Positions 1-64,000 of a DNA stretch of 64,000 nt are shown piece after piece. The notes beneath the pieces were generated by a model. It searched no databases. It was given only the letters and a program-made list of their open reading frames with translations, and was not told where the DNA came from. Within the stretch, counting starts at the first letter, position 1, and every line of letters starts with the position of its first letter. Both the position numbers and the translations under genes were made by a program. This DNA comes from Prauserella cavernicola (GTDB lineage: Bacteria; Actinomycetota; Actinomycetes; Mycobacteriales; Pseudonocardiaceae). The stretch is from contig NZ_JAENJH010000006.1 in the NCBI RefSeq assembly GCF_016595675.1, forward strand, positions 124,001-188,000, written 5' to 3'.

Positions 1-2251
<2,251 letters not shown>

Positions 2252-2874
2252 GGTGAAGAACCGCCCTTGGTTCATCCCCAACGTCCGACGCATGCACGCG
2301 GACTGGGCACTGCGTCGTGCGTCTTCGTGCTCGGTCACTCGTTCCAGGCCGCGCCACCCACCCTAAACCGAAGTCGCCGGCATGGTTGCGGAAATTTCGA
2401 CGCGAGGCTCCTATCGCGGGCCGCCTGGCTCACGTGCCTTGTGGCGCGTACGACGAGTACGACACCCAGCACGGTCGGCGACACGCCGCTAGCGTTCAGC
2501 ACGGTGGATGGTGAACACCGCGGCACCTCACCGTCTGCCGCGGGTGGCCGCGGCGCGTGTCCCGGCGAGCGCCGGAGCGTGTTCGAGCCGCAGCCGCTGG
2601 ACGGGTGTCAGGAGCTCACGCTGTCACGGGCGGCCATGCGTGTCGACGTGGGTTGGCCAACCTCGCACCGGATCGCCCCGGCATCCCGCACCACCGGCTC
2701 GGGCACGGCCCAGCTCCTGGCCTCGGTCGCAGGCTTGGCTGCCGACGATGAGCCGCTGGCGTGGTTCCGGGCGCGCTGCGCCAAGTCATCGAGGGAAGGC
2801 AACAGAGTCGGCAGGTCCCGGCCACCTTGGTTCGACCCCTGTGTCTGGATGAGGTGGTGCGGCACGATATCGGG
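2252..2874. other. Intergenic region between divergent genes, no gene recognised
   Basis: About 620 bases separating the LytTR regulator and the membrane protein gene. The overlapping open frames on both strands are rich in Arg, Ser and Pro and look like chance frames of high-GC DNA. I see no tRNA, clear terminator or repeat. Promoters for both flanking genes must lie here but none stands out. Confidence 0.5.
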
Positions 2875-3894
2875 ATGCGGCGGGCGAAGATCGAGGAGAC
2901 GGCGGCCGAGCACGGGCTGGGCCGGGTCGTCCGGGTGCACCGGGAGCACGCGCCTGCGTTTCTCGCCGCCGGTCTGGCAGGGGTGGGCACGCTGGTCGCG
3001 GCGATCGTCGCCGGGATCATGGCCGCCTCCGCCGCGCGGCTCTGGCCGCTGCCACTGTTCATCGCCGCCGTGGTGATCGGTCTGGTGGTGCTGTACTTCC
3101 ACGTCGGGCCGGTGCCCGGCACGGGCCGGCGCTGGTACGCGGTGGCCGAGCACGGCCTGCTGATCGTCTCGCGCCGCGAGGAGCCGATCGCGATCACCTA
3201 CGACCAGCGCGAGCGGATCCGCGCGCTCGAAGTGTCCGGTACGTGCTCGATCAGCGATCTGCGCGACGTGCGGCGGCGGTTGGGACCCGGCCGCCGCTGG
3301 TCGCGTCGCCGGCTGGTGGGGCTGGCCTCCTACGGCCTGGTGGCTGCGCTCGTGGTCGTGTCCGGGTGGCCGGTGGGCACCTACGTGGTGCTGGGCCCGC
3401 CGCTGGAGAAGCTCGACTTCGCGGACACCTGTGCCGACGGTGGCGGCGGGCATCGCCGGGCGGCTGCCCACTCCGGCGACACGCACCCGATCGCCGCGTT
3501 CCTGGACTACGGCGGCGGGTTTGTCTCCCGGGCGGACGCGTCCTTCCCGCCGGGAACCGCGCTGGACACCGAATCCGCGGACCTGAGCGTGGTGCAACTG
3601 GTGGCCTGTGCCACCGCCATCGGCGTTGTCTCGTCGACGCCGCTGGGCGAATGCTCGTACGGCACCGTGACCGACCGGCTCTACCAGGGCAGCTACCGGC
3701 TCGACGTCTTCGAGGCCCGCACCGGGCGCAAGGTCGTGTCCTCGCAGCTCGCCGGGAGCACCACCGAGGGCTGCCCGAGCCTGCGCACGGTCCCACGGGG
3801 CACTAGTCCGCCCGAAAGCCGGGACATCGTCACCGAAGTGGACACCGAGGACTTCCGGCGGGCACTCGCTCCGCTGCATTTCACTGGGCGGTGA
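2875..3894 (+). CDS. Membrane protein of unknown function with extracytoplasmic domain
   Basis: About 339 residues from the ATG at 2875; the frame is open further upstream but without membrane-protein character. Three hydrophobic segments are visible: two close together near residues 25-75 (AAGLAGVGTLVAAIVAG and PLFIAAVVIGLVVLYF) and one near 150-185 (LASYGLVAALVVVSGWPVG). The remaining ~160 residues form a domain with at least four Cys (DTCADG, VACATAIG, GECSYG, EGCPSL), which fits disulfides outside the membrane. Between helices two and three is a soluble, Arg-rich linker. No enzyme motif is recognised. The opposite strand is open over the same stretch, but its composition is that of a shadow. 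Confidence 0.75.
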   Translation: MRRAKIEETAAEHGLGRVVRVHREHAPAFLAAGLAGVGTLVAAIVAGIMAASAARLWPLPLFIAAVVIGLVVLYFHVGPVPGTGRRWYAVAEHGLLIVSRREEPIAITYDQRERIRALEVSGTCSISDLRDVRRRLGPGRRWSRRRLVGLASYGLVAALVVVSGWPVGTYVVLGPPLEKLDFADTCADGGGGHRRAAAHSGDTHPIAAFLDYGGGFVSRADASFPPGTALDTESADLSVVQLVACATAIGVVSSTPLGECSYGTVTDRLYQGSYRLDVFEARTGRKVVSSQLAGSTTEGCPSLRTVPRGTSPPESRDIVTEVDTEDFRRALAPLHFTGR

Positions 3895-4012
3895 GGTACA
3901 CAGTGGACACTACGAAGTTCTGGTGTGGACCGGTCGGGGTCAGCTTCTGTCTCGCATTCACTCGCGGGAAACCGACCGTGGCAAGCCACATCAGCTCAGC
4001 GAAGTGACGCCC

Positions 4013-5347
4013 TCATGAGGGCCAGTGCCTGGCGATGGCGGGTGTTGCTCCGATGTGCTGCTCCACTGTCCCGCCCGTGCCCGCGTGGTCGCCGTTGAAG
4101 TCCAACTCCTTGTGGATGGCGTTGAGAATGTCCGCGTTTGTCGTCTCGGAGTTGTCGTACTCGCGGGCGGCGTCCATGAGCCGGTCACCCGCTTCGCGGT
4201 ACCGGGCGCACGTGGTTTGCAGGAACCCGACGAAAGTGTCACGCGTATCCTTCAGTTTCACATCGCCCGATTGCTCAGTGTTGTTGATCCCCTTCAGGTG
4301 CGGATCCGCGTCGTCTGTAGCGATCGCTGCCTTGATCACGTGCTCGTATTCCTCGGACGCGGCGAAGCAACTCGCCGCAAGCCTCTCGATCGTGCCTCGA
4401 ACAACTTCGTATGCCCCGGTCTCGGCCTCGCCCACGCCCTCTCCGCTGGTGAAGTCGTACAGCTCTAGTTCTGTGCTCGCTTTGCCCGTGATCGCGTCCT
4501 GGAGTGCCGTGACCAGGTTGGAATAGGCGAGTTCGTTCTCTTCGGCCTTGGTCTTCCCGTTTCCGAGCCCTTCCAGGACCGCGGTCACGACACTGCCGAT
4601 GTCGTGTGCGCTCTTCTGGGCGGGGTCGAGCGGATCCACGACGCTACCGATGATGGCCGCCACTGACAGGAACGCGCCCAACGGTGCGTTGGCGAAGCCG
4701 ACGGCGACGGAGACCACGCTGACGAAGGTCCAGCGCCCGGTTTCGGCGCCGGAGGCGACGGTACCGCCCAGACTTTCCGTCGCTTGCCGGATCGTGGACA
4801 GCACGTGCCCGCGAGTCGCCGAGTTGATGGCCGCGCGCGCCGAGTAGAGACGGGCAAGGCTCGCGGCGATATCCCGTTGGTTTTCCATGGTCGGATCCAC
4901 TGATTTGCCGAAGTTCTCACCGAACGTATCCGCGGAAACCCCTTTCCACTCACCTCCGGCGTTGTTGATCTCTTCCATCAGGTCGGGGACCCTGCCGTGG
5001 TCGCCCAGCGTTCCGGGTGCGTACCCGAGAGTTGAGGCGATCCCCTTCAGTTGTTCTGATGCCGTGTCCAGGGCGTTGAGATCTTGGTTCTCGTACACCG
5101 GGATCGCGGACGTCACGCTGGCCAGGATCTCCGACACCCATTCGGGAATCTGCGGTTTGACGTCTTCCCACGGATGCCCATTGTGCCCCCAGGATGGGTC
5201 GGGCACCTTGGGGTCAGCGGGCGTCCAGACCGACTTGTGGTCATCGAGATCCTGTTCGTACCTGTCCGACAGAGCCGTTCCGAACTCGTCCAGCGCTGTT
5301 TGGACCTCTGCCACGTACGTCATCCAGTCCGCATGCTGGATCGTCAT
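4013..5347 (-). CDS. WXG100/ESX-like protein of unknown function
   Basis: 444 residues, mostly helical by composition. A Trp-x-Gly turn occurs in GEWKGVSADTFGENFGKSV (about residues 131-150), as in WXG100 and larger ESX-secreted proteins. A weakly hydrophobic Ala/Gly/Val stretch (VSVVSVAVGFANAPLGAFLSVAAIIGSVV) lies near the middle. The C-terminal half is acidic and helical. No ESX secretion machinery (EccC ATPase, EccD, mycosin) is in the window, so if secreted it depends on genes elsewhere. Such proteins in actinomycetes are often N-terminal modules of toxins, but no toxin domain is seen. The start ATG at 5347 is followed closely by the family-like ADWMTYVAEVQTALDEFG. Confidence 0.75.
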   Translation of the reverse strand: MTIQHADWMTYVAEVQTALDEFGTALSDRYEQDLDDHKSVWTPADPKVPDPSWGHNGHPWEDVKPQIPEWVSEILASVTSAIPVYENQDLNALDTASEQLKGIASTLGYAPGTLGDHGRVPDLMEEINNAGGEWKGVSADTFGENFGKSVDPTMENQRDIAASLARLYSARAAINSATRGHVLSTIRQATESLGGTVASGAETGRWTFVSVVSVAVGFANAPLGAFLSVAAIIGSVVDPLDPAQKSAHDIGSVVTAVLEGLGNGKTKAEENELAYSNLVTALQDAITGKASTELELYDFTSGEGVGEAETGAYEVVRGTIERLAASCFAASEEYEHVIKAAIATDDADPHLKGINNTEQSGDVKLKDTRDTFVGFLQTTCARYREAGDRLMDAAREYDNSETTNADILNAIHKELDFNGDHAGTGGTVEQHIGATPAIARHWPS

Positions 5348-5844
5348 CGATCTTCACCCTCTCAGTAAGATTTCCGCGCGAGTGCTCCACAGCCAGGTTC
5401 GCGCTCTCCCCAGCGCAAGCCCAGGTCACACGTGAGGTCATCGATGGCCGGTAGCGATCACCTGCGAAAACACTGGAGTATGGCCGGGTTCCTGCCCCGT
5501 CCGGGCGCTGTGGGATTTCGCGCGCCGGTCACGTTCACCCCGGCAGGGCGTGGGTGACCACCCTCGACGGCCACGCCGTCGAGGGTGGTCACGTGCTGCG
5601 TAGTTCCCGCGCCCAGCGAGGTAGACCGAACGGGCCGGCGAACACGAGGCGACGCAGCGTCGCGAGATCGGCTACCAGTGAGCGTGGCTGCTCGGGCCCG
5701 CATGAACGGCGGACCAGTGCGGACACGAGAACTCCTCTGTCGACGACTCCATCGGCGGTGGGCACCGGTGTTTCGTCACCGGCAAGTCGTGAGTTTCGGC
5801 ACGGAGGGGCTCTGCACAGATCATCGTCGTCTAGGCTGTGCCGC
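5348..5844. other. Intergenic region before the cobalamin riboswitch
   Basis: About 500 bases between the divergent WXG-like gene and the riboswitch. It holds an 18-bp inverted repeat (separate entry) and must hold promoters for both sides. No convincing gene is seen on either strand. Confidence 0.5.
5554..5592. repeat. Perfect 18-bp inverted repeat with 3-base loop
   Basis: Arms 5554-5571 (GTGACCACCCTCGACGGC) and 5575-5592 match exactly around the loop CAC. It would form a very stable hairpin in either transcript. No gene ends just before it, and neither side has a T-run, so a simple intrinsic terminator is doubtful. It may insulate the two divergent transcription units, be a protein-binding palindrome, or end an unseen small RNA. 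Confidence 0.8.
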
Positions 5845-5933
5845 GCGTGGAGGGAAGACCGGTGAGAGTCCGGGGCTGCCCCGCAACTGTGAGGTCCGCC
5901 GGGAGGTGGGCCGAAGCCAGATACCTCCACGCG
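5845..5933 (+). promoter_or_regulatory. Cobalamin riboswitch
   Basis: The conserved core is readable in order: GGAAGACCGGTGAGAGTCCGG, then CTGCCCCGCAACTGTGA (the catch-all CCCGCAACTGT), then GAAGCCAGATACCT at the 3' side. A closing P1 helix pairs CGCGTGGAGG (5845-5854) exactly with CCTCCACGCG (5924-5933). The segment between the core and the 3' element is short, so this is a compact member of the family. It faces the ABC importer operon starting at 6052, and the usual logic is repression of the genes when cobalamin is plentiful. Confidence 0.92.
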
Positions 5934-5978
5934 ATTTACTGATCGGTCAGCACCACGCGGGTTTGGTCGCGGCCGGAT

Positions 5979-5998
5979 GAACCGCCCTGCGGCGGTTC
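5979..5998 (+). promoter_or_regulatory. Hairpin in the riboswitch expression platform
   Basis: GAACCGCC (5979-5986) pairs with GGCGGTTC (5991-5998) around CTGC and is followed by a pyrimidine stretch TCCTCCCG. It lies between the riboswitch core and the start at 6052. There is no T-run, so control may act on translation, the pyrimidine stretch being able to mask the GAGGGAG ribosome site at about 6038-6044. This mechanism is inferred. Confidence 0.5.
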
Positions 5999-6051
5999 TC
6001 CTCCCGTGCTCGTCCGGCGCGTGTGCTGACCCGGCGCGAGGGAGTCAGACA

Positions 6052-7593
6052 ATGCCGTCATTCAGCGGCGGACGGGTGACGCGGCGCGGGTTCCTGCTGG
6101 GCGGCAGCGGCCTGGCGGTTGGAGCGCTCGCCGGCGGTTGCACGGGGTCCACGAGCACCGGTGGTTCCGGTATCGACACGTTCTCGGCTGTGCTCAAGGG
6201 ATCTGGAGCCGATGAGGACATCGACCCCGGCGTGGCCCATCTGTTCATCGACGAGGCCCGGATGAAGGCGTTGTACGACGGCCTGTTCGAAGTCGACGAC
6301 AACATGCGCCCCGTGCCCCGCCTCGCCGAGTCAGGGGAGCCGAACGCCGACGGCACCCGCTGGCGGATCACCCTGAGGGACGCGCGCTGGCACGACGGAA
6401 AGAAAGTCACCTCGGCCGACGTGCTCTACACCTTGTCGCGTGTGCTCGGTCCCGCGGGCGCGAAGCCGTTCATCGCCGCCACGACGCTCGAGCACGTTGA
6501 CCTTTCCCAGTCGCGGGAAGTCGACGAGCGGACCGTCGAAATCGCACTACGGCGGCCGTCGTTCGAGTTCCTCACGGCACTGTCGGCCTACGGAACCAAG
6601 ATCGTCCAGAACGGTGCCAGGGACTTCGCCAATCCGGTCGGCACGGGCCCGTTCCGGTTCGAGTCGTTCCGGCCGGGCAAGGAACTTCTCGCCACCGCCT
6701 ATGCCGACTACTGGGACGGTGCGCCGACGATTTCCAGACTGCGCATTCTGAGCGCCGAGAACGACGCGCGCCTGACCGCCCTGCAGGGCGGTCAGGCCGA
6801 CTTCGCCGACGACCTGACGCCCGCGGCGGCGCGGACCCTGCGCGATGCCGAGGGGATCACGGTCAACGCGACTCCCAACAGCGGCATCTACTACTTCGCG
6901 ATGCGGACGGATCGGCCACCCTTCGACAACGTCGACGTGCGGCGCGCGCTGATGCGCATGGCCGATCGTGAGGAACTGGTCAAGGTCGCGCTGCAAGGTC
7001 AGGCCGATGTCGCGAACGACGTGTTCGGCAAGGGATTCGAGTACTACGCCGAGGACCTGCCCCAGCACACCCACGATCCGGACGAGGCCAGGTACTTGCT
7101 GCGCAAGGCCGGTGTCTCGAATTTGACGATCGACCTGTTCACCGCTCCCGCCGCGACCGGGTTCGTCGAAGCCGCCAACCTGTTCGCCGAACAGGCGAGC
7201 AGGAGCGGGGTCACGGTCAACGTGCGGGTCGGTTCCGGCGACACCTACTACTCCGAGTCGCTGGAGTCAGGACAGCTCACGATGGGGCAGTCGGGGCCGC
7301 TGTCGATCCCGAACCACTTCGGCTCCCGGCTGCTCACCGGCTCGCCGCAGAACCGGACCGGCTGGAGCGACCCCCAGTTCGACGCGCTGTACGACCAGGC
7401 GCTCGCGACGGCGTCGGTCGACGAACGCACCTCGCTCTACCACCGGATGCACGAGATCCTGCACGACCGGGGCGGATTCCTGTTCTGGGCCAACGCCTAC
7501 TGGAACAGTGCGGCGTCGGCGAAGTACCGCAACATCCCGACCGGAGTACCCAACGCGATGAACTGGGTCCGATTCGACAAGGTGTCGCTGTGA
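6052..7593 (+). CDS. ABC transporter substrate-binding lipoprotein, peptide/nickel family 5
   Basis: About 513 residues. A twin-arginine signal (RR at residues 11-12, RRGFLLGG) leads to a lipobox LAGGC with the acylated Cys at residue 30, so the protein should be exported folded and anchored outside. The body matches family 5 solute-binding proteins (DppA/NikA/OppA): ADGTRWRITLRDARWHDGKKVTSADVLYTL and NPVGTGPFRFESF. The ATG at 6052 follows GAGGGAG; an upstream ATG at 5977 lies inside the riboswitch hairpin. It is the first gene of an operon under a cobalamin riboswitch. The control suggests cobalt, a cobalt chelate or a corrinoid precursor as cargo; the family also carries peptides, nickel and metallophores, so the substrate is not settled. 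Confidence 0.9.
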   Translation: MPSFSGGRVTRRGFLLGGSGLAVGALAGGCTGSTSTGGSGIDTFSAVLKGSGADEDIDPGVAHLFIDEARMKALYDGLFEVDDNMRPVPRLAESGEPNADGTRWRITLRDARWHDGKKVTSADVLYTLSRVLGPAGAKPFIAATTLEHVDLSQSREVDERTVEIALRRPSFEFLTALSAYGTKIVQNGARDFANPVGTGPFRFESFRPGKELLATAYADYWDGAPTISRLRILSAENDARLTALQGGQADFADDLTPAAARTLRDAEGITVNATPNSGIYYFAMRTDRPPFDNVDVRRALMRMADREELVKVALQGQADVANDVFGKGFEYYAEDLPQHTHDPDEARYLLRKAGVSNLTIDLFTAPAATGFVEAANLFAEQASRSGVTVNVRVGSGDTYYSESLESGQLTMGQSGPLSIPNHFGSRLLTGSPQNRTGWSDPQFDALYDQALATASVDERTSLYHRMHEILHDRGGFLFWANAYWNSAASAKYRNIPTGVPNAMNWVRFDKVSL

Positions 7594-8363
7594 CCATTTC
7601 GAAGAACGTGCTGAGCGCGGAGCGCGCGCTGTACTGGCTGGAGCGCTGGGACCGCCAGCAGGAGTACTACATGCCCGATCGCGAGGAACGGTTCGCCGTC
7701 GTCGGCGACGTGCTCGACGAGCAACTCGGCAGGCCGGACCCGTTGATCGTGGACCTCGGTGTCGGACCCGGCTCACTCGCCGTGCGGTTGCTCGACCGGT
7801 TTCCCGGGGCGACGGTGGTGGGCGTGGACGCCGACCCGCTGCTGATCGGGCTGGCGGAGGCCGCCTACGGCTGCGAACGGTTCCGCACCGTGTTCGCCGA
7901 TCTGCGCGAGGACGGCTGGTACGCCGAACTGGGCCTCGGCCGCGCGCCCGACGCGTTCGTCAGCACGACCGCGCTGCACTGGATGAACCGGCTCCCGCTG
8001 CGCGATCTGCTCGCCACGTGCGGCCAGGTGCTCGGCTCTGGTGGTGTGTTCGTCAACGGCGACCACCTCTACGAGGGGGCCGAGGGGCCTGGGCTGGACG
8101 CGCTGACCCGCGCGCTCACCAAGCGGCGGGCCGCCCGCGCGGGCGTCGTGCGCGACGAGGACTGGGCGGCGTGGTGGCAGGCCGTCGAGTCGGCACCCGA
8201 ACTGGCGGACCTGGTCACCGCCAGGGCGGGCGGGTTCGAGCACACGGTCACAGACAAGCCGACGGTGCACGACTACGTGGCGTTCCTGAGGGAGGGTGGC
8301 TTCGCCGAGGCGGGCACGGTGTGGCAGGTCGGCGACGACCGCATCATCGCCGGCATCCGCTGA
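7590..8363 (+). CDS. Class I SAM-dependent methyltransferase
   Basis: 257 residues; the GTG start overlaps the stop of the binding-protein gene (GTGA). The Rossmann SAM site is clear: LIVDLGVGPGSLAVRLL near residue 55, an acidic residue at the end of strand 2 (VVGVDADP), and DAFVSTTALHWMNRLPLRDLL, as in UbiE/trans-aconitate-type methyltransferases. No signal peptide, so cytoplasmic. Its place inside an importer operon, coupled to the binding protein, suggests it modifies the imported ligand or makes or recycles a small chelator. The methyl acceptor is unknown. Confidence 0.88.
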   Translation: MTISKNVLSAERALYWLERWDRQQEYYMPDREERFAVVGDVLDEQLGRPDPLIVDLGVGPGSLAVRLLDRFPGATVVGVDADPLLIGLAEAAYGCERFRTVFADLREDGWYAELGLGRAPDAFVSTTALHWMNRLPLRDLLATCGQVLGSGGVFVNGDHLYEGAEGPGLDALTRALTKRRAARAGVVRDEDWAAWWQAVESAPELADLVTARAGGFEHTVTDKPTVHDYVAFLREGGFAEAGTVWQVGDDRIIAGIR

Positions 8364-8378
8364 CCGGAACCGCCGGCC

Positions 8379-9326
8379 ATGCACGCGCGGTTCGTCCTGC
8401 GCAGGGTGCTCATCGGCGCGGGACAGGTGTTCATCCTGCTCGCGCTGGTGTTCGGGCTGTCGCTGCTGCTACCCGGCGACGCCGCCGACGTGCAGGCCTC
8501 CGACACCTTCAGCGAGGGACAGCGCGCCGAGACCAGGCACCTGCTCGGCCTGGACATCGCCCCGCTGACGCGATTCCTCACGTGGCTCGGCGGTGTCGTG
8601 ACCGGAGACTTCGGCACGTCCTACGCGAGTGCCGAGCCGGTGACCGAGGTGATCGGTGGGCCGTTCGCCGTCACCGCGGTGCTGGCGGTGTTGACCACGG
8701 TCATCCTGCTGCCCGTGGCCGGCTGGGCCGGGTTCGCCGCCGGTCTGCGGCCGGGGTCGGTCAGGGACCGCGTGATCACGACCGTGAGCGTGTTCTTCGA
8801 CTCGATCCCGGACTTCGTGCTCGCGGTCCTGCTGGTGGCCTACGTCGCGATCGGGCTCGGCCTGTTCCCCGCGACGTTTCTCGGTGTGGACCTGCCGACG
8901 ATGCTCACCGAACCCGGCTACCTGGTGCTGCCGTTGACGGTCATGGTCGCCAGGGTCGCAGCTCCGCTCGTCCGGCTGGTGCGGGCCGGGGTGATCAACG
9001 TGCTCGCCGAGCCCTACATCGAGCAGGCACGGAGGCTCGGCGTCGGCCGCACCTCGTTGCTGCTGCGGCACGTCGCGCCCAACGCACTCGGTCCCGCGAT
9101 GCAGGAGCTCGGGCGCACTGGCGACGGACTGTTGTCGGGCGTGCTGATCGTCGAAGCGGTGTTCGTGCTGCCGGGCATCGCCACGACCCTCATCGACGCG
9201 ATCGGCAACCGCGACCAGCCCGTCATCCTCGCGATCGTGCTGATCACCGGAGTCGTGGCGATCGCGGTGAACACGCTGATCGATCTCGTGGGCCAGCGCA
9301 TGGTGCCCCGGAGGGTCCAGTCATGA
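8379..9326 (+). CDS. ABC transporter permease, DppB/NikB type
   Basis: 315 residues with an N-terminal helix after FVLRRVLIGAGQVFILLALVFG, a periplasmic-side loop, and further helices typical of the OppB/DppB/NikB family. The cytoplasmic EAA loop is present as EPYIEQARRLGVGRTSLLLRHVAPNAL split over residues ~210-235. It starts 15 bases after the methyltransferase stop, and its end overlaps the next permease gene by ATGA, so the two subunits are made together. Confidence 0.9.
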   Translation: MHARFVLRRVLIGAGQVFILLALVFGLSLLLPGDAADVQASDTFSEGQRAETRHLLGLDIAPLTRFLTWLGGVVTGDFGTSYASAEPVTEVIGGPFAVTAVLAVLTTVILLPVAGWAGFAAGLRPGSVRDRVITTVSVFFDSIPDFVLAVLLVAYVAIGLGLFPATFLGVDLPTMLTEPGYLVLPLTVMVARVAAPLVRLVRAGVINVLAEPYIEQARRLGVGRTSLLLRHVAPNALGPAMQELGRTGDGLLSGVLIVEAVFVLPGIATTLIDAIGNRDQPVILAIVLITGVVAIAVNTLIDLVGQRMVPRRVQS

Positions 9327-10156
9327 CGGGACGCCGGTGGCATCGCGCGCTCTACGCGACGATGGTGTTGATCCCGGTGCTGTGCGCGGTCGCCGGTCCC
9401 GCGCTGGCGGGGCTGGCGCCCGCCGGGCGGCAGGCGCCGTTCGGGCCGTCGACCTGGTCGCCGTTCGGCACCGACAGGCTGGGCCGCGACGTGCTGGCGG
9501 CCGCGCTCGACGGCGGCCGCACGCTGCTGCTGGTCACCGCGGTGACCGTGCTGTGCGCCTACGCGATCGGCTTCACCGTGGGTATGACCGCCGCCGCCAC
9601 CGAGAGGCCGTGGCTGGAGGACCTGCTCATGCGGCCCCTCGACGTGCTGCTGTGCCTGCCATCGCTGTTGATCATCATGGTGGCGGCCTTGCGTACCAAC
9701 GGGTCCGAGGTGGCGATCGCGGCCGCCGTCGGGCTCGCGCTGGTCGCGCCGATCGCCCGGTTCGTGCGCATGGCCGCCCGCGGTGTCGTGCAGAGTCCGG
9801 TAATGGACGCGCTCCGGATGCAAGGCGAGAGCAGGCGATACCGTTACGGCCGGTACGCGATGCGGGAGCTCGCCAGACCCGTCGCCGCCGACCTCGGCGT
9901 GCGCATCGGAGCCGCGATCTACTTCCTGTCCTCGGCGAACTTTCTCGGCCTCGGCTTCGACACGACGTCGACCGACTGGGCCGTGGCCGTCGCGGCCAAC
10001 AAGGACGGCCTCACCGTCGCGCCCTGGTCGGTGTTCCTGCCCGCGGCACTCATAGTCCTGCTCGTGCTCGGCCTGAACCTGTTGTGGGACGAGTTGCTGG
10101 CCGACCCGCGCATGCTCGCGGCCAGGGACGCGGTGCGGGCGGCGCGTCATGGCTGA
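9323..10156 (+). CDS. ABC transporter permease, DppC/NikC type
   Basis: About 277 residues; ATG at 9323 overlaps the previous stop. It shows the DppC/NikC hallmark FGTDRLGRDVLAAALDGGRTLLL near residue 50, followed by about five membrane segments and a C-terminal loop with LGLGFDTTSTDWAVAVAANKD. It should pair with the preceding permease to form the channel. The coding frame overlaps the ATPase start by eight bases. Confidence 0.9.
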   Translation: MTGRRWHRALYATMVLIPVLCAVAGPALAGLAPAGRQAPFGPSTWSPFGTDRLGRDVLAAALDGGRTLLLVTAVTVLCAYAIGFTVGMTAAATERPWLEDLLMRPLDVLLCLPSLLIIMVAALRTNGSEVAIAAAVGLALVAPIARFVRMAARGVVQSPVMDALRMQGESRRYRYGRYAMRELARPVAADLGVRIGAAIYFLSSANFLGLGFDTTSTDWAVAVAANKDGLTVAPWSVFLPAALIVLLVLGLNLLWDELLADPRMLAARDAVRAARHG

Positions 10157-11606
10157 CCCGCTGATCGCCGTCCGGGAGCTCGCCGCACACGCCGGTGCGA
10201 CGTCGATCCTGCATGACGTCTCGTTCTCGTTGAGCGGGGGCGAGGTCGTCACCCTGTTTGGCCCCTCGGGAGCGGGCAAGACCACGGTGGCGATGTCCGT
10301 CGCTGGGATCGCCCGGCCCGGGGTCACCGTGACCGGGCAGATCGCGTCGACCGCGCGCATCGGTTACCTGCCACAGCACGCGGCCGAGACGCTGAACCCG
10401 GCCCGCCGCATCGGCCGCGCGCTCGGCGAACTGGCCGGACTACGGAATCCCGGCGAAGGCAGAGCGCGTCGGCGCGCTCGCGTCGTCGAGGTGCTGCGGG
10501 CCGTGGCGTTCGATGTGGATGGTTCCGACGGCGCCGACCTCGCCCGGCTACTGCGGCGCTACCCGTTCGAGTTCTCCGGCGGGCAGCGGACCCGGCTCGC
10601 ACTGGCGCAGGTGCTCGTGACCTGCCCCGACGTGCTGGTGCTCGACGAGCCCACCACCGGGCTCGACGCCCTCAGTACGACCTCGCTCGTCGACGGGCTC
10701 GGCACATTGGCACTCGGCGGCGTCGCGCTGCTGGTCGTCACGCACGACTCCGACGTCGTGGCACGGCTGGGCGGGCGGGTGCTGCGAGTGCACGACGGCA
10801 CGGTGAGCGCGGGCAATGCCGCACCGCCGCGTTCCGCCGCACCCGCCAGCACCGGGGTGCGGCCGCAGGGCGCGCCAGTCGTACGGATGCGCGAGGTGTC
10901 CGTCCGCTATGGACGGACGCCGGTACTGCGGGAGGTGAACCTGGAGCTGTTCGACGGCGAGACGCTGGGCGTCGTCGGAGCGTCGGGCGCGGGGAAGTCC
11001 ACCGTCGCCCGCTGTCTCGCGGGCCTGCTCGAACCCGGTCGGGGAACGGTGCTGCTCGACGAGAAACCGTTACCCACCTTACGGAAGCGCACCACGGAAC
11101 AGATCGCGCAGGTGCAGTACGTCTGGCAGGAGGCGGCGTCGTCCTTCGACCGGCGGCGGACCGCCCTCGACCAGGTCGCCGCGACCGCGATCCGCCTGCG
11201 TGGTCTGGGACCCGATGAGGCACGGCGAGAGGCGACGGAGCTTCTGACCGAACTCGGGCTCACCGGCGCACAGCTCCGCCGCTACCCGCCTGCGCTGTCG
11301 GGCGGGCAGCTCCAGCGCGCCGCCGTCGCGCGCGCCCTGCTCGCCCGTCCGCGAGTGCTGATCTGCGACGAAGTGACCACGGGGCTCGATCAGCCGTTGT
11401 CGGACCGCATCCTCGACCACATGGACACCTACCAGCGACGCAGTGGCGCCTCGGTCCTGTTGATCAGCCACGACCGGCACGCCCTCGCCGAACGCGCCGA
11501 TCGCATCGTCGCCGTGGAGAATGCCCAGGTCCGCGCGATCAACGACCCGTTCGGCTCGGGGCCGGTTCCCGGCCGCAGCCCCATCACCGCACGTCGTATT
11601 CCCTGA
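10149..11606 (+). CDS. ABC transporter ATP-binding protein with two fused nucleotide domains
   Basis: 485 residues holding two complete ABC domains, equivalent to DppD-DppF or NikD-NikE fused. Domain 1: Walker A GPSGAGKTT (38-46), signature FSGGQRTRLALAQ (about 143), Walker B VLVLDEPTTGLD (about 166). Domain 2: Walker A GASGAGKST (about 277-285), signature LSGGQLQRAAVARAL (about 384), Walker B LICDEVTTGLD. All catalytic motifs look intact. It completes a self-sufficient importer of five genes with overlapping or very short junctions. Confidence 0.92.
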   Translation: MADPLIAVRELAAHAGATSILHDVSFSLSGGEVVTLFGPSGAGKTTVAMSVAGIARPGVTVTGQIASTARIGYLPQHAAETLNPARRIGRALGELAGLRNPGEGRARRRARVVEVLRAVAFDVDGSDGADLARLLRRYPFEFSGGQRTRLALAQVLVTCPDVLVLDEPTTGLDALSTTSLVDGLGTLALGGVALLVVTHDSDVVARLGGRVLRVHDGTVSAGNAAPPRSAAPASTGVRPQGAPVVRMREVSVRYGRTPVLREVNLELFDGETLGVVGASGAGKSTVARCLAGLLEPGRGTVLLDEKPLPTLRKRTTEQIAQVQYVWQEAASSFDRRRTALDQVAATAIRLRGLGPDEARREATELLTELGLTGAQLRRYPPALSGGQLQRAAVARALLARPRVLICDEVTTGLDQPLSDRILDHMDTYQRRSGASVLLISHDRHALAERADRIVAVENAQVRAINDPFGSGPVPGRSPITARRIP

Positions 11607-11664
11607 CACAGTCGTGACCGGGGTCGAGGTGCCGCCGCGTGAGTCCCGGCCCGCGAGCTGTTGG

Positions 11665-12102
11665 TCAGGAGCGCGTCCACGCTCCGAGCACGAGAAGGGT
11701 CTTGGTGCCCGCGATGGAGCCGGCGGCCCTCAGCTGGTCGATGACCTGCTGCAAATGTGCCACGTCCCGGACCCGGACCTGCACGAGCGCGTCCGGGTCG
11801 CCCGCGATCGTGTAGACGGCGTGCACCTCGGGCAAGAGGCTCGCGCTCGCGACGATGTCCGCCACCCGCGTCGTGCCCGCGTAGCGCAGCTCGGTGAACG
11901 CCTCGACTCCCCAGCCGAGCTTCGTGTGGTCGACCTGCACGGTGAAGCCGGTGATCACCCCGATCTCCTGCAGCCGGTTCACCCGCCGCTTCACCGCCGC
12001 CACCGAGAGACCGACGATGCCGGCCATGTCCGAGTAGGTCCGCCGCCCGTCCTCCCGCAGCAGGGTGATCAGTCGACGGTCGATCTCGTCGGCGTCGGTC
12101 AT
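11665..12102 (-). CDS. Lrp/AsnC family transcriptional regulator
   Basis: About 145 residues. N-terminal winged helix-turn-helix (DEIDRRLITLLREDGRRTYSD, GLSVAAVKRRVNRLQEIGVI) followed by a RAM ligand-sensing domain (VYTIAGDPDALVQVRVRDVAHLQQVI). The ATG at 12102 is chosen because AGGAGGA lies just upstream; the frame is open 24 codons further. It is divergent from the indolepyruvate oxidoreductase gene, with 150 bases between. AsnC regulators usually sense amino acids, so an aromatic amino acid controlling the neighbour is a reasonable inference. Confidence 0.9.
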   Translation of the reverse strand: MTDADEIDRRLITLLREDGRRTYSDMAGIVGLSVAAVKRRVNRLQEIGVITGFTVQVDHTKLGWGVEAFTELRYAGTTRVADIVASASLLPEVHAVYTIAGDPDALVQVRVRDVAHLQQVIDQLRAAGSIAGTKTLLVLGAWTRS

Positions 12103-12252
12103 GAGGGTCCTCCTCGCGCAAAATTTTTCAGCTCGAACGAGCAAATCGATGTTCTGTTTGCGTGTTGACCGCATCTTTCCCGACGTTGCTTGCGTGTGCA
12201 GAGGCAGATCATCTCCACTAGGCCTACCTCACGTCGGCCGAAGGAGACCACG

Positions 12253-15200
12253 TTGACCGTCCCCACCACGGTGACCCTCGACGACCGCTACGCCGCTGAG
12301 CACGGCCGGGCGCTCCTCACCGGGATCCAGGCCCTGGTCCGCCTCACCCTCGAGCAGCGCCGCCTCGACACCGAGCGTGGCTTCGACACCCGGGTGTTCG
12401 TCTCCGGCTATCAGGGCTCGCCGCTGGGCGGGCTGGACTCCGAGCTGGTCCGGTCGAAGCGCTTCCTCGACGCCGCGGGTGTGGTCTTCCAGCCGGGGGT
12501 GAACGAGGAGCTCGCCGCCACCGCGGTCGCCGGGACCCAGACGCTCGGACAGGTGCCGGGGCGACGCCACGACGGGGTCGTGGGGTTCTGGTACGGCAAG
12601 AACCCCGGCCTCGATCGCGCGGCGGACGCGATCCGGCACGGCAACCTCGCCGGCACCGCGACCCTCGGCGGCGCCGTCGCGATCATTGGCGACGACCCGG
12701 CGTCGAAGTCGTCCACCGTCCCGAGTTCGTGTGAGCCGATGGCGCAGAGCCTGGGTATACCGCTGCTCGCCCCGGGCACCGTGGGGGAAATCGTCGAACT
12801 CGGGCTGCACGCCGTCGCGTTGTCCCGTGCGTCGGGCCTGTGGACCGGGCTGAAGATCGTGGCCGACAACGCCGATGCCTCCGCCACCATCGACGTCGGC
12901 AGCCTGCGGCTCGGCATCCCGGTGCCGCCCGCGCAGCCGCGTCCCACCGCGGCCGCGCTCGTCGGGCCTGCCGCGCTCGACGCCGAGCACGACCTGCTCA
13001 CCCGCCGGCTCGATCTCGCCCGTGTCTACGCCCGCGAGACCGGGCTCAACCGCGCCGTGTTCGCCCCCGAGGGAGCGCGGCTCGGTGTGCTCGCCAGCGG
13101 CACCGGCTTCGCGGTCCTCCAGCGCGCGCTCGACGACCTCGGGCTCGACGAGGCGATCATGGAGCACCTCGGGCTCCGGCTGATCCGGCTGGGGATGCCG
13201 TGGCCGATCGACGCCGAGGAGCTGCGACGGCTCACCACGGACCTCGACGAGGTGCTGGTGGTCGAGGACAAGGTGCCGTTCCTCGAGGAGCACCTCAAAG
13301 CGGCGCTCTATCGGGTGCCGGGCGCGCCACTGGTCGTCGGTCGCTACGACGAGCGGAACCGGCCGCTGCTCACGGCGCGGGGGCAGCTCGCGGCCGAGGA
13401 CGTCGCGCGCGCCGTGGCCGCGCGCGTCGGGCACGAGCGGCTACCGCGCACGGCGGCGGTGCAGCTGTCGGCGATCGAGCCTCGCAGGCCCGCTCGCATC
13501 GGGCTGCCGCTGGCGGGTGCGGCGCGCACCCCGTACTTCTGCTCGGGCTGCCCGCACAACACCTCCACCAAGACCGCGGACGGGACTCTGGTGGGCGTCG
13601 GGATCGGCTGCCACAGCATGATCGCGATCGACGGTGATGGCCGCGGCACGCAGATCGGCCTGACGCAAATGGGCGGCGAGGGCGCGCAGTGGCTCGGCCT
13701 CGCCCCGTTCACCGACGACCGGCACTTCGTGCAGAACCTCGGCGACGGGACCTTCCACCACTCCGGCTCGCTGGCGATCCGGCAGGCCGTGGCAGGCGGG
13801 GCGACCATGACCTACAAGCTGCTCTACAACGACGCCGTCGCGATGACCGGCGGGCAGCAGGCGATCGGGCGGTTGTCCGTCCCCGAGATCACCCGGCTGC
13901 TCGCCACCGAGGGCGTTCGCCGGATCATCGTCACCGCGGACGACCCCGCCAAGTATCGCGGCGTCACGCTCGACCCGATCGCCTCGGTGCGGCACCGCGA
14001 CCGGTTCGCCGAGGCCGAGGCCGAGCTGGCGGCGGTCGACGGGGTGACCGTGCTGATCCACGACGACCAGTGCGCCGCCGAGGAGCGCAGGCTGCGCAAG
14101 CGCGGCAAGCTCCCCACCCCGGCCGGGAAGGTCGTGGTCAACGAGCGGGTGTGCGAGGGCTGCGGGGACTGCGGGGACCAGTCGACCTGCCTGTCGGTGC
14201 AGCCCGTGGCGACGGAGTTCGGGCGCAAGACGCGCATCCACCAGCCCTCGTGCAACTCGGACTTCTCCTGTCTCAAGGGCGACTGCCCGTCGTTCCTGCT
14301 CGTGGAGCCGGGGACGGTGACCCGCTCCGTCCCACCGCTTCCGGTCGCGCTGACCGAGCCCGAGCCGCGCTTCGACGACGACCAGACGCTGATCCGGATG
14401 CCCGGCATCGGCGGGACGGGTGTGGTCACGGCCTCGCAGATCCTGCAGATGGCCGCACACATGGACGGGCGGTTCGCCGCGGGTCTGGAACAGGTGGGGC
14501 TGGCGCAGAAGGGCGGTCCGGTCGTCTCCGACATCCGGATCGCCAAGCAGCCGATCCGGGGCGCGCTGCGGGCCTCGCGCGGCACCGCCGACGTCCTCAT
14601 CGGATTCGACGTCCTCGGCGCGGCCGAAGCGGCGAACCTCGCCGCTGCCAGGACCGGGCAGGCGGTCGCGGTGCTCAACACCGCGATCGTGCCGACGGCT
14701 GCGATGATCAGCGGACGGGTGCCGCTACCGGGGACCGCGGACGACGCGGTCGAGCAGATCGCCGCTGCGGCGGGCGAGGTGGTCGCGATCGACGCGCAAT
14801 CGCTCGCCGAGGCCCTGTTCGGCGACCACATGCCCACCAACATGGTGTTGCTCGGCGCCGCGTACCAGGCCGGCTGCCTGCCGGTGTCCTCGGAGTCGAT
14901 GGAGGAGGCGATCCGGCTCAACGGCGCCGCGGTCGAGCAGACCCTGGCCGCGTTCCGCTGGGGCCGGGCCGCGGTGCTGGACCCTGTCGCGGTGCGGGAG
15001 GCCGCGCATCCGCAGGTCGCCGTCGCGCGGACCGAAGGGCTCGACGAGGTGCTGGCGGTCCGCGTCGACGACCTCACCGGATTCCAGAACGCGGTGCTGG
15101 CAGGTCGCTACGCGGCCGAGGTTCGCCGGGTCGCCTCGCTCGTGGACAGCACCGACGGCACCGACGGCACCGACAGCGCCGACCCCGAAGGCCGGATCGC

Positions 15201-15678
15201 CGTCGCCTACGCCCGCGGGCTGCACAGGCTGCTGGCGTACAAGGACGAGTACGAGGTCGCGCGGCTGCACCTCGACCCGGTCGAGAAAGCCCGGCGTGAC
15301 GCCGAATTCGGGCCGGACGCGAAGGTGTCGGTGCTGCTGCACCCGCCGGTGCTGCGCGCGCTGGGCATGAAGAACAAGATCCGGCTGGCCGGTCGTACGG
15401 CGGAGGTGGCCTTCCGCGGGCTGCGTGCGATGAAGGGCTTGCGCGGTACCGCGTTCGACGTGTTCGGCTACGCGAAGGTCCGGCGGGTGGAGCGCCAGCT
15501 GGTGGCCGAGTACCAGGAGCTCGTGGGGGCGGCCGTGGACCGGCTCACCGCGGAGAACGTCGACCGGGTCGTGGCGATCACCGAGCTGGCCGAGGAAGTC
15601 AGGGGCTACGAGGAGATCAAGCTCGCCAACATCGAACGGTTCCGGGTGAAAGCCGCCGAGGCACTGGCCGTCCTCTGA
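12253..15678 (+). CDS. Indolepyruvate ferredoxin oxidoreductase, fused alpha and beta parts
   Basis: About 1141 residues. Oxidatively decarboxylates aryl- or branched 2-oxo acids from amino acid transamination to acyl-CoA, passing electrons to ferredoxin. In order: a pyrimidine-binding domain near the start (VSGYQGSPLGGLDSEL), a thiamine diphosphate domain with CSGCPHNTSTK and GIGCHSMIAID (~430-460), a cluster-binding segment CEGCGDCGDQSTC plus CNSDFSCLKGDCPSF (~634-680), and a gamma-type domain opening GIGGTGVVTASQ (~719). The length and order match the fused form common in actinobacteria and proteobacteria. The start is a TTG at 12253, chosen for the AAGGAGA six bases upstream; no ATG or GTG is equally placed. 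Confidence 0.93.
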   Translation: MTVPTTVTLDDRYAAEHGRALLTGIQALVRLTLEQRRLDTERGFDTRVFVSGYQGSPLGGLDSELVRSKRFLDAAGVVFQPGVNEELAATAVAGTQTLGQVPGRRHDGVVGFWYGKNPGLDRAADAIRHGNLAGTATLGGAVAIIGDDPASKSSTVPSSCEPMAQSLGIPLLAPGTVGEIVELGLHAVALSRASGLWTGLKIVADNADASATIDVGSLRLGIPVPPAQPRPTAAALVGPAALDAEHDLLTRRLDLARVYARETGLNRAVFAPEGARLGVLASGTGFAVLQRALDDLGLDEAIMEHLGLRLIRLGMPWPIDAEELRRLTTDLDEVLVVEDKVPFLEEHLKAALYRVPGAPLVVGRYDERNRPLLTARGQLAAEDVARAVAARVGHERLPRTAAVQLSAIEPRRPARIGLPLAGAARTPYFCSGCPHNTSTKTADGTLVGVGIGCHSMIAIDGDGRGTQIGLTQMGGEGAQWLGLAPFTDDRHFVQNLGDGTFHHSGSLAIRQAVAGGATMTYKLLYNDAVAMTGGQQAIGRLSVPEITRLLATEGVRRIIVTADDPAKYRGVTLDPIASVRHRDRFAEAEAELAAVDGVTVLIHDDQCAAEERRLRKRGKLPTPAGKVVVNERVCEGCGDCGDQSTCLSVQPVATEFGRKTRIHQPSCNSDFSCLKGDCPSFLLVEPGTVTRSVPPLPVALTEPEPRFDDDQTLIRMPGIGGTGVVTASQILQMAAHMDGRFAAGLEQVGLAQKGGPVVSDIRIAKQPIRGALRASRGTADVLIGFDVLGAAEAANLAAARTGQAVAVLNTAIVPTAAMISGRVPLPGTADDAVEQIAAAAGEVVAIDAQSLAEALFGDHMPTNMVLLGAAYQAGCLPVSSESMEEAIRLNGAAVEQTLAAFRWGRAAVLDPVAVREAAHPQVAVARTEGLDEVLAVRVDDLTGFQNAVLAGRYAAEVRRVASLVDSTDGTDGTDSADPEGRIAVAYARGLHRLLAYKDEYEVARLHLDPVEKARRDAEFGPDAKVSVLLHPPVLRALGMKNKIRLAGRTAEVAFRGLRAMKGLRGTAFDVFGYAKVRRVERQLVAEYQELVGAAVDRLTAENVDRVVAITELAEEVRGYEEIKLANIERFRVKAAEALAVL

Positions 15679-15686
15679 GGATCGCA

Positions 15687-15732
15687 GCGCCGTCTCGCTC
15701 TCGGAGGGTGACCGCCGAGAGCGAGACGGCGC
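15687..15732. terminator. Strong hairpin terminator, 18-bp perfect stem
   Basis: Arms 15687-15704 and 15715-15732 pair perfectly around a 10-base loop. It lies 9 bases after the oxidoreductase stop and just beyond the end of the convergent reductase pseudogene, so it can serve both directions. It lacks a T-run, as is common in high-GC actinomycetes. Confidence 0.8.
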
Positions 15733-15769
15733 GCTCGCCTCGCTCGGGACTGATCCTCCTGGCCCTGCG

Positions 15770-16805
15770 CTAGTCGGCGCCCGGCGCCGCGGAGATCTTC
15801 GCGATCATCTTGCCGGTGACGCGGCTGGTGAACATGTCCGGGAAGGTTTCGGGAATGGCTTCGAGCCCGTCGAAGATGTGCGCTTTGTAGTGCGCTTTCC
15901 CGTCCGCGACCGCCGGGGCCAGCTCCGCCAGGAAATCGGGGTAGCAGTCGACGAACTCCATCACGTTGAAACCGCGGATGGTCGCCTTTTTGTAGACGGC
16001 CGCCCTCAGGAGGTCCGGCAGGCGGTCCGGGCCGTCGAAGGCGCCGGTTCGGGTGATCTGCGACATGACGCCACCGACGACGATCTGCGCGTCCGGGTTG
16101 AGGTGCGGCAGCAGTGCGGGGAGCACGGCGGCGCCCACGTTGTCGTAGATGGTGTCGATCCCGTTGGGCACCGCGAGGGCGAGTTGCTCGGCGAAGTCGG
16201 GCGCGCGGTGGTCGACGGCCGCGTCCAGGCGGAGGTCGTCGAGCAGGTGGCGAACCTTCGGGCCCGCCGGCAATCCCGGTCACCCGGTGCCCGCGGAGTT
16301 TGCCGAGCTGGGCAGCCGCCGAGCCGACGGCACCCGCCGCACCGGTGACGACCAGCGTTCCGCCGGGCGCGGGCCGGAGGATCCTGGTCAGGCCGACCCA
16401 TGCGGTGAGACCGGGCATGCCCAGTAGTTCCAGGTTCGTCCACAAGGGCGCCGCGTGCGGGTCGACCACCCGGAGGTCCGACCCGTCCGACACGGCGTAG
16501 TCCTGCCAGCCGGTGGTGCCGGCGACGTGGTCGCCGACGGCGAAGGACGGATGCTTGCTCTCCTCGACGACCGCGACGGTGAAGCCGAGCATGGTGTCGC
16601 CGATGTCGATGGGGGGCTGGTCGCCGTTCGCGTTTCCCATCAGAATGCGGTTGAAGGGTTCGAGCGAGGTCAGGATGTTCCGGACGAGCACCTGTCCCTC
16701 ACCCGGGACGGGCACCGGGGTTTGCACGATCTCGAAATCGCTCGCCTTCGGATTTCCGTGGGGCCGTGCCGCCAGGACGATCTGGCGGTTCACCGGCTTG
16801 GTCAT
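15770..16805 (-). pseudogene. Zinc-independent MDR-type NADP-dependent oxidoreductase, frameshifted
   Basis: Family of curcumin reductase and 2-alkenal reductases. The N-terminal half (from MTKPVNRQIVLAARPHGNP, start 16805) reads through the nucleotide site VVTGAAGAVGSAAAQLGKLRGHRVTGIAGGPE and then leaves frame near 16266. The C-terminal half continues in another frame from KVRHLLDDLRLDAAVDHRAP to ISAAPGAD (stop at 15770). The join would read GGPE-KVRHLL if two bases, probably a GA, were restored, so a 2-base loss or a sequencing error explains it. Both halves are otherwise intact. It follows the SDR gene in the same direction and was probably in its operon under the TetR regulator. Confidence 0.85.
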
Positions 16806-16841
16806 GGTGTGGTTCCTCTCGTGGTCGATTCGCTTCGCGAA

Positions 16842-17582
16842 TCAGATCTGCGCCAGTCCGCCGTCGACGTAGAGATTGGCGCCGTAGACGAAACTGCTCT
16901 GCGGTGAAGCCAGGAAGGCCACCGCGGCGGCGATCTCGTCCGGATCGCCGACGCGCTGGCGCGGCAGACCCGCGGCGATCTCCGTCATCACCTCGTCGGC
17001 GCGTTCACCGAAGGCCGAGTCCCACAGCGGGGTCTTGACCGGCCCCGGCGACACGACATTGACCCGGATGCCCCGGCCGCCGAGTTCACTGGCCCACGCC
17101 CGTGCATACGCCCGTACAGCCGCCTTCGACGCCCCGTAGGCGCTCATGCCCGCGGAGCCTCCCGCGCCGGCGGTGGAGCCGGTGAGGATCACCGACGCGC
17201 CGTCGTTGAGCAGCGGGAGCGCCTTCTGCACGGTGAAGAAGGTGCCCTTGACGTTGATGTCGAAGATGGCGTCGTGGATCTCCTCGGTGAGTTCCGCCAA
17301 GCCGGCGACGGTATTGACGCCCGCGTTGGCGAACACCACGTCCAGCCCCTTGCCGCGCTCCCGCACCCGCTCGTACAGCCGGTCCACATCGGACGCGACG
17401 CTGACGTCACCGGGCACCGCGGTGGCGTCGCCGATGGCGGCGACCGCCTTCTCCAGCTCGGCCTCGCGGCGCCCGGTGATGAACACGTGCGCGCCCTCCG
17501 CGGCAAGCCGCTCCGCGGTCGCCAGGCCGATGCCCGCACTGCCGCCGGTCACCACGGCCGTTTTGCCCTCGAACTGTCCCAC
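16842..17582 (-). CDS. SDR family NAD(P)-dependent oxidoreductase
   Basis: 246 residues, classical short-chain dehydrogenase length. Cofactor site TGGSAGIGLATAE (~12-24), structural NAG in VVFANAGV, catalytic Ser in ILTGSTAG, and YGASK with Tyr149 and Lys153; C-terminal LYVDGGL. The residue after strand 2 is TGRRE, which favours NADP(H). It is divergent from a TetR gene, with a perfect palindrome over the shared promoter, and upstream of a broken MDR reductase, so the two formed a carbonyl/enal detoxification pair. Substrate unknown. Confidence 0.9.
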   Translation of the reverse strand: MGQFEGKTAVVTGGSAGIGLATAERLAAEGAHVFITGRREAELEKAVAAIGDATAVPGDVSVASDVDRLYERVRERGKGLDVVFANAGVNTVAGLAELTEEIHDAIFDINVKGTFFTVQKALPLLNDGASVILTGSTAGAGGSAGMSAYGASKAAVRAYARAWASELGGRGIRVNVVSPGPVKTPLWDSAFGERADEVMTEIAAGLPRQRVGDPDEIAAAVAFLASPQSSFVYGANLYVDGGLAQI

Positions 17583-17597
17583 TGCCGACCTCCAGGT

Positions 17598-17621
17598 ATT
17601 TAGTACCGATCGGTACTAAAT
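17598..17621. promoter_or_regulatory. 24-bp perfect palindrome, probable TetR operator
   Basis: Half-site ATTTAGTACCGA followed by its exact reverse complement. It lies 16 bases upstream of the SDR start and 64 bases upstream of the TetR start, where a repressor would block both promoters. Its AT-rich arms stand out from the surrounding DNA. Confidence 0.85.
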
Positions 17622-17685
17622 CAACGTAGCACAGCCGCCGCGCCTTGTGGATCGACCGGTACAGAAAGGGGGTAGGATCGGCCGC

Positions 17686-18294
17686 ATGGATCGTCAACAG
17701 AAGGCGCCACCTGGCCGCCCCCGGGGCTTCGACGCCGACGCGGCCCTCGACCGGGCCATGCGTGTCTTCTGGGAGAAGGGGTACGAAGGCGCCAGCCTCA
17801 CCGAGCTGACCAGCGCCATGGGCATCACGCGCACCAGCATGTACGCGGCCTTCGGGAACAAGGACGCGCTGTTCCAGAAGGCGCTGGAGCTCTACCGCGT
17901 GGGCCCCGCCTCCTACGTGAGCCGAGCGCTGCGGGAACCCACCGCCCGCGAGGTGGTCACCGCCTTCCTGCACGGCTCGGTCAACACCTCGCTCTCGCCG
18001 GACTGCCCCGCCGGGTGCCTCAGCGTCCAAGGCGCTCTCGCCGCGGGGGAGCACGGGCGCATCGCTCGTGACGTGCTCACCGAGTGGCGAAACGATGGCA
18101 TGCTGCACCTGCGAGACCGGCTCCAGCAGGCCGTCGACGAGGGCGACCTGCCGTCCGGCAGTGATCCCGCGGTGCTCGCCCGCTACATCATGACCGTGTC
18201 GAACGGGATCGCCGTCCAAGCCGCCGCCGGTGCCTCCCGCGAGGAGCTGCGCCAGGTGGTGGAGCTGGCCTTGAGCACCTGGCCGTCGAACTGA
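17686..18294 (+). CDS. TetR/AcrR family transcriptional regulator
   Basis: About 202 residues. N-terminal helix-turn-helix [54 protein letters not shown] (about 10-63) followed by a helical ligand domain with two Cys in [14 protein letters not shown], a feature of the subgroup that often controls SDR and reductase genes. ATG at 17686 is the first that gives the family-like start; the ribosome site is weak (GTAGGATC). It is divergent from the SDR-MDR operon and very likely represses it and itself through the palindrome at 17598. Confidence 0.9.
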
Positions 18295-18311
18295 CCGAGT
18301 GTCCGGTTCTA

Positions 18312-19439
18312 CTAGCGCGCATCCGCTGCCTGGCTGGCGACGTCGCGGAGCATCGCGTTCCGTCGCTCGAGCGCGTCCTGGGTCGGCGGCACCATGATCG
18401 GTGCCCCCTCCGTGGCGAAGGTCTGACACTTGTCCACGTACGGACGCAGCCGTTCGTGGTAGTTCTTCGAGACGGCGTCGACGTCGCCGCCGTACTCGGT
18501 CCACGTGAGGGCCAGGAGTTCCGCGGAGCGGAGCGCGAGGCTGGTGCCCAATCCGGACAGTAGTGCCGCGCAATGGGCGGCGTCACCGATGACAGCGACG
18601 TGCCCTTCGGTCCAGCGGGGCATGTGGGTCTGGCTCACCGAGTCGAAGTAGAAGCCCTGGGCCGCGGGGTCGGCGAAGGCGGCTCGGAGCTCGGGCAGCT
18701 GCCACGCGTCGACGCGCGAGAGGAAGTCGTCGATGATCGCGCGCTGGGCCGGGACGTCCCGGTAGTCGTAGTCGAGTTCCGGGCTCGCGGCCAGCATCAT
18801 CGCCAGTGGTCCGTCGCCGGCGTCGCGCACGACGACGGTGAGACCGGGGACGTTGAGCATCGCCTTCTGCCAGTCCCGATCTGATGGAAGGTTGACGAGA
18901 GCGACGTAGTAACCGATGTGCCGCACATAGTCGGACTCGGGTCCGAAGGCGAGCCGGCGCACGGTGGAGTGCAGGCCGTCGGCGCCGACCACGAGGTCGA
19001 ACCGCCGGGACGTGCCGTCGCTCAGCGTGACGTCGATGTGCCGAGGGCCGTCGTCGAGCGCCGTGAGCGAGGTCGAGAAGAGGAACTCGACGTTGGCGGG
19101 CACCACGTCGAGAAGAATGTCGTTGAGCCGGTCCCGGGAGATCTCGATGTCCTCGTCGGTCTCGTTGGCGAACCATCTCAGGTCGAGGCTGGCCACCTGC
19201 CGGCCGGATTCGTCCAGGACCGGCCAGGCGCCCTCGGGGGTGACCTGCGACCGATTGATCCGGTCGAGGATCCCCATGCGCTCGGCGGTGCCGAGTGCGT
19301 CGCCGCGCACGTCGATGGGAGCACCGCCCTGGCGCAGACCGTCGGCGCGCTCGACCACGGTGACCCGGTGACCCAGGTGCGCGAACCAGTGCGCCGCGGA
19401 CAGTCCGGCCATGCTCGCGCCGGCGATGAGAACGTCCAT
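18312..19439 (-). CDS. FAD-dependent monooxygenase (UbiH/PHBH-type)
   Basis: About 375 residues. FAD-binding motifs of the class A aromatic hydroxylase fold: MDVLIAGASMAGLSAAHWFAHLGHRVTVVER (GxGxxG-like, 1-31), the ribose-binding DLVVGADGLHSTVR (~155), and GHVAVIGDAAHCAALLSGLGTSLALRSAELL (~280-310) with the GD motif. The GxSxxG form of the first motif is normal for this subgroup. ATG at 19439 follows GAGGAGT. Its upstream region carries two GGATGCAA-type words shared with the neighbouring hydrolase operon, GntR gene and cupin, so it probably belongs to the same catabolic regulon. Confidence 0.9.
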   Translation of the reverse strand: MDVLIAGASMAGLSAAHWFAHLGHRVTVVERADGLRQGGAPIDVRGDALGTAERMGILDRINRSQVTPEGAWPVLDESGRQVASLDLRWFANETDEDIEISRDRLNDILLDVVPANVEFLFSTSLTALDDGPRHIDVTLSDGTSRRFDLVVGADGLHSTVRRLAFGPESDYVRHIGYYVALVNLPSDRDWQKAMLNVPGLTVVVRDAGDGPLAMMLAASPELDYDYRDVPAQRAIIDDFLSRVDAWQLPELRAAFADPAAQGFYFDSVSQTHMPRWTEGHVAVIGDAAHCAALLSGLGTSLALRSAELLALTWTEYGGDVDAVSKNYHERLRPYVDKCQTFATEGAPIMVPPTQDALERRNAMLRDVASQAADAR

Positions 19440-19482
19440 GGGTCCCACTCCTCGTTCGGTCGGTTCAGGCGTGGCGGCATTG

Positions 19483-19597
19483 TTGCATGGAATACCGCAA
19501 ATATGGGATGCAAAACAGCTCAGTCGCGGGCGGTCCTGGGCGGAGCTCCCCTTGTCACGAGGTGACTGGGATGCAACTATGGCAAATAGCATCCAAT
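19483..19597. promoter_or_regulatory. Divergent control region with GGATGCAA motifs
   Basis: TTGCAT at 19483 and GGATGCAA at 19506-19513 lie upstream of the monooxygenase; GGATGCAA at 19569-19576 and GCATCCAAT at 19589-19597 lie upstream of the hydrolase operon. The same 8-mer recurs before the GntR and cupin genes. Probable operators of the GntR regulator at 23925. Confidence 0.65.
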
Positions 19598-19658
19598 CGA
19601 CTGATCAAAGCCTCGCGGTCGGTCCGGGTGCACGCTGCGACCGGATTGGTGAGGGTGG

Positions 19659-20459
19659 ATGGGCTACGACGTGTGCAGGGTCGCCGACGTGGGCGGCAAT
19701 CGGGTTCCCTACCACGAGACCGGAACCGGTGAGCCCCTGCTGCTCCATCATGGCGCCGAGTCGCACAGAGGGCAGTACGCGATCTTCGCGCCGTTGCTGC
19801 GTTCCGGGATTCGCGCCATCTCCTACGATCAGCGCGACGTGGGCGACGCCGAGTACGTGGACGCCGACTACACGATGCAGGACCTCGCCGACGACTGCGT
19901 CGGCCTGATGGACGCCCTGGACATCGAGAAGGCGCACATCATGGGCGTCTCGTTCGGCGGCGCGATCGCCCTCTACGTGGCGGCCCGCCATCCCGACCGA
20001 GTGCGGTCGCTCGTCGTCGGCGCGACCCCGGATTCCTTCGCGCGCCCCACCGCGTACCTGACGAAGATGATGGCCTCGGCTCCCGAGGAGCGGGCCGCGC
20101 TGATGCGCAACGCGAGTCTCTCCCCGGAGGCACAACGGGACGAGTGGTTGCTGGCACGGCTGGCCGACCTCGGGCGGGGCACGGTCACCGCCCTGGGGTC
20201 GCGGCGCCGCGCGGTGCTGGAGGACTACGACGTCCGGGGCCAGCTGAGCCAGATCACCGCACCGACGCTGCTGGTCTACGGCGAACTCGATCCGCTCGCG
20301 CCCCCGGAGGTCGGAGAAGATCTGCACGCGCGGCTGACGTCCTCGGAGCTGGTCGTCCTGGAGGGCGCCCGTCATGGCCTCTCGTTCGAGTTCCGTGAGC
20401 AGACCGCCGCACTGGTCAACGACTGGGTCTCCCGTCACGAGATCGGGCCGGTGGCATGA
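19659..20459 (+). CDS. Alpha/beta hydrolase
   Basis: 266 residues with the full catalytic triad: Ser98 in GVSFGG, Asp211 in YGELDPLAP and His239 in EGARHGLSF; oxyanion segment LLLHHGAESHRGQY near residue 28. Unusually the common HG-x-x-G motif reads HHGAESHRG. ATG at 19659 is preceded by GAGGGTGG. The stop overlaps the next start (ATGA), so it is translated together with the gamma-glutamyltransferase-like gene, suggesting consecutive amide or ester cleavage steps. Esterase, amidase and C-C hydrolase are all possible. Confidence 0.88.
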   Translation: MGYDVCRVADVGGNRVPYHETGTGEPLLLHHGAESHRGQYAIFAPLLRSGIRAISYDQRDVGDAEYVDADYTMQDLADDCVGLMDALDIEKAHIMGVSFGGAIALYVAARHPDRVRSLVVGATPDSFARPTAYLTKMMASAPEERAALMRNASLSPEAQRDEWLLARLADLGRGTVTALGSRRRAVLEDYDVRGQLSQITAPTLLVYGELDPLAPPEVGEDLHARLTSSELVVLEGARHGLSFEFREQTAALVNDWVSRHEIGPVA

Positions 20460-22240
20460 CCGCCACCGACGCCGCTCCGCTCACCCGGCCGGACCTGGTG
20501 GGCTCGTTCGGCATGACGGCATCGACGCACTGGGTGTCGACCGCTGTCGCCCAGTCCGTCCTCGAACGCGGTGGGAACGCGTTCGACGCCGTGGTGGCAG
20601 CCGGTTTCGTCATGCACGTGGTGGAGCCGCACCTCAACGGTCCAGGGGGTGACCTGGTCGCTCTGCTAGCTCCGGCCGGGGGAGACGTTCGTGTGGTGTC
20701 CGGTCAGGGACCGGCGCCGCGGCGGGCGACGATCGAGCACTACCGGTCTCTCGGGCTCGACTCCGTACCCGGCTCGGGCGCGCTCGCGGCCGCGGTGCCC
20801 GGAGCGGTCGAGGCGTGGTTGTGGATGCTGCGCGAGCACGGCACCTGGGACGTGGCCGACGTCCTCGAGTACGCCGTGCACTACGCCGACGTCGGCCAGC
20901 CCCTGGCTCCGCAGGCCAGCGCGGTCATCGAGACGATGGCTCCGCACTTCGTCGAGCACTGGCCGACGTCCGCCGACCAGTGGCTGACCGGGGGCCGCGT
21001 TCCGGCTCCTGGTGACGTGGTCGCGATCCCGGCGTACGCCGCCACGCTGCGCCGCCTCCTGGCCGCGGCGGGCCGAGGGGACAGGGCGAGCCGCATCGAG
21101 GCGGTCGGCCGTGAGTGGCGGACCGGATTCGTCGCCCATGCCGTCGAGAGTGCCGCCGCGCAAACGCAGCGGCACTCGAACGGACACGATTACGCGGGGG
21201 TGATCGACGCCGCCGACCTCGCCGCGCTCGAGATCCGCGCCGAAGTGCCGCAGACCTTCGATTTCCGGGGCGCGACCGTGTGCAAGGCAGCCTTCTGGAG
21301 CCAGGGTCCGGTTCTGCTCCAAGCGCTGGCCATCCTCGACAACTTCGACGGCCCGGATCTCGATCCCGGCACCGAGCGAGGTGCGCACACGATCATCGAG
21401 GCGCTCAAACTCGCGATGGCGGACCGGGACGCCTTCTACGGTGAGGCCTACGCTGCGGCCGACCTGCGGCGGCTGCTCACTCCCGAGTACGCCAAGACAC
21501 GCGCGGCCTTGATCGCCGAGGAGGCGTCGGCCGAGTGGCGGCCCGGAGTGCTCGAGCATCTGGCCGCCTACACGCCACCCCTGCACACGGCCGACCCCGC
21601 CGCGTCGGGGATCGGAACCGGCGAGCCCACGGTCCGAACGACGGGCGAGACCCGCGGTGACACGGTCCACCTCGATGTGGTCGACCGGTGGGGGAACATG
21701 GTGTCGGCAACGCCCTCCGGTGGCTGGCTGCAGTCCAACCCCACCATTCCCGAGCTCGGCTTCTGCCTCGGTACCCGCCTGCAGATGACCTGGCTGGACG
21801 AGCGCAGTCCCGCCGCACTGATGCCGGGCCGGCGACCGAGGACGACGCTGAGCCCGACGATCCTGCGCCACGGCGGAACGACCACCACCGCGCTGGGTTC
21901 GCCAGGCGGGGACCAGCAGGACCAGTGGCAGTTGCTCTACCTCCTGCGCACCATCGTCGGCGGCCGCACCCCCCAGGAAGCCATCGACGCACCCATGTTT
22001 CACACGACCGCCGCGACCCAGTCGTTCTGGCCCCGTGAGTGGACGCCTCGCGGCGTGGTGGTCGAACAACGGCTCGGACCCGACGTCATCGCCGGACTCC
22101 GCCGGCGCGGCCACGAGGTCACGGTCTCGGGGCCGTGGAGCCTCGGCCGGCTGTCGACCGTCGCGCGCGACCCGCGAACCGGCCTGGTCTCGGCCGCGGC
22201 CAACCCACGAGGAGAACAGGGTTACGCCGCGGGCCGGTAG
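20456..22240 (+). CDS. Gamma-glutamyltransferase family protein (Ntn hydrolase)
   Basis: 594 residues. GGT enzymes are made as a precursor that cuts itself before a Thr, which becomes the nucleophile that hydrolyses or transfers gamma-glutamyl or related acyl groups. The cleavage site is GDT-VHLDVVDRWGNMVSATPSGGW with Thr403; the large-subunit start GGNAFDAVVAAGFVMHVVEPHLNGPGGD and the late PGGDQQDQWQLLYL are also typical. There is no signal peptide, so this member seems cytoplasmic. The small subunit would be about 192 residues, normal for the family. It sits between a hydrolase and an aldolase, so it probably acts on an imported amide rather than on glutathione, which actinobacteria lack. 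Confidence 0.9.
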   Translation: MTATDAAPLTRPDLVGSFGMTASTHWVSTAVAQSVLERGGNAFDAVVAAGFVMHVVEPHLNGPGGDLVALLAPAGGDVRVVSGQGPAPRRATIEHYRSLGLDSVPGSGALAAAVPGAVEAWLWMLREHGTWDVADVLEYAVHYADVGQPLAPQASAVIETMAPHFVEHWPTSADQWLTGGRVPAPGDVVAIPAYAATLRRLLAAAGRGDRASRIEAVGREWRTGFVAHAVESAAAQTQRHSNGHDYAGVIDAADLAALEIRAEVPQTFDFRGATVCKAAFWSQGPVLLQALAILDNFDGPDLDPGTERGAHTIIEALKLAMADRDAFYGEAYAAADLRRLLTPEYAKTRAALIAEEASAEWRPGVLEHLAAYTPPLHTADPAASGIGTGEPTVRTTGETRGDTVHLDVVDRWGNMVSATPSGGWLQSNPTIPELGFCLGTRLQMTWLDERSPAALMPGRRPRTTLSPTILRHGGTTTTALGSPGGDQQDQWQLLYLLRTIVGGRTPQEAIDAPMFHTTAATQSFWPREWTPRGVVVEQRLGPDVIAGLRRRGHEVTVSGPWSLGRLSTVARDPRTGLVSAAANPRGEQGYAAGR

Positions 22241-22297
22241 CTGCTGACGAACGCGACCAGGACGACTGTCCGATCAGGACCAGAAGGTGAGAACGCC

Positions 22298-23206
22298 ATG
22301 GCAGCCCACCGCGCGGCTGGGCCTGCGCGACACGATGTTCCCGTCTGGGCGATGCTCGCCACGCCCTTCACCGCCGACGGTACGAGCGTCGACCGCGCGT
22401 CGCTCCGGCGCTACTGCGACGAGGTGATCGATCGCGGCTGCCGCGCGGTGGTGGTGCTGGGCGTCATCGGTGAGCCGGGTGCGCTCGGGCACCACGAGCG
22501 GCTGACCGTCGTCGAGACCGCCCTCGCAACGGGTGCCGAGGTCCACGTCGCCACCATGGCCGCCACGCGAGCGGAGCGCCTCGCCGAGGTCACCACGCTC
22601 GCGGAGCGATTCGGGGACCGGATCACCGGCTATCTGGTCCCCATCACGACGTCGAGCCCACAGGAGCTGCGCGACGAGGCGGAGGACCTGTACGCCGCGG
22701 GTGGCCGGGCGATCGTCCTCCAGGACTACCCGGCGTCCTCGGGTGTCCGCATCGCTGTCGACGACCTGGCCCGCGCTGTCGCCGGGGCGAGCCACGTCGC
22801 GGCGATCAAATGCGAGGCGCCGCCCACCTTCGGCCGGATCCGCCGGCTACGCGAGCTCGTCCCCGAGGTCGGCCTGATGTCCGGGCTCGGTGGACTCAGC
22901 CTCGTCGACGACCTCGGCCAGGGCGCCCGGCTTGTCGCCTCGGGCACCTCCCGCCCCGAGGTGGCGGTCCAGGCCGTGCGGGCGTGGCTCGACGGTGACG
23001 AGGGAACCGCCCGGCGTCTCGTGGGTGCCGCCGCGGCCGCCATCGGTTTCGAAATCCAGCAGGGCACCAGCATCGCGATCCGGAAGGAGCATTGGCGGCG
23101 GCAGGGTGTGATCGCGTCCGCCGCCGTGCGCCCGCCCGCGATGCCGTACGAGCCCTACCTCGGTCCGCTGAGCGATGCCTACGGCTTCGCCGGTGTCGGA
23201 GAGTGA
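22298..23206 (+). CDS. Dihydrodipicolinate synthase / N-acetylneuraminate lyase family aldolase
   Basis: 302 residues, a class I TIM-barrel aldolase. The Schiff-base Lys171 is in VAAIKCEAPP and the conserved Tyr144 in VLQDYPASSG; the pyruvate-binding GxxGE-like segment is VLGVIGEPGALGHHER (~54-70). This GEPGALG variant differs from the GTTGE of true DapA, so a catabolic 2-oxo acid lyase or hydratase is more likely than lysine synthesis. It follows the GGT-like gene after 57 bases and overlaps the next start. Confidence 0.88.
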   Translation: MAAHRAAGPARHDVPVWAMLATPFTADGTSVDRASLRRYCDEVIDRGCRAVVVLGVIGEPGALGHHERLTVVETALATGAEVHVATMAATRAERLAEVTTLAERFGDRITGYLVPITTSSPQELRDEAEDLYAAGGRAIVLQDYPASSGVRIAVDDLARAVAGASHVAAIKCEAPPTFGRIRRLRELVPEVGLMSGLGGLSLVDDLGQGARLVASGTSRPEVAVQAVRAWLDGDEGTARRLVGAAAAAIGFEIQQGTSIAIRKEHWRRQGVIASAAVRPPAMPYEPYLGPLSDAYGFAGVGE

Positions 23207-23928
23207 GTGATGTGGTGAGCACCGCCGTCGACCGTGCGCGGGTAGGCGCCCGGCGAACTCCCGGCGCGAAGGACGTTCAGTTGTGGTGCATGCTGGCGCT
23301 GACCTTCTCCACCGGGATCGCCGACGCTGTCGGCTATCTCGCGTTGGACAAGGTCTTCACCGGCAACATGACCGGCAACGTGGTCATCCTGGGGATGGGT
23401 GCGGCAGGCACCGCGGGCTTGCCCGTGGCAGGCCCGCTGGTGGCGCTGGCTTCCTTCATGGTCGGCGCCGCGGCCGGCGGCCGGGCCACACGCGGCCAAC
23501 CTGCCGGGTGGACGCGGCGGACGACCTTCCTGATCGGACTGGTCGGGGTGATGTTCGCGGCTGCGGCCGGGCTGTTCGCGATTCCACTCGCGACCGAGTC
23601 GCCGGGCGTCGCGCATGTCGTGACGGTCGTGCTCGCCGCGGCCATGGGCCTGCAAGCCGCGGTCGCCCGGCGGATCGCGGTCCAGGACGTCACGACGGTG
23701 GTCGTCACCTCGACCATCACCGGACTGTCCGCCGATTCGCGGTTCGGCGCCGGGCTCCAGCAGCCGTGGCCGAGACGGGCTGGAGCGATCCTCCTCATCG
23801 GAGCGGGCGCCGCGGTCGGGGCGCTCCTGGTCCACCTCTCGGAATGGCTGAGTGCGGCCGTCCCCGCGGTGCTGACCGTCGCCGTCGCTGTCACCGGGCA
23901 CCTACTGGTCAGAAAGCACCCGGTCTAG
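23203..23928 (+). CDS. DUF1275 (YoaK) family membrane protein
   Basis: About 241 residues from a GTG overlapping the previous stop (GTGA). Six or so hydrophobic segments, with the family motif ALDKVFTGNMTGNVVILGMG early and a second DVTTVVVTSTITGLSADSRFG later, which looks like an internal repeat of the same half. Function of the family is not known; a transporter is often guessed. As last gene of the hydrolase-GGT-aldolase operon it could export a product or import a precursor. Its stop overlaps the end of the convergent GntR gene by four bases. Confidence 0.87.
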   Translation: MSDVVSTAVDRARVGARRTPGAKDVQLWCMLALTFSTGIADAVGYLALDKVFTGNMTGNVVILGMGAAGTAGLPVAGPLVALASFMVGAAAGGRATRGQPAGWTRRTTFLIGLVGVMFAAAAGLFAIPLATESPGVAHVVTVVLAAAMGLQAAVARRIAVQDVTTVVVTSTITGLSADSRFGAGLQQPWPRRAGAILLIGAGAAVGALLVHLSEWLSAAVPAVLTVAVAVTGHLLVRKHPV

Positions 23929-24617
23929 ACATCGTTCTCCTGGAACACGGAATCACCCTTGGCCCGGATAATCGCCTCGACGGCGCCGAGAATGTGTTTC
24001 TTCATCAGCTCTCGGGCCAGGTCGGCGTCTCCGCTGACGATGGCTTCCGCCACCCGGGCGTGCTCGTTGACGTTGCGGCGCAGGAGCACCGTGCTCTCGG
24101 CGTACGCCGGGTAGGAGGTGTTCGGCGGCAACCGGCCGTGGATGTCCTGAATGCTCAGGTAGAGCTGGCGATTCCCGGACGCCTCCAGGATCGTCGCGTG
24201 GAATTGGTCATTGGACTCGGCCCAGCGACGCCCTCGGTCGTCCGTCCTCGACTCCAGGTCGAAGTCGCGCCACGCGGCTTCCATGCGCTCTATCTCGTCG
24301 TCATTGATCCGCTCGGCGGCCAGCGCCGCCGCGAGGCCCTCCAGTTCGGCGCGGACCTCGCCGAGCTCGCGCACGTTCTGGCTGGACTGGCCGTTGATAC
24401 GCGCTCCGCGATTCTTCACGATCGTGACGATTCCTCGCGACTGCAGTGCGCGCAGTGCCTCTCGTACCGGCGTCCGGCTGGTGTCGAACTCCTTGGCGAG
24501 CGCCTCATGACGTAGCCACGAGCCCACGGGGCGTTCGCCCAGGAGGATGCCGCGCTGAAGTGCCAGTACGATCTCTTCGCTCTTGGCCAACTGCCCGGCG
24601 GGTTCGGGTGAGAGCAT
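23925..24617 (-). CDS. GntR family regulator, FadR/FCD subgroup
   Basis: About 230 residues. Winged helix near the N-terminus (LRHEALAKEFDTSRTPVREALRALQSRGIVTIVKNRGARI) and an all-helical FCD domain with likely metal ligands in ESNDQFHATILEASGN and EHARVAEAIVSGDADLARELMKKHI. ATG at 24617 is preferred over an upstream Met because the FadR-type fold begins soon after; the ribosome site is poor. A GGATGCAA word sits about 20 bases upstream of this start, pointing to autoregulation. It is convergent to the hydrolase operon and next to the APC permease, and is the natural regulator of the surrounding genes. Confidence 0.9.
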   Translation of the reverse strand: MLSPEPAGQLAKSEEIVLALQRGILLGERPVGSWLRHEALAKEFDTSRTPVREALRALQSRGIVTIVKNRGARINGQSSQNVRELGEVRAELEGLAAALAAERINDDEIERMEAAWRDFDLESRTDDRGRRWAESNDQFHATILEASGNRQLYLSIQDIHGRLPPNTSYPAYAESTVLLRRNVNEHARVAEAIVSGDADLARELMKKHILGAVEAIIRAKGDSVFQENDV

Positions 24618-24637
24618 GGGGGCATCATCCCACAGCT

Positions 24638-24645
24638 GGATGCAA
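24638..24645 (-). promoter_or_regulatory. GGATGCAA motif before the GntR gene
   Basis: Exact copy of the word found at 19506, 19569 and (inverted) 26379, here followed by GATTGG. Probable autoregulatory operator. Confidence 0.6.
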
Positions 24646-24697
24646 GATTGGTCTTTGTGGGTGCAGCTGGGGAGGACCTGGCGCATGGCGCCCCGTG

Positions 24698-26170
24698 TCA
24701 CGGTTGCTGCCCGGATTCGATGGTGCCTGGTTCAGCGGACCGGCGTCGGGCCGCGACCGCGCCGGCGAGCGCTCCCAGGACGATGAGCGCGGGCATGGCG
24801 GCCACCGCGGGCGATGCGCTCCCGGTGACCTGCTCGTAGTTGACGACGATGAGCGTGCCGGCCGCGAGCAGCCCGATCCCGGCCACGCTCGACAGCGTCC
24901 GCGTGAGCAGCCCGGCACCGGTCAAGGTGCCGCGGACCGAGGCGACGACGGCGCTGAGCGAACACGACACCATCAGGAAGACGAGTGACAACGAGGTCAC
25001 GCCGGAGATCGCCGGAAAGACTGTGGTCAGCGGATCGGCGTCGATAAGCACGAAGGGGACGATCACGAGCACGTCAACAGCCACCTGCGCGCCGACGGCC
25101 ACGTGGGGGGTCGCCCGGACTGGGTGGGTCCTGGCGAGTGCGCGGGGTAGCAGGCCCGCCCGGCCGAGGGCGAAGCCGTAGCGCGCTGCCATGTTGTGGA
25201 ACGCCACGGCGGCGGCCAGGAAGCTCAAGGCGACGGTGGTGCCGATCAGACCGCCGGCGTAGGACCCCAGGTACTCGTCGGCCGCCCCGGAGAGCACCGC
25301 GCCGGGATCCAGCGCGGCCACGCCCTGAACGTCGTCGTACGCGGCGCTCAGGGTCCAGGTCGACACGAGGAAGACGGCCACGAGCGTGCCCAGGGCGAGG
25401 TACGTCGCGTACTTGATCTTCTTCCCGGGGGCCTTGCATTCCTCTCCGTACGTGGCCGCCGCTTCGTAGCCGGCGAAGGACAGCAGCACGAACACCACGG
25501 TCAGCGCGACGCCGCCACTTGTCACGGAGCCGGGTGTGAACCCGTCCGTCGCGAAGCTCCCGGGGTCCCTGCCGAAGACCGCGACCGCCAGGATGGCGAG
25601 CAGCACGAACTGGAGCAGGGAGATCACCGTGGTCACTTTGCTGGCGAAGCCGGCGCCGAAGAATCCCAGCAGCCACACGAGCATGAGCGCGGCCACGGAA
25701 TAGAGGGCCCAGTGGAGGTCGATTCCCACGTATGTCGTGAGTGTCAGGTCAGTGAAGTAGCCGGCCGCCGTGATCATCCCGGCGCTCGCCAGGTTGTAGG
25801 CGATGGTGGCGACGAACGCCGCCGCCCCTCCCGCGGCCGGCCCGAGGCCGTACCTGACGTAGACGTGGTAGGCGCCGGCACTCACCACCGACCTGGCGAG
25901 GGCGAGATAGCCCGCGGAGAAGAAGACCAAGAGCACGCCGATGAGCACGATCCAACCCAGAGTGCCCTCACCGGCGCCGAAGCCCAGGCTCAGGGACAGG
26001 TTGGACGACATCGCGGTCAGCGGCGCGGTGGCGGCCACCACCATGAACACCATGCCCGGAACGCCGATGGCGCCCCGGCGAAGTCCGGGGGATGACCCGG
26101 AGGGCGTTGACGCAGGCCCATCGCTCTGGGACCCGGTGGTGGCCGGTGCTGCTCCCGCGCTCGAATCCAT
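24698..26170 (-). CDS. APC family amino acid permease
   Basis: About 490 residues with about 12 hydrophobic segments. The conserved first helix GVPGMVFMVVAATAPLTAM carries the broken-helix glycine region of the APC fold, and FAGYEAAATYGEECKAPGKKIKYAT is the TM6-TM7 signature. It should import an amino acid, amine or conjugate by proton symport. ATG at 26170 is chosen so that a GGATCCAAT box near 26210, related to the GntR motif, falls upstream of the gene. Its place beside the GntR and GGT genes suggests it feeds the hydrolase pathway. Confidence 0.9.
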   Translation of the reverse strand: MDSSAGAAPATTGSQSDGPASTPSGSSPGLRRGAIGVPGMVFMVVAATAPLTAMSSNLSLSLGFGAGEGTLGWIVLIGVLLVFFSAGYLALARSVVSAGAYHVYVRYGLGPAAGGAAAFVATIAYNLASAGMITAAGYFTDLTLTTYVGIDLHWALYSVAALMLVWLLGFFGAGFASKVTTVISLLQFVLLAILAVAVFGRDPGSFATDGFTPGSVTSGGVALTVVFVLLSFAGYEAAATYGEECKAPGKKIKYATYLALGTLVAVFLVSTWTLSAAYDDVQGVAALDPGAVLSGAADEYLGSYAGGLIGTTVALSFLAAAVAFHNMAARYGFALGRAGLLPRALARTHPVRATPHVAVGAQVAVDVLVIVPFVLIDADPLTTVFPAISGVTSLSLVFLMVSCSLSAVVASVRGTLTGAGLLTRTLSSVAGIGLLAAGTLIVVNYEQVTGSASPAVAAMPALIVLGALAGAVAARRRSAEPGTIESGQQP

Positions 26171-26378
26171 CGAGTCCCACCTTCGGTCGGATCGGATGCT
26201 ATCTGAAAGAATGGGATCCAATGTGTGCTATGTCGCAGCGGGTGTCAAGCCGCGAGTGTCGCTGGGACGGCATCGGTGCGCGAACGTGAACAGGTCACGA
26301 GGGCCGAGTCAGCTGGGCACTCGGGATCTCCGCCGAGCTGGTACCGGGAGTGTGCGCCGGAGTGCGCTGGCCTTCCAT

Positions 26379-26409
26379 TTGCATCCAAACTGACTTACCT
26401 TGCATTGGA
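26379..26409 (+). promoter_or_regulatory. Tandem TTGCATCC / TTGCATTGGA boxes before the cupin gene
   Basis: TTGCATCCAA (26379-26388) and TTGCATTGGA (26400-26409) lie 19-49 bases upstream of the cupin start; the first contains the reverse complement of GGATGCAA. Likely GntR sites. Confidence 0.6.
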
Positions 26410-26427
26410 TTACGAGAGGATGTGGCG

Positions 26428-26844
26428 ATGACCGACTATCCCCCCACCCCTGGCGACACCCTGGTGTTCGAGAACGATCGCGTACGCGTGTGGTCGATGA
26501 CCCTGGAAGCCAACGGTGGCATGTTCGACTTTCATCAACACCACCACGACCACCTCGTCCTGTGGCCCGACGCGGGTCGCGCCGAGGCGCAACAGCTGGG
26601 GGACGAAGCGTGGACGGCCAGGCAAGAGGCCGAGCCCGGGTTCTGCCTCTTCAAGACCGTCGGATCCGAGAGTCCGCTGACTCCCCATCGGATCAGGAAT
26701 CTCGAGGACCATCCGGTCACTCACTACATCATCGAGCTGATCAGTGAGCCTTCACCCAGCGCGACGGCTCTGCCGGCCGAGACCAATGACCGGGGGTTCA
26801 CCTCGGATCCGCTGATGGGGACTTCCGGCCAAGAGTCCTCCTAG
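26428..26844 (+). CDS. Small cupin-like protein
   Basis: About 138 residues. A possible metal site MFDFHQHHHDHLVLWPD (residues ~30-46) with several His, followed by a beta-rich core ending THYIIELISEP. This resembles single-domain cupins seen beside catabolic genes. ATG at 26428 has GAGAGGA seven bases upstream. The His-rich promoter-proximal position and the GntR-type boxes suggest it acts in the same pathway, perhaps as an isomerase or dioxygenase-like helper. Function not proved. Confidence 0.78.
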   Translation: MTDYPPTPGDTLVFENDRVRVWSMTLEANGGMFDFHQHHHDHLVLWPDAGRAEAQQLGDEAWTARQEAEPGFCLFKTVGSESPLTPHRIRNLEDHPVTHYIIELISEPSPSATALPAETNDRGFTSDPLMGTSGQESS

Positions 26845-26997
26845 TCGCGGGAACGGAGGAGAGCGGCCCGCCGGTGAGGAAGGTGACTTCGCCCAGTCGC
26901 AGTGGACCGCCTTCTCCTGCTCGTCGAGTCACCACGGCTGCTCATCGTCTCGTGCTCGCTCAGGGGCTGTCTCTCTGGCGAGGCTGCCATCACTTTG

Positions 26998-27034
26998 CGC
27001 TTGAAGTCATTGCTTGCTATATTGACTTCAAGCG
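26998..27034 (+). promoter_or_regulatory. 12-bp inverted repeat over the probable ridA promoter
   Basis: CGCTTGAAGTCA (26998-27009) and its exact reverse complement TGACTTCAAGCG (27023-27034) flank a 13-base AT-rich spacer with TATATT at 27018-27023, a good -10 element. A regulator bound here would cover the promoter. No regulator gene is adjacent. Confidence 0.65.
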
Positions 27035-27087
27035 TGAACTCATGGCCGAGTTGGCGCACCCCTTATGGATAGGAAGAGTGGAGCATC

Positions 27088-27513
27088 ATGAGCACCGTTA
27101 CCTTCGGCATTGTTCCGGGCTATGGCGAGAAGTTGCACGAGATTCATGGCTACAGCGGGGCGGTTCGTGTGGGGGATCGGGTTGAGATCTCGGGTCAGGC
27201 TGGGGTGGATGACGATCTGGTGATTCCGGATTCGTTGGAGGAGGAGATCGTCCGGGCTTTCGACAATGTGGAGCGCACGTTGGCCACGGTGGGTGCGTCG
27301 TGGAGGGACGTTATCCATGTGAACTCGTATCACAAGGTGGGGCCGGGTGATGATGCGATCGGTGATGATCACAACTCGGTGATGGTCGAGCAGTTTCGTC
27401 GTCGGCTTGGTGGTCGTGCGCCGATCTGGACCGAAACCGGGGTGACGGTTCTCGGTCTGGCGGCGATGCGGGTGGAGATCCGGGTGACCGCGATCGTCGG
27501 CTCCGGGAACTGA
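27088..27513 (+). CDS. RidA family (YjgF/YER057c/UK114) protein
   Basis: 141 residues. RidA enzymes hydrolyse reactive enamine/imine intermediates made by PLP enzymes. Family features: an N-terminal GYSGAVRVGDRVEISGQAGVDDD, a middle VERTLATVGASWRDVIHVNSYH, and the C-terminal segment GVTVLGLAAMRVEIRVTAIV in which the key Arg (RVEI) is kept. It is a longer, RutC-like or group-specific member. Codons here use G and T in third position more than the C-ending neighbours, hinting at different ancestry. It lies just after the amide-catabolism cluster, where imine removal would be useful, but has its own promoter repeat. Confidence 0.88.
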   Translation: MSTVTFGIVPGYGEKLHEIHGYSGAVRVGDRVEISGQAGVDDDLVIPDSLEEEIVRAFDNVERTLATVGASWRDVIHVNSYHKVGPGDDAIGDDHNSVMVEQFRRRLGGRAPIWTETGVTVLGLAAMRVEIRVTAIVGSGN

Positions 27514-27526
27514 ACCCCGCCTCGTC

Positions 27527-27568
27527 GCGACAGGCCGCCTCCCCGGGATCGGAGTGGCGGCCTGCCGC
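27527..27568. terminator. Hairpin terminator after the RidA gene
   Basis: Arms 27527-27539 and 27556-27568 pair with one mismatch; the core CAGGCCGCC/GGCGGCCTG is exact. It lies 14 bases after the stop and also ends the convergent remnant. Confidence 0.65.
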
Positions 27569-27582
27569 GCCCACCTCCGTGG

Positions 27583-28116
27583 CTATGGCGGCGAGGTCGG
27601 TGTCCGATCGGGACTGAGCTGGACCAGGCGCCTGAGCAGCTCGTGGGGGACCGCGTCGGTGCCGGGGTGGCTCCAGCGCGCGTCGCGGGTCTTGTCGACC
27701 AGGGTGGCGCGGATGCCTTCGGCGAAGTCCGATTCGCGAATGAGCCCGGTGGCGGCGTGGAGTTCTCGGCGAAGACAGCCCTCGAGGTCGTCGTCGATGC
27801 CGAGGCCGAGCAGTTCGTCGGTGAGCCGGAGACAAAGTGGCGAGGCCGTGTCGAGTTGGTTCAGTGTGGTCTGTGCCCACTCGGATTCGCGTTCGTGGAG
27901 CCGCGTCCTGATCTCGGTGAGGCTGCCGGGAGCGAACGCGGAGTCGACGTGTGTCCGTAGCTCGGACAGCGTGGAGGTGGCGGTCGGCCTGGCGAACTTG
28001 TCGAGGACGTCGTCCAGGCCGGTGTCATCGAGCGCGGCGGTGAACGCGGGGAGATCGGTGGATGCGACGAGGTGTGTCGCCAGAGCGCCGGTGAGGCCCA
28101 GGTACCGGCCGACCCG
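27583..28116 (-). pseudogene. 3-hydroxyisobutyryl-CoA hydrolase (enoyl-CoA hydratase fold), C-terminal remnant
   Basis: Not in any ATG-started frame, but reading the minus strand from 28116 gives VGRYLGLTGALATHLVAS, then FTAALDDTGLDDVL, SELRTHVDSAFAPGSLTEI, a long helical part with DLEGCLRRELHAATGLIRESDFAEGIRATLVDKTRDARWSH split across 27850-27650, and a TAG at 27583. This is the C-terminal half of ECH_2-type hydrolases of valine breakdown. The N-terminal half with the CoA and catalytic region is absent, no start codon exists before an in-frame TGA, and LTG joins ALATH with about 15 residues missing. The adjacent aldo/keto reductase ends where the remnant begins, so an insertion or deletion there removed the front. 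Confidence 0.8.
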
Positions 28117-28123
28117 ATGGTCA

Positions 28124-29002
28124 TCATGACTTCGGAGTCCACGCGTCGGTCAGGCGCTCCGACTCGGCCGAGGTCAGAGTGACCGCCCCAGCGGCGACGT
28201 TCGAGCGGGCGTGGGTCACGCTTGTCGTGCCCGGGAGCGGGACCACGTCGAGGCCGTGCGCGTCAGCGCGGCTGTGTACCCAGGCGATCGCGACCTGGCC
28301 GACCGTCGCCTGGTGCGCCGCTGCGATGTCGCGAAGGAGTAGTTGGCGTTCGGCCTCGGAGTCGTCACCGCGCTGGTTGTGAAGAGCCCCGTGTGAGGTA
28401 GGGGAGTGGGCGACAACGGTCACTCCGAGCCCTGTGGCTGTCGGTACCAGTTCGCGTTCCAGAGTGCGTTCGGCCAGCGACCAGTGTTCCTGCAGGGCGG
28501 TCACGGGGTGGACCGCATGAGCGCGCCGCAGATCATCCGCCGTGACGTTCGACAGACCGATCGCGCCGATCTTGCCCTGCCCGACCAGCTCGGCCATCGC
28601 TCCCACGGTGTCTTCGATCGGAGTGGTCGCGCTGCGGTGATGCAGGTAGTACAGCTCGATGTGATCGGTCCGGAGTCGGCGGAGACTGGCCTCGCAGGCT
28701 TGCCGCACGTACGCCGGGTCGGCGCGGACCTCATAGCCCTCAGGCATCGAGGCGTTCCAGATCACCCCGAACTTGCTCGCCAGTACCACCTCGTCGCGAC
28801 GCGCCGCGATCGCGCGGCCGACGAGCGCTTCGTTTCCGTACATTTCGGCCGTGTCGATCATCGACACACCCGCGTCGAGAACCGCACCGATGACGCGGAA
28901 GGGGTCTCGATCGATGTCGCTGGTTTCGTTCTCGCGCAGTCTCATCGCGCCGAAGCCCTGACGGCCGAGCGGCGAGGATCCGGCCGGCGTTCGTTGTCCC
29001 AT
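28124..29002 (-). CDS. Aldo/keto reductase
   Basis: 292 residues, TIM-barrel NADPH-dependent carbonyl reductase. Catalytic residues Asp50 and Tyr55 (VSMIDTAEMYGNEALVG), Lys77 (ASKFG) and His in ELYYLHHRS; the substrate-side IGAIGLSNVTADDLRRA and cofactor-side PLPGTTSVTHARSNV segments are typical of the YajO/AKR13-like group. Start ATG at 29002. Its stop lies at the edge of the hydrolase remnant. Physiological substrate unknown. Confidence 0.92.
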   Translation of the reverse strand: MGQRTPAGSSPLGRQGFGAMRLRENETSDIDRDPFRVIGAVLDAGVSMIDTAEMYGNEALVGRAIAARRDEVVLASKFGVIWNASMPEGYEVRADPAYVRQACEASLRRLRTDHIELYYLHHRSATTPIEDTVGAMAELVGQGKIGAIGLSNVTADDLRRAHAVHPVTALQEHWSLAERTLERELVPTATGLGVTVVAHSPTSHGALHNQRGDDSEAERQLLLRDIAAAHQATVGQVAIAWVHSRADAHGLDVVPLPGTTSVTHARSNVAAGAVTLTSAESERLTDAWTPKS

Positions 29003-29098
29003 GAGGCGAGCCTAGAAGCTCCATCGCAGTCGAGGTCCAGTCCGCCGCGAGACGCGGGGATCGACGTTTCGTCGGCACCGGTCCGCGGGCCGGGGGAT

Positions 29099-30739
29099 TC
29101 ACCGGCGCCGGAAGCCGGCCACCGCGACCCGGCGCGGGTCGTGCTCGGTCGAGCTGAGGTCCCACACCTGGTGGTCGGGCACGATGTCCTCCGGCGCATC
29201 CGTCGCCAGCACCACGACGCCGGGGTAGTCGGCGAGCAGTGCCCGCAGCATCGCCGTGCCGCCCGCACCGAGCTCGTCGTCGACGTGGTCCAGCACCAGT
29301 AGCGGTGGTCGCAGGTAACACGCACGGGCCAGTTGCAGCCGCGCCCGCTCGGGAATCGACAACGGCTCGCCGCCGCGGCGCAGCGTGGTGCGGACTCCGT
29401 CGGGCAGTGCCCGGACCCGCTCCCCGAGACCGACCGCGTCGAGCTCCGGCTCGACGGGGTGGTCCGACTCGGGACGGCGGTAGCGCACGGCCCTGGCGAT
29501 GGTCCCGCGTTCGAGCGCCAGCCCACGCGCGGCAAAGCCGACGTAGCGGCGGCGGCGTGCGGGCCGCAGGCCGCCGAGGTCGCAGCCAGCGACCCGTACC
29601 CAGGCTCGCGCCGTCGTGTCGATGCCGGCCAACAGTGCGAGGACGGCGGCACTCCGTTCGCGGTCAGGGCCGCGCAGGACGACCCGCGCGCCGGGCGCGG
29701 CCGCCAGGCCGGGCACCCGCACACCGCCGACCCAGAGCTCATGGACGTGGACCTCCGCCGGGTCCCGGATTCCCCTGTCGGCAGCGAAGCCGCCGCGCCG
29801 GGAGCCGGTCTCGGATCGAGCGAGCGCCGGCGCGAGGATGCGCCGCGCGGCCAGGAAGGACTGGCGGTACTCCACGACCCGGCCGAGATCGTGGATCGGG
29901 GTGGCGAGCACGCCGACGATCGTGATCGTGGTGGCCACCACGGCGTGTTCGAGTCCGTACAGGCTGCCGACGATCACGACGCCGAGCGTGGCGACCGCCG
30001 CGGCGGACACGGCGGCCCCGCGCAGGCACCCGGCGACGCGGGCGCGGCGCACGGCCGTCGCTCGCACCTTCCCGCTGAGTGTGTGGAGGCGCTTGAGCTC
30101 CCGGTGTACCCCGCCGCTGGCGCGGATCGCCGATCCCGCCGCCACCGCGTCGCTGACCTGGGAGGCCAGCCGCCCCCGTGCCGTGCGCACCGTGCGGGCC
30201 CTGGCGAACGCGGTGCGGGCGAGCAGCCCGAAGACCACGCCCAGCAGAACCACCGGTGCGGCCACGGCCACGGCCAACGCCGGATGCAGCGTCAGCAGCA
30301 GTACGAGCACGCCCGCGATCAGCGGGACTCCTCCCGCCATCGGGCCGATGCCCCAGGCGACCCAGTTCCGCACGGCGGTGAGGTCGTTGGTGGTGCGCGC
30401 GATCGTGGTCCCCAGTGAGGGGCCACGCCCGTCCGAGAGCTCGGCGGCGAGCAGGCCGACCCGGATCTCGTGCACGTAGTCCTGCCCCAGCTTCTCGGCG
30501 AGTACCCACTCCACGACCCGGACACCGCCCATGCACAGTGCCGACAGCAGCAGCACGCCGAACCACGACCACCGTTCACCGGGGGCGGCGTCCAGCAGGC
30601 GCGGCATGCTCACCGCGGTGACTCCCGCCAGCGCCGCCTGCCCGAGCCCGGCCCCGACGAGCGCGCCCAGCAACGTCTTCCTGTCGCCGGTGAGCAGGCG
30701 CGGCAACGATGCCGGCGCCGAACCGCCCGCGTCGCTCAC
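29099..30739 (-). CDS. ABC exporter-like protein with degenerate nucleotide-binding domain
   Basis: 546 residues: a six-helix type ABC exporter membrane domain (about 20-310, with the intracellular QDYVHEIRVGLLAAELSDG and TIARTTNDLTAVRNWV segments of that fold) followed by an ATPase-like domain. In that domain the Walker A position reads LRGPDRERSAAVLALLAG, lacking GxxGxGKS/T; the signature reads LSIPERARLQLARA instead of LSGGQ; and Walker B reads LLVLDHVDDEL, with His in place of the catalytic Glu. ATP hydrolysis by this chain is therefore doubtful. GTG start at 30739 overlaps the stop of the P-loop NTPase gene (GTGA), so the two are made together and the partner may supply nucleotide hydrolysis. 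Confidence 0.85.
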   Translation of the reverse strand: MSDAGGSAPASLPRLLTGDRKTLLGALVGAGLGQAALAGVTAVSMPRLLDAAPGERWSWFGVLLLSALCMGGVRVVEWVLAEKLGQDYVHEIRVGLLAAELSDGRGPSLGTTIARTTNDLTAVRNWVAWGIGPMAGGVPLIAGVLVLLLTLHPALAVAVAAPVVLLGVVFGLLARTAFARARTVRTARGRLASQVSDAVAAGSAIRASGGVHRELKRLHTLSGKVRATAVRRARVAGCLRGAAVSAAAVATLGVVIVGSLYGLEHAVVATTITIVGVLATPIHDLGRVVEYRQSFLAARRILAPALARSETGSRRGGFAADRGIRDPAEVHVHELWVGGVRVPGLAAAPGARVVLRGPDRERSAAVLALLAGIDTTARAWVRVAGCDLGGLRPARRRRYVGFAARGLALERGTIARAVRYRRPESDHPVEPELDAVGLGERVRALPDGVRTTLRRGGEPLSIPERARLQLARACYLRPPLLVLDHVDDELGAGGTAMLRALLADYPGVVVLATDAPEDIVPDHQVWDLSSTEHDPRRVAVAGFRRR

Positions 30740-31860
30740 AGGACGGCCCTCACCACGTCGGGTTCCCTCAGAGCGGCCGTCTCGATCACGGGTACGTCCA
30801 GCACGGACCTCGCCTCGCGCATCGCCAATGGTGCCGACGTGAGCACTCCGCTGACCGCGGTGACCGGCACGCCGCGCTCCCTCAGCAGGCCGACACCGCC
30901 CACGGCTCCGGCGGCACCGTCCGCGGCGAACACGACGCGGTCGACCACGCGCGGGAAGACCGGATCGGCCACCAGGTTCGAGGTTTCGTGCTGGTAGAGC
31001 CCGTCGGCGATCTCCACGACGACCACGTCGATGCCGGGCACGGAGAGCTCGTCGATCAGCGAGAGCAGGATCGCCCGCACCTGTTCGTGCGCGAGCCGGA
31101 ACGTCGTGGGAAAGCCGAAGTCGGTGAAGTCGAGGACCTGGGACGCGCCCGCGTCGGCGAAGCCGTTCGGGTCACCGCCCGCTCCGGTCCCCGTCGCCTT
31201 GCCCGCCGTGACCCGCAATCCCGACCGCACGAGTCCGCGGATGAGGGAGGCGACGGTCGTGGACTTCCCCGAGTTCATCGACGTGCCGAGCACGCCGATG
31301 ACGGTCGGGCGGCCACCGGTCCGGTGCGGGGCCGTCTCCGCGCCGAGCCGGCGCGGAGCGAACCGGTCGAGGTTGACCACACCGTGCGCGTCGGCGAGCA
31401 GGCCGAGCGGCCGCACGGCCGTCGGGTCGGCGACTCTGGCGTGCTTGGCGGTCGCCAGCGCCGCGACACCACCGGCCGCGACGAGGTGGACGGGCCGCAG
31501 GTCGCCGGGGACCTCGGCCTCGAACTGGTCGGGCGCGTACCGGTGTCCGTACGCCACCAGCACCTCGTCGCCGACGAACAGCGTCTGACGCCGGCTCACC
31601 GGACTCTCCAGTCGGGTGTGCATCCCGATCTCCTCGATGCGGGCGAGCACGACATCGCCAGGTCGCGGCGTCACGTCTGGCCCGTCGAGCAACGTGTAGC
31701 CACGCGGTGAGCCGTCGATGCGAGCGGCGACGGACCGCGTGGTGTACGCCTTCTTCGCTCTGCGCAGCCGGGTGGGTGCGAGAACCGTTCCGGACGGCAC
31801 GCCGATCGCACGAACGGGATTCGCCGCGATCGTGTCGATCTGGCCAGTGGGGACGCTCAT
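30736..31860 (-). CDS. P-loop NTPase of BioD/MobB-like type, function unknown
   Basis: About 374 residues. The first ~185 residues form a beta-rich domain (GDVVLARIEEIGMHTRLESP, LRPVHLVAAGGVAAL). The second half begins with a perfect P-loop, GVLGTSMNSGKSTT (about 189-202), then GKATGTGAGGDPNGFADAGA, an acidic VVVVEIADGLYQHET Walker B-like strand and VFAADGAAGAVGGV, a pattern like dethiobiotin synthetase or MobB. The frame is open upstream to 32988, but ATG at 31860 has GAAGG and GGAAG just before it and the upstream part is the shadow of the divergent DUF2252 gene. It is translationally coupled to the degenerate ABC exporter. I do not recognise a named family. Confidence 0.82.
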   Translation of the reverse strand: MSVPTGQIDTIAANPVRAIGVPSGTVLAPTRLRRAKKAYTTRSVAARIDGSPRGYTLLDGPDVTPRPGDVVLARIEEIGMHTRLESPVSRRQTLFVGDEVLVAYGHRYAPDQFEAEVPGDLRPVHLVAAGGVAALATAKHARVADPTAVRPLGLLADAHGVVNLDRFAPRRLGAETAPHRTGGRPTVIGVLGTSMNSGKSTTVASLIRGLVRSGLRVTAGKATGTGAGGDPNGFADAGASQVLDFTDFGFPTTFRLAHEQVRAILLSLIDELSVPGIDVVVVEIADGLYQHETSNLVADPVFPRVVDRVVFAADGAAGAVGGVGLLRERGVPVTAVSGVLTSAPLAMREARSVLDVPVIETAALREPDVVRAVL

Positions 31861-31953
31861 GGTGCCTTCGCTTCCTTTCACGGAGCGCGGTTGCGACCGC
31901 CGCGCTGTCACAGGGGACAAAGCTATGGGCGTCACATGAGGCATCGGTGGGAG

Positions 31954-31977
31954 CGAGATGAGGGGATCGTCATCTCG
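31954..31977. promoter_or_regulatory. 8-bp inverted repeat between divergent genes
   Basis: CGAGATGA and TCATCTCG separated by 8 bases, in the 186-base gap between the P-loop NTPase and DUF2252 genes. Could be an operator for both; no regulator gene is adjacent. Confidence 0.4.
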
Positions 31978-32046
31978 GGCCCGGCACCTGACCCGTGCCG
32001 CTTGTACGATCGACGGCGGTAGCCGAGACGCAGGATTGGCAGGCAT

Positions 32047-33402
32047 GTGATGTCCGAACTGTCCCGGGCGCTGGAGATCGACGACGCCGAGCTGCGGCGT
32101 GGCCGGATCGTCGAGGTCCTCGTCGACGCCTTCTCCGACCTGATGGCCGCTGATCCCGCGGCGTTCCGTACGAAGTTCCGCAAGATGGCCACCGATCCGT
32201 TCGCGTTCTACCGGGGCAGCGCCTGCCTGTTCTACGGAGACGTCGCTCGGTTGAAGGACCCGTGGGCCGACGAACGGACCAGCCGCGTGTGGATCCAGGG
32301 CGATCTGCACGCCGCCAACTTCGGCACCTACATGGACGGCGAGGGGACACTCGTCTTCGACGTCAACGACTTCGACGAGGCCTACCTCGGCCACTTCACC
32401 TGGGACCTGCAGCGATTCGCCGCGAGCATCGCGTTGCTCGGCTGGAGCAAGGCGCTGCCGGACGACGAGATCATCAGCCTGATCCGGGTGGCGGCCGACA
32501 CCTACGTCGGGCAGGTACGGGCGTTCGTCAACGGCGAGAACGACTCGGCCTTCAAACTGCATCTCGGCACGACCGACGGGATCATCCGGCACGTGCTGGA
32601 GAAGGCCAGGCTCAGCAGCCGCAACGACCTGCTGAACACGGTCACCGAGATGAAGCGCTATGACCGCCGCTTCCGTGACAAGCCCGGCGTGCGCAGGCTC
32701 GACGACGCCGAGCGGGAACGCGTGATCGAGGCGTTCACGCGGTATCTGGACACGATCCCGCCGGACAAGCGGATGCGGGGCGTCGCCTACAACGTCAAGG
32801 ACGTCGTGGGGCGTAGCGGGTTCGGCATCGGCAGCGCCGGGCTGCCCGCCTACAACGTGCTGATCGAGGGCTACAACCAGGCGCTCGACAACGACATCGT
32901 GCTCTCCATGAAGCAGGGCAACGTGGCGGCACCGTCGCGTGTGGTCAGTGACGCGACGGTGGAGTCCTACTTCGCTCATCACGGGCACCGCACGGCCGTC
33001 TCACAGCGGGCACTGCAGGCGCACGCTGACCCGCTGCTCGGCCACACCGACCTGGACGGCGTCGGGTTCGTCGTGAGTGAGCTGTCGCCGTACGAGTCCG
33101 ATCTGGACTGGAACGAGCTGAACGAGCCGGAGGACATCGAGCCGGTGCTGGGCTATCTCGGCAGGGCGATCGCCAAGGTGCACTGCGTGTCCGACTCGGA
33201 CTCCGACCACACGCTGGTGCCCTTCCAGACGGAGAACGCCATCGACGCGGTGCTCCACGGCAGGGAACAGGAGTTCGTGACGTGGCTGTGCGACTTCGCG
33301 CTGGCGTACTCGGCCGTGGTGCGCGACGACTACCGGCTGTTCATCGATGCCTTCCGTAACCGCGAGATCGCGGGCCTGCGCTCCACACGCGCGGACGGGT
33401 GA
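32047..33402 (+). CDS. DUF2252 family protein, kinase-like fold
   Basis: About 451 residues. DUF2252 proteins are common in actinobacteria and remain uncharacterised. A phosphotransferase-like core is visible: SRVWIQGDLHAANFGTYMDGEG (~78-99, like the HGDxHxxN catalytic loop of aminoglycoside kinases) followed by LVFDVNDFDEAYLGHFTWDLQRFAASI (~104-130, like the DxD metal loop). A late GIGSAGLPAYNVLIEGY and VLSMKQGN fit the family. Start is GTG at 32047 or the ATG three bases later. It is divergent from the NTPase-exporter pair and could act with it; the pairing is only inferred from position. Confidence 0.85.
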   Translation: MMSELSRALEIDDAELRRGRIVEVLVDAFSDLMAADPAAFRTKFRKMATDPFAFYRGSACLFYGDVARLKDPWADERTSRVWIQGDLHAANFGTYMDGEGTLVFDVNDFDEAYLGHFTWDLQRFAASIALLGWSKALPDDEIISLIRVAADTYVGQVRAFVNGENDSAFKLHLGTTDGIIRHVLEKARLSSRNDLLNTVTEMKRYDRRFRDKPGVRRLDDAERERVIEAFTRYLDTIPPDKRMRGVAYNVKDVVGRSGFGIGSAGLPAYNVLIEGYNQALDNDIVLSMKQGNVAAPSRVVSDATVESYFAHHGHRTAVSQRALQAHADPLLGHTDLDGVGFVVSELSPYESDLDWNELNEPEDIEPVLGYLGRAIAKVHCVSDSDSDHTLVPFQTENAIDAVLHGREQEFVTWLCDFALAYSAVVRDDYRLFIDAFRNREIAGLRSTRADG

Positions 33403-33889
33403 GCGCTGACGAAGCCCGCCGTTCGCGCCGTTGACGGGTTCGTCCACTGTGGTCGCGCCTCCTCCCAGGGGCAGGCGGCGCTGCGCGAGAAGCTCGATAG
33501 TGTGTAGCCCGGACGGGTGTATCTAGGTTTGGATCTTTACAGCGTTTACGCCGGACCGCTAATAATTAATTCGCTGTGCCGTGCGATCACGTCGCCGTGT
33601 TCGACCCGGCAGGTCGCCCCCCGGCGTTTCCCGCCGGAGGGCGCGCTTCGAGCACCCTGGGGGAACCGATGCCGTAGCTGGCAGGCGAGGCCTCGTTTCC
33701 GCACGCGAAAAGCGGTGCGCGACACGGGATGGCGCGACGCTGGTGCGGGTGTGATGGAGGACGTTGCGCCGCATCGGCACTGACGATGACCCGGTGGCGC
33801 AATTCGCCCCGAGCCGCATTTGGGGACAATTCAATTCCCAAGAAAGAGTGCGGCATTTCTTATTTCCCAATTCTTTTCCGAGGAGAACT
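33403..33889. other. Long leader/intergenic region with hairpin at 33617-33643
   Basis: 487 bases between DUF2252 and the surface-protein gene. It contains an AT-rich patch (AATAATTAATT near 33563), an 11-bp hairpin with one mismatch (33617-33627 / 33633-33643), and an AT-rich stretch before the AGGAGA ribosome site at 33881. The hairpin may end the DUF2252 transcript. I tried and failed to fit known riboswitch consensus sequences to this region. No gene is seen. Confidence 0.45.
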
Positions 33890-35728
33890 GTGTCCAATTC
33901 CCAGCAGGCCGTGTGGAGGTCGACCCGGTGGAGACCCTCGACCGGGGCCGTCCGGCTGCTCGTGGTCGGCGTCGCCTGCGCCGCGGGTGGTCTCGTGCTC
34001 GGCGCACCTGTTTCCGGTGCGGAGCCGGGCAGTCCGGGCACTCCCCAGGAGCCCACCCCGGTCTTCGCCGAGGACTTCGAGTACGGCATGGGCGTCGAGC
34101 AGGTGCTGCTCAGCGACTACACCGGTGCCCCGCCGACCAGTCCCACCTACACGGCCGACGAGCCGTGGCTCACCCGCTGCAACGGCATGATCGTGCAGTT
34201 TCCGACCCCGGTCGACGACCTCGGCAACTGCGCCAGCACGACCAGCACCGCCAACACTCGGCAGCTGGCCTACGGCCTCGGCGAGCACTCCGGCCAGGGT
34301 AGCGCGACGAACCACGCCGTCACGGCCTACACCGAGGGTGACCCCGGCGCCGACCTGGTCGAGTTCGAGACGGTCGCCCCGGTGCCGCTGGCCAGCGAGA
34401 ACGGCCGCTTCCTCACGTTCAGCGTCGACACCGCGGCGGTCAACTGCGCCGTCTCGCCGCCGCTGTACCAGTTCTACCTGCTCGACGGGGACGACCAGGC
34501 GCCCGTCGGTGGCGAGATCAACGCCTGCACCTCCACCACGACCGTGAACGCCCCCGCGGTGGGTGCGCTGCCCGCGCGCGACGTGAACGTGGGTACGTAC
34601 ACCTCCGACGGCTCGGTGCTGTTCACCGGCTCCTCGCTGGGTATCCGCATGACCAACGCCAACGGCTCCGGTGCCGGCAACGATGCGGCGTTCGACAACA
34701 TCAGGGTGCTCGACGTCTCGCCTCAGCTGGACAAGAGCTTCAGCGAGACCTCGGTGCCCACCGGCGGCACGTCGACGCTCACGTTCACGATCACCAACAC
34801 CAGCGAGCTGGCCGCCAAGAACGGCTGGTCGTTCACCGACAACCTCTCGGACGGCCTCACCGTCGCCGACCCGGCGAACGCCACCATCGACTGTCCTGGC
34901 GGCGCCGTCACCGCTGACCCCGGCTCCGGCTCGGTCGTCGTCACGGGCGACCTCGACTCCGGCATGGCCTCGTGTACGGCGAGCGTGGACGTGACCTCCG
35001 GCGAGTCCGGCAGTTTCACGAACGGCCCCGACAACATCGAGTGCGTCGGCTGCGACCCGCCCGGTGACGCCGTGGTGGAGTTCAGCGACCCCACCTACAG
35101 CGTCGAGAAAACCGCCTCGGCCACCGAGGTCGAGCCCGGCGAGACGGTGGAATACGCCCTGACGGTGCGCAACACCGGCGAGTTCGACTACACCGAGGAG
35201 CGGCCCGCGAGCGTCAGTGACGACCTGACCAGCGTGCTCGACGACGCCGTCTACAACGATGACGCCGCCGCGAGCGCGGGGCCTGCTCCCGGCTATGCGG
35301 AGCCAACGCTGTCGTGGTCCGGGCCGCTGGCGGTGGGCGAAACCGTCACGATCACGTACTCGGTGACGGTCAACGATCCGGCCACGGGCGACGGCTCGCT
35401 GGACAACGTAGTCACCACACCGGAAGGCAACGGCGGCGACTGTCCAGAAGGGACGGACGATCCGCGCTGCGGCACCACCACCACGGTCGACGTGCCGCCG
35501 GGCGAGGACGAGCCGTCTCCCGGCGAACCGGGCCCGGCCGAGCCTCCTGCCGACGACACGAAGGCCCCGGTGCCGCCGCTACGGCACATCGACACGGGTA
35601 GCGCACTCGCCGCCGCCGAGGCGGCCGGGACCGGCTACAGCCCGCTGTTCACGTGGGGTGTCGGCCTGGTGCTGCTCGGAGCCGTGGCCACGGCCCTGCT
35701 CTGGTACCGCAGGCAGCTCGCCGACTGA
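33890..35728 (+). CDS. Cell-surface protein with DUF11-like repeats and C-terminal sorting-type tail
   Basis: About 612 residues from a GTG with AGGAGA just upstream. A signal peptide (RLLVVGVACAAGGLVLGAPVSGA, residues ~20-43) leads to an extracellular domain with paired Cys, then two DUF11-like beta domains (FSETSVPTGGTSTLTFTITNTS and EVEPGETVEYALTVRNTG). A Pro/Glu-rich linker leads to HIDTG, a hydrophobic segment (PLFTWGVGLVLLGAVATALLW) and the basic end YRRQLAD. That is the layout of a sortase substrate, with HIDTG where LPxTG is expected. The next gene is a sortase, 72 bases downstream, so this is probably its dedicated substrate. A plain membrane anchor is the alternative. Confidence 0.85.
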   Translation: MSNSQQAVWRSTRWRPSTGAVRLLVVGVACAAGGLVLGAPVSGAEPGSPGTPQEPTPVFAEDFEYGMGVEQVLLSDYTGAPPTSPTYTADEPWLTRCNGMIVQFPTPVDDLGNCASTTSTANTRQLAYGLGEHSGQGSATNHAVTAYTEGDPGADLVEFETVAPVPLASENGRFLTFSVDTAAVNCAVSPPLYQFYLLDGDDQAPVGGEINACTSTTTVNAPAVGALPARDVNVGTYTSDGSVLFTGSSLGIRMTNANGSGAGNDAAFDNIRVLDVSPQLDKSFSETSVPTGGTSTLTFTITNTSELAAKNGWSFTDNLSDGLTVADPANATIDCPGGAVTADPGSGSVVVTGDLDSGMASCTASVDVTSGESGSFTNGPDNIECVGCDPPGDAVVEFSDPTYSVEKTASATEVEPGETVEYALTVRNTGEFDYTEERPASVSDDLTSVLDDAVYNDDAAASAGPAPGYAEPTLSWSGPLAVGETVTITYSVTVNDPATGDGSLDNVVTTPEGNGGDCPEGTDDPRCGTTTTVDVPPGEDEPSPGEPGPAEPPADDTKAPVPPLRHIDTGSALAAAEAAGTGYSPLFTWGVGLVLLGAVATALLWYRRQLAD

Positions 35729-35800
35729 CACACGGGATCACCAGGGTGGTGCCGCGCCGCGTCCCGGCACGGCACCACCCCCTCACCAGGAGGCAGCATC

Positions 35801-36589
35801 GTGCAGCCATCGCCGCACCCCGCAGACCGGCCCGCCCGACCTTGGCTCCGCAGGCTGGGCCTGCTGGCCGCCGTTCTCGCCCTCGCCGCGGGTGGCACGT
35901 TGATCGCGCTGGACCTCGGTTCGCCCGGCGGCGTCGGCGGCGTCGCCTCGCCGGACCCGGCCACATCGAGCCCCGCCGACCCGCCGCCGCACACGGTTCC
36001 GACGCGGCCGTCGGCCGCCGTGCCGCCGCCGGTGACGGCGCCCGGAGTCGAGTACGACGCCCCCGGGCCCTCGGCCGTCAGCGTGAGCACCGGTGGGTAC
36101 TCGTCCGTCGCGGCGGGCGGGGCGCGCCTGACGATCCCCTCGCTGGGGGTCAACGCGCCGATCAGCACCGCCACGGCCACCGACGGAGTACTGGACGTCC
36201 CCAGTGACGTGCGCACGATCGGCTGGTACAGCGGTACCTCCAGGCTCAGCGACCCGGCCACCTCGCCCGCTCCCGGCCAGCCGGGCGTCGCGCTGCTCGC
36301 TGGCCACGTCAGCTGGATCGGCCAGGGCGAGGGCGCCTTCCACGACCTCGCCGCGCTGCGGCCCGGTGACCGCGTCGAGGTGCACGGCGACAACGGCGTG
36401 ACCACCCACTGGACCGTCGCCGCGCGGCCCACCGTCACGCCCAAGGACCGGCTACCCGCCGAGCTCTTCGGCAACTCGGGACCCGCGCGCGTCGCGCTGG
36501 TCACCTGCGGTGGGCGCTACGAGCGCGCCACCGGCGACTATCGCGACAACGTGATCGTCTGGGCCGAGCCCGCCCAGGGCGTGCACTAG
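35801..36589 (+). CDS. Class F-like sortase
   Basis: 262 residues. An N-terminal membrane helix (LGLLAAVLALAAGGTLIALDLG, ~19-40) and a Pro-rich spacer lead to a sortase domain: RLTIPSLGVNAPIS (~108), LLAGHVSW with the catalytic His169, VALVTCGG with Cys236 and the catalytic Arg248 in DYRDNVIVWAEP. Short length and the TCGG motif fit the actinobacterial class E/F group. It should link the preceding surface protein to the cell wall. No other substrate gene is nearby. Confidence 0.9.
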   Translation: MQPSPHPADRPARPWLRRLGLLAAVLALAAGGTLIALDLGSPGGVGGVASPDPATSSPADPPPHTVPTRPSAAVPPPVTAPGVEYDAPGPSAVSVSTGGYSSVAAGGARLTIPSLGVNAPISTATATDGVLDVPSDVRTIGWYSGTSRLSDPATSPAPGQPGVALLAGHVSWIGQGEGAFHDLAALRPGDRVEVHGDNGVTTHWTVAARPTVTPKDRLPAELFGNSGPARVALVTCGGRYERATGDYRDNVIVWAEPAQGVH

Positions 36590-36687
36590 GAGCGCTGCGC
36601 AGGGACATGCCCGGCAGCAACCATCGGGAAAGGTTCGCCGATCCGTAGGCGGCCGACCTGTTCGTCCACATCGGAGTGTCCGGGTCG

Positions 36688-37086
36688 TCAGCCTCGGTAC
36701 TCGTCGTCGGTGACGTGCTCGAGCCATGTGGTGGTGGTCGCGGGGTCGTCACCGTTGTCCAGCATCGCCAGGTGCTCCATGAAGGAGTCCGGTGTCGCAC
36801 CGTGCCAGTGCTCCTCGCCCGGCGGGCAGTAGATCGTCTGTCCGGGGTGCGCCTCGATCTTCTCGCCACCACGGGACTGCACCCACGCCACGCCCTGGGT
36901 GACGTGGAGCGTCTGACCGAGAGCATGGGAGTGCCAGGCGGTTCGGGCGCCCGGCGCGAAGCGCACCTTCGCGACCACCATGCGCTGACCTCCTTCGCGC
37001 GGGTATGCGATCGGGTCCAGCCAGACGTCGCCCGTGAACCGCTCGGGCGGGTTCTTGGTCGTCGGGGTTCGAGGGTCGACCTGCAT
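36688..37086 (-). CDS. Cupin domain protein
   Basis: 132 residues, a single cupin barrel. Metal ligands can be placed: motif 1 TAWHSHALGQTLHVTQG (HxH near residues 51-53, then a His after LGQTL) and motif 2 PPGEEHWHGATPD. This is the small-cupin group that includes hydroxynitrile-lyase-like and sensor cupins often annotated as quercetin-dioxygenase-like. ATG at 37086. Monocistronic; no pathway context. Confidence 0.88.
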   Translation of the reverse strand: MQVDPRTPTTKNPPERFTGDVWLDPIAYPREGGQRMVVAKVRFAPGARTAWHSHALGQTLHVTQGVAWVQSRGGEKIEAHPGQTIYCPPGEEHWHGATPDSFMEHLAMLDNGDDPATTTTWLEHVTDDEYRG

Positions 37087-37268
37087 GGGATTTCCTTCCG
37101 GTCGAAGTTCTCAGTCGTATCCACGCTCCACAGTAGGTTCGCGGGCGACACCACCACCGACGCGTGGGTGATCGCTCACGTGGGTGACTCATGTTGCCAA
37201 TGAGGCTGCAGTTACAGCAGTGTACGAATCAATACTATGCTCCGTAGTTTTCACGAAGGTGGTGCGGC

Positions 37269-38534
37269 ATGCCCAGGCGTGGCGGTGCAGTCCCTGGCGT
37301 GCTCGCGGCCGCCGCTCTGATGCTGGCGCTGCCCGCGCCGGCCGCCGCGGTGCCACCGCCTCCTCCGAACCCCGGTGACGCGGAGATCCAGGCCGGCAGC
37401 GCGGAGGCCGCGCGAGCCGCTGAGCGCGTCGGCAGCCTCGCCAGCCAGGTCGCCGAGGCCGAGGCCGCGGTGTCGGCCGCTCAGGTGGAGCTGGCCAGCA
37501 GCTACGACGCCGTCACCGCGACTCAGCGGCAGGTGGAGACCGCCCGCGCGGAGGCCGCAGCCGCGCAGGTCGCCGCCGACAACGCCCGGCGCGAGGTGGA
37601 CGCGTCGGTCACCCAGCTCCGGAGTGCGCAACAGGAACTCGACGAGTTCGCCGCCGCGAGCTTTCGGCAGGGGAGCACCGTCGGGTCACTCAGCGCCTAC
37701 ATCGGGGCGGACGATCCCCGGGACCTGCTCGCCCGGTCGTCGTTGCTGAACGCGGTGAGCGACTCGGGCCTCGACGCGCTGGGATCGGTGCAGCGCGCGG
37801 TGACGGGCAAGGCCAACGCCGACGCCGAGGCACGCGCCGTCCGGCAGGAGGCGGACCAGAAGGAGCGTGCCGCCGTGCAGGCCGGGATCGAGGCCGATCG
37901 TGCCTACCGGGCCGCGGTGGCCGACGAGGCCGCCGCCCAGCGCCACAGCGCCGAATTGCTCGACCGCAAGCAGGCCCTCGACACGGAGTTCGCCGAGGCA
38001 CAGCAAGCTCTCGCGGTGCTGGAGGGCCAGCGTCGCGACTACACCACCTGGCAGGCCCGCAAGCAGGCCGAACAAGCCGCGGCGCAGGCTGGTCCGCCCG
38101 CCTCCTCACCGGCGGGGCCACGGCCCGCGCCGGTCCGCACTCAGTCCTCAGCCGGCGTGGTCGCTCCCACCTCCGGCGTCATCACCTCGACCTACGGGCC
38201 GCGCTGGGGCGTGATCCACTATGGCCTCGACATCGCCAACAGCATCGGCACTCCGATCGTGTCGGTCAGCGATGGCGTCGTCATCTCCTCCGGCCCCGCG
38301 AGTGGGTTCGGGCTCTGGGTCCGGGTGCGTCACGACACCGGGATCGTCACCGTCTACGGGCACATCAACGAGAGCCTGGTCTCGGTGGGGCAGCGCGTAT
38401 CCGCGGGACAACAGATCGCCACGATGGGCAACCGCGGCCAGTCCACGGGCCCGCACCTTCATCTCGAGGTACAGAAGAACGGCAGCAAGATCGATCCGCT
38501 GTTCTGGTTGCGCGCGAACGGTGTCTACCTCTGA
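37269..38534 (+). CDS. Secreted M23 (LytM) peptidase with coiled-coil N-terminal region
   Basis: 421 residues. Signal peptide (VLAAAALMLALPAPAAA) then a long Ala/Glu/Arg coiled coil (about 40-270) as in EnvC/NlpD-type and RipA-like proteins, a Pro-rich linker, and a C-terminal LytM domain. The zinc site is intact: IHYGLDIA (HxxxD), VYGHINE and GPHLHLEV (HxH). It should cut or regulate cutting of peptidoglycan cross-links outside the membrane. ATG at 37269 follows GAAGGTGG. A hairpin terminator lies 50 bases downstream. Confidence 0.93.
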   Translation: MPRRGGAVPGVLAAAALMLALPAPAAAVPPPPPNPGDAEIQAGSAEAARAAERVGSLASQVAEAEAAVSAAQVELASSYDAVTATQRQVETARAEAAAAQVAADNARREVDASVTQLRSAQQELDEFAAASFRQGSTVGSLSAYIGADDPRDLLARSSLLNAVSDSGLDALGSVQRAVTGKANADAEARAVRQEADQKERAAVQAGIEADRAYRAAVADEAAAQRHSAELLDRKQALDTEFAEAQQALAVLEGQRRDYTTWQARKQAEQAAAQAGPPASSPAGPRPAPVRTQSSAGVVAPTSGVITSTYGPRWGVIHYGLDIANSIGTPIVSVSDGVVISSGPASGFGLWVRVRHDTGIVTVYGHINESLVSVGQRVSAGQQIATMGNRGQSTGPHLHLEVQKNGSKIDPLFWLRANGVYL

Positions 38535-38583
38535 GCTTGGCTGAGCGACACCGGCAGCCGAGGCCGTCGGCCTGGTCGCCGAA

Positions 38584-38615
38584 CTTGCCGGTCCCGTGGT
38601 GACGAGACCGGCAAG
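38584..38615. terminator. Hairpin terminator between convergent genes
   Basis: CTTGCCGGTC (38584-38593) pairs exactly with GACCGGCAAG (38606-38615). It lies between the ends of the M23 gene and the zinc-ribbon gene and could serve both. Confidence 0.7.
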
Positions 38616-38654
38616 ATCCTCAGGAACCGGCGCGACACCGGTGCCGGGCCGTCA

Positions 38655-38816
38655 TCACGGACGTCCGAGCGGGTTGGCGGGATCGTCGGGGTCCAGGAGG
38701 TCGACGCCCTGACGTTCCAGCTCCTGCAGAGCCGACCCGATCTCCCGCAAACAGGGGTCGCACAGCGTCATGCCGCTGTCGAGCCCCTTGTCACCGCACT
38801 TCGTGCATTTGCTCAT
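38655..38816 (-). CDS. Small zinc-ribbon protein
   Basis: 53 residues from the ATG at 38816, which has GGGAGAA just upstream. Two CxxC knuckles, Cys4-Cys7 (CTKCGDKG) and Cys19-Cys22 (CDPC), should bind one zinc, and the rest is a helix ending DDPANPLGRP. The longer frame to 38921 has no ribosome site. Function unknown. Confidence 0.75.
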   Translation of the reverse strand: MSKCTKCGDKGLDSGMTLCDPCLREIGSALQELERQGVDLLDPDDPANPLGRP

Positions 38817-38950
38817 CAGTTCTCCCAGCGTTCGTCGGTGTGGCCATGCTCCGGCGGTGTGGGATTCGTGAGGAAGGGCATCGGGCGGCCATTCCTGGCC
38901 GGTGGAGTTGACCAGGCACAACTCCTCGACGGCGGTGGGCCTTAGCGAGG

Positions 38951-39173
38951 TCAGGAACCGTCGGGTGTCACCCTGACCAGGACCTTCCCGCGGCCGTCGC
39001 CGCGGAAGATCCGATCCAGCGCCGCCAGGGCGTGCTCCAGACCGTCCACGACCACATTGGCGTGTCGCAGGCGGCCGTCACGGAGCCTGGCCGTGAGCTC
39101 CGCGGTGATCTCGTCGAATCGGTCGGCATGGTCGGTGACCAGAAAGCCGCGTGCGGTGATCCTGGCGAAACAC
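38951..39173 (-). pseudogene. MDR-type oxidoreductase, C-terminal remnant
   Basis: The minus strand reads ITARGFLVTDHADRFDEITAEL, then VVVDGLEHALAALDRIFRGD and GKVLVRVTPDGS, the last ~70 residues of NADP-dependent zinc-independent MDR reductases. The cofactor domain is missing; upstream of 39173 the sequence no longer resembles the family. Likely a leftover of a deleted gene. Confidence 0.7.
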
Positions 39174-39371
39174 CTCGCTACCCGAGCGCACGATCTGGAC
39201 GACGAGGAAGTCGCCGCCGGACGCGGCGATCTGCCGGTGTCCTCGGACGCCGCTGAACGGTCCCGAACAACGCCCGTTCTGGTCTTCACCACTGTTCAGG
39301 TCGGTTCACGTCGCTGATGGCATACTGCCGACGAGTGTGATCAGGAGACTGTTCTCCACGGGGGAGGCACG

Positions 39372-40061
39372 GTGACGACACAGGGCATGGCTCCGATCGC
39401 GGATGACCTGCTGCTCCTGCTCCTGGACGAGCGGAGCGGCCGGTTCCCGGGGAACCGGCCGCTGGACGGGATGATCGCGGGTACGCTGCTGCTCGAGCTC
39501 GCGCGCGGGAACCGGCTCGACGCGTCCGAGGGCGAGCGCCGGATCTTCGTCGAAGACGCCACCCCCACTGGGATTCCGGCGCTCGACGCCACGCTCGAGG
39601 CCGTCGGGGAGCTGGAAGGCTCCACGCTCCAGGACGCGCTCGGCGCCCTGGCGGACGGCCGGCACGCCGAGGCAGTGCGGAGGCTGGTCGACGCCCACGC
39701 CGTGCGCGAGCAGAAGCAACGCCGGCTGCTCGGGCTCGTCAGCACGACAACGTGGCGGCTCACCGATCACGACCGGGTGCGCGCGCTGCACACCGCACTG
39801 GAGGACGTTCTGGTGCGGGGTCAGGAGCCGGACGACCGCGTCGCGACGATCATCTGCCTCCTGTTCGTCCTCGAGCTACTGGACCGGATCGTCGACGCCG
39901 AGGACCGCGAGGCGGTCAACCACAGAGCCGTCGACATCGTCGAGCAGGTGTCGTTGACCAACTCACTCTCCCAGGCGCTCATGAGCGGTGAGTCGCTTCT
40001 CCTCTCGGCCACTCATTCGCTCACGCCTGTCAACGTCATCGTCTCGCAGCTGCGGGACTAG
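39372..40061 (+). CDS. GPP34 (GOLPH3/VPS74) family protein
   Basis: 229 residues, all-helical. The N-terminus PIADDLLLLLLDERSGRFPGN and the following AGTLLLELARGNRLD are the conserved start of GPP34 domains; the rest (ALHTALEDVLVRGQEPDDRVATIICLLFVLELL) also fits. In eukaryotes these proteins bind phosphoinositides at the Golgi. Actinobacterial copies are abundant and have no established function. GTG start at 39372 with GGGGGAGG upstream. Confidence 0.9.
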   Translation: MTTQGMAPIADDLLLLLLDERSGRFPGNRPLDGMIAGTLLLELARGNRLDASEGERRIFVEDATPTGIPALDATLEAVGELEGSTLQDALGALADGRHAEAVRRLVDAHAVREQKQRRLLGLVSTTTWRLTDHDRVRALHTALEDVLVRGQEPDDRVATIICLLFVLELLDRIVDAEDREAVNHRAVDIVEQVSLTNSLSQALMSGESLLLSATHSLTPVNVIVSQLRD

Positions 40062-40067
40062 CCCTGG

Positions 40068-40907
40068 TCACCCGCGCTGCAGGCGCCAGGTCTTGCTGTC
40101 GCTGACCAGGCACACCCCGGGGGAGAGCACCACCACGCGCAGCGTGCCGTCGCGCTCGTCGTAGTCGACGCCCTCGGTCTCGAACTCGCCGGAGCACGCG
40201 CTCTCCAGCGGCAGCTGTCCGTGAGAGGTGACCGTGCCCGTCACGTCCTCGTCGCCGACCGGCGCCGAGAGGTCCACCTGCAGCAGTGGTTTGGTGGTGC
40301 CGAACAGGCTGCCCTCCGGATCGTCCGACGAGCACAGCAGGCTCGTCGCGGAGACGAAGTCGCAGCCCTGCACGTCCCGCACCGGGCGGTCGAGCTGGAT
40401 CGACGAGGCATAGGGCAGATTTGCGTCCGGGTCGGTCATCGCGACACCGGGCATCGGCAGCACGAGCAGCCGGTCCATCGTGCCCCACTCGCCCGTCACG
40501 AGCCAGCGCGCGTCGGGCGACACCGCGGCGAAGGAGTTGTTGGGCGCCTCCCACGACTCGAGCTCGTGGGTGTAGTTGGCGCGGGAGCCGTCGGGCGCCT
40601 CGACGCGGTACAGCTTGGCACCGCGGTCGTCGCGCTGGTAGGGCTCGACGTAGTACCCGTCTCCGGCGCCCGGGTCGCCGATGTGGTTCCAGCCCTGCAC
40701 GGCCAGTGCCGGGTCGATGGTGCCGACACCCGTGTAGCGGAACGTCGTCTGCCCGTCGCGTTCGACGGATGCGAGTCCCTGGCTCTCGTCGAGCGGCCTC
40801 GCCCGGTCGGAACCCACGGGCTGCCAGCCTTCCGCGGCGGTGGCTGTGGGCGCGGACAGTGCCGAGACGGCGAGTACGGCCAGAGCGGCGAGGGCGATGC
40901 GGCGCAC
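40068..40907 (-). CDS. Secreted protein of unknown function
   Basis: 279 residues. A clear Sec signal peptide (RRIALAALAVLAVSALSAPTATA, cut likely after ATA near residue 24) precedes a beta-rich domain with repeated aromatic and Asp/Gly turns (WLVTGEWGTMDRLLVLPMPG) reminiscent of propeller blades, and four Cys that could form two disulfides (GCDFVSATSLLC, SACSGEF, PGVCLVS). No enzyme motif recognised. Convergent with the GPP34 gene, six bases between stops. Confidence 0.8.
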   Translation of the reverse strand: MRRIALAALAVLAVSALSAPTATAAEGWQPVGSDRARPLDESQGLASVERDGQTTFRYTGVGTIDPALAVQGWNHIGDPGAGDGYYVEPYQRDDRGAKLYRVEAPDGSRANYTHELESWEAPNNSFAAVSPDARWLVTGEWGTMDRLLVLPMPGVAMTDPDANLPYASSIQLDRPVRDVQGCDFVSATSLLCSSDDPEGSLFGTTKPLLQVDLSAPVGDEDVTGTVTSHGQLPLESACSGEFETEGVDYDERDGTLRVVVLSPGVCLVSDSKTWRLQRG

Positions 40908-41053
40908 GAGAGCTCCCTGGGTGGGGTCGGGGTCGTCCCCTGTCTAACAGTCCGGCCGGCGCGCCGGAACCGACCAAGGGCGGCGACCGGATGAACGGTG
41001 CCCGATAGTCGTCCCCGGGGTGCACAAAGGACGCGGGGTGCCCGAGGGTGCTG

Positions 41054-41125
41054 CTGCCCGTCGAGGAGTCGAACCTCGGTTTCCGCGTCCAGAGCGCGGC
41101 GTCGTGCCAATTGGACCAACGGGCA
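41054..41125 (-). tRNA. tRNA-Gln (CTG anticodon)
   Basis: 72-base cloverleaf: acceptor TGCCCGT/ACGGGCA, anticodon arm CCGCG-CTCTGGA-CGCGG with anticodon CTG, T arm CGAGG-TTCGACT-CCTCG, discriminator G. No CCA is encoded. Confidence 0.95.
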
Positions 41126-41140
41126 TCGGGGTGTTTCCGG

Positions 41141-41213
41141 CTCCCGGTCCAGGACTCGAACCTGGGGCCAACGGATCCAAAGTCCGTGGTGCTGCCGCCT
41201 ACACCAACCGGGA
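41141..41213 (-). tRNA. tRNA-Gln (TTG anticodon)
   Basis: 73-base cloverleaf: acceptor TCCCGGT/ACCGGGA, anticodon arm ACGGA-CTTTGGA-TCCGT with anticodon TTG, T arm CCAGG-TTCGAGT-CCTGG, discriminator G. Confidence 0.95.
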
Positions 41214-41220
41214 AAGTGCG

Positions 41221-41294
41221 TGCCCCTGCCAGGAGTCGAACCTGGACTGGCCGCGTTCTGAGCGCGGTGCCTCTGCCAGTTGGGCTACAGGGGC
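41221..41294 (-). tRNA. tRNA-like gene with leucine anticodon CAG but class I body
   Basis: 74-base cloverleaf: acceptor GCCCCTG/CAGGGGC, D arm with GG, anticodon arm CCGCG-CTCAGAA-CGCGG (anticodon CAG), only a five-base variable loop CCAGT, T arm CCAGG-TTCGACT-CCTGG, discriminator A. Leucine tRNAs of bacteria have a long variable arm, so this is not an ordinary tRNA-Leu. All helices pair, so it is not obviously decayed. Confidence 0.8.
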
Positions 41295-41361
41295 GGTGCC
41301 GCCGTCCGGCCGAACCGGACCGGCGTTGGAGCCGAGCCCGGTGCTCGGCCGGGCGAGCTGG

Positions 41362-41435
41362 TGCGGCTCCGGGGAGTCGAACCCCGACTGGACTGGTTCT
41401 CGACCAGGTGCCTCTGCCGGTTGGGCTAGAGCCGC
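41362..41435 (-). tRNA. tRNA-like gene with leucine anticodon GAG, class I body and C33
   Basis: 74 bases: acceptor GCGGCTC/GAGCCGC, D arm near identical to its neighbour, anticodon arm CCTGG-TCGAGAA-CCAGT (one C-T mismatch at the base; anticodon GAG), variable loop CCAGT, T arm CGGGG-TTCGACT-CCCCG, discriminator A. The base before the anticodon is C instead of the nearly universal U33. Paralogue of the CAG gene at 41221. Confidence 0.75.
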
Positions 41436-41576
41436 GAGAGGTATCCGGCGTTCGCGCCGGTGCTCTGCTCCGCTGTGTGGATGTCAAAGAACAGCACCGG
41501 CCCATCGGCAAATGGGCGGCGCGACCGAATTCCGTCGACAAGAACTGAAAGTGTTCTGGGTGCGCTGAATAGAGAA

Positions 41577-41608
41577 AGCCGCCCGGATCGGTGTCCCGAT
41601 GGGCGGCT
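41577..41608 (-). terminator. Intrinsic terminator with T-rich tail
   Basis: On the minus strand AGCCGCCC and GGGCGGCT close a stem that contains a second helix ATCGG/CCGAT; the strand continues TTTCTCTATT. It sits 24 bases after the stop of the short ORF at 41632 and upstream of the tRNA genes. Confidence 0.75.
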
Positions 41609-41631
41609 CCTTTGGCATGACCTGTGCTATG

Positions 41632-41745
41632 TCATGGCGGGGAGCCTGTGCTGGACCCGCGAAGGTTGCCCTGCGACGAGCCCACGACAGCGATCGCGAC
41701 GGCCGGTTGCTGCCGTAGCGTTGCTCGCTTCCGCATGTTCGTCAT
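41632..41745 (-). CDS. Short ORF, 37 residues, with strong ribosome site
   Basis: ATG at 41745 preceded by GAAGGAG at good spacing, TGA at 41632, then a terminator. A TTGACG and GATACT pair upstream could be a promoter although the spacing is long. The peptide begins MTNMRKRATLRQQPAVAIA and ends in a Gly/Ser/Thr/Pro-rich tail, without Cys. A leader peptide, a small secreted or modified peptide, or a regulatory ORF are all possible. No family recognised. Confidence 0.5.
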   Translation of the reverse strand: MTNMRKRATLRQQPAVAIAVVGSSQGNLRGSSTGSPP

Positions 41746-41879
41746 GGTGCTCCTTCGTTCGCCGGTGTGCAGTATCGTCGCCGTCGTGAGTGGTCCGCGT
41801 CAATCGGATTTCGCGAAATAAATCGAACTCGCGGTGAATGGTTCTGATTTCCTCCGGCGAGCACCGTCGCGGTGGTGAC

Positions 41880-42566
41880 TCAGCGAACCTCGCTCGACCG
41901 GGCTCGCGCGACGGCGCGGCCGCGTGGGGAGTCGGGGAAACGGTCGAGCATGGCACGGACTTCGCCGGCGTCGACGTTCGCGCCGAACAGTTCGGCGCCG
42001 GGTTCGAACCGGATGCCTTCGGTGAGCGGGCCCGCGACGACGGGGTCGAAGCCGAGCGCGTCGACGAGCCGGGCGATGGCGGTGACGGCGTCGGTGTCGT
42101 CGCCTGCGATGGCGAGTGCCTTGCGTCCGGGCGTCGCGGCGGGGCGGGCTCCGTTCTCGAGATCGTGGTAGCCCATGTGGTTGAACGCCTTGACCACGCG
42201 GGTGCCGGGCAGGAAGGACTGCACGATCTCGCTGGAGGACGTGCGCGGGTCGGTGAGGTCGTCACGGATGCCGTCGGTTTCCCACCAGTAGTTCATCGCG
42301 TCCACGACGAGCTTGCTGCGCAGCGCGTCGGCGGGGATGGAGCGGTGTTTGCCGAGGGGGAGGGCGAGGACGACGATGTCGGCCTGCCCGGCCGCCTCGG
42401 CGGCGGTGGTGGCGGTCGCGCCGGGCGTGACGACCTCGATGACGAGTGCGATCTTCGCCGGGTCGCCGGAGCCTGCCACGAGCACGCGGTAGCCCGCGGC
42501 GACGGCGAGCCGGGCGAGGACGGTGCCGACCTTGCCGGCACCCAGGATCGCGACGGTGGTGGTCAT
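41880..42566 (-). CDS. NADPH-dependent F420 reductase-like protein
   Basis: About 228 residues. Rossmann start [36 protein letters not shown] (1-36) and the segments [27 protein letters not shown] and [17 protein letters not shown] match the F420_oxidored/NADP-binding family. It could shuttle hydride between NADPH and F420 or reduce another cofactor. ATG at 42566 overlaps the stop of the LLM oxidoreductase gene, so the pair is co-translated, and functional coupling with that LLM enzyme is likely. Confidence 0.87.
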
Positions 42567-43600
42567 GTCGTCTCGGCGAGGATGTCGCGGACCATGGGGA
42601 TGACCTTGGTGCCGTAGAGTTCCACGGCGCGCAGGCGGGCGCTCATGGGCTGCGAGCCGGTGGCGTAGATCAGGTCGAACCGGCCTGCGTCGAGTGCGCG
42701 GACGGTGCGGGCGATCTTGCGGGCGACGGTTTCGGGGGAGCCGACGTAGAGCGAGCCGTGCTCGATGTCGGCGTCGTACTCCTGGCGGCGCAGTGGGGGC
42801 CAGCCGCGCTGGGCGCCGATGCGGTCGCGGATGACCTTGTAGCGGGCGTAGTGGAGTTGTTTGGCCTCGTCGTCGGTGTCGGCGATGAAACCGGGGGAGT
42901 GCAGGCCGATCGGCCACGCGGGAGTGGAGAGCTGCTCGGTGGCGCGGCGGTAGAGCTCGATGAGCTGCCTGAACCGCGTGGGCGGGCCGCCGATGATGGC
43001 GAGCATGAGCGGCAGGCCGTGGCGGGCGGTGCGGATGATCGACTGCGGTGAACCGCCGACGCCGACCCAGGTGTTGAGGCGTCCGGACTCGGTCTTGGGG
43101 TAGACCTCGACGTGCTCGAGCGGTGCGCGCACGGTGCCGCTCCACGTGACCGGCTTCTCGTCGAGGAGCTGGACGAACAGCTCCAGCTTTTCCTCGAAGA
43201 GCACCTCGTAGTCGGCGAGGTCGTAGCCGAACAGGGGGAACGACTCGGTGAACGAGCCGCGCCCGAGGATCACCTCGGCGCGGCCCGAGGAGATCGCGTC
43301 GAGGGTGGAGAAGCGCTGGAAGACACGCACGGGGTCGTCGGAACTGAGCACGGTGACGCCGGAGCCGAGGCGGATGCGGGACGTGCGGGCGGCGATGCCG
43401 GCGAGCACCGTCTCGGGCGTGGAGATCGCGTACTCGGGGCGGTGGTGCTCGCCGAGCGCGATGGCGTCGACGCCGAGTTCGTCGGCCAGCGTCGCCTCCG
43501 TGACGACCTGGCGGATCGCCTCGGCGTGGGAGGCGAGGGCGCCGGAGTCGTCTTCGGGCACGTCTCCGAAGTTGTCGAGTCCGAAGACGAGGTCGCTCAT
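42563..43600 (-). CDS. LLM class flavin-dependent oxidoreductase
   Basis: 345 residues, luciferase-like TIM barrel. Typical segments: [10 protein letters not shown] at the start, [41 protein letters not shown] (~45-85), [32 protein letters not shown] (~97-128), [28 protein letters not shown]. These proteins use FMN or F420. First gene of a two-gene operon with the F420-reductase-like gene. A short inverted repeat CTTGAGGCTTCAAG lies at about 43625-43638 just upstream and may be an operator. Confidence 0.92.
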
Positions 43601-43719
43601 CAGGTGCTCCTGGAGGTCGTTGCGCTTGAGGCTTCAAGCATCGCGCAAGAATGATGACGCGTCAACAAGACGGGCCGGCGCGGCTCTGAGCCGGCCGCCT
43701 CTGCACTGCTCGCCGACGC

Positions 43720-43938
43720 TCAGGCGTGGGTGGCGGGGGTGTTGAGCAGCTGCGTCTCCCAGGCGAACGCGACCCCGGTGGCGCCCTGGTGCTGTGCGGC
43801 GATCTCCGCCAGTGCCGGGATGGTCGCTTCGCGAGCCCAGTCACGCTGCAGCTCACCCTGCACGGCGACCCAGGTCATCGGCATCACGCCGGCCTGGACC
43901 ATTCGCTGTACGGCCATGTCGTGCGCTTCGGTGGGCTC
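43720..43938 (-). pseudogene. Isochorismatase-family hydrolase, C-terminal remnant
   Basis: The minus strand reads AHDMAVQRMVQAGVMPMTWVAVQGELQRDW and ATIPALAEIAAQHQGATGVAF to a stop at 43720, matching the last ~65 residues of YcaC-type cysteine hydrolases. The part with the Asp-Lys-Cys triad is absent and no full-length frame continues upstream. A 92-codon ATG frame covers it, but its first 25 residues are unlike the family. Confidence 0.7.
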
Positions 43939-44112
43939 GTGCGATGGATGCGGCGCGCTGGCTCGACGCGCGGGACGCTCGTGGGGCGCGGGAGGCATCA
44001 GCCGGTCTGGACCACTACGTCGGAGCTCGCCCGGCGTGACGACGTCAGGGAGGCCCCCTGTGGAACGACAGCGCTGACCTCCTCGAGATCCGGGAGCGAC
44101 CCGGCATCGACG

Positions 44113-44871
44113 TCAGTCCTGCATGGCCTCGGTGACGAACTCCGGTGGCATCTGCAGATCGTGGACGCGGAACAGGACGGCGTGCTCGACGCCCATGGTG
44201 GCGCCGCTCATCGCGGTGAACTTCGGGATGAAGTCCGCCGGAGCGGGGTGGCCAGGAAGCGCGGCCAGGTACGCGGCATGCGCTTCGAGCGAGGCGACGC
44301 CGCGGCGCAGCGGCTCACCCGTGACGTCGACGCCGTGGGTCGCGGAGCCGGCGAGCCCGGGGACGATGAACCACCGCACGGAATGCGGTTCGAGCTCCTC
44401 GTCGTCGACCTGCTCGGGAAAGACCCACCGGTTGCCGGCGTCGCGCAGCGCGTCGAGCGTCGCGAGCCCGGCCGCGCGGTGGTCTGCCTGGTCGAACCCG
44501 AAGGGTGTCTCGATCTCGTGCCCGGAGCCGAGTACGACATCGGGCTTGAACCGGCGGATCTCCCGGCAGATGTCGCGCCGCAGGTCCAGCCCGTAGACGA
44601 GCACACCATCCGGATGTTCGAGGACGGTCAGGTGCTCGACGCCCACGGCGGCACAGGCGGCCTGCTGCTCGGCGACGCGCAGGCGAGCCGTCTCCTCAGG
44701 AGGGTTCTGCATGCCGGCCTCGCCGCGGGTGAGCAGCAGATAGCCGACCTGGATGCCGCGCGAGGTCCAGCGAGCGACGGCTGCGGACGTGCCGTACTCC
44801 ATGTCGTCAGGGTGGGCGACGACGCAGAGCACGCGCTTGAAGGACTCCTCTGGCAGGGCGGGAAGTGTCAT
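44113..44871 (-). CDS. PIG-L family deacetylase
   Basis: 252 residues. Zinc site AHPDDMEYGTS (residues 19-29, PHPDD-like) with later FDQADHRAAG. The family includes MshB and Mca of mycothiol metabolism and N-acetylglucosaminyl-PI deacetylases; the length and the divergent middle part make this neither with certainty. A DinB/DUF664 gene lies upstream on the same strand; that fold includes mycothiol-dependent enzymes, which makes a thiol-related role attractive but unproved. ATG at 44871 follows GGAAGG. Confidence 0.9.
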   Translation of the reverse strand: MTLPALPEESFKRVLCVVAHPDDMEYGTSAAVARWTSRGIQVGYLLLTRGEAGMQNPPEETARLRVAEQQAACAAVGVEHLTVLEHPDGVLVYGLDLRRDICREIRRFKPDVVLGSGHEIETPFGFDQADHRAAGLATLDALRDAGNRWVFPEQVDDEELEPHSVRWFIVPGLAGSATHGVDVTGEPLRRGVASLEAHAAYLAALPGHPAPADFIPKFTAMSGATMGVEHAVLFRVHDLQMPPEFVTEAMQD

Positions 44872-45011
44872 GTCGGCGATCCTTCCGCGTTGCGGGGCGG
44901 CGATGAGCCGGGTGGGGCCTGACGCTCACCCCGAGCCGGGCATGTTCATCGTGCACCTCAATGGTCCACCGATCCAGGACTTCGTCACCGGCCGGCCCGA
45001 CAGCGGTGGAT

Positions 45012-45515
45012 TCACGGGTTCGGCTGTCGAGACAGAGGCTGATCGATCTGTTCGCGAAGGATGTCGCCGTGTCCGGCATGCCGGGCGAACTCCTCGATCA
45101 TGGCGAGCAGTGTCCATCGCATGCTGACTGTCCCTTCGCGAGGATTGTCCTTGGTGTCGTCGAGATCGAAGCGGGCGGCGATCGTCCGGGATCGCCTGCT
45201 CGCCCGCTCGAACTCGGCGATCACGTCGGCCAGCGACTCGTCGTCCGCGACAACGAAGGTGCCCTCGTCCCGGTTCGAGTATCCGTCGCATTCGGACTCG
45301 TCGAGTCCCGCCCAGAACCGCTGGAACCAGATCCGTTCGGCGGCCGCGGCATGCTTGAGCAAGGAAATCGGTGTCGTCAGTGACGCGACGAGTCGTCGGC
45401 GGGCGTCGGCGTCGGAGAGACCGCGTGCGGTCTCGATCAGGGCCTCGCGGTTGCGGTCGAGCAGGTTCTCGATGACCGCGCGCTCGGCGCCGTCGGTGAT
45501 TCGGACGGTACTCAT
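45012..45515 (-). CDS. DinB/DUF664 family protein
   Basis: 167 residues, four-helix bundle family of mycothiol-dependent maleylpyruvate isomerases and bacillithiol transferases. Putative metal ligands: His in SLLKHAAAAERIWF (~54) and the pair in MIEEFARHAGHGDILREQID (~145-155), the typical ARHxGHxDILRE motif. Probably a metal-dependent thiol transferase or detoxification enzyme. Confidence 0.9.
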   Translation of the reverse strand: MSTVRITDGAERAVIENLLDRNREALIETARGLSDADARRRLVASLTTPISLLKHAAAAERIWFQRFWAGLDESECDGYSNRDEGTFVVADDESLADVIAEFERASRRSRTIAARFDLDDTKDNPREGTVSMRWTLLAMIEEFARHAGHGDILREQIDQPLSRQPNP

Positions 45516-45897
45516 GGCTTCGCTCCGTTGTTGGGTGCGGCAGCGGATCTGCGCGAGGGAACTGGGGATGGCGACAAGGGCACTCAGGAGAGGTCGCGGA
45601 GTTCGATGTGCTCACCGTGGGGAGGTGCGGGAGCGGGTCGATGCGGTCTGACTGAAACACCGCGATCGAAGCCGGCCGGTCAGGAGCCGAACGCGTCGCC
45701 GACGCCTGGTGAGGCGGAAGTCGCAGGTTCCCACCTGCTGCGACATGTCTATCACATGGTCTCGCCGGGGGAGGCCCCGGCAGTACGGGAGCAGTACGGG
45801 CAGAGCGATGTCATCGGCGATTCCTAGAGTTCCGTCTGCTTCGTCCGGGAACCGGACGGGCACCGGAATGCGCCCATCCTGAAGGGAAGTCCCCGCT
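45516..45897. other. Intergenic region between divergent genes
   Basis: About 380 bases upstream of both the DinB and NlpC/P60 genes. It has a weak hairpin near 45720-45744 (GTCGCAG/CTGCGAC). No convincing small gene is seen. Confidence 0.45.
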
Positions 45898-46815
45898 GTG
45901 AGATGGAAGAATCTGAGACGAAGAGCCGCCGCACTGGCAGTGGCGGTCACCGCATCGCTGTCCGGCATTCTCTTCGTGTCCGCACCGTCGGCATCCGCCG
46001 CCGGTCTGAGTAACCCGAGCGGCACGCTCACTGTCGAATGCGCCGGCGCTCGGGCGTTCATCCAGGTCGACTGGAAGGGCGCGAACAAGGTGACCGTTCG
46101 ATGGCGCATCGACGACACCGGCACGGCGGCCAACATCTCCCCGGTGCTCCGGATCCAGGCCCGGGACGCCGACGGCTCGGCGGCTCCCTTCGTCTTCCCC
46201 GGAGACAACGCCTACTTCATCCTCCGCGGCGGCAACGGCCACCACGAGGTCGGTCTGCGTTCCGACTGGAACCCCAGCAACCTCGCCGACATCAACCGTC
46301 TCCGGGTGCGCGTGCAGAACGGGACGACCGCGCAGGGTACGCACTGCTACCAGGAGCGCGACATCTTCAACTGGACGCGGATCGGCTACCGGAAGGCAGT
46401 GGACCAGCAGGGCAAGTCATACGTGCTCGGAGGAACGGGGCCGAACTCCTTCGACTGCTCGGGCCTGGCACTGACCTCCTACGAGGCCATCCCGCACTTC
46501 CCCGACTTCCCGAGCGGTGTCCGTACCGCCGAGCAGATCTACTTCTGGATGCGGGACAACACGTCGCCGTCGAAGCGCTATGCCAAGCCGGTGGCGACCT
46601 CGGACCTGAAGATCGGTGACCTGCTCTTCTTCGAAAGGACGGCCAACAACGGCCGGGTGGCCACCCACGTCGCTTTCTGGGCAGGGGACAACAAGCTTTT
46701 CCACGCTCTTTCGCCACAGTTCGGTATCGATTTCGGTAGCTATTCGTCGTATTTCAGCAGCCGGTTCATCGGCGCCTACCGCGTCCTCGGGGTCGCGACC
46801 GTCGCCAACGGATAA
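45898..46815 (+). CDS. Secreted NlpC/P60-type hydrolase
   Basis: 305 residues. A Sec signal peptide (residues ~1-35, ending PSASA) leads to a beta-rich domain of ~120 residues that may bind the cell wall, then an NlpC/P60 catalytic domain: Cys187 in FDCSGLALTSYE, His257 in ATHVAFWAGD and a third polar residue near His269. The domain cuts peptide stems of peptidoglycan or similar bonds. The GTG start at 45898 has GAAGGGAAG upstream. A hairpin terminator follows at once. Confidence 0.88.
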   Translation: MRWKNLRRRAAALAVAVTASLSGILFVSAPSASAAGLSNPSGTLTVECAGARAFIQVDWKGANKVTVRWRIDDTGTAANISPVLRIQARDADGSAAPFVFPGDNAYFILRGGNGHHEVGLRSDWNPSNLADINRLRVRVQNGTTAQGTHCYQERDIFNWTRIGYRKAVDQQGKSYVLGGTGPNSFDCSGLALTSYEAIPHFPDFPSGVRTAEQIYFWMRDNTSPSKRYAKPVATSDLKIGDLLFFERTANNGRVATHVAFWAGDNKLFHALSPQFGIDFGSYSSYFSSRFIGAYRVLGVATVANG

Positions 46816-46820
46816 CCGTC

Positions 46821-46857
46821 GTCCTGGCCCCCGGTGCTTCGTGTCGGGGGCCAGGAC
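46821..46857 (+). terminator. Hairpin terminator after the NlpC/P60 gene
   Basis: A 13-bp exact stem (46821-46833 GTCCTGGCCCCCG with 46845-46857), 11-base loop, starting 5 bases after the stop codon. Confidence 0.8.
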
Positions 46858-46920
46858 CCTGGAATTCCGCCGTGAGGGAATCGGTCCGGTCCGGGCCGCT
46901 TTCTGACGTACCATCACCCG

Positions 46921-49900
46921 GTGCCGCCAAGATCGCCGATCGGCTTCGGGAGGTTGCTCCGGGCGCACCGGTTGCGTGCCGGGCTGACGCAACGGCAGCT
47001 CGCCGGGCGGGCGAACGTGAGTGCGGGCGCGATCCGCGACCTGGAACAGGGCCGGACCAGAAGTCCGAGGAGCACCTCCGTGCAGGCGCTCGCGGCCGCA
47101 CTCGGGTTGGCAGGCAACGACGTCGAGCACTTTCACGCCGCCGCCGAGGATCGACGGGTCGCTCAGGCGGAGGCCGGGGGCGGCCGGCTGCGGATCAGGG
47201 TTCTCGGCCCCATCGAGGTCTGGCACGGCGACGCACAGGCGTCCCTCGGTTCCGGCAGGCAGAGCGCGCTGCTGGCGCGGCTCGCGCTCGAAGCGGGCAC
47301 GGTGGTGGGCCAGGACGAGCTCATCGAACTCCTGTGGCGCGACGGCGCCACCCGTAAGACGGTGCAGTTGCTGCACACGCACGTCACGAGGTTGCGGCGG
47401 TTGCTGGACACCGAAGCGCGAACCGGCAGCGTACTCGTCGGCAGCCGGACCGGGTACCGGCTCGTGGTCGGCCCGGAGCACCTCGATCTGCTGAGGTTTC
47501 GCGAGCTGATCGCCCGGGCGGGCCACGACGCGCCGGAGACCGCCCTGACCCGGCTGGCCGAGGCCGTCGCTCTGTGGCGCGGCGACACCGACGTCGAGCG
47601 GTTGGCATCGGACCCGCTGTACACCGCGGTGCAGGCCGAGTACACCGGCGCCGTCCTGAGGTTCGCCGCGCTCGCGCGCGATCTCGGCCAACCCGAACAG
47701 GCGTTGAGACCGTTGCGCGAGCTCGCGAGTGTGCAGGGACTGGACGAGCCCCTGCACGCGGAACTGGTGCTCACCCTGGCGGCCGGTGGCAGGCAGACGG
47801 AGGCACTGGCGACCTACGACCGGATCCGCTCGGCGCTCGCCGACCAACTGGGCGTCGACCCTGGGCAGCCACTGCGCTCCGCCCAGCTCGCGGTGCTGCG
47901 GCACCAGGCCAGACGGACAGCGGGGTTGACCGCGATCCAGCAGGCACCCGCGGCGCCATCGGACTTTCTCGGCAGAGCGAGCGAACTGGCCAGGATCGAG
48001 GACGCGCTCGCCGACTCTGACCCGGAGTCCGGCCCCGCCTCGTCCCGGATCGTGCTGATCAGCGGAATCGCCGGCGTCGGCAAGACCGCGCTCGCGCTCG
48101 CCGCGGCACACCGGCTGCGCGCGCGATATCCCGACGGACAGCTTTACGCCGACCTGCGCGGCACCACGGCGACCGCGCCTGAGCCGATGCGGGTTCTCGG
48201 CCGGTTCCTGCGTGCGCTCGGCGTACCCGACCGGGGAATCGGCATCGACGAGGCGGAGGCGGCCTCGTTGTTCCGTAGCGAGCTCGCCGACCGGCGAATG
48301 CTGGTGCTGCTGGACAACGCTCGCGACGCCGAGGAGATCCGCCCGCTGCTGCCGGGCGCGGGCGGCAGCGACGTGATCGTGACCAGCAGGCGGAGACTGC
48401 TCGGCCTCGCCGGTGCTGCCGTGACTCGCCTCGGACCACTTGGCCGAGAGGAGTCGGTGGCCCTGATCGCGGCGACCGCGGGAACGCATCGGACCGACGC
48501 CGACCCTGACGCGGCGGGCGAGCTTGCCGAGGCATGTGGACGACTGCCGTTGGCACTGCGCATCGCGAGCGCGCGGCTGGCCACCCGTCAGTCGTGGACG
48601 ATCGGCGATCTGGTTCGACGATTGCACGACGACCACCACAGGCTCACCGAACTGTCGACGAGTGAGTCGAGTGTGCTCGACAGTTTCCGGCTCAGCTACG
48701 CCGATCTCGGTGACGCGGCTCAGCGCGCGTTCCGGCTGTGCGGCCTGCACCCCGGTGACGACTTCGATGCCCAGGCCACCGGCGTGCTGCTGGGGATGAC
48801 GCCGGCCGGGGCGGATCGCGTGCTGGAGGAGCTGCTCGAGGCGAACATGCTGATGCAGTACACGGCCGACCGCTACCGGTTCCACGACCTGCTCGGTCTC
48901 TACGCCCGGAGGCTGCTCGCGGACGATGCCGAGGCCGACACCGCGTGCTCCCGGCTGTACACGTGGTACGCCGACGCCGTGACGGCAGCCATGGAGTGGG
49001 TGTACCCGCAACTCGTGCGCCTGGACACCTGTCCGGCCCGCGACACGTTCTTCGCCGACGAGGCCGAGGCGCTCGCGTGGCTGGACTCCGAGCTGCCCGC
49101 GTTGGTCGCCATCGTCGGGCGCACGGCGGAGACCACCGATCCCGGGCTGTCCTGGCGGATCACCGACCAGCTCCGCGGTTACTTCCTGGTGCGCAGGCAG
49201 GCCGACGGCTGGCTGACCGCGGCGGAGTCGGGGCTGGCCGCCGCGGTCAGGGCCGGTGACGACGTCGCGCGAACAGCGATGTTGATCAGCCGCGGCCAGG
49301 CCAGGTGGTCGGTCGGCCGGGAGGAGGAGGCGCTGTCCGACTGCATCGCCGGTGAGCGGCTCGCGTGCGCCGTCGGCTGGTCCACAGCCGCCGCGTACCT
49401 GGCCCATCACATCGGATGGCTCTGTCTGGAACAGGGCACGCTCACCGACGCGGACGGATGGTTTCGTCGCGCGCTCGATTCGGCCGACGAGGATCGCCTC
49501 GGTCATGTGCGGGCGGTCGCGCTCAACGGACTCGGTGTGCTGCGGCTGTGCCAGGGCGAGCTGCGAGCTGCCGCCGAGCTGCTGACCGCCGCGATGGAGA
49601 TCAACGAGGCGACCGGCCGGGAGACCTCCGCGCTGGCCAACCGGGGCAACCTGGCGAGCGCGCTCCGCCAGCTCGGTGACCGGGCGCGCGCCGCGGAGCT
49701 GCTCACCGATGTGCTCGCCGCGTACCGGAAATCGGCACACTTGCGCGGCGAACTGTCCACTCTGGACGAACTGAGCGAACTGTATCGCCAGGGTGGGGAC
49801 GCCGCGGCCGCGTTGGAGCTGGCCAAGCGCGCACACGAGATGACGTCCACCGTCCGCGACCGGAAGGCGACGGCCCAGACTGCCGCCACCGTGGCACAGG

Positions 49901-50232
49901 CATACCTCGCGCTCGGCGACCTGGAGTCCGCCGCCCGGTGGTTCGAGGACTGCCTGACGATCGCGCACGACACCTACCCGTTCATCGAAGCTCGGGCGCT
50001 GGCAGGCCTCGCGTCGGCCCGGCTGCGCGCAGGCGACCCCGCCTCGGCGTCGGGCGCGGCCGAACGGGCACTGGCGATCGCGGGCTCCTGTGGCTTCCGG
50101 CTGCTCGAGGCACAAGCGCTGACCGCCTTGAGCGCGGCGACGCAACTGGTGGCGGCAATCCCCTCGACGCGTGCCGTGCCGGGGGAGCCGGGCCGTGCCG
50201 AGTTCTGGCCCGAACCAGGCGGCTGGAACTGA
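46921..50232 (+). CDS. AfsR/SARP-family regulator with N-terminal XRE helix-turn-helix
   Basis: 1103 residues, cytoplasmic. In order: an XRE helix-turn-helix (RAGLTQRQLAGRANVSAGAIRDLEQGRTR, ~19-48), an OmpR-type winged helix plus bacterial transcriptional activation domain (RIRVLGPIEVWHGD to VLRHQARR, ~90-325), an NB-ARC-type ATPase (Walker A SGIAGVGKTALALA ~380-393, LVLLDNARDAEE Walker B, GLPLALRIASARLA-like segment), and C-terminal TPR-like repeats. The extra XRE domain before the SARP module is unusual, since AfsR starts with the winged helix. Such proteins switch on antibiotic clusters, but no biosynthetic cluster is in the window. GTG start at 46921. Confidence 0.9.
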   Translation: MPPRSPIGFGRLLRAHRLRAGLTQRQLAGRANVSAGAIRDLEQGRTRSPRSTSVQALAAALGLAGNDVEHFHAAAEDRRVAQAEAGGGRLRIRVLGPIEVWHGDAQASLGSGRQSALLARLALEAGTVVGQDELIELLWRDGATRKTVQLLHTHVTRLRRLLDTEARTGSVLVGSRTGYRLVVGPEHLDLLRFRELIARAGHDAPETALTRLAEAVALWRGDTDVERLASDPLYTAVQAEYTGAVLRFAALARDLGQPEQALRPLRELASVQGLDEPLHAELVLTLAAGGRQTEALATYDRIRSALADQLGVDPGQPLRSAQLAVLRHQARRTAGLTAIQQAPAAPSDFLGRASELARIEDALADSDPESGPASSRIVLISGIAGVGKTALALAAAHRLRARYPDGQLYADLRGTTATAPEPMRVLGRFLRALGVPDRGIGIDEAEAASLFRSELADRRMLVLLDNARDAEEIRPLLPGAGGSDVIVTSRRRLLGLAGAAVTRLGPLGREESVALIAATAGTHRTDADPDAAGELAEACGRLPLALRIASARLATRQSWTIGDLVRRLHDDHHRLTELSTSESSVLDSFRLSYADLGDAAQRAFRLCGLHPGDDFDAQATGVLLGMTPAGADRVLEELLEANMLMQYTADRYRFHDLLGLYARRLLADDAEADTACSRLYTWYADAVTAAMEWVYPQLVRLDTCPARDTFFADEAEALAWLDSELPALVAIVGRTAETTDPGLSWRITDQLRGYFLVRRQADGWLTAAESGLAAAVRAGDDVARTAMLISRGQARWSVGREEEALSDCIAGERLACAVGWSTAAAYLAHHIGWLCLEQGTLTDADGWFRRALDSADEDRLGHVRAVALNGLGVLRLCQGELRAAAELLTAAMEINEATGRETSALANRGNLASALRQLGDRARAAELLTDVLAAYRKSAHLRGELSTLDELSELYRQGGDAAAALELAKRAHEMTSTVRDRKATAQTAATVAQAYLALGDLESAARWFEDCLTIAHDTYPFIEARALAGLASARLRAGDPASASGAAERALAIAGSCGFRLLEAQALTALSAATQLVAAIPSTRAVPGEPGRAEFWPEPGGWN

Positions 50233-50262
50233 CCCGTCTCGCGCAGTGCGGCGATGCCCGGC

Positions 50263-51255
50263 TCAGGCGTGGGCCGTGGACCCTCGCACGATCAGCTCGG
50301 TCGGGATCATGATGCGGCGTGGCTCACCGTGTTCACCGGCCATGCGGGCCACGAGGCGATCCATCCCCTGCTTGGCGATCTCCTCGATGGGCTGGCGGTG
50401 GGTCGTCAGGTCGAAGGGATCCCATTCCGACATCGGCAGGCCGTCGTTGCCCATGACCCACACGTCCTCGGGAACCCGGACGCCTCCACGGCGCAGTGCG
50501 CTGATGACACCGAACGCGATGAGGTCCGCCGAGCAGAACACGGCGCTCGGCAGCGTCCCCGATTCCAGCAGTGCGGTGGCCGAGGCCCAGCCGTGCTCGT
50601 AGCTCGTCGTGCCGACGAACCAGCGCCGCGTGGCGACCTCGACCCCGCGCTCGGCGAGGCAACGCCGGAACCCGCGTTCCCTGGCGGGGCTGGCGAAGGT
50701 GTCCCTCGGCCCGAACACCGTCGCCAGGTCGTCGCGTCCACGGTCGAGGAAGTAGGCGGCCGCGGCGTACCCCGACCCCTCGTGGTCCGAGGTGACCTGG
50801 TCGACCGGGTTTCCGGGATCGGCGCGGTTGACGAGCATCACCGGCACACCGCGGCTCGCGAGCTGGTCCACCCCCGTGGTCTCCTGCTTCGCGGCCGCGA
50901 AGATCACCGCGTCGACGGCTCCGCTCTTGACGCCCGCCTGTGCCATCGGAGCGGCCGGGTCGTCGTCGTTCCACAGCAGGACGGTGAGGTCGCGTTCCCT
51001 GGCTTCCCTGGTGAGCGCGTCGAGCAGCCGGGGGAAGTACGGGTTGAGCATCTCGGAGGCCACGATGCCCACCGCGCCGGCGCGAGCCGTGCGCATCGCC
51101 TTGGCCGAGGCGTTGGGAACGTACCCGAGCTCGTCGAGCGCGCGCAGTACCCGCTCGCGGGCCTCGGGGGCGACACGGGTGTTGCCGTTGAGGACCCGCG
51201 ACACGGTGGCCTGGGAGACATGTGCGGCATGGGCGACATCGCGGCTGGTGACCAC
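50263..51255 (-). CDS. LacI family transcriptional regulator
   Basis: About 330 residues. Helix-turn-helix SRDVAHAAHVSQATVSRVLNGNTRVAPEARERVLRALDELGYVPN (~4-48) with the hinge, then a periplasmic-binding-like effector domain. GTG at 51255 is chosen because GGGAGG lies five bases before it; the longer frame is the shadow of the neighbouring oxidase. Third gene of the MFS-oxidase-LacI set, it probably represses that operon through the palindrome at 54043. A 2-hydroxy acid or sugar acid effector is inferred from the neighbours. Confidence 0.9.
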   Translation of the reverse strand: MVTSRDVAHAAHVSQATVSRVLNGNTRVAPEARERVLRALDELGYVPNASAKAMRTARAGAVGIVASEMLNPYFPRLLDALTREARERDLTVLLWNDDDPAAPMAQAGVKSGAVDAVIFAAAKQETTGVDQLASRGVPVMLVNRADPGNPVDQVTSDHEGSGYAAAAYFLDRGRDDLATVFGPRDTFASPARERGFRRCLAERGVEVATRRWFVGTTSYEHGWASATALLESGTLPSAVFCSADLIAFGVISALRRGGVRVPEDVWVMGNDGLPMSEWDPFDLTTHRQPIEEIAKQGMDRLVARMAGEHGEPRRIMIPTELIVRGSTAHA

Positions 51256-51353
51256 GCCCACCTCCCGACGATGCCGATCCCGCCGCCCTGGGCGGCGTGG
51301 CGCCCAGTGTAGCGGCGGCGGGATCACCGGCCGCGGCACTGCGGGGCCACGCC

Positions 51354-52607
51354 TCAGTCGGCCACGGCGGTGTCGAGTTCCGCGGGCGGCGCGGTCCAGG
51401 AATCCGGCACCTGGGCGAATCCCCGGTCGATGTCGCGTGCCCGGTTGGCGCCGAGCAGCGCGAGCGTCTGCCGGAACTCCTGCTCGAAGATCTGGATCAC
51501 CCGGTCCACTCCGGGCCTGCCTCCCGCGGCGACCCCGTACACCCACGGCCTGGCCACGGTGACTCCTGCCGCTCCCATCGCGAGCGCCTTGGCGATGTCC
51601 ACACCGGTTCGCACGCCCCCGTCGAGCAGGACGTCCGCGCGTCCCGCCGCGAGGTCCACGATGCGAGGCACCGCGCTGACCGCGCTCGGCAGGCCGTCGA
51701 GCTGGCGGCCGCCGTGGTTGGACACGATGATCCCGTCCACTCCGGCGGCGAGCGCCTTGCTGGCATCGCCGACGGTCGTGATCCCCTTGATCAGCAACGG
51801 GCCGTCCCAGGTTGATCGCAGCCACGCCAGGTCGTCCCAGTCCGCCGCGAGGTTCGACAGCTCCTTGTTGATGAACTCGCTGTGCGAGAGCGCGCTGTTG
51901 CCTTCGGCGATTCCCTGGAAGTTCCTGAAGCCGATCGGCGGCCCCTGCACCAGGTCGAGGAGCCACCGGGGATGCCGGACGGCGTCGAGCGCGTTGCGGG
52001 CGTTCACCTTCGGCGGGATGGACATCCCGTTGCGCAGGTCGCGAATGCGGTTGGCGTTCAGCGGAACGTCGACGGTGAGCACCAGCGTGCCGCAACCCGC
52101 CGCCTTCGCCCGCGACACCAGGTCCTTGATGAGCTCCCGGCTTCGCCACAGGTACAGCTGGAACCACAGCGGGCCGGTCGCGGCGTCGGCGATCTCCTCG
52201 ATCGACCAGGCTGACGAGGTGCTGATGGTGTAAGGGATCCCGCGTGCTCCCGCCGCGCGCACGGCGGCGAGCTCACCGTCGTTGCCGACGACGCGGACGA
52301 GACCGGCCGGGCCGAAGACCAGCGGCAGCGGCAGCTCCTGGCCCGCGATCGTGGCCGTGGTGTCCTGCTGCCGGACGTCGACGAGGGTGCGCGCGGCGAA
52401 GACCACGTCGCGCAGGTCGTTTTCGTTGGCGCGCAGGGTGTTCTCGTCTCCCGCTCCGCCGTCGACGAAGTCGAAGATCATCTTCGGAACCTTCTTACCG
52501 GCGCGAAGACGCATGTCGGCGATGCTCGGCACGGCCGCGACACCCGAGGGGCCTGACGGCGCGGTGACCAGCTTGAGCAGTTCGGCGACACCGGAGAGTC
52601 GTCGCAT
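51354..52607 (-). CDS. FMN-dependent alpha-hydroxy-acid oxidase/dehydrogenase
   Basis: About 417 residues, the family of L-lactate, glycolate and mandelate oxidases. FMN- and substrate-site segments are intact: MIFDFVDGGAGDENTLRAN near 45, IPYTISTSSAWSIEEIA, LYLWRSRELIKDLV, LLIKGITTVGDASKAL with the catalytic-site Lys, and VSNHGGRQLDGLPS with the base His and Arg, then VLLDGGVRTGVDIAKALAMGA. ATG at 52607 has GGGAGAA seven bases upstream. It follows the MFS gene by 26 bases and so should oxidise the acid that transporter imports. Confidence 0.92.
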   Translation of the reverse strand: MRRLSGVAELLKLVTAPSGPSGVAAVPSIADMRLRAGKKVPKMIFDFVDGGAGDENTLRANENDLRDVVFAARTLVDVRQQDTTATIAGQELPLPLVFGPAGLVRVVGNDGELAAVRAAGARGIPYTISTSSAWSIEEIADAATGPLWFQLYLWRSRELIKDLVSRAKAAGCGTLVLTVDVPLNANRIRDLRNGMSIPPKVNARNALDAVRHPRWLLDLVQGPPIGFRNFQGIAEGNSALSHSEFINKELSNLAADWDDLAWLRSTWDGPLLIKGITTVGDASKALAAGVDGIIVSNHGGRQLDGLPSAVSAVPRIVDLAAGRADVLLDGGVRTGVDIAKALAMGAAGVTVARPWVYGVAAGGRPGVDRVIQIFEQEFRQTLALLGANRARDIDRGFAQVPDSWTAPPAELDTAVAD

Positions 52608-52633
52608 GATGGTGTTCTCCCGTCCCAGTGCCG

Positions 52634-53965
52634 TCAGACGAGCGGCAGTTTCTTCGAGTAGTCGATGGCGAGGCTGCAGGCGAGGTAGACCAGTCCGCAG
52701 CCGGCGAAAATGATGAGCCCGGTGAAGTACGAACCCGTGGCGCTGACGACGAAGCCCGTGATGATCGGGATGATGATGCCGCCGATGTTGGAGAACAGGT
52801 TCATCATCCCGCCGAGCACTCCGGCGCGCGAGCGGATGGTGAGCGTGCCGGGCAGCGACCAGTACAGACCGAGGAACCGGCCGAAGAAGAGCGTCGCCGC
52901 CAGCAACACGACCGCGACCGTCGTGTCGGACACGAAGGCGACGGCCAGGATCGCGGCGGTGGCGATCAACGCGCTGACACCGATGAGGGTGCGCATCACG
53001 AGGTTCGCCGAACCTCCCGCCCTGCGCCAGCGCTGCGCGATCCAGCCTGCGACGTTCTCGCCGACGAAGCCGGAGAAATAGATCGCGAACGACGCGCCGG
53101 CCAAGCCGCCGATGTCGAGCCCGCGCTCCTGGAACAGGTACAGCGGCCCGAAGGTCAGCAAGCCGTAGAACAGCATGTTGGCGGCCATGAACCCGATACC
53201 CATGAACCAGAACGTGCGGAACTTGAGGAAATGCGCCGCGGACTTGGTGCTGGTGGTGAGCTCGGCGTCGCGCTCGTCCTCGATGGCGTGCTCGCCCTCC
53301 ACGTAGGCGATCTCGGCCTCGTTGGCGCGCGGGTGCTCGCGCGGTGTGTTCCGGATGAACCGCCAGATCACCCAGCCCGCTCCCGCGGTGACCACGGCGA
53401 CCACCACAAAGGACTCTCGCCAGCCGCCGAGCAGCGAGATCAGGCCAGCGACGACAAGGCTTCCTACGGCGGCGCCGAGGGTCGAGGAGGAGTCCATCAG
53501 CACGGCGCCCCTGGCGCGGTCCTTCTCCGGCAGCCAGAGTGCGGACAGCTTCGCGCCGGTGGGGTACTGCGGCGCCTCGGCCGCGCCGAGCCCGAGCCTG
53601 GCCATCAGCATCATCCACATGTTGGCCGCGAGCCCGGTCAGCAGTTGGAAGAACGACCACAGCGAGACGGCGATCGTCAGCACCTTCCGGGGGCCGATCC
53701 TGTCCGCCAGCCAGCCGCCGGGCACCTGGAACGCCGCGTAGGTCCAGAAGAACGAGCTCAGCAGGATGCCCTGGACCGCGGGATCGAGGTCGAACTCCTC
53801 GGCGATCAGCGGCATCCCCACCGACAGCGAGATCCGGTCGATGTAGCTCAGAGTGCCGACCAGGAGCAGCAGCACGAAGAGGTGCCACCGCACGTTCGTC
53901 GGCGAGCCCGACGTGGAATCCAGGGCGGCGGGTGGCTTGCCTTTCCGCATCGAACCGAACGACAT
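52634..53965 (-). CDS. MFS transporter, anion:cation symporter type
   Basis: 443 residues with 12 hydrophobic segments in two halves and a central acidic loop. The motif YIDRISLSVGMPLIAEEFDL in helix 1 and GWLADRIGPRKV between helices 2 and 3 are marks of the ACS group (hexuronate, galactonate, glucarate, phthalate). Operon with an alpha-hydroxy-acid oxidase and a LacI regulator suggests uptake of a hydroxy acid or sugar acid. Confidence 0.92.
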   Translation of the reverse strand: MSFGSMRKGKPPAALDSTSGSPTNVRWHLFVLLLLVGTLSYIDRISLSVGMPLIAEEFDLDPAVQGILLSSFFWTYAAFQVPGGWLADRIGPRKVLTIAVSLWSFFQLLTGLAANMWMMLMARLGLGAAEAPQYPTGAKLSALWLPEKDRARGAVLMDSSSTLGAAVGSLVVAGLISLLGGWRESFVVVAVVTAGAGWVIWRFIRNTPREHPRANEAEIAYVEGEHAIEDERDAELTTSTKSAAHFLKFRTFWFMGIGFMAANMLFYGLLTFGPLYLFQERGLDIGGLAGASFAIYFSGFVGENVAGWIAQRWRRAGGSANLVMRTLIGVSALIATAAILAVAFVSDTTVAVVLLAATLFFGRFLGLYWSLPGTLTIRSRAGVLGGMMNLFSNIGGIIIPIITGFVVSATGSYFTGLIIFAGCGLVYLACSLAIDYSKKLPLV

Positions 53966-54370
53966 CGTTGTCTCCCTCAGTGACCAACCGGGCCCGCGCG
54001 GCCCGGCTCGCTCCGGACGGGAGCGAACGATGCGAGACCCTACGTGAATACGTATTCACGAGCAAGCGTGGGCTGCGCCCGAGCTGTGCGCCGTGCGTCT
54101 GGCGTTCGCAGAGCAGCCGCCGGAGCTGGATTCGGGGCTCGTCAGCGTTGGCGTGCCTCGGAAAGGGGCCGTGAACGGTAGCTCTGCTGAGGTCAGGGGT
54201 CACTATCCGACATCGGCGGTGGTGTCAATCGGTTGATCGACCCACACCGGTCGGCAGCCCGTGCGGGTACCGTGCCCTCGCCCCGTCGCAGGCGTCTGCT
54301 CATCCATCATCGACGATCATCGTCGGCGCAGCACGTCCCTCAGCGAGATCACGAGACACAGGAGCACAAC
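53966..54370. other. Intergenic control region of the MFS operon and RDD gene
   Basis: About 400 bases between divergent genes with a perfect palindrome at 54043. Open frames here are chance extensions. No RNA gene seen. Confidence 0.5.
54043..54060. promoter_or_regulatory. 18-bp palindrome, probable LacI operator
   Basis: CGTGAATACGTATTCACG, exact palindrome with the central CG typical of LacI-family operators, 78 bases upstream of the MFS start and in an otherwise GC-rich region. The nearest LacI gene ends the same operon. Confidence 0.75.
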
Positions 54371-54952
54371 ATGACCGCCGTCCCTGGCCGGTTGTCGACC
54401 CCGTTGGACGACGTCAGGGAGCACGTCGATCGCGTGTTCGGCGCGAATGTCGCGAAGCGACTGGACAAGTTCAAGGACGGGACGTTGTACATCTCCGCGG
54501 GAGGCTGGGCGCGCGTGGCGTCCTGGTTCGTGGACTTCGTCGTCTTCGTGCTCGGCATGGCGATCGGCTTCGTCGTGCTGGTGATCGCCCTTCCCGAACC
54601 TTCCGACAACATGCTTGTGGTGGCCGTGCTCTGCCTGGTGTTCGGCGTGCCGATGCTGTCCGGTCTGTACTTCGGTAACGGGCGCGCGCTTGGCGCCGTG
54701 CTGACCGGCACCCGGCTCGTTCGGGTCAAGAACGGCGGGCGGCTCGGCGCGACGGCCTGGTGGGCCATGATCATGCGGAACGTGCTGCTCGTGCCGTTCT
54801 TCGTTCCGGTCATCATCGTCGCGCTGTTCGAGAACGCGACCAGCGTCATCTCCTTCCACCGGATCAGCATCGACGACGGTGCCACCCGGCGGCTGCACGC
54901 CGCCGGCTTCCAGCACCTCGGGGGCGCCACGCCCCATGCCTCCACCCGGTGA
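54371..54952 (+). CDS. RDD family membrane protein
   Basis: About 193 residues. GGWARVASWFVDFVVFVLGMAIGFVVLVIAL is the conserved first RDD segment with the Arg and Asp (~46-77); two further hydrophobic segments follow (MLVVAVLCLVFGVPMLSGLYF and NVLLVPFFVPVIIVALF), and RALGAVLTGTRLVRVKNG is the typical loop. RDD proteins may be ion or small-molecule transporters; role here unknown. ATG at 54371 follows CAGGAGC. Confidence 0.88.
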   Translation: MTAVPGRLSTPLDDVREHVDRVFGANVAKRLDKFKDGTLYISAGGWARVASWFVDFVVFVLGMAIGFVVLVIALPEPSDNMLVVAVLCLVFGVPMLSGLYFGNGRALGAVLTGTRLVRVKNGGRLGATAWWAMIMRNVLLVPFFVPVIIVALFENATSVISFHRISIDDGATRRLHAAGFQHLGGATPHASTR

Positions 54953-55179
54953 GGCTCCTCGATCGGTGAGATGACCGACAACTTCAGGTGATCGAGGGCG
55001 CTCAGCGCTGCTCGGTCCCCGGATACAACCCCACGTGTGCGCGTCGAGTGCCAACTCGGCGCGCACTTCGTGTTGTCCGGGTCAGTGGAGATCGGGTCAG
55101 GAGCCGCTCTGTCACTCCACCCTTGACACGACGCAGATAACGAGAAATAGTTCCCGCCAATCGCAACGAAGGATCCACC

Positions 55180-55935
55180 ATGACTGCTCGACCCGGAGAC
55201 CTGCACACGGTGAGCCGTGCCCTGCAGGTCCTGCGCGCCTTCACCGAGGACCGCCCCACCCGAGGCGTGACCGAGTTGGCCGACGAGCTCGGCCTGGACA
55301 AATCCCAGGTACAGCGGATCTTGGCCACACTGGCCCGACAGGGCTTCACCGTGGTGGACCCGGCCACCCGCCGCTACACGCTCGGCCCCGCCCTGGTGCA
55401 GCTCGGCCGTCAGGCAGAACACAGCCCGGGCCTGCGGCACCAGCTCGAACCACACCTCGAGAAGCTGGCCGCCGCCACCGGTGAGTCCGTGGTGGTCTGC
55501 GTGCCGGACGGGTTCCGCTACCGCACGATCGCCGCCTGCGACGGTCCCGGGATGTTGCGCTACGCCACCGCACTGGGCCGGTCCTATCCCGGCCACCTCG
55601 GGGCGACCGGGCACGCGATCTTCGCGTTCCACCCCGCCGCATCCGCCAAGGATCTGCTCGGTGCCGACGGCCACGAGCCCGACCCCGATGCGGTCACCGA
55701 CCTGACCCACCGCCAGGAGCAGGTACGGCAGCGCGGTTACTCGATCAGCGAGGGCGAGTTCGACAGCCGGGTGATGGCGGTCGCCGCGCCCGTGCTGCTG
55801 GACGGCACCCTCTTCGGCGCCGTGAGCGTCCTGGGGCCGTGGTCCTACATGACGCCGAACGCCGACGAGCTCGTCGACGCCGTGCTCGCGAGCGCTGACC
55901 AGCTCGGGCAGGCTCTCCGCCCTCCCGCCGACTGA
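55180..55935 (+). CDS. IclR family transcriptional regulator
   Basis: 251 residues. N-terminal winged helix (SRALQVLRAFTEDRPTRGVTELADELGLDKSQVQRILATLARQGF, ~12-57) and a C-terminal effector domain ending GTLFGAVSVLGPWSYMTPNADELVDAVLASADQL. It lies 68 bases before, and in the same direction as, the OPT transporter-peptidase genes, so it is probably first in their operon and their regulator. Confidence 0.92.
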   Translation: MTARPGDLHTVSRALQVLRAFTEDRPTRGVTELADELGLDKSQVQRILATLARQGFTVVDPATRRYTLGPALVQLGRQAEHSPGLRHQLEPHLEKLAAATGESVVVCVPDGFRYRTIAACDGPGMLRYATALGRSYPGHLGATGHAIFAFHPAASAKDLLGADGHEPDPDAVTDLTHRQEQVRQRGYSISEGEFDSRVMAVAAPVLLDGTLFGAVSVLGPWSYMTPNADELVDAVLASADQLGQALRPPAD

Positions 55936-56003
55936 ACCCCGCGCGCACGACAGGCACCTCGCCCGTCACCGCCTATCCCACGCGCACGAAACGAGACCTC
56001 CCC

Positions 56004-57698
56004 ATGTCGCATGACTCCGCGCACGACGCTGCGCCCACGAGCACCGAACCGCTCCGCCACCCGAGGGCGTTCGCGCCACGCACGCTGGTCATCACGATCC
56101 TGCTGTCCGTGCTGGGCGCCTTCATCGGTCTGCACCTGGTGACCACGCTGGGAATCTCCGCGAACACCTCGGTGATCGGCGCGCTCGTCGCGATGGTCCT
56201 TGGCCGGGTGGGTATCTGGGGCCTGCACCAGTTCCGCGACGTCAACCGGCAGAACCTCGCCCAGACCGCGATCTCCTCGGCCACCTTCGGTGCCGCCAAC
56301 GCCCTGCTCACCCCGATCGCGATCGGCTGGGCGTTCGGCCGCCCGGACCTGATCTGGCCGCTGCTGCTGGGTGCGGCCGCGGGTCTCGGGGTCGACTCCT
56401 GGGTGTTGTTCAAGACCTTCGGCTCCCGGTTCCTGCCCGCCACCGCGGCCTGGCCTCCCGGTATCGCCGCCGCGGAGACGATCAGGGCCGGTGACGAGGG
56501 TGGGCGCCGCGCCAAGATCCTCGTGGCCGGTGGCGTCGTCGGCGCGGTGCTCTCCTGGTTCGGCCTGAGCGGCTCCGCGGCCGGTGTGGCTCTGATCGGC
56601 AACATCTTCGCGCTGCTCATGTTCGGCGTCGGGCTGATGGTCAACCAGTACGCGCCGGACATCCCGGGGCTGTCGCACATCTCGCTCTCCGACGAGTTCA
56701 TCCCGCACGGGATGATGATCGGTGCCGGTGTGGTCGCCCTGATCCAGGCGGTCCTCATCCTGACCAACCGGCGCAAGAAGAAGGCCGCGGACGCCAAGGC
56801 CGAGGCAGAGAAGCACGGCCTCGAGCGGCCGGACGAGTCCGAAGTGGACCAGAGTATCGACCCCGCGATGTACCACACCCGCAACGCGTCCGAGCTGGGC
56901 CGCGGACTCGGCTCCGGCGTGGTGATGTTCCTGGTCGCCGCGATGGCGCTCGCGGCGGTCTCCGGCATCATCGCCGACCTGAGCGTGCCCGCCCTGATCG
57001 GCTGGGTCGTCTTCGCCGCCGTGGCCGCGTTCGTGCACGAGATCATCGTGGGGCTCGCGGCAATGCACTCCGGGTGGTTCCCCGCCTTCGCGGTGACACT
57101 GATCTTCCTGGTCATCGGGCTGGTGATCGGGCTGCCGGAGGTGCCGCTCGTGGTGCTCGTCGGCTACTGCGCCGCCACGGGCCCTGCCTTCGCCGACATG
57201 GGCTACGACCTCAAGGCAGGCTGGATCCTGCGCCGCGTCCACTCCCGCCACCCCGGGTACGCCCGGTACGAGATGTCCGGCCGCAAGCAGCAGTACTACT
57301 CGTCGATCATCGGCTTCGTCGTCGCGCTGGTCATGGTCGCGCTGCTGTGGCGCTCCTACTTCGAGGCCGACCTGCTGCCCCCGGTGTCGCAGGTCTTCGC
57401 CGACACGATCAGCGCCGGGCTGACCAACCCGGACGCCGTGCAGAACCTGCTGATCTGGGCCATCCCCGGCGCGCTCATCCAGGCCATCGGCGGTTCCCGG
57501 CGGCAGATGGGCGTCATGCTCGCCACCGGGCTGCTGATCTCCGCCCCGTACGCCTGCTGGCTGGTCTTCGCCGCTCTGCTGGCGCGGGTGATCGTTCGCC
57601 ACGTCAAGGGCCCCAAGGGCGAGGAGGACCTCAACCTGTTCGGCGCCGGACTGATCACCGGCGACGCGGTGGCCGCACTCGGCCAGGTCGTCCGCTGA
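56004..57698 (+). CDS. OPT/YSL family oligopeptide transporter
   Basis: 564 residues with about 14 hydrophobic segments. Family signs are the early NRQNLAQTAISSATFGAANALLTPIAIGW, the middle MGVMLATGLLISAPYACW and the C-terminal GAGLITGDAVAALGQVVR. OPT proteins import small peptides, glutathione-like compounds or metal-chelate complexes with protons. Followed by two peptidase genes, so peptides are the most likely cargo. ATG at 56004. Confidence 0.9.
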   Translation: MSHDSAHDAAPTSTEPLRHPRAFAPRTLVITILLSVLGAFIGLHLVTTLGISANTSVIGALVAMVLGRVGIWGLHQFRDVNRQNLAQTAISSATFGAANALLTPIAIGWAFGRPDLIWPLLLGAAAGLGVDSWVLFKTFGSRFLPATAAWPPGIAAAETIRAGDEGGRRAKILVAGGVVGAVLSWFGLSGSAAGVALIGNIFALLMFGVGLMVNQYAPDIPGLSHISLSDEFIPHGMMIGAGVVALIQAVLILTNRRKKKAADAKAEAEKHGLERPDESEVDQSIDPAMYHTRNASELGRGLGSGVVMFLVAAMALAAVSGIIADLSVPALIGWVVFAAVAAFVHEIIVGLAAMHSGWFPAFAVTLIFLVIGLVIGLPEVPLVVLVGYCAATGPAFADMGYDLKAGWILRRVHSRHPGYARYEMSGRKQQYYSSIIGFVVALVMVALLWRSYFEADLLPPVSQVFADTISAGLTNPDAVQNLLIWAIPGALIQAIGGSRRQMGVMLATGLLISAPYACWLVFAALLARVIVRHVKGPKGEEDLNLFGAGLITGDAVAALGQVVR

Positions 57699-57741
57699 CC
57701 CTGAGCACTGTCCCAATTCCCACCACAGAAAGGAGTTCCGC

Positions 57742-58809
57742 GTGGAGGTCACCAACCGGGTCGAGTCCCGCAGTGAGTATCTCGCGTTCGAGGCATTCGT
57801 CGGCGCGCGCAAGCTGATCGAGGAGATCATGTGCGTGCAGGAGGGCGAGAACGTCCTCATCACCACCGACACCTCGTCGGACATGCGCGTGGCCGAGCTG
57901 CTCGGCGGCGCCGCGAAGGCCGTCGGTGCCCACCCCGTGATCGTGCGGTACGAGACCAGGTGGCAGTCCGCCGTCGAACCTCCCGCCCCGGTGGCGGGCG
58001 CGGCCCTCGGCGCCGACGTGTGGATCGAGCTCCAGCTCGGCTACATCATGCACTCCGACGCGTTCCGCGCCGCGATGGAGCGCGGCACCCGCTACACCTG
58101 CCTGACCGGGCTGGACGTGCAGATGCTCGTCGACACCGTCGCCAAGGTCGACTACCAGGGCGTGCGGGACCTCGGCGACAAGCTGGTCGAGCTGATGACC
58201 GCGGGCGAGGAAATCCGCATCACCTCGGCCAACGGCATGGACATCACCGGTCGCACCGGTGACCGCCCGATCCACGTTCGCGGCATCCCCGCGGACAAGC
58301 CGGGCATGTCGGTGATGCTCGCGGGCCAGATCTCCTGGAACCCGATCGAGGAGACCCAGAACGGCACGATCGTCTTCGACGGAGCCGTGTGGCCGCCGGA
58401 CGAGAACGGCCTGATCTCCAACCCGGTCACGCTGACGGTCGAGAACGGCGTGGTCACCAAGGTCGAGGGCACCGGCCGCGACGCCGACGTCTACCGCTCC
58501 TGGCTGGCCGCGCAGGACGACGAGAACATGTACCGGGTGGCGCACTGGTCGCTGGGCTTCAACCCCGGCGTGACCAAGTCGACCGGCCGGATCGTCGAGG
58601 ACGAGCGCGTCTTCGGCTGCGTGGAGTTCGGCATCGGAACCAAGGGCGCCTGGATCGGCGGCGAGCCGTGGGTGGCTCCGGCGCACTCCGACGGGTCGAA
58701 CGTCGCTCCGTCGATCTACGTCGACGGCGTGGCCCTCGAGGAGAACGGCAAGTACGTCCACCCCGAGCTGGTGGAGATCTGCCGCCGCCTCGGAGTGGAC
58801 GGGTACTGA
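57742..58809 (+). CDS. M29-type leucyl aminopeptidase family protein
   Basis: 355 residues of the COG2309 group, which includes AmpS/AmpT-type aminopeptidases and the ring-opening dioxygenase NicX. Segments: EGENVLITTDTSSDMRVAELL early, NPIEETQNGTIVFDGAVWPP and VFGCVEFGIGTKGAWIGGEPWVAPAHSDGSNVAPSIYVDG late, the latter holding candidate metal ligands (Glu, His, Asp). GTG at 57742 with AAAGGAG upstream. Its place between an OPT transporter and a proline iminopeptidase argues for peptide hydrolysis over pyridine cleavage. Confidence 0.82.
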   Translation: MEVTNRVESRSEYLAFEAFVGARKLIEEIMCVQEGENVLITTDTSSDMRVAELLGGAAKAVGAHPVIVRYETRWQSAVEPPAPVAGAALGADVWIELQLGYIMHSDAFRAAMERGTRYTCLTGLDVQMLVDTVAKVDYQGVRDLGDKLVELMTAGEEIRITSANGMDITGRTGDRPIHVRGIPADKPGMSVMLAGQISWNPIEETQNGTIVFDGAVWPPDENGLISNPVTLTVENGVVTKVEGTGRDADVYRSWLAAQDDENMYRVAHWSLGFNPGVTKSTGRIVEDERVFGCVEFGIGTKGAWIGGEPWVAPAHSDGSNVAPSIYVDGVALEENGKYVHPELVEICRRLGVDGY

Positions 58810-58811
58810 GC

Positions 58812-60092
58812 ATGCGGACTCGCAGCCACCGGCTCGACGGGCACGACGTCCACGAGCACACCCTCACCGTCCCCCTGGACCACACCGGTGCCACGCCGGG
58901 CACCATCGAGGTCTTCGCGAGGGAGATCGTTCGCGACGGCGGCGCGGACCGGCCGCGCCTCGTGTGGTTCCAGGGTGGTCCGGGGAACCGGGCGAACCGG
59001 CCCGCCTCGATTGGCGGCTGGCTGGACCGGGCGCTGCAGGAGTACCGGGTGGTGCTGCTGGATCAGCGCGGCACCGGCCGGTCGACCCCGGCCGACCGGC
59101 AGACGCTCGCCGAGCTGGACACCGTGGGCCAGGCCGCCTATCTGGCCCACTTCCGCGCCGACTCGATCGTGGCCGATGCCGAGGCGCTGCGCCTGGCGCT
59201 GGGGGAGCAGCCGTGGACGGTGCTCGGCCAGTCCTACGGCGGCTTCATCGCCACCGCCTATCTCTCCCGCGCGCCGCACGGGCTGCGGGAGGTGCTGATC
59301 ACCGCGGGGCTGCCTGCGCTGAGCGGTCCCGCGGACGAGGTGTACCGCCTGACGTTCGCGCAGACCGCTCGCCGCAACGCCGCCTTCTTCGCCCGCTACC
59401 CTGGCGACGCGGTCACCGTGGCCGAGGTGGCGGGGCAGCTGCGCGAGCACGAGGAGCGGCTGCCCACCGGTGAGGCGCTCTCGGTGTCCCGGTTCCTGCA
59501 GGTGGGGATCAGCCTGGGCTCCTCGACCGGGTTCGACTCGCTGCACTACCTGCTCGAGGACCCGTTCGTCACCGTGGGCGGGAAACGCCGGCTGCGGGAG
59601 CGGTTCCTGCGGGAGGTGGGCGACGTGGTCTCGTTCGCGGCGAACCCGCTCTACGCCGTGCTGCACGAGACGATCTACGCCCAGGGCGCCCTCTCCGACG
59701 GGGCGACCTCGTGGGCGGCGCACCGGGTCCGGCAGTCCCTGCCGGAGTTCGACCCGGATGCGGACCGGCCGTTGCTGACCGGGGAGCACATCTTCCCGTG
59801 GCAGCTCGCCGAGGACCCGGCACTGGTGCCGCTGCGCGAGGCTGCGGACCTGCTCGCGAACCGCGAGGACTTCCCGGCGTTGTACGACCCGGAAGCCTTG
59901 GCGGGCAACGAGGTTCCGGTGGCGGCCGCGATCTACCACGACGACATGTTCGTGCCGCGCCAGCTGTCCCTGGCGACGGCGGAGTCGATCCGGGGCCTGC
60001 GCCCGCTGGTGACGAACGAGTACCAGCACGACGGTGTCCGCGTCGACGGCTACCGGCTGCTCGACCGGCTGCTCACAATGCTGCGTCGCTGA
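58812..60092 (+). CDS. S33 alpha/beta hydrolase, proline iminopeptidase-like
   Basis: About 426 residues. The S33 oxyanion motif is LVWFQGGPGNRANRP (~52-66), then VVLLDQRGTGRSTP (~80) and the nucleophile GQSYGGFIATAYLS (~142). The length and large insert match prolyl aminopeptidases of the Streptomyces type. No signal peptide. ATG at 58812 lies two bases after the preceding stop, so the genes are coupled. With the M29 enzyme it would finish breaking down imported peptides to amino acids. Confidence 0.9.
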   Translation: MRTRSHRLDGHDVHEHTLTVPLDHTGATPGTIEVFAREIVRDGGADRPRLVWFQGGPGNRANRPASIGGWLDRALQEYRVVLLDQRGTGRSTPADRQTLAELDTVGQAAYLAHFRADSIVADAEALRLALGEQPWTVLGQSYGGFIATAYLSRAPHGLREVLITAGLPALSGPADEVYRLTFAQTARRNAAFFARYPGDAVTVAEVAGQLREHEERLPTGEALSVSRFLQVGISLGSSTGFDSLHYLLEDPFVTVGGKRRLRERFLREVGDVVSFAANPLYAVLHETIYAQGALSDGATSWAAHRVRQSLPEFDPDADRPLLTGEHIFPWQLAEDPALVPLREAADLLANREDFPALYDPEALAGNEVPVAAAIYHDDMFVPRQLSLATAESIRGLRPLVTNEYQHDGVRVDGYRLLDRLLTMLRR

Positions 60093-60104
60093 TCGCGCCC
60101 GACC

Positions 60105-60130
60105 GGGGGCGCCTCGACCGAGGCGTCCCC
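60105..60130 (+). terminator. Hairpin terminator after the peptidase operon
   Basis: A 10-bp stem (60105-60114 with 60121-60130, one G-T pair) and six-base loop, 12 bases after the stop. Confidence 0.65.
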
Positions 60131-60418
60131 GGCACGGCCGCTGGGGTCCTTTTCGGACATGAGTCGCCATGTCCGGTGGGGGACGGGTGGCGTTCGGCCG
60201 CTGACGCCGGTGCGGCCCTCGTCGGCGCGCGTCACTCGATAAATTTTGTTCCGACCAAAACAAATAATTCCGAGCTTGATTTTTTGTTCTTGAGGAAACA
60301 AATAGGACGCCCATTGCGGTTCAATTGTCAATACTCGTCTCGCCACGCGGACGACTATGGAAACCGCTGAAATTAGGTGGAAGGCTGCGTCGACATCTCC
60401 TCCGAAAGGCATGACGAC
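60131..60418. other. AT-rich upstream region of the sulfonate-type ABC operon
   Basis: From about 60239 to 60320 the base composition drops sharply (AATTTTGTT, ACAAATAATT, GATTTTTTGTT, GAAACAAATAGG), with related AACAAATA words at about 60260 and 60297. Likely promoter and regulator-binding DNA. I cannot match a named riboswitch. Confidence 0.5.
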
Positions 60419-61489
60419 GTGAGCTCTCTCCCCAAGTCCCGACTCCTGTCAGCGGCCGTGGCGTTGGTGTCCATCGCAGCGGTGGTGACCGGCTGTTCCC
60501 GCGCCGAGGACACGTCCGAGGGCGCGGCGCCCGCACAGAGCGAGGGGCCCGCCTCCGAGGTCCGGCTCGGTTACTTCCCCAACGTCACCCATGCTCCCGC
60601 GATCATCGGCGTGAACAACGGACTGTTCGCCGACGAGCTCGGTTCCACCACCTTGACCACACAGACCTTCAACTCGGGCACCGAAGAGGTCAACGCGCTG
60701 TTGGGTGGCTCGCTCGATATCGGCTTCATCGGCTCCGGTCCGGCCATCAACGCCTTCACCAAGTCCGAAGGCACCATCCAGATCGCCTCCGGCGCGGTCT
60801 CCGGTGGAGCCCAGCTGGTCGTGAAGCCGGACATCACCTCGAAGGACCAGCTGCGGGGCAAGACGATCGCGACCCCGTCGCTGGGCAATACCCAGGACGT
60901 CGCCCTCAAGAAGTGGCTCGACGAGAACGACCTCACCGATTCGGTCGAGGTCGCGAACTTGGACAACCCGCAGACCTTCGACGCGTTCCGCGGCGGCGAG
61001 GTCGACGGTGGCTGGCTGCCCGAGCCGTGGTCCTCGCGGCTGGTCGACGAAGCCGGTGCCCGCGTCCTGCTGGACGAGAAGGAACTGTGGCCGGACGGCA
61101 AGTTCCCCACGACGGTCATCGTGGTGCGCAGCGAGTTCCTCCAGCAGCATCCCGAGACCGTGAGGGGGATCGTGGCGGGTTCGCTGGCGGCGAGCGACTG
61201 GGCGAGCTCCAACCCCGACGAGGCCAGGACCACGGTGAACGACGGCATCAAGGAGCTCACCGGCAGTGAGCTGAGCCCGGCCGTGCTCGACCGGGCCTTC
61301 TCCAACATCACCCTCTCGTCGGACCCCAACAGCGCCACCTACACACAGCTGGCCAAGGACTCGGTGACCGCGGGCATCGTCGACACCCCGGCGGATCTTC
61401 AGGGATTCTTGGATCTGCGCCTGCTCAACGAGGTGCTGAAGGAACAGGGCAGGCCCGCCATCGACGCGGCCGATCTGCAGGCGAACTGA
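60419..61489 (+). CDS. ABC transporter substrate-binding lipoprotein, aliphatic sulfonate/nitrate type
   Basis: About 356 residues. Lipoprotein signal with VVTGC lipobox (Cys near residue 26), then an SsuA/TauA-like fold: VRLGYFPNVTHAPAIIGVNNGLF, FNSGTEEVNALLGGSLDIGFIGSGPAINAF, and KTIATPSLGNTQDVALKKWL. The GTG start at 60419 overlaps an out-of-frame ATG; GAAAGG is upstream. First gene of a three-gene importer; sulfonates are the best guess, nitrate and thiamine-precursor carriers share the fold. No SsuD monooxygenase gene is adjacent. Confidence 0.88.
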   Translation: MSSLPKSRLLSAAVALVSIAAVVTGCSRAEDTSEGAAPAQSEGPASEVRLGYFPNVTHAPAIIGVNNGLFADELGSTTLTTQTFNSGTEEVNALLGGSLDIGFIGSGPAINAFTKSEGTIQIASGAVSGGAQLVVKPDITSKDQLRGKTIATPSLGNTQDVALKKWLDENDLTDSVEVANLDNPQTFDAFRGGEVDGGWLPEPWSSRLVDEAGARVLLDEKELWPDGKFPTTVIVVRSEFLQQHPETVRGIVAGSLAASDWASSNPDEARTTVNDGIKELTGSELSPAVLDRAFSNITLSSDPNSATYTQLAKDSVTAGIVDTPADLQGFLDLRLLNEVLKEQGRPAIDAADLQAN

Positions 61490-61498
61490 GGCCGGCGC

Positions 61499-62290
61499 AT
61501 GAGTGTGAACCTTCACCAGCGGGTTCGACCACAGTCGACCGACGTCGCGGTGCAGCTCTCCGGCGTGGTCAAGAACTTCGGCCGCGGCGAGCACACCGTG
61601 ACCGCGCTCGACGGGGTGGACCTGACCGTGGCGCCCGGTGAGTTCGTCTGTCTGCTCGGCGCGTCCGGCTGCGGCAAGACGACCCTGCTGAACCTCGTGG
61701 CCGACCTGGACGCGCCCACCGCGGGCACGGTCACCCGCAACACGTCGCGGCCAGCGGTGATGTTCCAGGACGCGGCGCTCATGCCGTGGCTGACCGCCGC
61801 CACCAACGTCGAGCTTCCCTTGCGCCTGGCCGGTTTCTCCCGCGCCGAGCGCAGGGCGAAGGCAGCCGAACTGCTCGAGTTGGTTCGGCTCGGCGGACAA
61901 GATCGCAAGCGGCCGCACGAGCTGTCCGGCGGCATGCGCCAGCGGGTCGCGCTCGCGAGGGCGCTCGCGGCCACGCATCGCCTCGACGGCGGCGAACAGC
62001 AGTCGCTGCTGCTCATGGACGAGCCCTTCGCCGCACTGGACGCGATCACGCGCGACGTCATGCAGGGCGAGCTGGTGCGCATCCACGACGCCACGAAGCC
62101 CTCGGTGTTGTTCGTGACGCACGACGTCCGCGAGGCGGTCCGCCTCGGACACCGGATCGTGCTGCTGTCCTCCCGTCCGGGAAGGGTCGTGCGCGAATGG
62201 ACCAAGGACGAGAACACCGACGAGGGCCCGTTGACCGATGACATCACCGCCCGGTTGCGGGAGGTGATCAGCACCCATGCCGCGCACTGA
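61499..62290 (+). CDS. ABC transporter ATP-binding protein, SsuB/TauB type
   Basis: 263 residues. Walker A GASGCGKTTLL (~57-67), signature LSGGMRQRVALARAL (~142-156), Walker B LLMDEPFAALD (~171), and the H-loop VLFVTHDVREAVRLG. The DAITRDVM after Walker B and RPGRV near the end are typical of the nitrate/sulfonate group. Starts 9 bases after the binding-protein stop and overlaps the permease gene by 14 bases. Confidence 0.92.
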   Translation: MSVNLHQRVRPQSTDVAVQLSGVVKNFGRGEHTVTALDGVDLTVAPGEFVCLLGASGCGKTTLLNLVADLDAPTAGTVTRNTSRPAVMFQDAALMPWLTAATNVELPLRLAGFSRAERRAKAAELLELVRLGGQDRKRPHELSGGMRQRVALARALAATHRLDGGEQQSLLLMDEPFAALDAITRDVMQGELVRIHDATKPSVLFVTHDVREAVRLGHRIVLLSSRPGRVVREWTKDENTDEGPLTDDITARLREVISTHAAH

Positions 62291-63155
62291 CTCCGACACC
62301 GAGCTGGCGGCGGTGGGCGCCGGCCTCGACGCGCTCGACACTCCCGCCGTCGAGCAGGCACCCCCGCTGTGGCGGAGGGCCCTGCGTTCGGTGGCGCCTC
62401 CCGTGGTCGCCCTCGCGGCGGTCGTGGTGGTGTGGCAGATCCTGTGGTCCACCGCGTGGTGGCCGGAGTTCAAGCTCCCCGCACCGCAGGCCGTGTGGGA
62501 CGAGTTCTGGACGAGCGCGTCCACAGGCGAGGTGTTCGGCATCGTGTGGACCTCCGTCCACCGCGCGATTCTCGGCTTCCTCGCCGGCGTGGTGATCGGT
62601 ACTCCACTCGGGTTGCTCGTCGCCAGGGTCCGGGTCGTGCGGGCCGCGATCGGCCCCCTCCTCACCGGGTTGCAGAGTCTGCCCTCGGTGGCGTGGGTTC
62701 CCGCGGCCGTGCTGTGGTTCGGCATCAACGACGCCGCCGTCTACTTCGTGGTGCTGCTCGGTTCGATCCCGTCGATCGCCAACGGTCTCGTCTCGGGCAT
62801 CGACCAGGTCCCGCCGATCCTGCCGCGCGTGGGCAAGGTGATGGGCGCGGGCAGGTACGCCTCGGCGCGCTACATCCTGTTGCCCGCGGCCCTGCCCGGA
62901 TACCTGGCGGGACTCAAGCAGGGCTGGGCGTTCTCCTGGCGCTCGCTCATGGCGGCCGAACTCATCGCGGTCTCGCCGCAGCTCGGGCTCGGCCTCGGCG
63001 CGTATCTCAGCCACGGCCAGAACTTCAACGACATGCCCAAGGTGCTCGCCGCGATCTTCCTGATCCTGCTCGTCGGCGTGGGCATCGACCTACTGGTGTT
63101 CCGCCCGCTCGAGCGGGCCGTGCTGCGGGCCCGAGGGTTGACGGCCTCGCTGTAG
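62277..63155 (+). CDS. ABC transporter permease, SsuC/TauC type
   Basis: 292 residues with six hydrophobic segments and the cytoplasmic motif GRYASARYILLPAALPGYLAGLKQGWAFSWRSLMAAELI (~200-240), the EAA loop of the BPD_transp_1 nitrate/sulfonate group. Completes the importer. A 13-bp hairpin terminator follows its stop by 7 bases. Confidence 0.92.
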   Translation: MPRTDSDTELAAVGAGLDALDTPAVEQAPPLWRRALRSVAPPVVALAAVVVVWQILWSTAWWPEFKLPAPQAVWDEFWTSASTGEVFGIVWTSVHRAILGFLAGVVIGTPLGLLVARVRVVRAAIGPLLTGLQSLPSVAWVPAAVLWFGINDAAVYFVVLLGSIPSIANGLVSGIDQVPPILPRVGKVMGAGRYASARYILLPAALPGYLAGLKQGWAFSWRSLMAAELIAVSPQLGLGLGAYLSHGQNFNDMPKVLAAIFLILLVGVGIDLLVFRPLERAVLRARGLTASL

Positions 63156-63162
63156 CCGCAGG

Positions 63163-63194
63163 CCCGGCCTGCCCGCTGAGCCGGGCAGGCCGGG
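63163..63194. terminator. Hairpin terminator after the sulfonate-type operon
   Basis: CCCGGCCTGCCCG (63163-63175) pairs exactly with 63182-63194; six-base loop. Also ends the convergent small ORF. Confidence 0.8.
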
Positions 63195-63209
63195 ATCACC
63201 TGTGTTCGG

Positions 63210-63488
63210 TCAGCGCCGCTGCGCCGAGCGATGGGTGAGCTTGCGAAGCGCGGTCAGTGCTCGGGCAGGCAGCGGCGGGCTGGTTACTCGGGTGGTGATC
63301 CGGTGCGCGATCACACCGAACAGCGCGGCGTAACCGAGTCCCGCGAAGAATCCGGTGAACAGGTGCAGTGCGGCGCGCTGGTTCCGGGTTCGGACGGCGG
63401 CGGGCCAGATCGTTGGTCCTGGACGCGCAAAGCGGGACTCCTCTCGGGCGGTTGCGTCCTCAGGAGAACCCCTGCCGTGGGGACACAC
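63210..63488 (-). CDS. Small hypothetical membrane protein (uncertain)
   Basis: 92 codons from an ATG at 63488. Only the C-terminal 60 residues look like protein: RAALHLFTGFFAGLGYAALFGVIAHRITTRV has one amphipathic-to-hydrophobic helix followed by a basic tail. The first 30 residues are low-complexity and there is no good ribosome site, so this may be a fragment of a larger gene. Confidence 0.4.
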   Translation of the reverse strand: MCPHGRGSPEDATAREESRFARPGPTIWPAAVRTRNQRAALHLFTGFFAGLGYAALFGVIAHRITTRVTSPPLPARALTALRKLTHRSAQRR

Positions 63489-63663
63489 TCAAGTCCTGAT
63501 CACACGGGGTGCCGAGGGCGATGATCGTGGGGAACGATTCGGCCGCACCTGGAGGTACTTCTGGACCGGTCGGGTGTGGCGGGGCAGACTGAACCACGAA
63601 CGACGGAAGCTGGGCTGTTCATGAATCTTCTGCTGAACCGACTTGTCAAAGGTGCCGAACTCA

Positions 63664-64000
63664 ATGTGGTACAACAGTTATCTCGCTGAGAAGATACCGC
63701 CGATGGCCGGTGAGCAGAGTCTGGCCGTGTATCTCGCCAGTCGACGGCAAGGTGGCTGGCGGGTTTTCGGCGGTGTCCTCTACGTGACCAGTCACCGATT
63801 GATTTTCTCGCCGAACTCGACGGAAAGACGGCTTGCCGGTCGGGATTTGGTGGGTGCGGAAGGGTCGGATATCCAGGGTCGATGTTGCGCGCAGGAACCC
63901 CCTCGATCTCCTCGGCGGCGGAGTCAGAAGGCGGTTAGGGGTGGTTACGGATTCTTCCGAAGACTATTTCGTGATCGGCATGGTGGACAGGGTGATCTTT
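63664..64000 (+). pseudogene. GRAM/PH-like domain protein, frameshifted and cut by the window end
   Basis: From the ATG at 63664 (AAAGG upstream) the frame reads MWYNSYLAEKIPP, then GGVLYVTSHRLIFSPN, a typical GRAM-domain strand pair. After about 63877 this frame becomes Arg/Pro-rich, while the next frame continues sensibly: VDVARRNPLDLLGGGVRRRL and DSSEDYFVIGMVDRVIF to the window end. A single-base slip near 63878 would explain it; it may be a sequencing error. Confidence 0.6.

What the first reader, a model, noticed from the sequence alone, without database searches (positions are those of the whole stretch)
41221..41435. Two adjacent class I tRNAs with leucine anticodons CAG and GAG
Both genes fold as full cloverleafs of 74 bases with five-base variable loops, yet the anticodon loops read CAG and GAG. 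Bacterial tRNA-Leu is class II with a long variable arm, so leucyl-tRNA synthetase recognition is doubtful. The two share D arms and the CCAGT variable loop and are clearly paralogues; the GAG copy also has C33 in place of U33 and a mismatched first anticodon pair. They may insert another amino acid at Leu codons, serve a non-translational role, or be decaying. I recall reports of unusual Leu/Ile-anticodon tRNA-like genes in actinobacteria but cannot verify a match.
Basis: partly seen in the sequence, partly recalled or inferred. Interest (0 to 1): 0.8.

Follow-up and report, generated by a model that had tools for sequence, protein, structure and literature searches.

The report
Spare leucine tRNAs from phage-like array
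Two odd-looking leucine tRNA genes are spare copies in a small, phage-like tRNA cluster of an actinobacterium whose normal leucine tRNAs often lack the long arm too; the copies look functional and may keep protein synthesis going when the usual tRNAs are cut.

Summary
In detail: 41221-41294 and 41362-41435 (minus strand) are 74-base tRNA genes with anticodons CAG and GAG and five-base variable loops. The premise that this bars leucylation is wrong here: the genome's only Leu genes found for CAA, UAA and UAG are also class I, and one LeuRS passes the cut-off. Both window genes keep A73, A14, A15-U48 and G18G19. They form a four-gene cluster with second copies of Gln-CUG and Gln-UUG. Class I Leu-CAG/GAG genes occur in 55 of 297 family genomes and on 117 viral stretches, all holding further tRNA genes. 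Stems covary, so they are not decaying. In the listed relatives, accessory Leu-CAG, GAG and CAA have the opposite class to the housekeeping gene. The four housekeeping counterparts share the loop UUNNGGU (7 of 46 tRNAs); no window copy keeps it, nor do 83 array copies in relatives. Best reading: a spare set of phage-array descent that evades an anticodon nuclease. Descent is well supported; evasion is inference, and published VapC-mt11 data speak partly against it.

The parts
41221..41294 (-). accessory tRNA-Leu(CAG), class I, loop CUCAGAA (A37)
41362..41435 (-). accessory tRNA-Leu(GAG), class I, loop UCGAGAA (C33, A37), pair 27-43 mismatched
41141..41213 (-). accessory tRNA-Gln(UUG), second copy, loop CUUUGGA
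41054..41125 (-). accessory tRNA-Gln(CUG), second copy, loop CUCUGGA; 86% identical to tRNA-Gln of Rhodococcus phage RGL3, 63% to the genome's own housekeeping Gln-CUG

Best explanation
The two genes belong to a four-gene accessory tRNA cluster (Gln-CUG, Gln-UUG, Leu-CAG, Leu-GAG) that descends from phage or plasmid tRNA arrays and now sits among ordinary genes. Inferred mechanism: the cluster is transcribed, the Leu copies are charged with leucine by the cell's LeuRS, and they read CUG and CUC, the two commonest Leu codons. They duplicate isoacceptors the cell already has, but with a switched body (class I instead of class II) and an altered anticodon loop, so that they survive when an anticodon nuclease (a VapC-type toxin or another defence or phage RNase) cuts the housekeeping set. 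Shown here: sequence, array kinship, leucine elements, selection on stems, loss of the shared loop motif. Inferred: expression, charging, nuclease resistance. My estimates: array descent 0.9, leucine charging 0.85, evasion as the selected function 0.45.
For: Block order Gln-CUG, Gln-UUG, Leu-CAG, Leu-GAG in 6 genomes of 4 genera, the window's own included. Class I Leu-CAG/GAG genes in 55 of 297 family genomes, 14 of 46 genera; in 29 of the 30 three-kb loci fetched there, at least one more tRNA gene lies beside them. On viral contigs 117 of 117 stretches hold at least two tRNA genes, 110 at least four. Plasmid arrays of Nonomuraea (Leu-CAG class I) and Mycobacterium (Leu-UAG class I). A73, U48 and A14A15 invariant in 28 CAG and 24 GAG sequences; covariation. 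One LeuRS over the cut-off; class II Leu genes found only for CAG and GAG. 7 of 46 housekeeping loops are UUNNGGU; all four counterparts are in that set (post hoc chance 2e-4), no window copy is. In 39 array loci of relatives 0 of 83 copies of such isoacceptors keep the housekeeping loop, against 49 of 114 others. CUG+CUC = 337 of 371 Leu codons in 10 window genes. Two PIN-domain loci with VapB-like ORFs upstream. PMC6459853 (sections 7, 9, 10 and passages): VapC-mt11 cuts after GG following the anticodon and in vivo cuts only Gln-CUG and Leu-CAG.
Against: In the same paper GG to GA only shifted the VapC-mt11 cut in tRNA-Pro and the base after GG did not matter, so the window loops are not predicted to resist that enzyme; both window Gln copies keep GG. 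In viral contigs not selected for Leu class, Leu-GAG keeps UUNNGGU in 5 of 12 and Leu-UAG in 7 of 19; a Mycobacterium plasmid array keeps it in Leu-UAG and in one of its two Gln genes. Array rows are related by descent, so the Fisher value overstates the case. Class opposition has a counterexample (plasmid Leu-UAA), and the housekeeping class itself varies: one same-order genome (G079) has single class II Leu-CAA and Leu-UAG genes. The phage search hit only the Gln genes of the cluster, not the Leu genes. No recurrent partner gene lies beside the arrays (344 crudely called ORFs in 21 regions, at most 4 regions share a family). No expression data; no promoter consensus found (actinobacterial promoters are poorly covered).
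Confidence: 0.5

Rival explanations
1. Codon-supply genes: extra tRNAs for the most used Leu and Gln codons, raising translation capacity; class and loop changes are neutral consequences of phage ancestry.
For: CUG and CUC are 337 of 371 Leu codons and CAG 111 of 123 Gln codons in ten window genes; the isoacceptors are redundant with the chromosome.
Against: Extra supply would favour host-like copies, yet 83 of 83 array copies of this set depart from the host loop while 49 of 114 copies of other isoacceptors keep it. The common G36A37 combination loses the G36G37 context of the m1G37 modification (recalled).
Confidence: 0.25
2. Passenger remnant: a phage or plasmid tRNA array left behind by a mobile element, still well folded because it arrived recently and moves often, with no benefit to this host.
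For: Patchy: 0 of 3 same-genus relatives match. Array contexts differ between genera. The compared neighbourhood shares only one gene with G003 by blastn.
Against: Changes on both sides at 12 and 8 stem pairs across many genera and a conserved block order show selection somewhere in the lineage.
Confidence: 0.2
3. Recoding or non-translational tRNAs: charged by another synthetase or used to donate an aminoacyl group outside the ribosome.
For: A class I body with a Leu anticodon is unusual by the textbook; extra tRNAs are known to feed other pathways (recalled).
Against: A73, A14A15 and U48 in 52 of 52 sequences; the housekeeping class I Leu genes of the same genome must serve leucine. No partner gene recurs beside the arrays.
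Confidence: 0.05

Closest known systems
tRNA array units of mycobacteria, their phages and plasmids (PMC5966550 and PMC6582537: passages; PMC12803027: passages and section 22)
   Same: Redundant isoacceptors with divergent bodies, tightly clustered, thought to spread horizontally, differing flanks; PMC6582537 reports a cluster Leu-UAG with a short variable loop beside a long-armed common copy.
   Different: Only four genes here and no HNH endonuclease among the ten neighbours scanned; in this family the class opposition concerns CAG, GAG and CAA.
Phage tRNAs that evade anticodon nucleases through loop mutations (PMC10264068; passages)
   Same: Redundant tRNAs with changed anticodon loops relative to the host.
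   Different: The window genes have ordinary neighbours (ten proteins scanned); the body class is switched too, which that main text does not mention (no occurrence of 'variable loop').
Class I tRNA-Leu (CAA, UAA, UAG) of Actinomycetota chromosomes
   Same: Same D-arm type, A15-U48, A73, five-base variable loop.
   Different: Anticodon CAG/GAG; in 198 phylum genomes class I genes found by pattern (in 40 genomes) carried CAA, UAA or UAG, apart from the window pair.

Membership tests
tRNA-Leu | tRNA fold and Leu anticodon | tested here: met
tRNA-Leu | Leucine elements A73, A14, A15-U48, G18G19, A20a (PMC9976931, passages) | tested here: met
   A73, U48 and A14A15 in 28 of 28 CAG and 24 of 24 GAG sequences (one of 25 GAG left out). 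GG then N then A in the D loop in 28 of 28 CAG and 24 of 25 GAG, window pair included; L068 lacks it
tRNA-Leu | Long variable arm (class II), as usually stated for bacteria | tested here: not met
   Five-base loop; but CAA, UAA and UAG genes of the same genome also lack the arm, so it does not define the family here
tRNA-Leu | Charged with leucine | not testable with these tools
   one LeuRS over the cut-off makes it likely
tRNA array unit | Dense run of redundant, divergent tRNA genes | tested here: met
   4 genes in 382 bases, all second copies
tRNA array unit | Large gene number (tens; exact published threshold recalled, not read) | tested here: not met
   4 genes; so called a cluster of array descent, not an array unit
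tRNA array unit | Carried on phage, plasmid or other mobile element | tested here: inconclusive
   ten neighbouring proteins look ordinary; kin lie on viral contigs and plasmids
Anti-nuclease phage tRNAs | Loop altered relative to host tRNA | tested here: met
   4 of 4
Anti-nuclease phage tRNAs | Encoded by a phage | tested here: inconclusive
   no phage gene among ten neighbours scanned
Anti-nuclease phage tRNAs | Insensitive to the host nuclease | not testable with these tools
   VapC-mt11 mutants in PMC6459853 give only partial support and partly speak against
tRNA pseudogene | Loss of stem pairing or of conserved positions | tested here: not met
   558 of 560 and 464 of 480 stem cells paired, shuffle maxima 92.5% and 90.8%

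The most novel reading that the evidence does not exclude
The cluster is a purpose-built escape set: it keeps replacements for tRNAs whose loops read UUNNGGU, each changed in the loop and, for Leu, switched in structural class. This implies an undescribed tRNA nuclease in this family that reads the loop motif and the variable arm, and that body-class switching is a second route of evasion besides loop mutation.
Probability: 0.25. Interest if true: 0.75.

Novelty: new variant of a known kind. Interest (0 to 1): 0.5.

Why it matters
It turns an apparent oddity into two checkable points. First, bacterial tRNA-Leu need not be class II: three of five Leu anticodons are served only by class I genes among the tRNAs found in this genome, and relatives show the same pattern, against the passage in PMC9976931 that tRNA-Leu has a long arm everywhere except animal mitochondria. 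Second, accessory Leu tRNAs in this family show class opposition and loss of one loop motif, which gives a concrete way to ask what accessory tRNAs are for: find the nuclease that tells the two sets apart.

Tried and rejected
Rejected: chance match; decay; a second LeuRS (of nine matches two are pieces of the one LeuRS and seven lie elsewhere below the cut-off, probably IleRS, ValRS and MetRS, not checked); hidden class II genes for CAA, UAA, UAG (the two extra pattern hits hold no tRNA by ARAGORN). Led nowhere: a shared partner gene beside the arrays; an empty site in the genus (one flanking gene has no match in G001-G003, and of the compared 18 kb only the luciferase-like gene aligns with the fetched G003 region); plasmid hit for the window cluster itself (none); solved structures for the two PIN proteins (one weak hit, none); promoter scan (none).

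The idea that phage Leu tRNAs are mostly class I was dropped: in viral contigs picked by a Lys tRNA (62 of 122 loci used), 25 of 70 Leu genes are class I, and 3 of 17 for CAG/GAG.

Dropped rows: one search was given 40 loci (31 of the 55 genomes with class I CAG/GAG plus 9 second clusters), skipped 1 (L496, parse failure) and 4 of 201 tRNAs without a reference; one search left out 1 of 25 GAG sequences (L050, six-base variable loop); one search skipped 13, 3 and 2 loci in the viral sets, and its named set was 28 loci that I picked by organism name from the 80 listed, 26 used. The tables were cut by the tool; statements on them cover the listed rows, read by eye.

Full report
What is there. Two tRNA genes of 74 bases lie on the minus strand at 41221-41294 (anticodon CAG) and 41362-41435 (GAG); both pass the Rfam tRNA threshold and both have the variable loop CCAGT. 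They form one cluster with Gln-UUG (41141-41213) and Gln-CUG (41054-41125). Ten neighbouring proteins scanned against Pfam look ordinary: cupin, M23 peptidase, GPP34, luciferase-like, F420 oxidoreductase, PIG-L, mycothiol transferase, NlpC/P60, and two without a family.

Why class I is not odd here. I took the 46 tRNA genes outside the window that the Rfam search of the genome listed (the table showed exactly 50 matches and may be capped). Leu-GAG and Leu-CAG have class II genes; Leu-CAA, Leu-UAA and Leu-UAG have only class I genes. A separate pattern search for class II Leu D arms found the CAG and GAG genes plus two hits without a tRNA. One LeuRS exceeds the family cut-off. So the enzyme most likely accepts class I leucine tRNAs for UUR and CUA codons. 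In E. coli, leucine identity rests on A73, A15-U48, G18G19 and A20a, not on the variable arm (PMC9976931, passages), and the window genes keep these. PMC11541572 (passages) names Leu-2, 3 and 5 of M. tuberculosis as having long variable loops; that the other two are short is my inference.

Kinship. A pattern for class I Leu-CAG/GAG finds 55 of 297 family genomes and 14 of 46 genera, but none of the 3 other genomes of the genus. In 30 three-kb loci fetched there, 29 hold at least two tRNA genes and one holds one; twenty 20-kb regions hold 2 to 26. The window's block order recurs in G240, G267, G171, G166 and G335. Among 198 genomes of the phylum, class I Leu genes occur in 40 and carry CAA, UAA or UAG, except the window pair. 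Equal contig lengths (for example 246,854 and 555,798 bases) suggest that the family is Pseudonocardiaceae; this is inference. On viral contigs the pattern gave 117 stretches, all with at least two tRNA genes and 110 with at least four. A search of phage records with the cluster hit 13 records of seven phages, all through the Gln genes and none through the Leu genes; the window's Gln-CUG is 86% identical to tRNA-Gln of Rhodococcus phage RGL3, but 63% to its own housekeeping Gln-CUG. Plasmid records gave no match to the cluster.

Selection. Across 28 distinct CAG and 24 GAG sequences, 558 of 560 and 464 of 480 stem cells pair, above every one of 1000 shuffles (maxima 92.5% and 90.8%), with changes on both sides at 12 and 8 pairs. 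C33 occurs in 11 of 24 GAG sequences and the 27-43 mismatch in 13 of 24, so neither marks decay. In GAG copies C33 goes with A37: 20 of 26 against 1 of 23 with U33 in genome contigs, 14 of 18 against 12 of 66 in viral stretches (rows related).

Class opposition. In the listed rows, class II genes are CAG and GAG, or CAA in 12 genomes; those 12 CAA genes lie in tRNA clusters (3 in arrays, 9 in other clusters of 3 to 5 genes). Class I genes outside arrays carry CAA, UAA or UAG. Accessory copies thus have the opposite class for CAG, GAG and CAA. In a Mycobacterium plasmid array Leu-UAG is class I (PMC6582537 reports the same contrast; my pattern did not find the chromosomal Leu-UAG gene in four of five genomes of that family), but its Leu-UAA is class I as well, and class I Leu-UAA is also found in genomes of that family: a counterexample. 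One genome there, G079, has single class II Leu-CAA and Leu-UAG genes, so the housekeeping class varies between lineages. In a Nonomuraea plasmid array Leu-CAG is class I while another Nonomuraea's chromosome-sized record has it as class II. With three or four events by descent, chance cannot be excluded.

Loop motif. Of 46 housekeeping tRNAs, 7 have the loop UUNNGGU: Leu-GAG, Leu-CAG, Leu-UAG, Gln-CUG, Gln-UUG, His and Pro-CGG. All four window genes duplicate members of that set, and none keeps the motif (post hoc chance 2e-4). In 39 array loci of relatives, 0 of 83 copies of motif isoacceptors keep the housekeeping loop, against 49 of 114 others; Gln-CUG has A37 in 15 of 15 and Leu-CAG in 25 of 30, while the window's own Gln-CUG keeps G37. 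In 26 named actinobacterial loci outside the family the motif is absent from 22 Leu-CAG and 19 Leu-GAG copies. In viral contigs chosen by a Lys tRNA it is kept in 5 of 12 Leu-GAG and 7 of 19 Leu-UAG, so loss is not universal.

Mechanism. PMC10264068 (passages) proposes that phage tRNAs escape host nucleases by loop mutations. PMC6459853 (sections 7, 9, 10 and passages) shows that VapC-mt11 cuts after GG following the anticodon, that in vivo it cuts only Gln-CUG and Leu-CAG, and that its efficient in vitro targets include Leu-CAG, Leu-GAG and two Gln tRNAs (the second one's UUG anticodon I read from its printed probe). This set covers the window cluster, but also Pro, Arg and another Leu tRNA. 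Against it: GG to GA only shifted the cut, and the base after GG did not matter. The genome has two PIN-domain loci with VapB-like ORFs; one has a single weak match among solved structures, the other none. I therefore hold evasion as the best single function at about 0.45, not as shown.

Literature limits. I found no report of class-opposed accessory Leu tRNAs or of class I Leu-CAG/GAG in this family; searches: open-licence PubMed Central papers only, mostly seen as listings.

Noticed in passing
genome loci L032, L034, L036: Housekeeping tRNA-Leu CAA, UAA and UAG are class I; a passage of a 2023 review (PMC9976931) says tRNA-Leu has a long arm in all but animal mitochondria.
   Followed up: yes
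window 5851-5926 (+): Cobalamin riboswitch by Rfam, 35.8 bits against a gathering score of 31.5.
   Followed up: no
window 61210-61298 (-): ARAGORN calls a tRNA-Gly(GCC) of 89 bases that Rfam does not list; probably false.
   Followed up: no
whole genome G000: No tRNA-Lys(UUU) among the 50 listed tRNA matches; absent, missed, or lost to a cap of the table.
   Followed up: no
L486 and L487: Two PIN-domain genes each preceded by a VapB-like ORF ('VapB-like' judged by eye).
   Followed up: partly
viral contigs L131-L247: Leu tRNAs with G36 often have A37: Leu-CAG 37 of 57, Leu-UAG 22 of 33 (contigs selected for class I Leu-CAG/GAG), unlike the G37 of the three such housekeeping genes here.
   Followed up: partly
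named genome contigs L251, L253, L255, L276, L304: Class I Leu-CAG/GAG in tRNA clusters of Chloroflexi, Myxococcota and other phyla.
   Followed up: no
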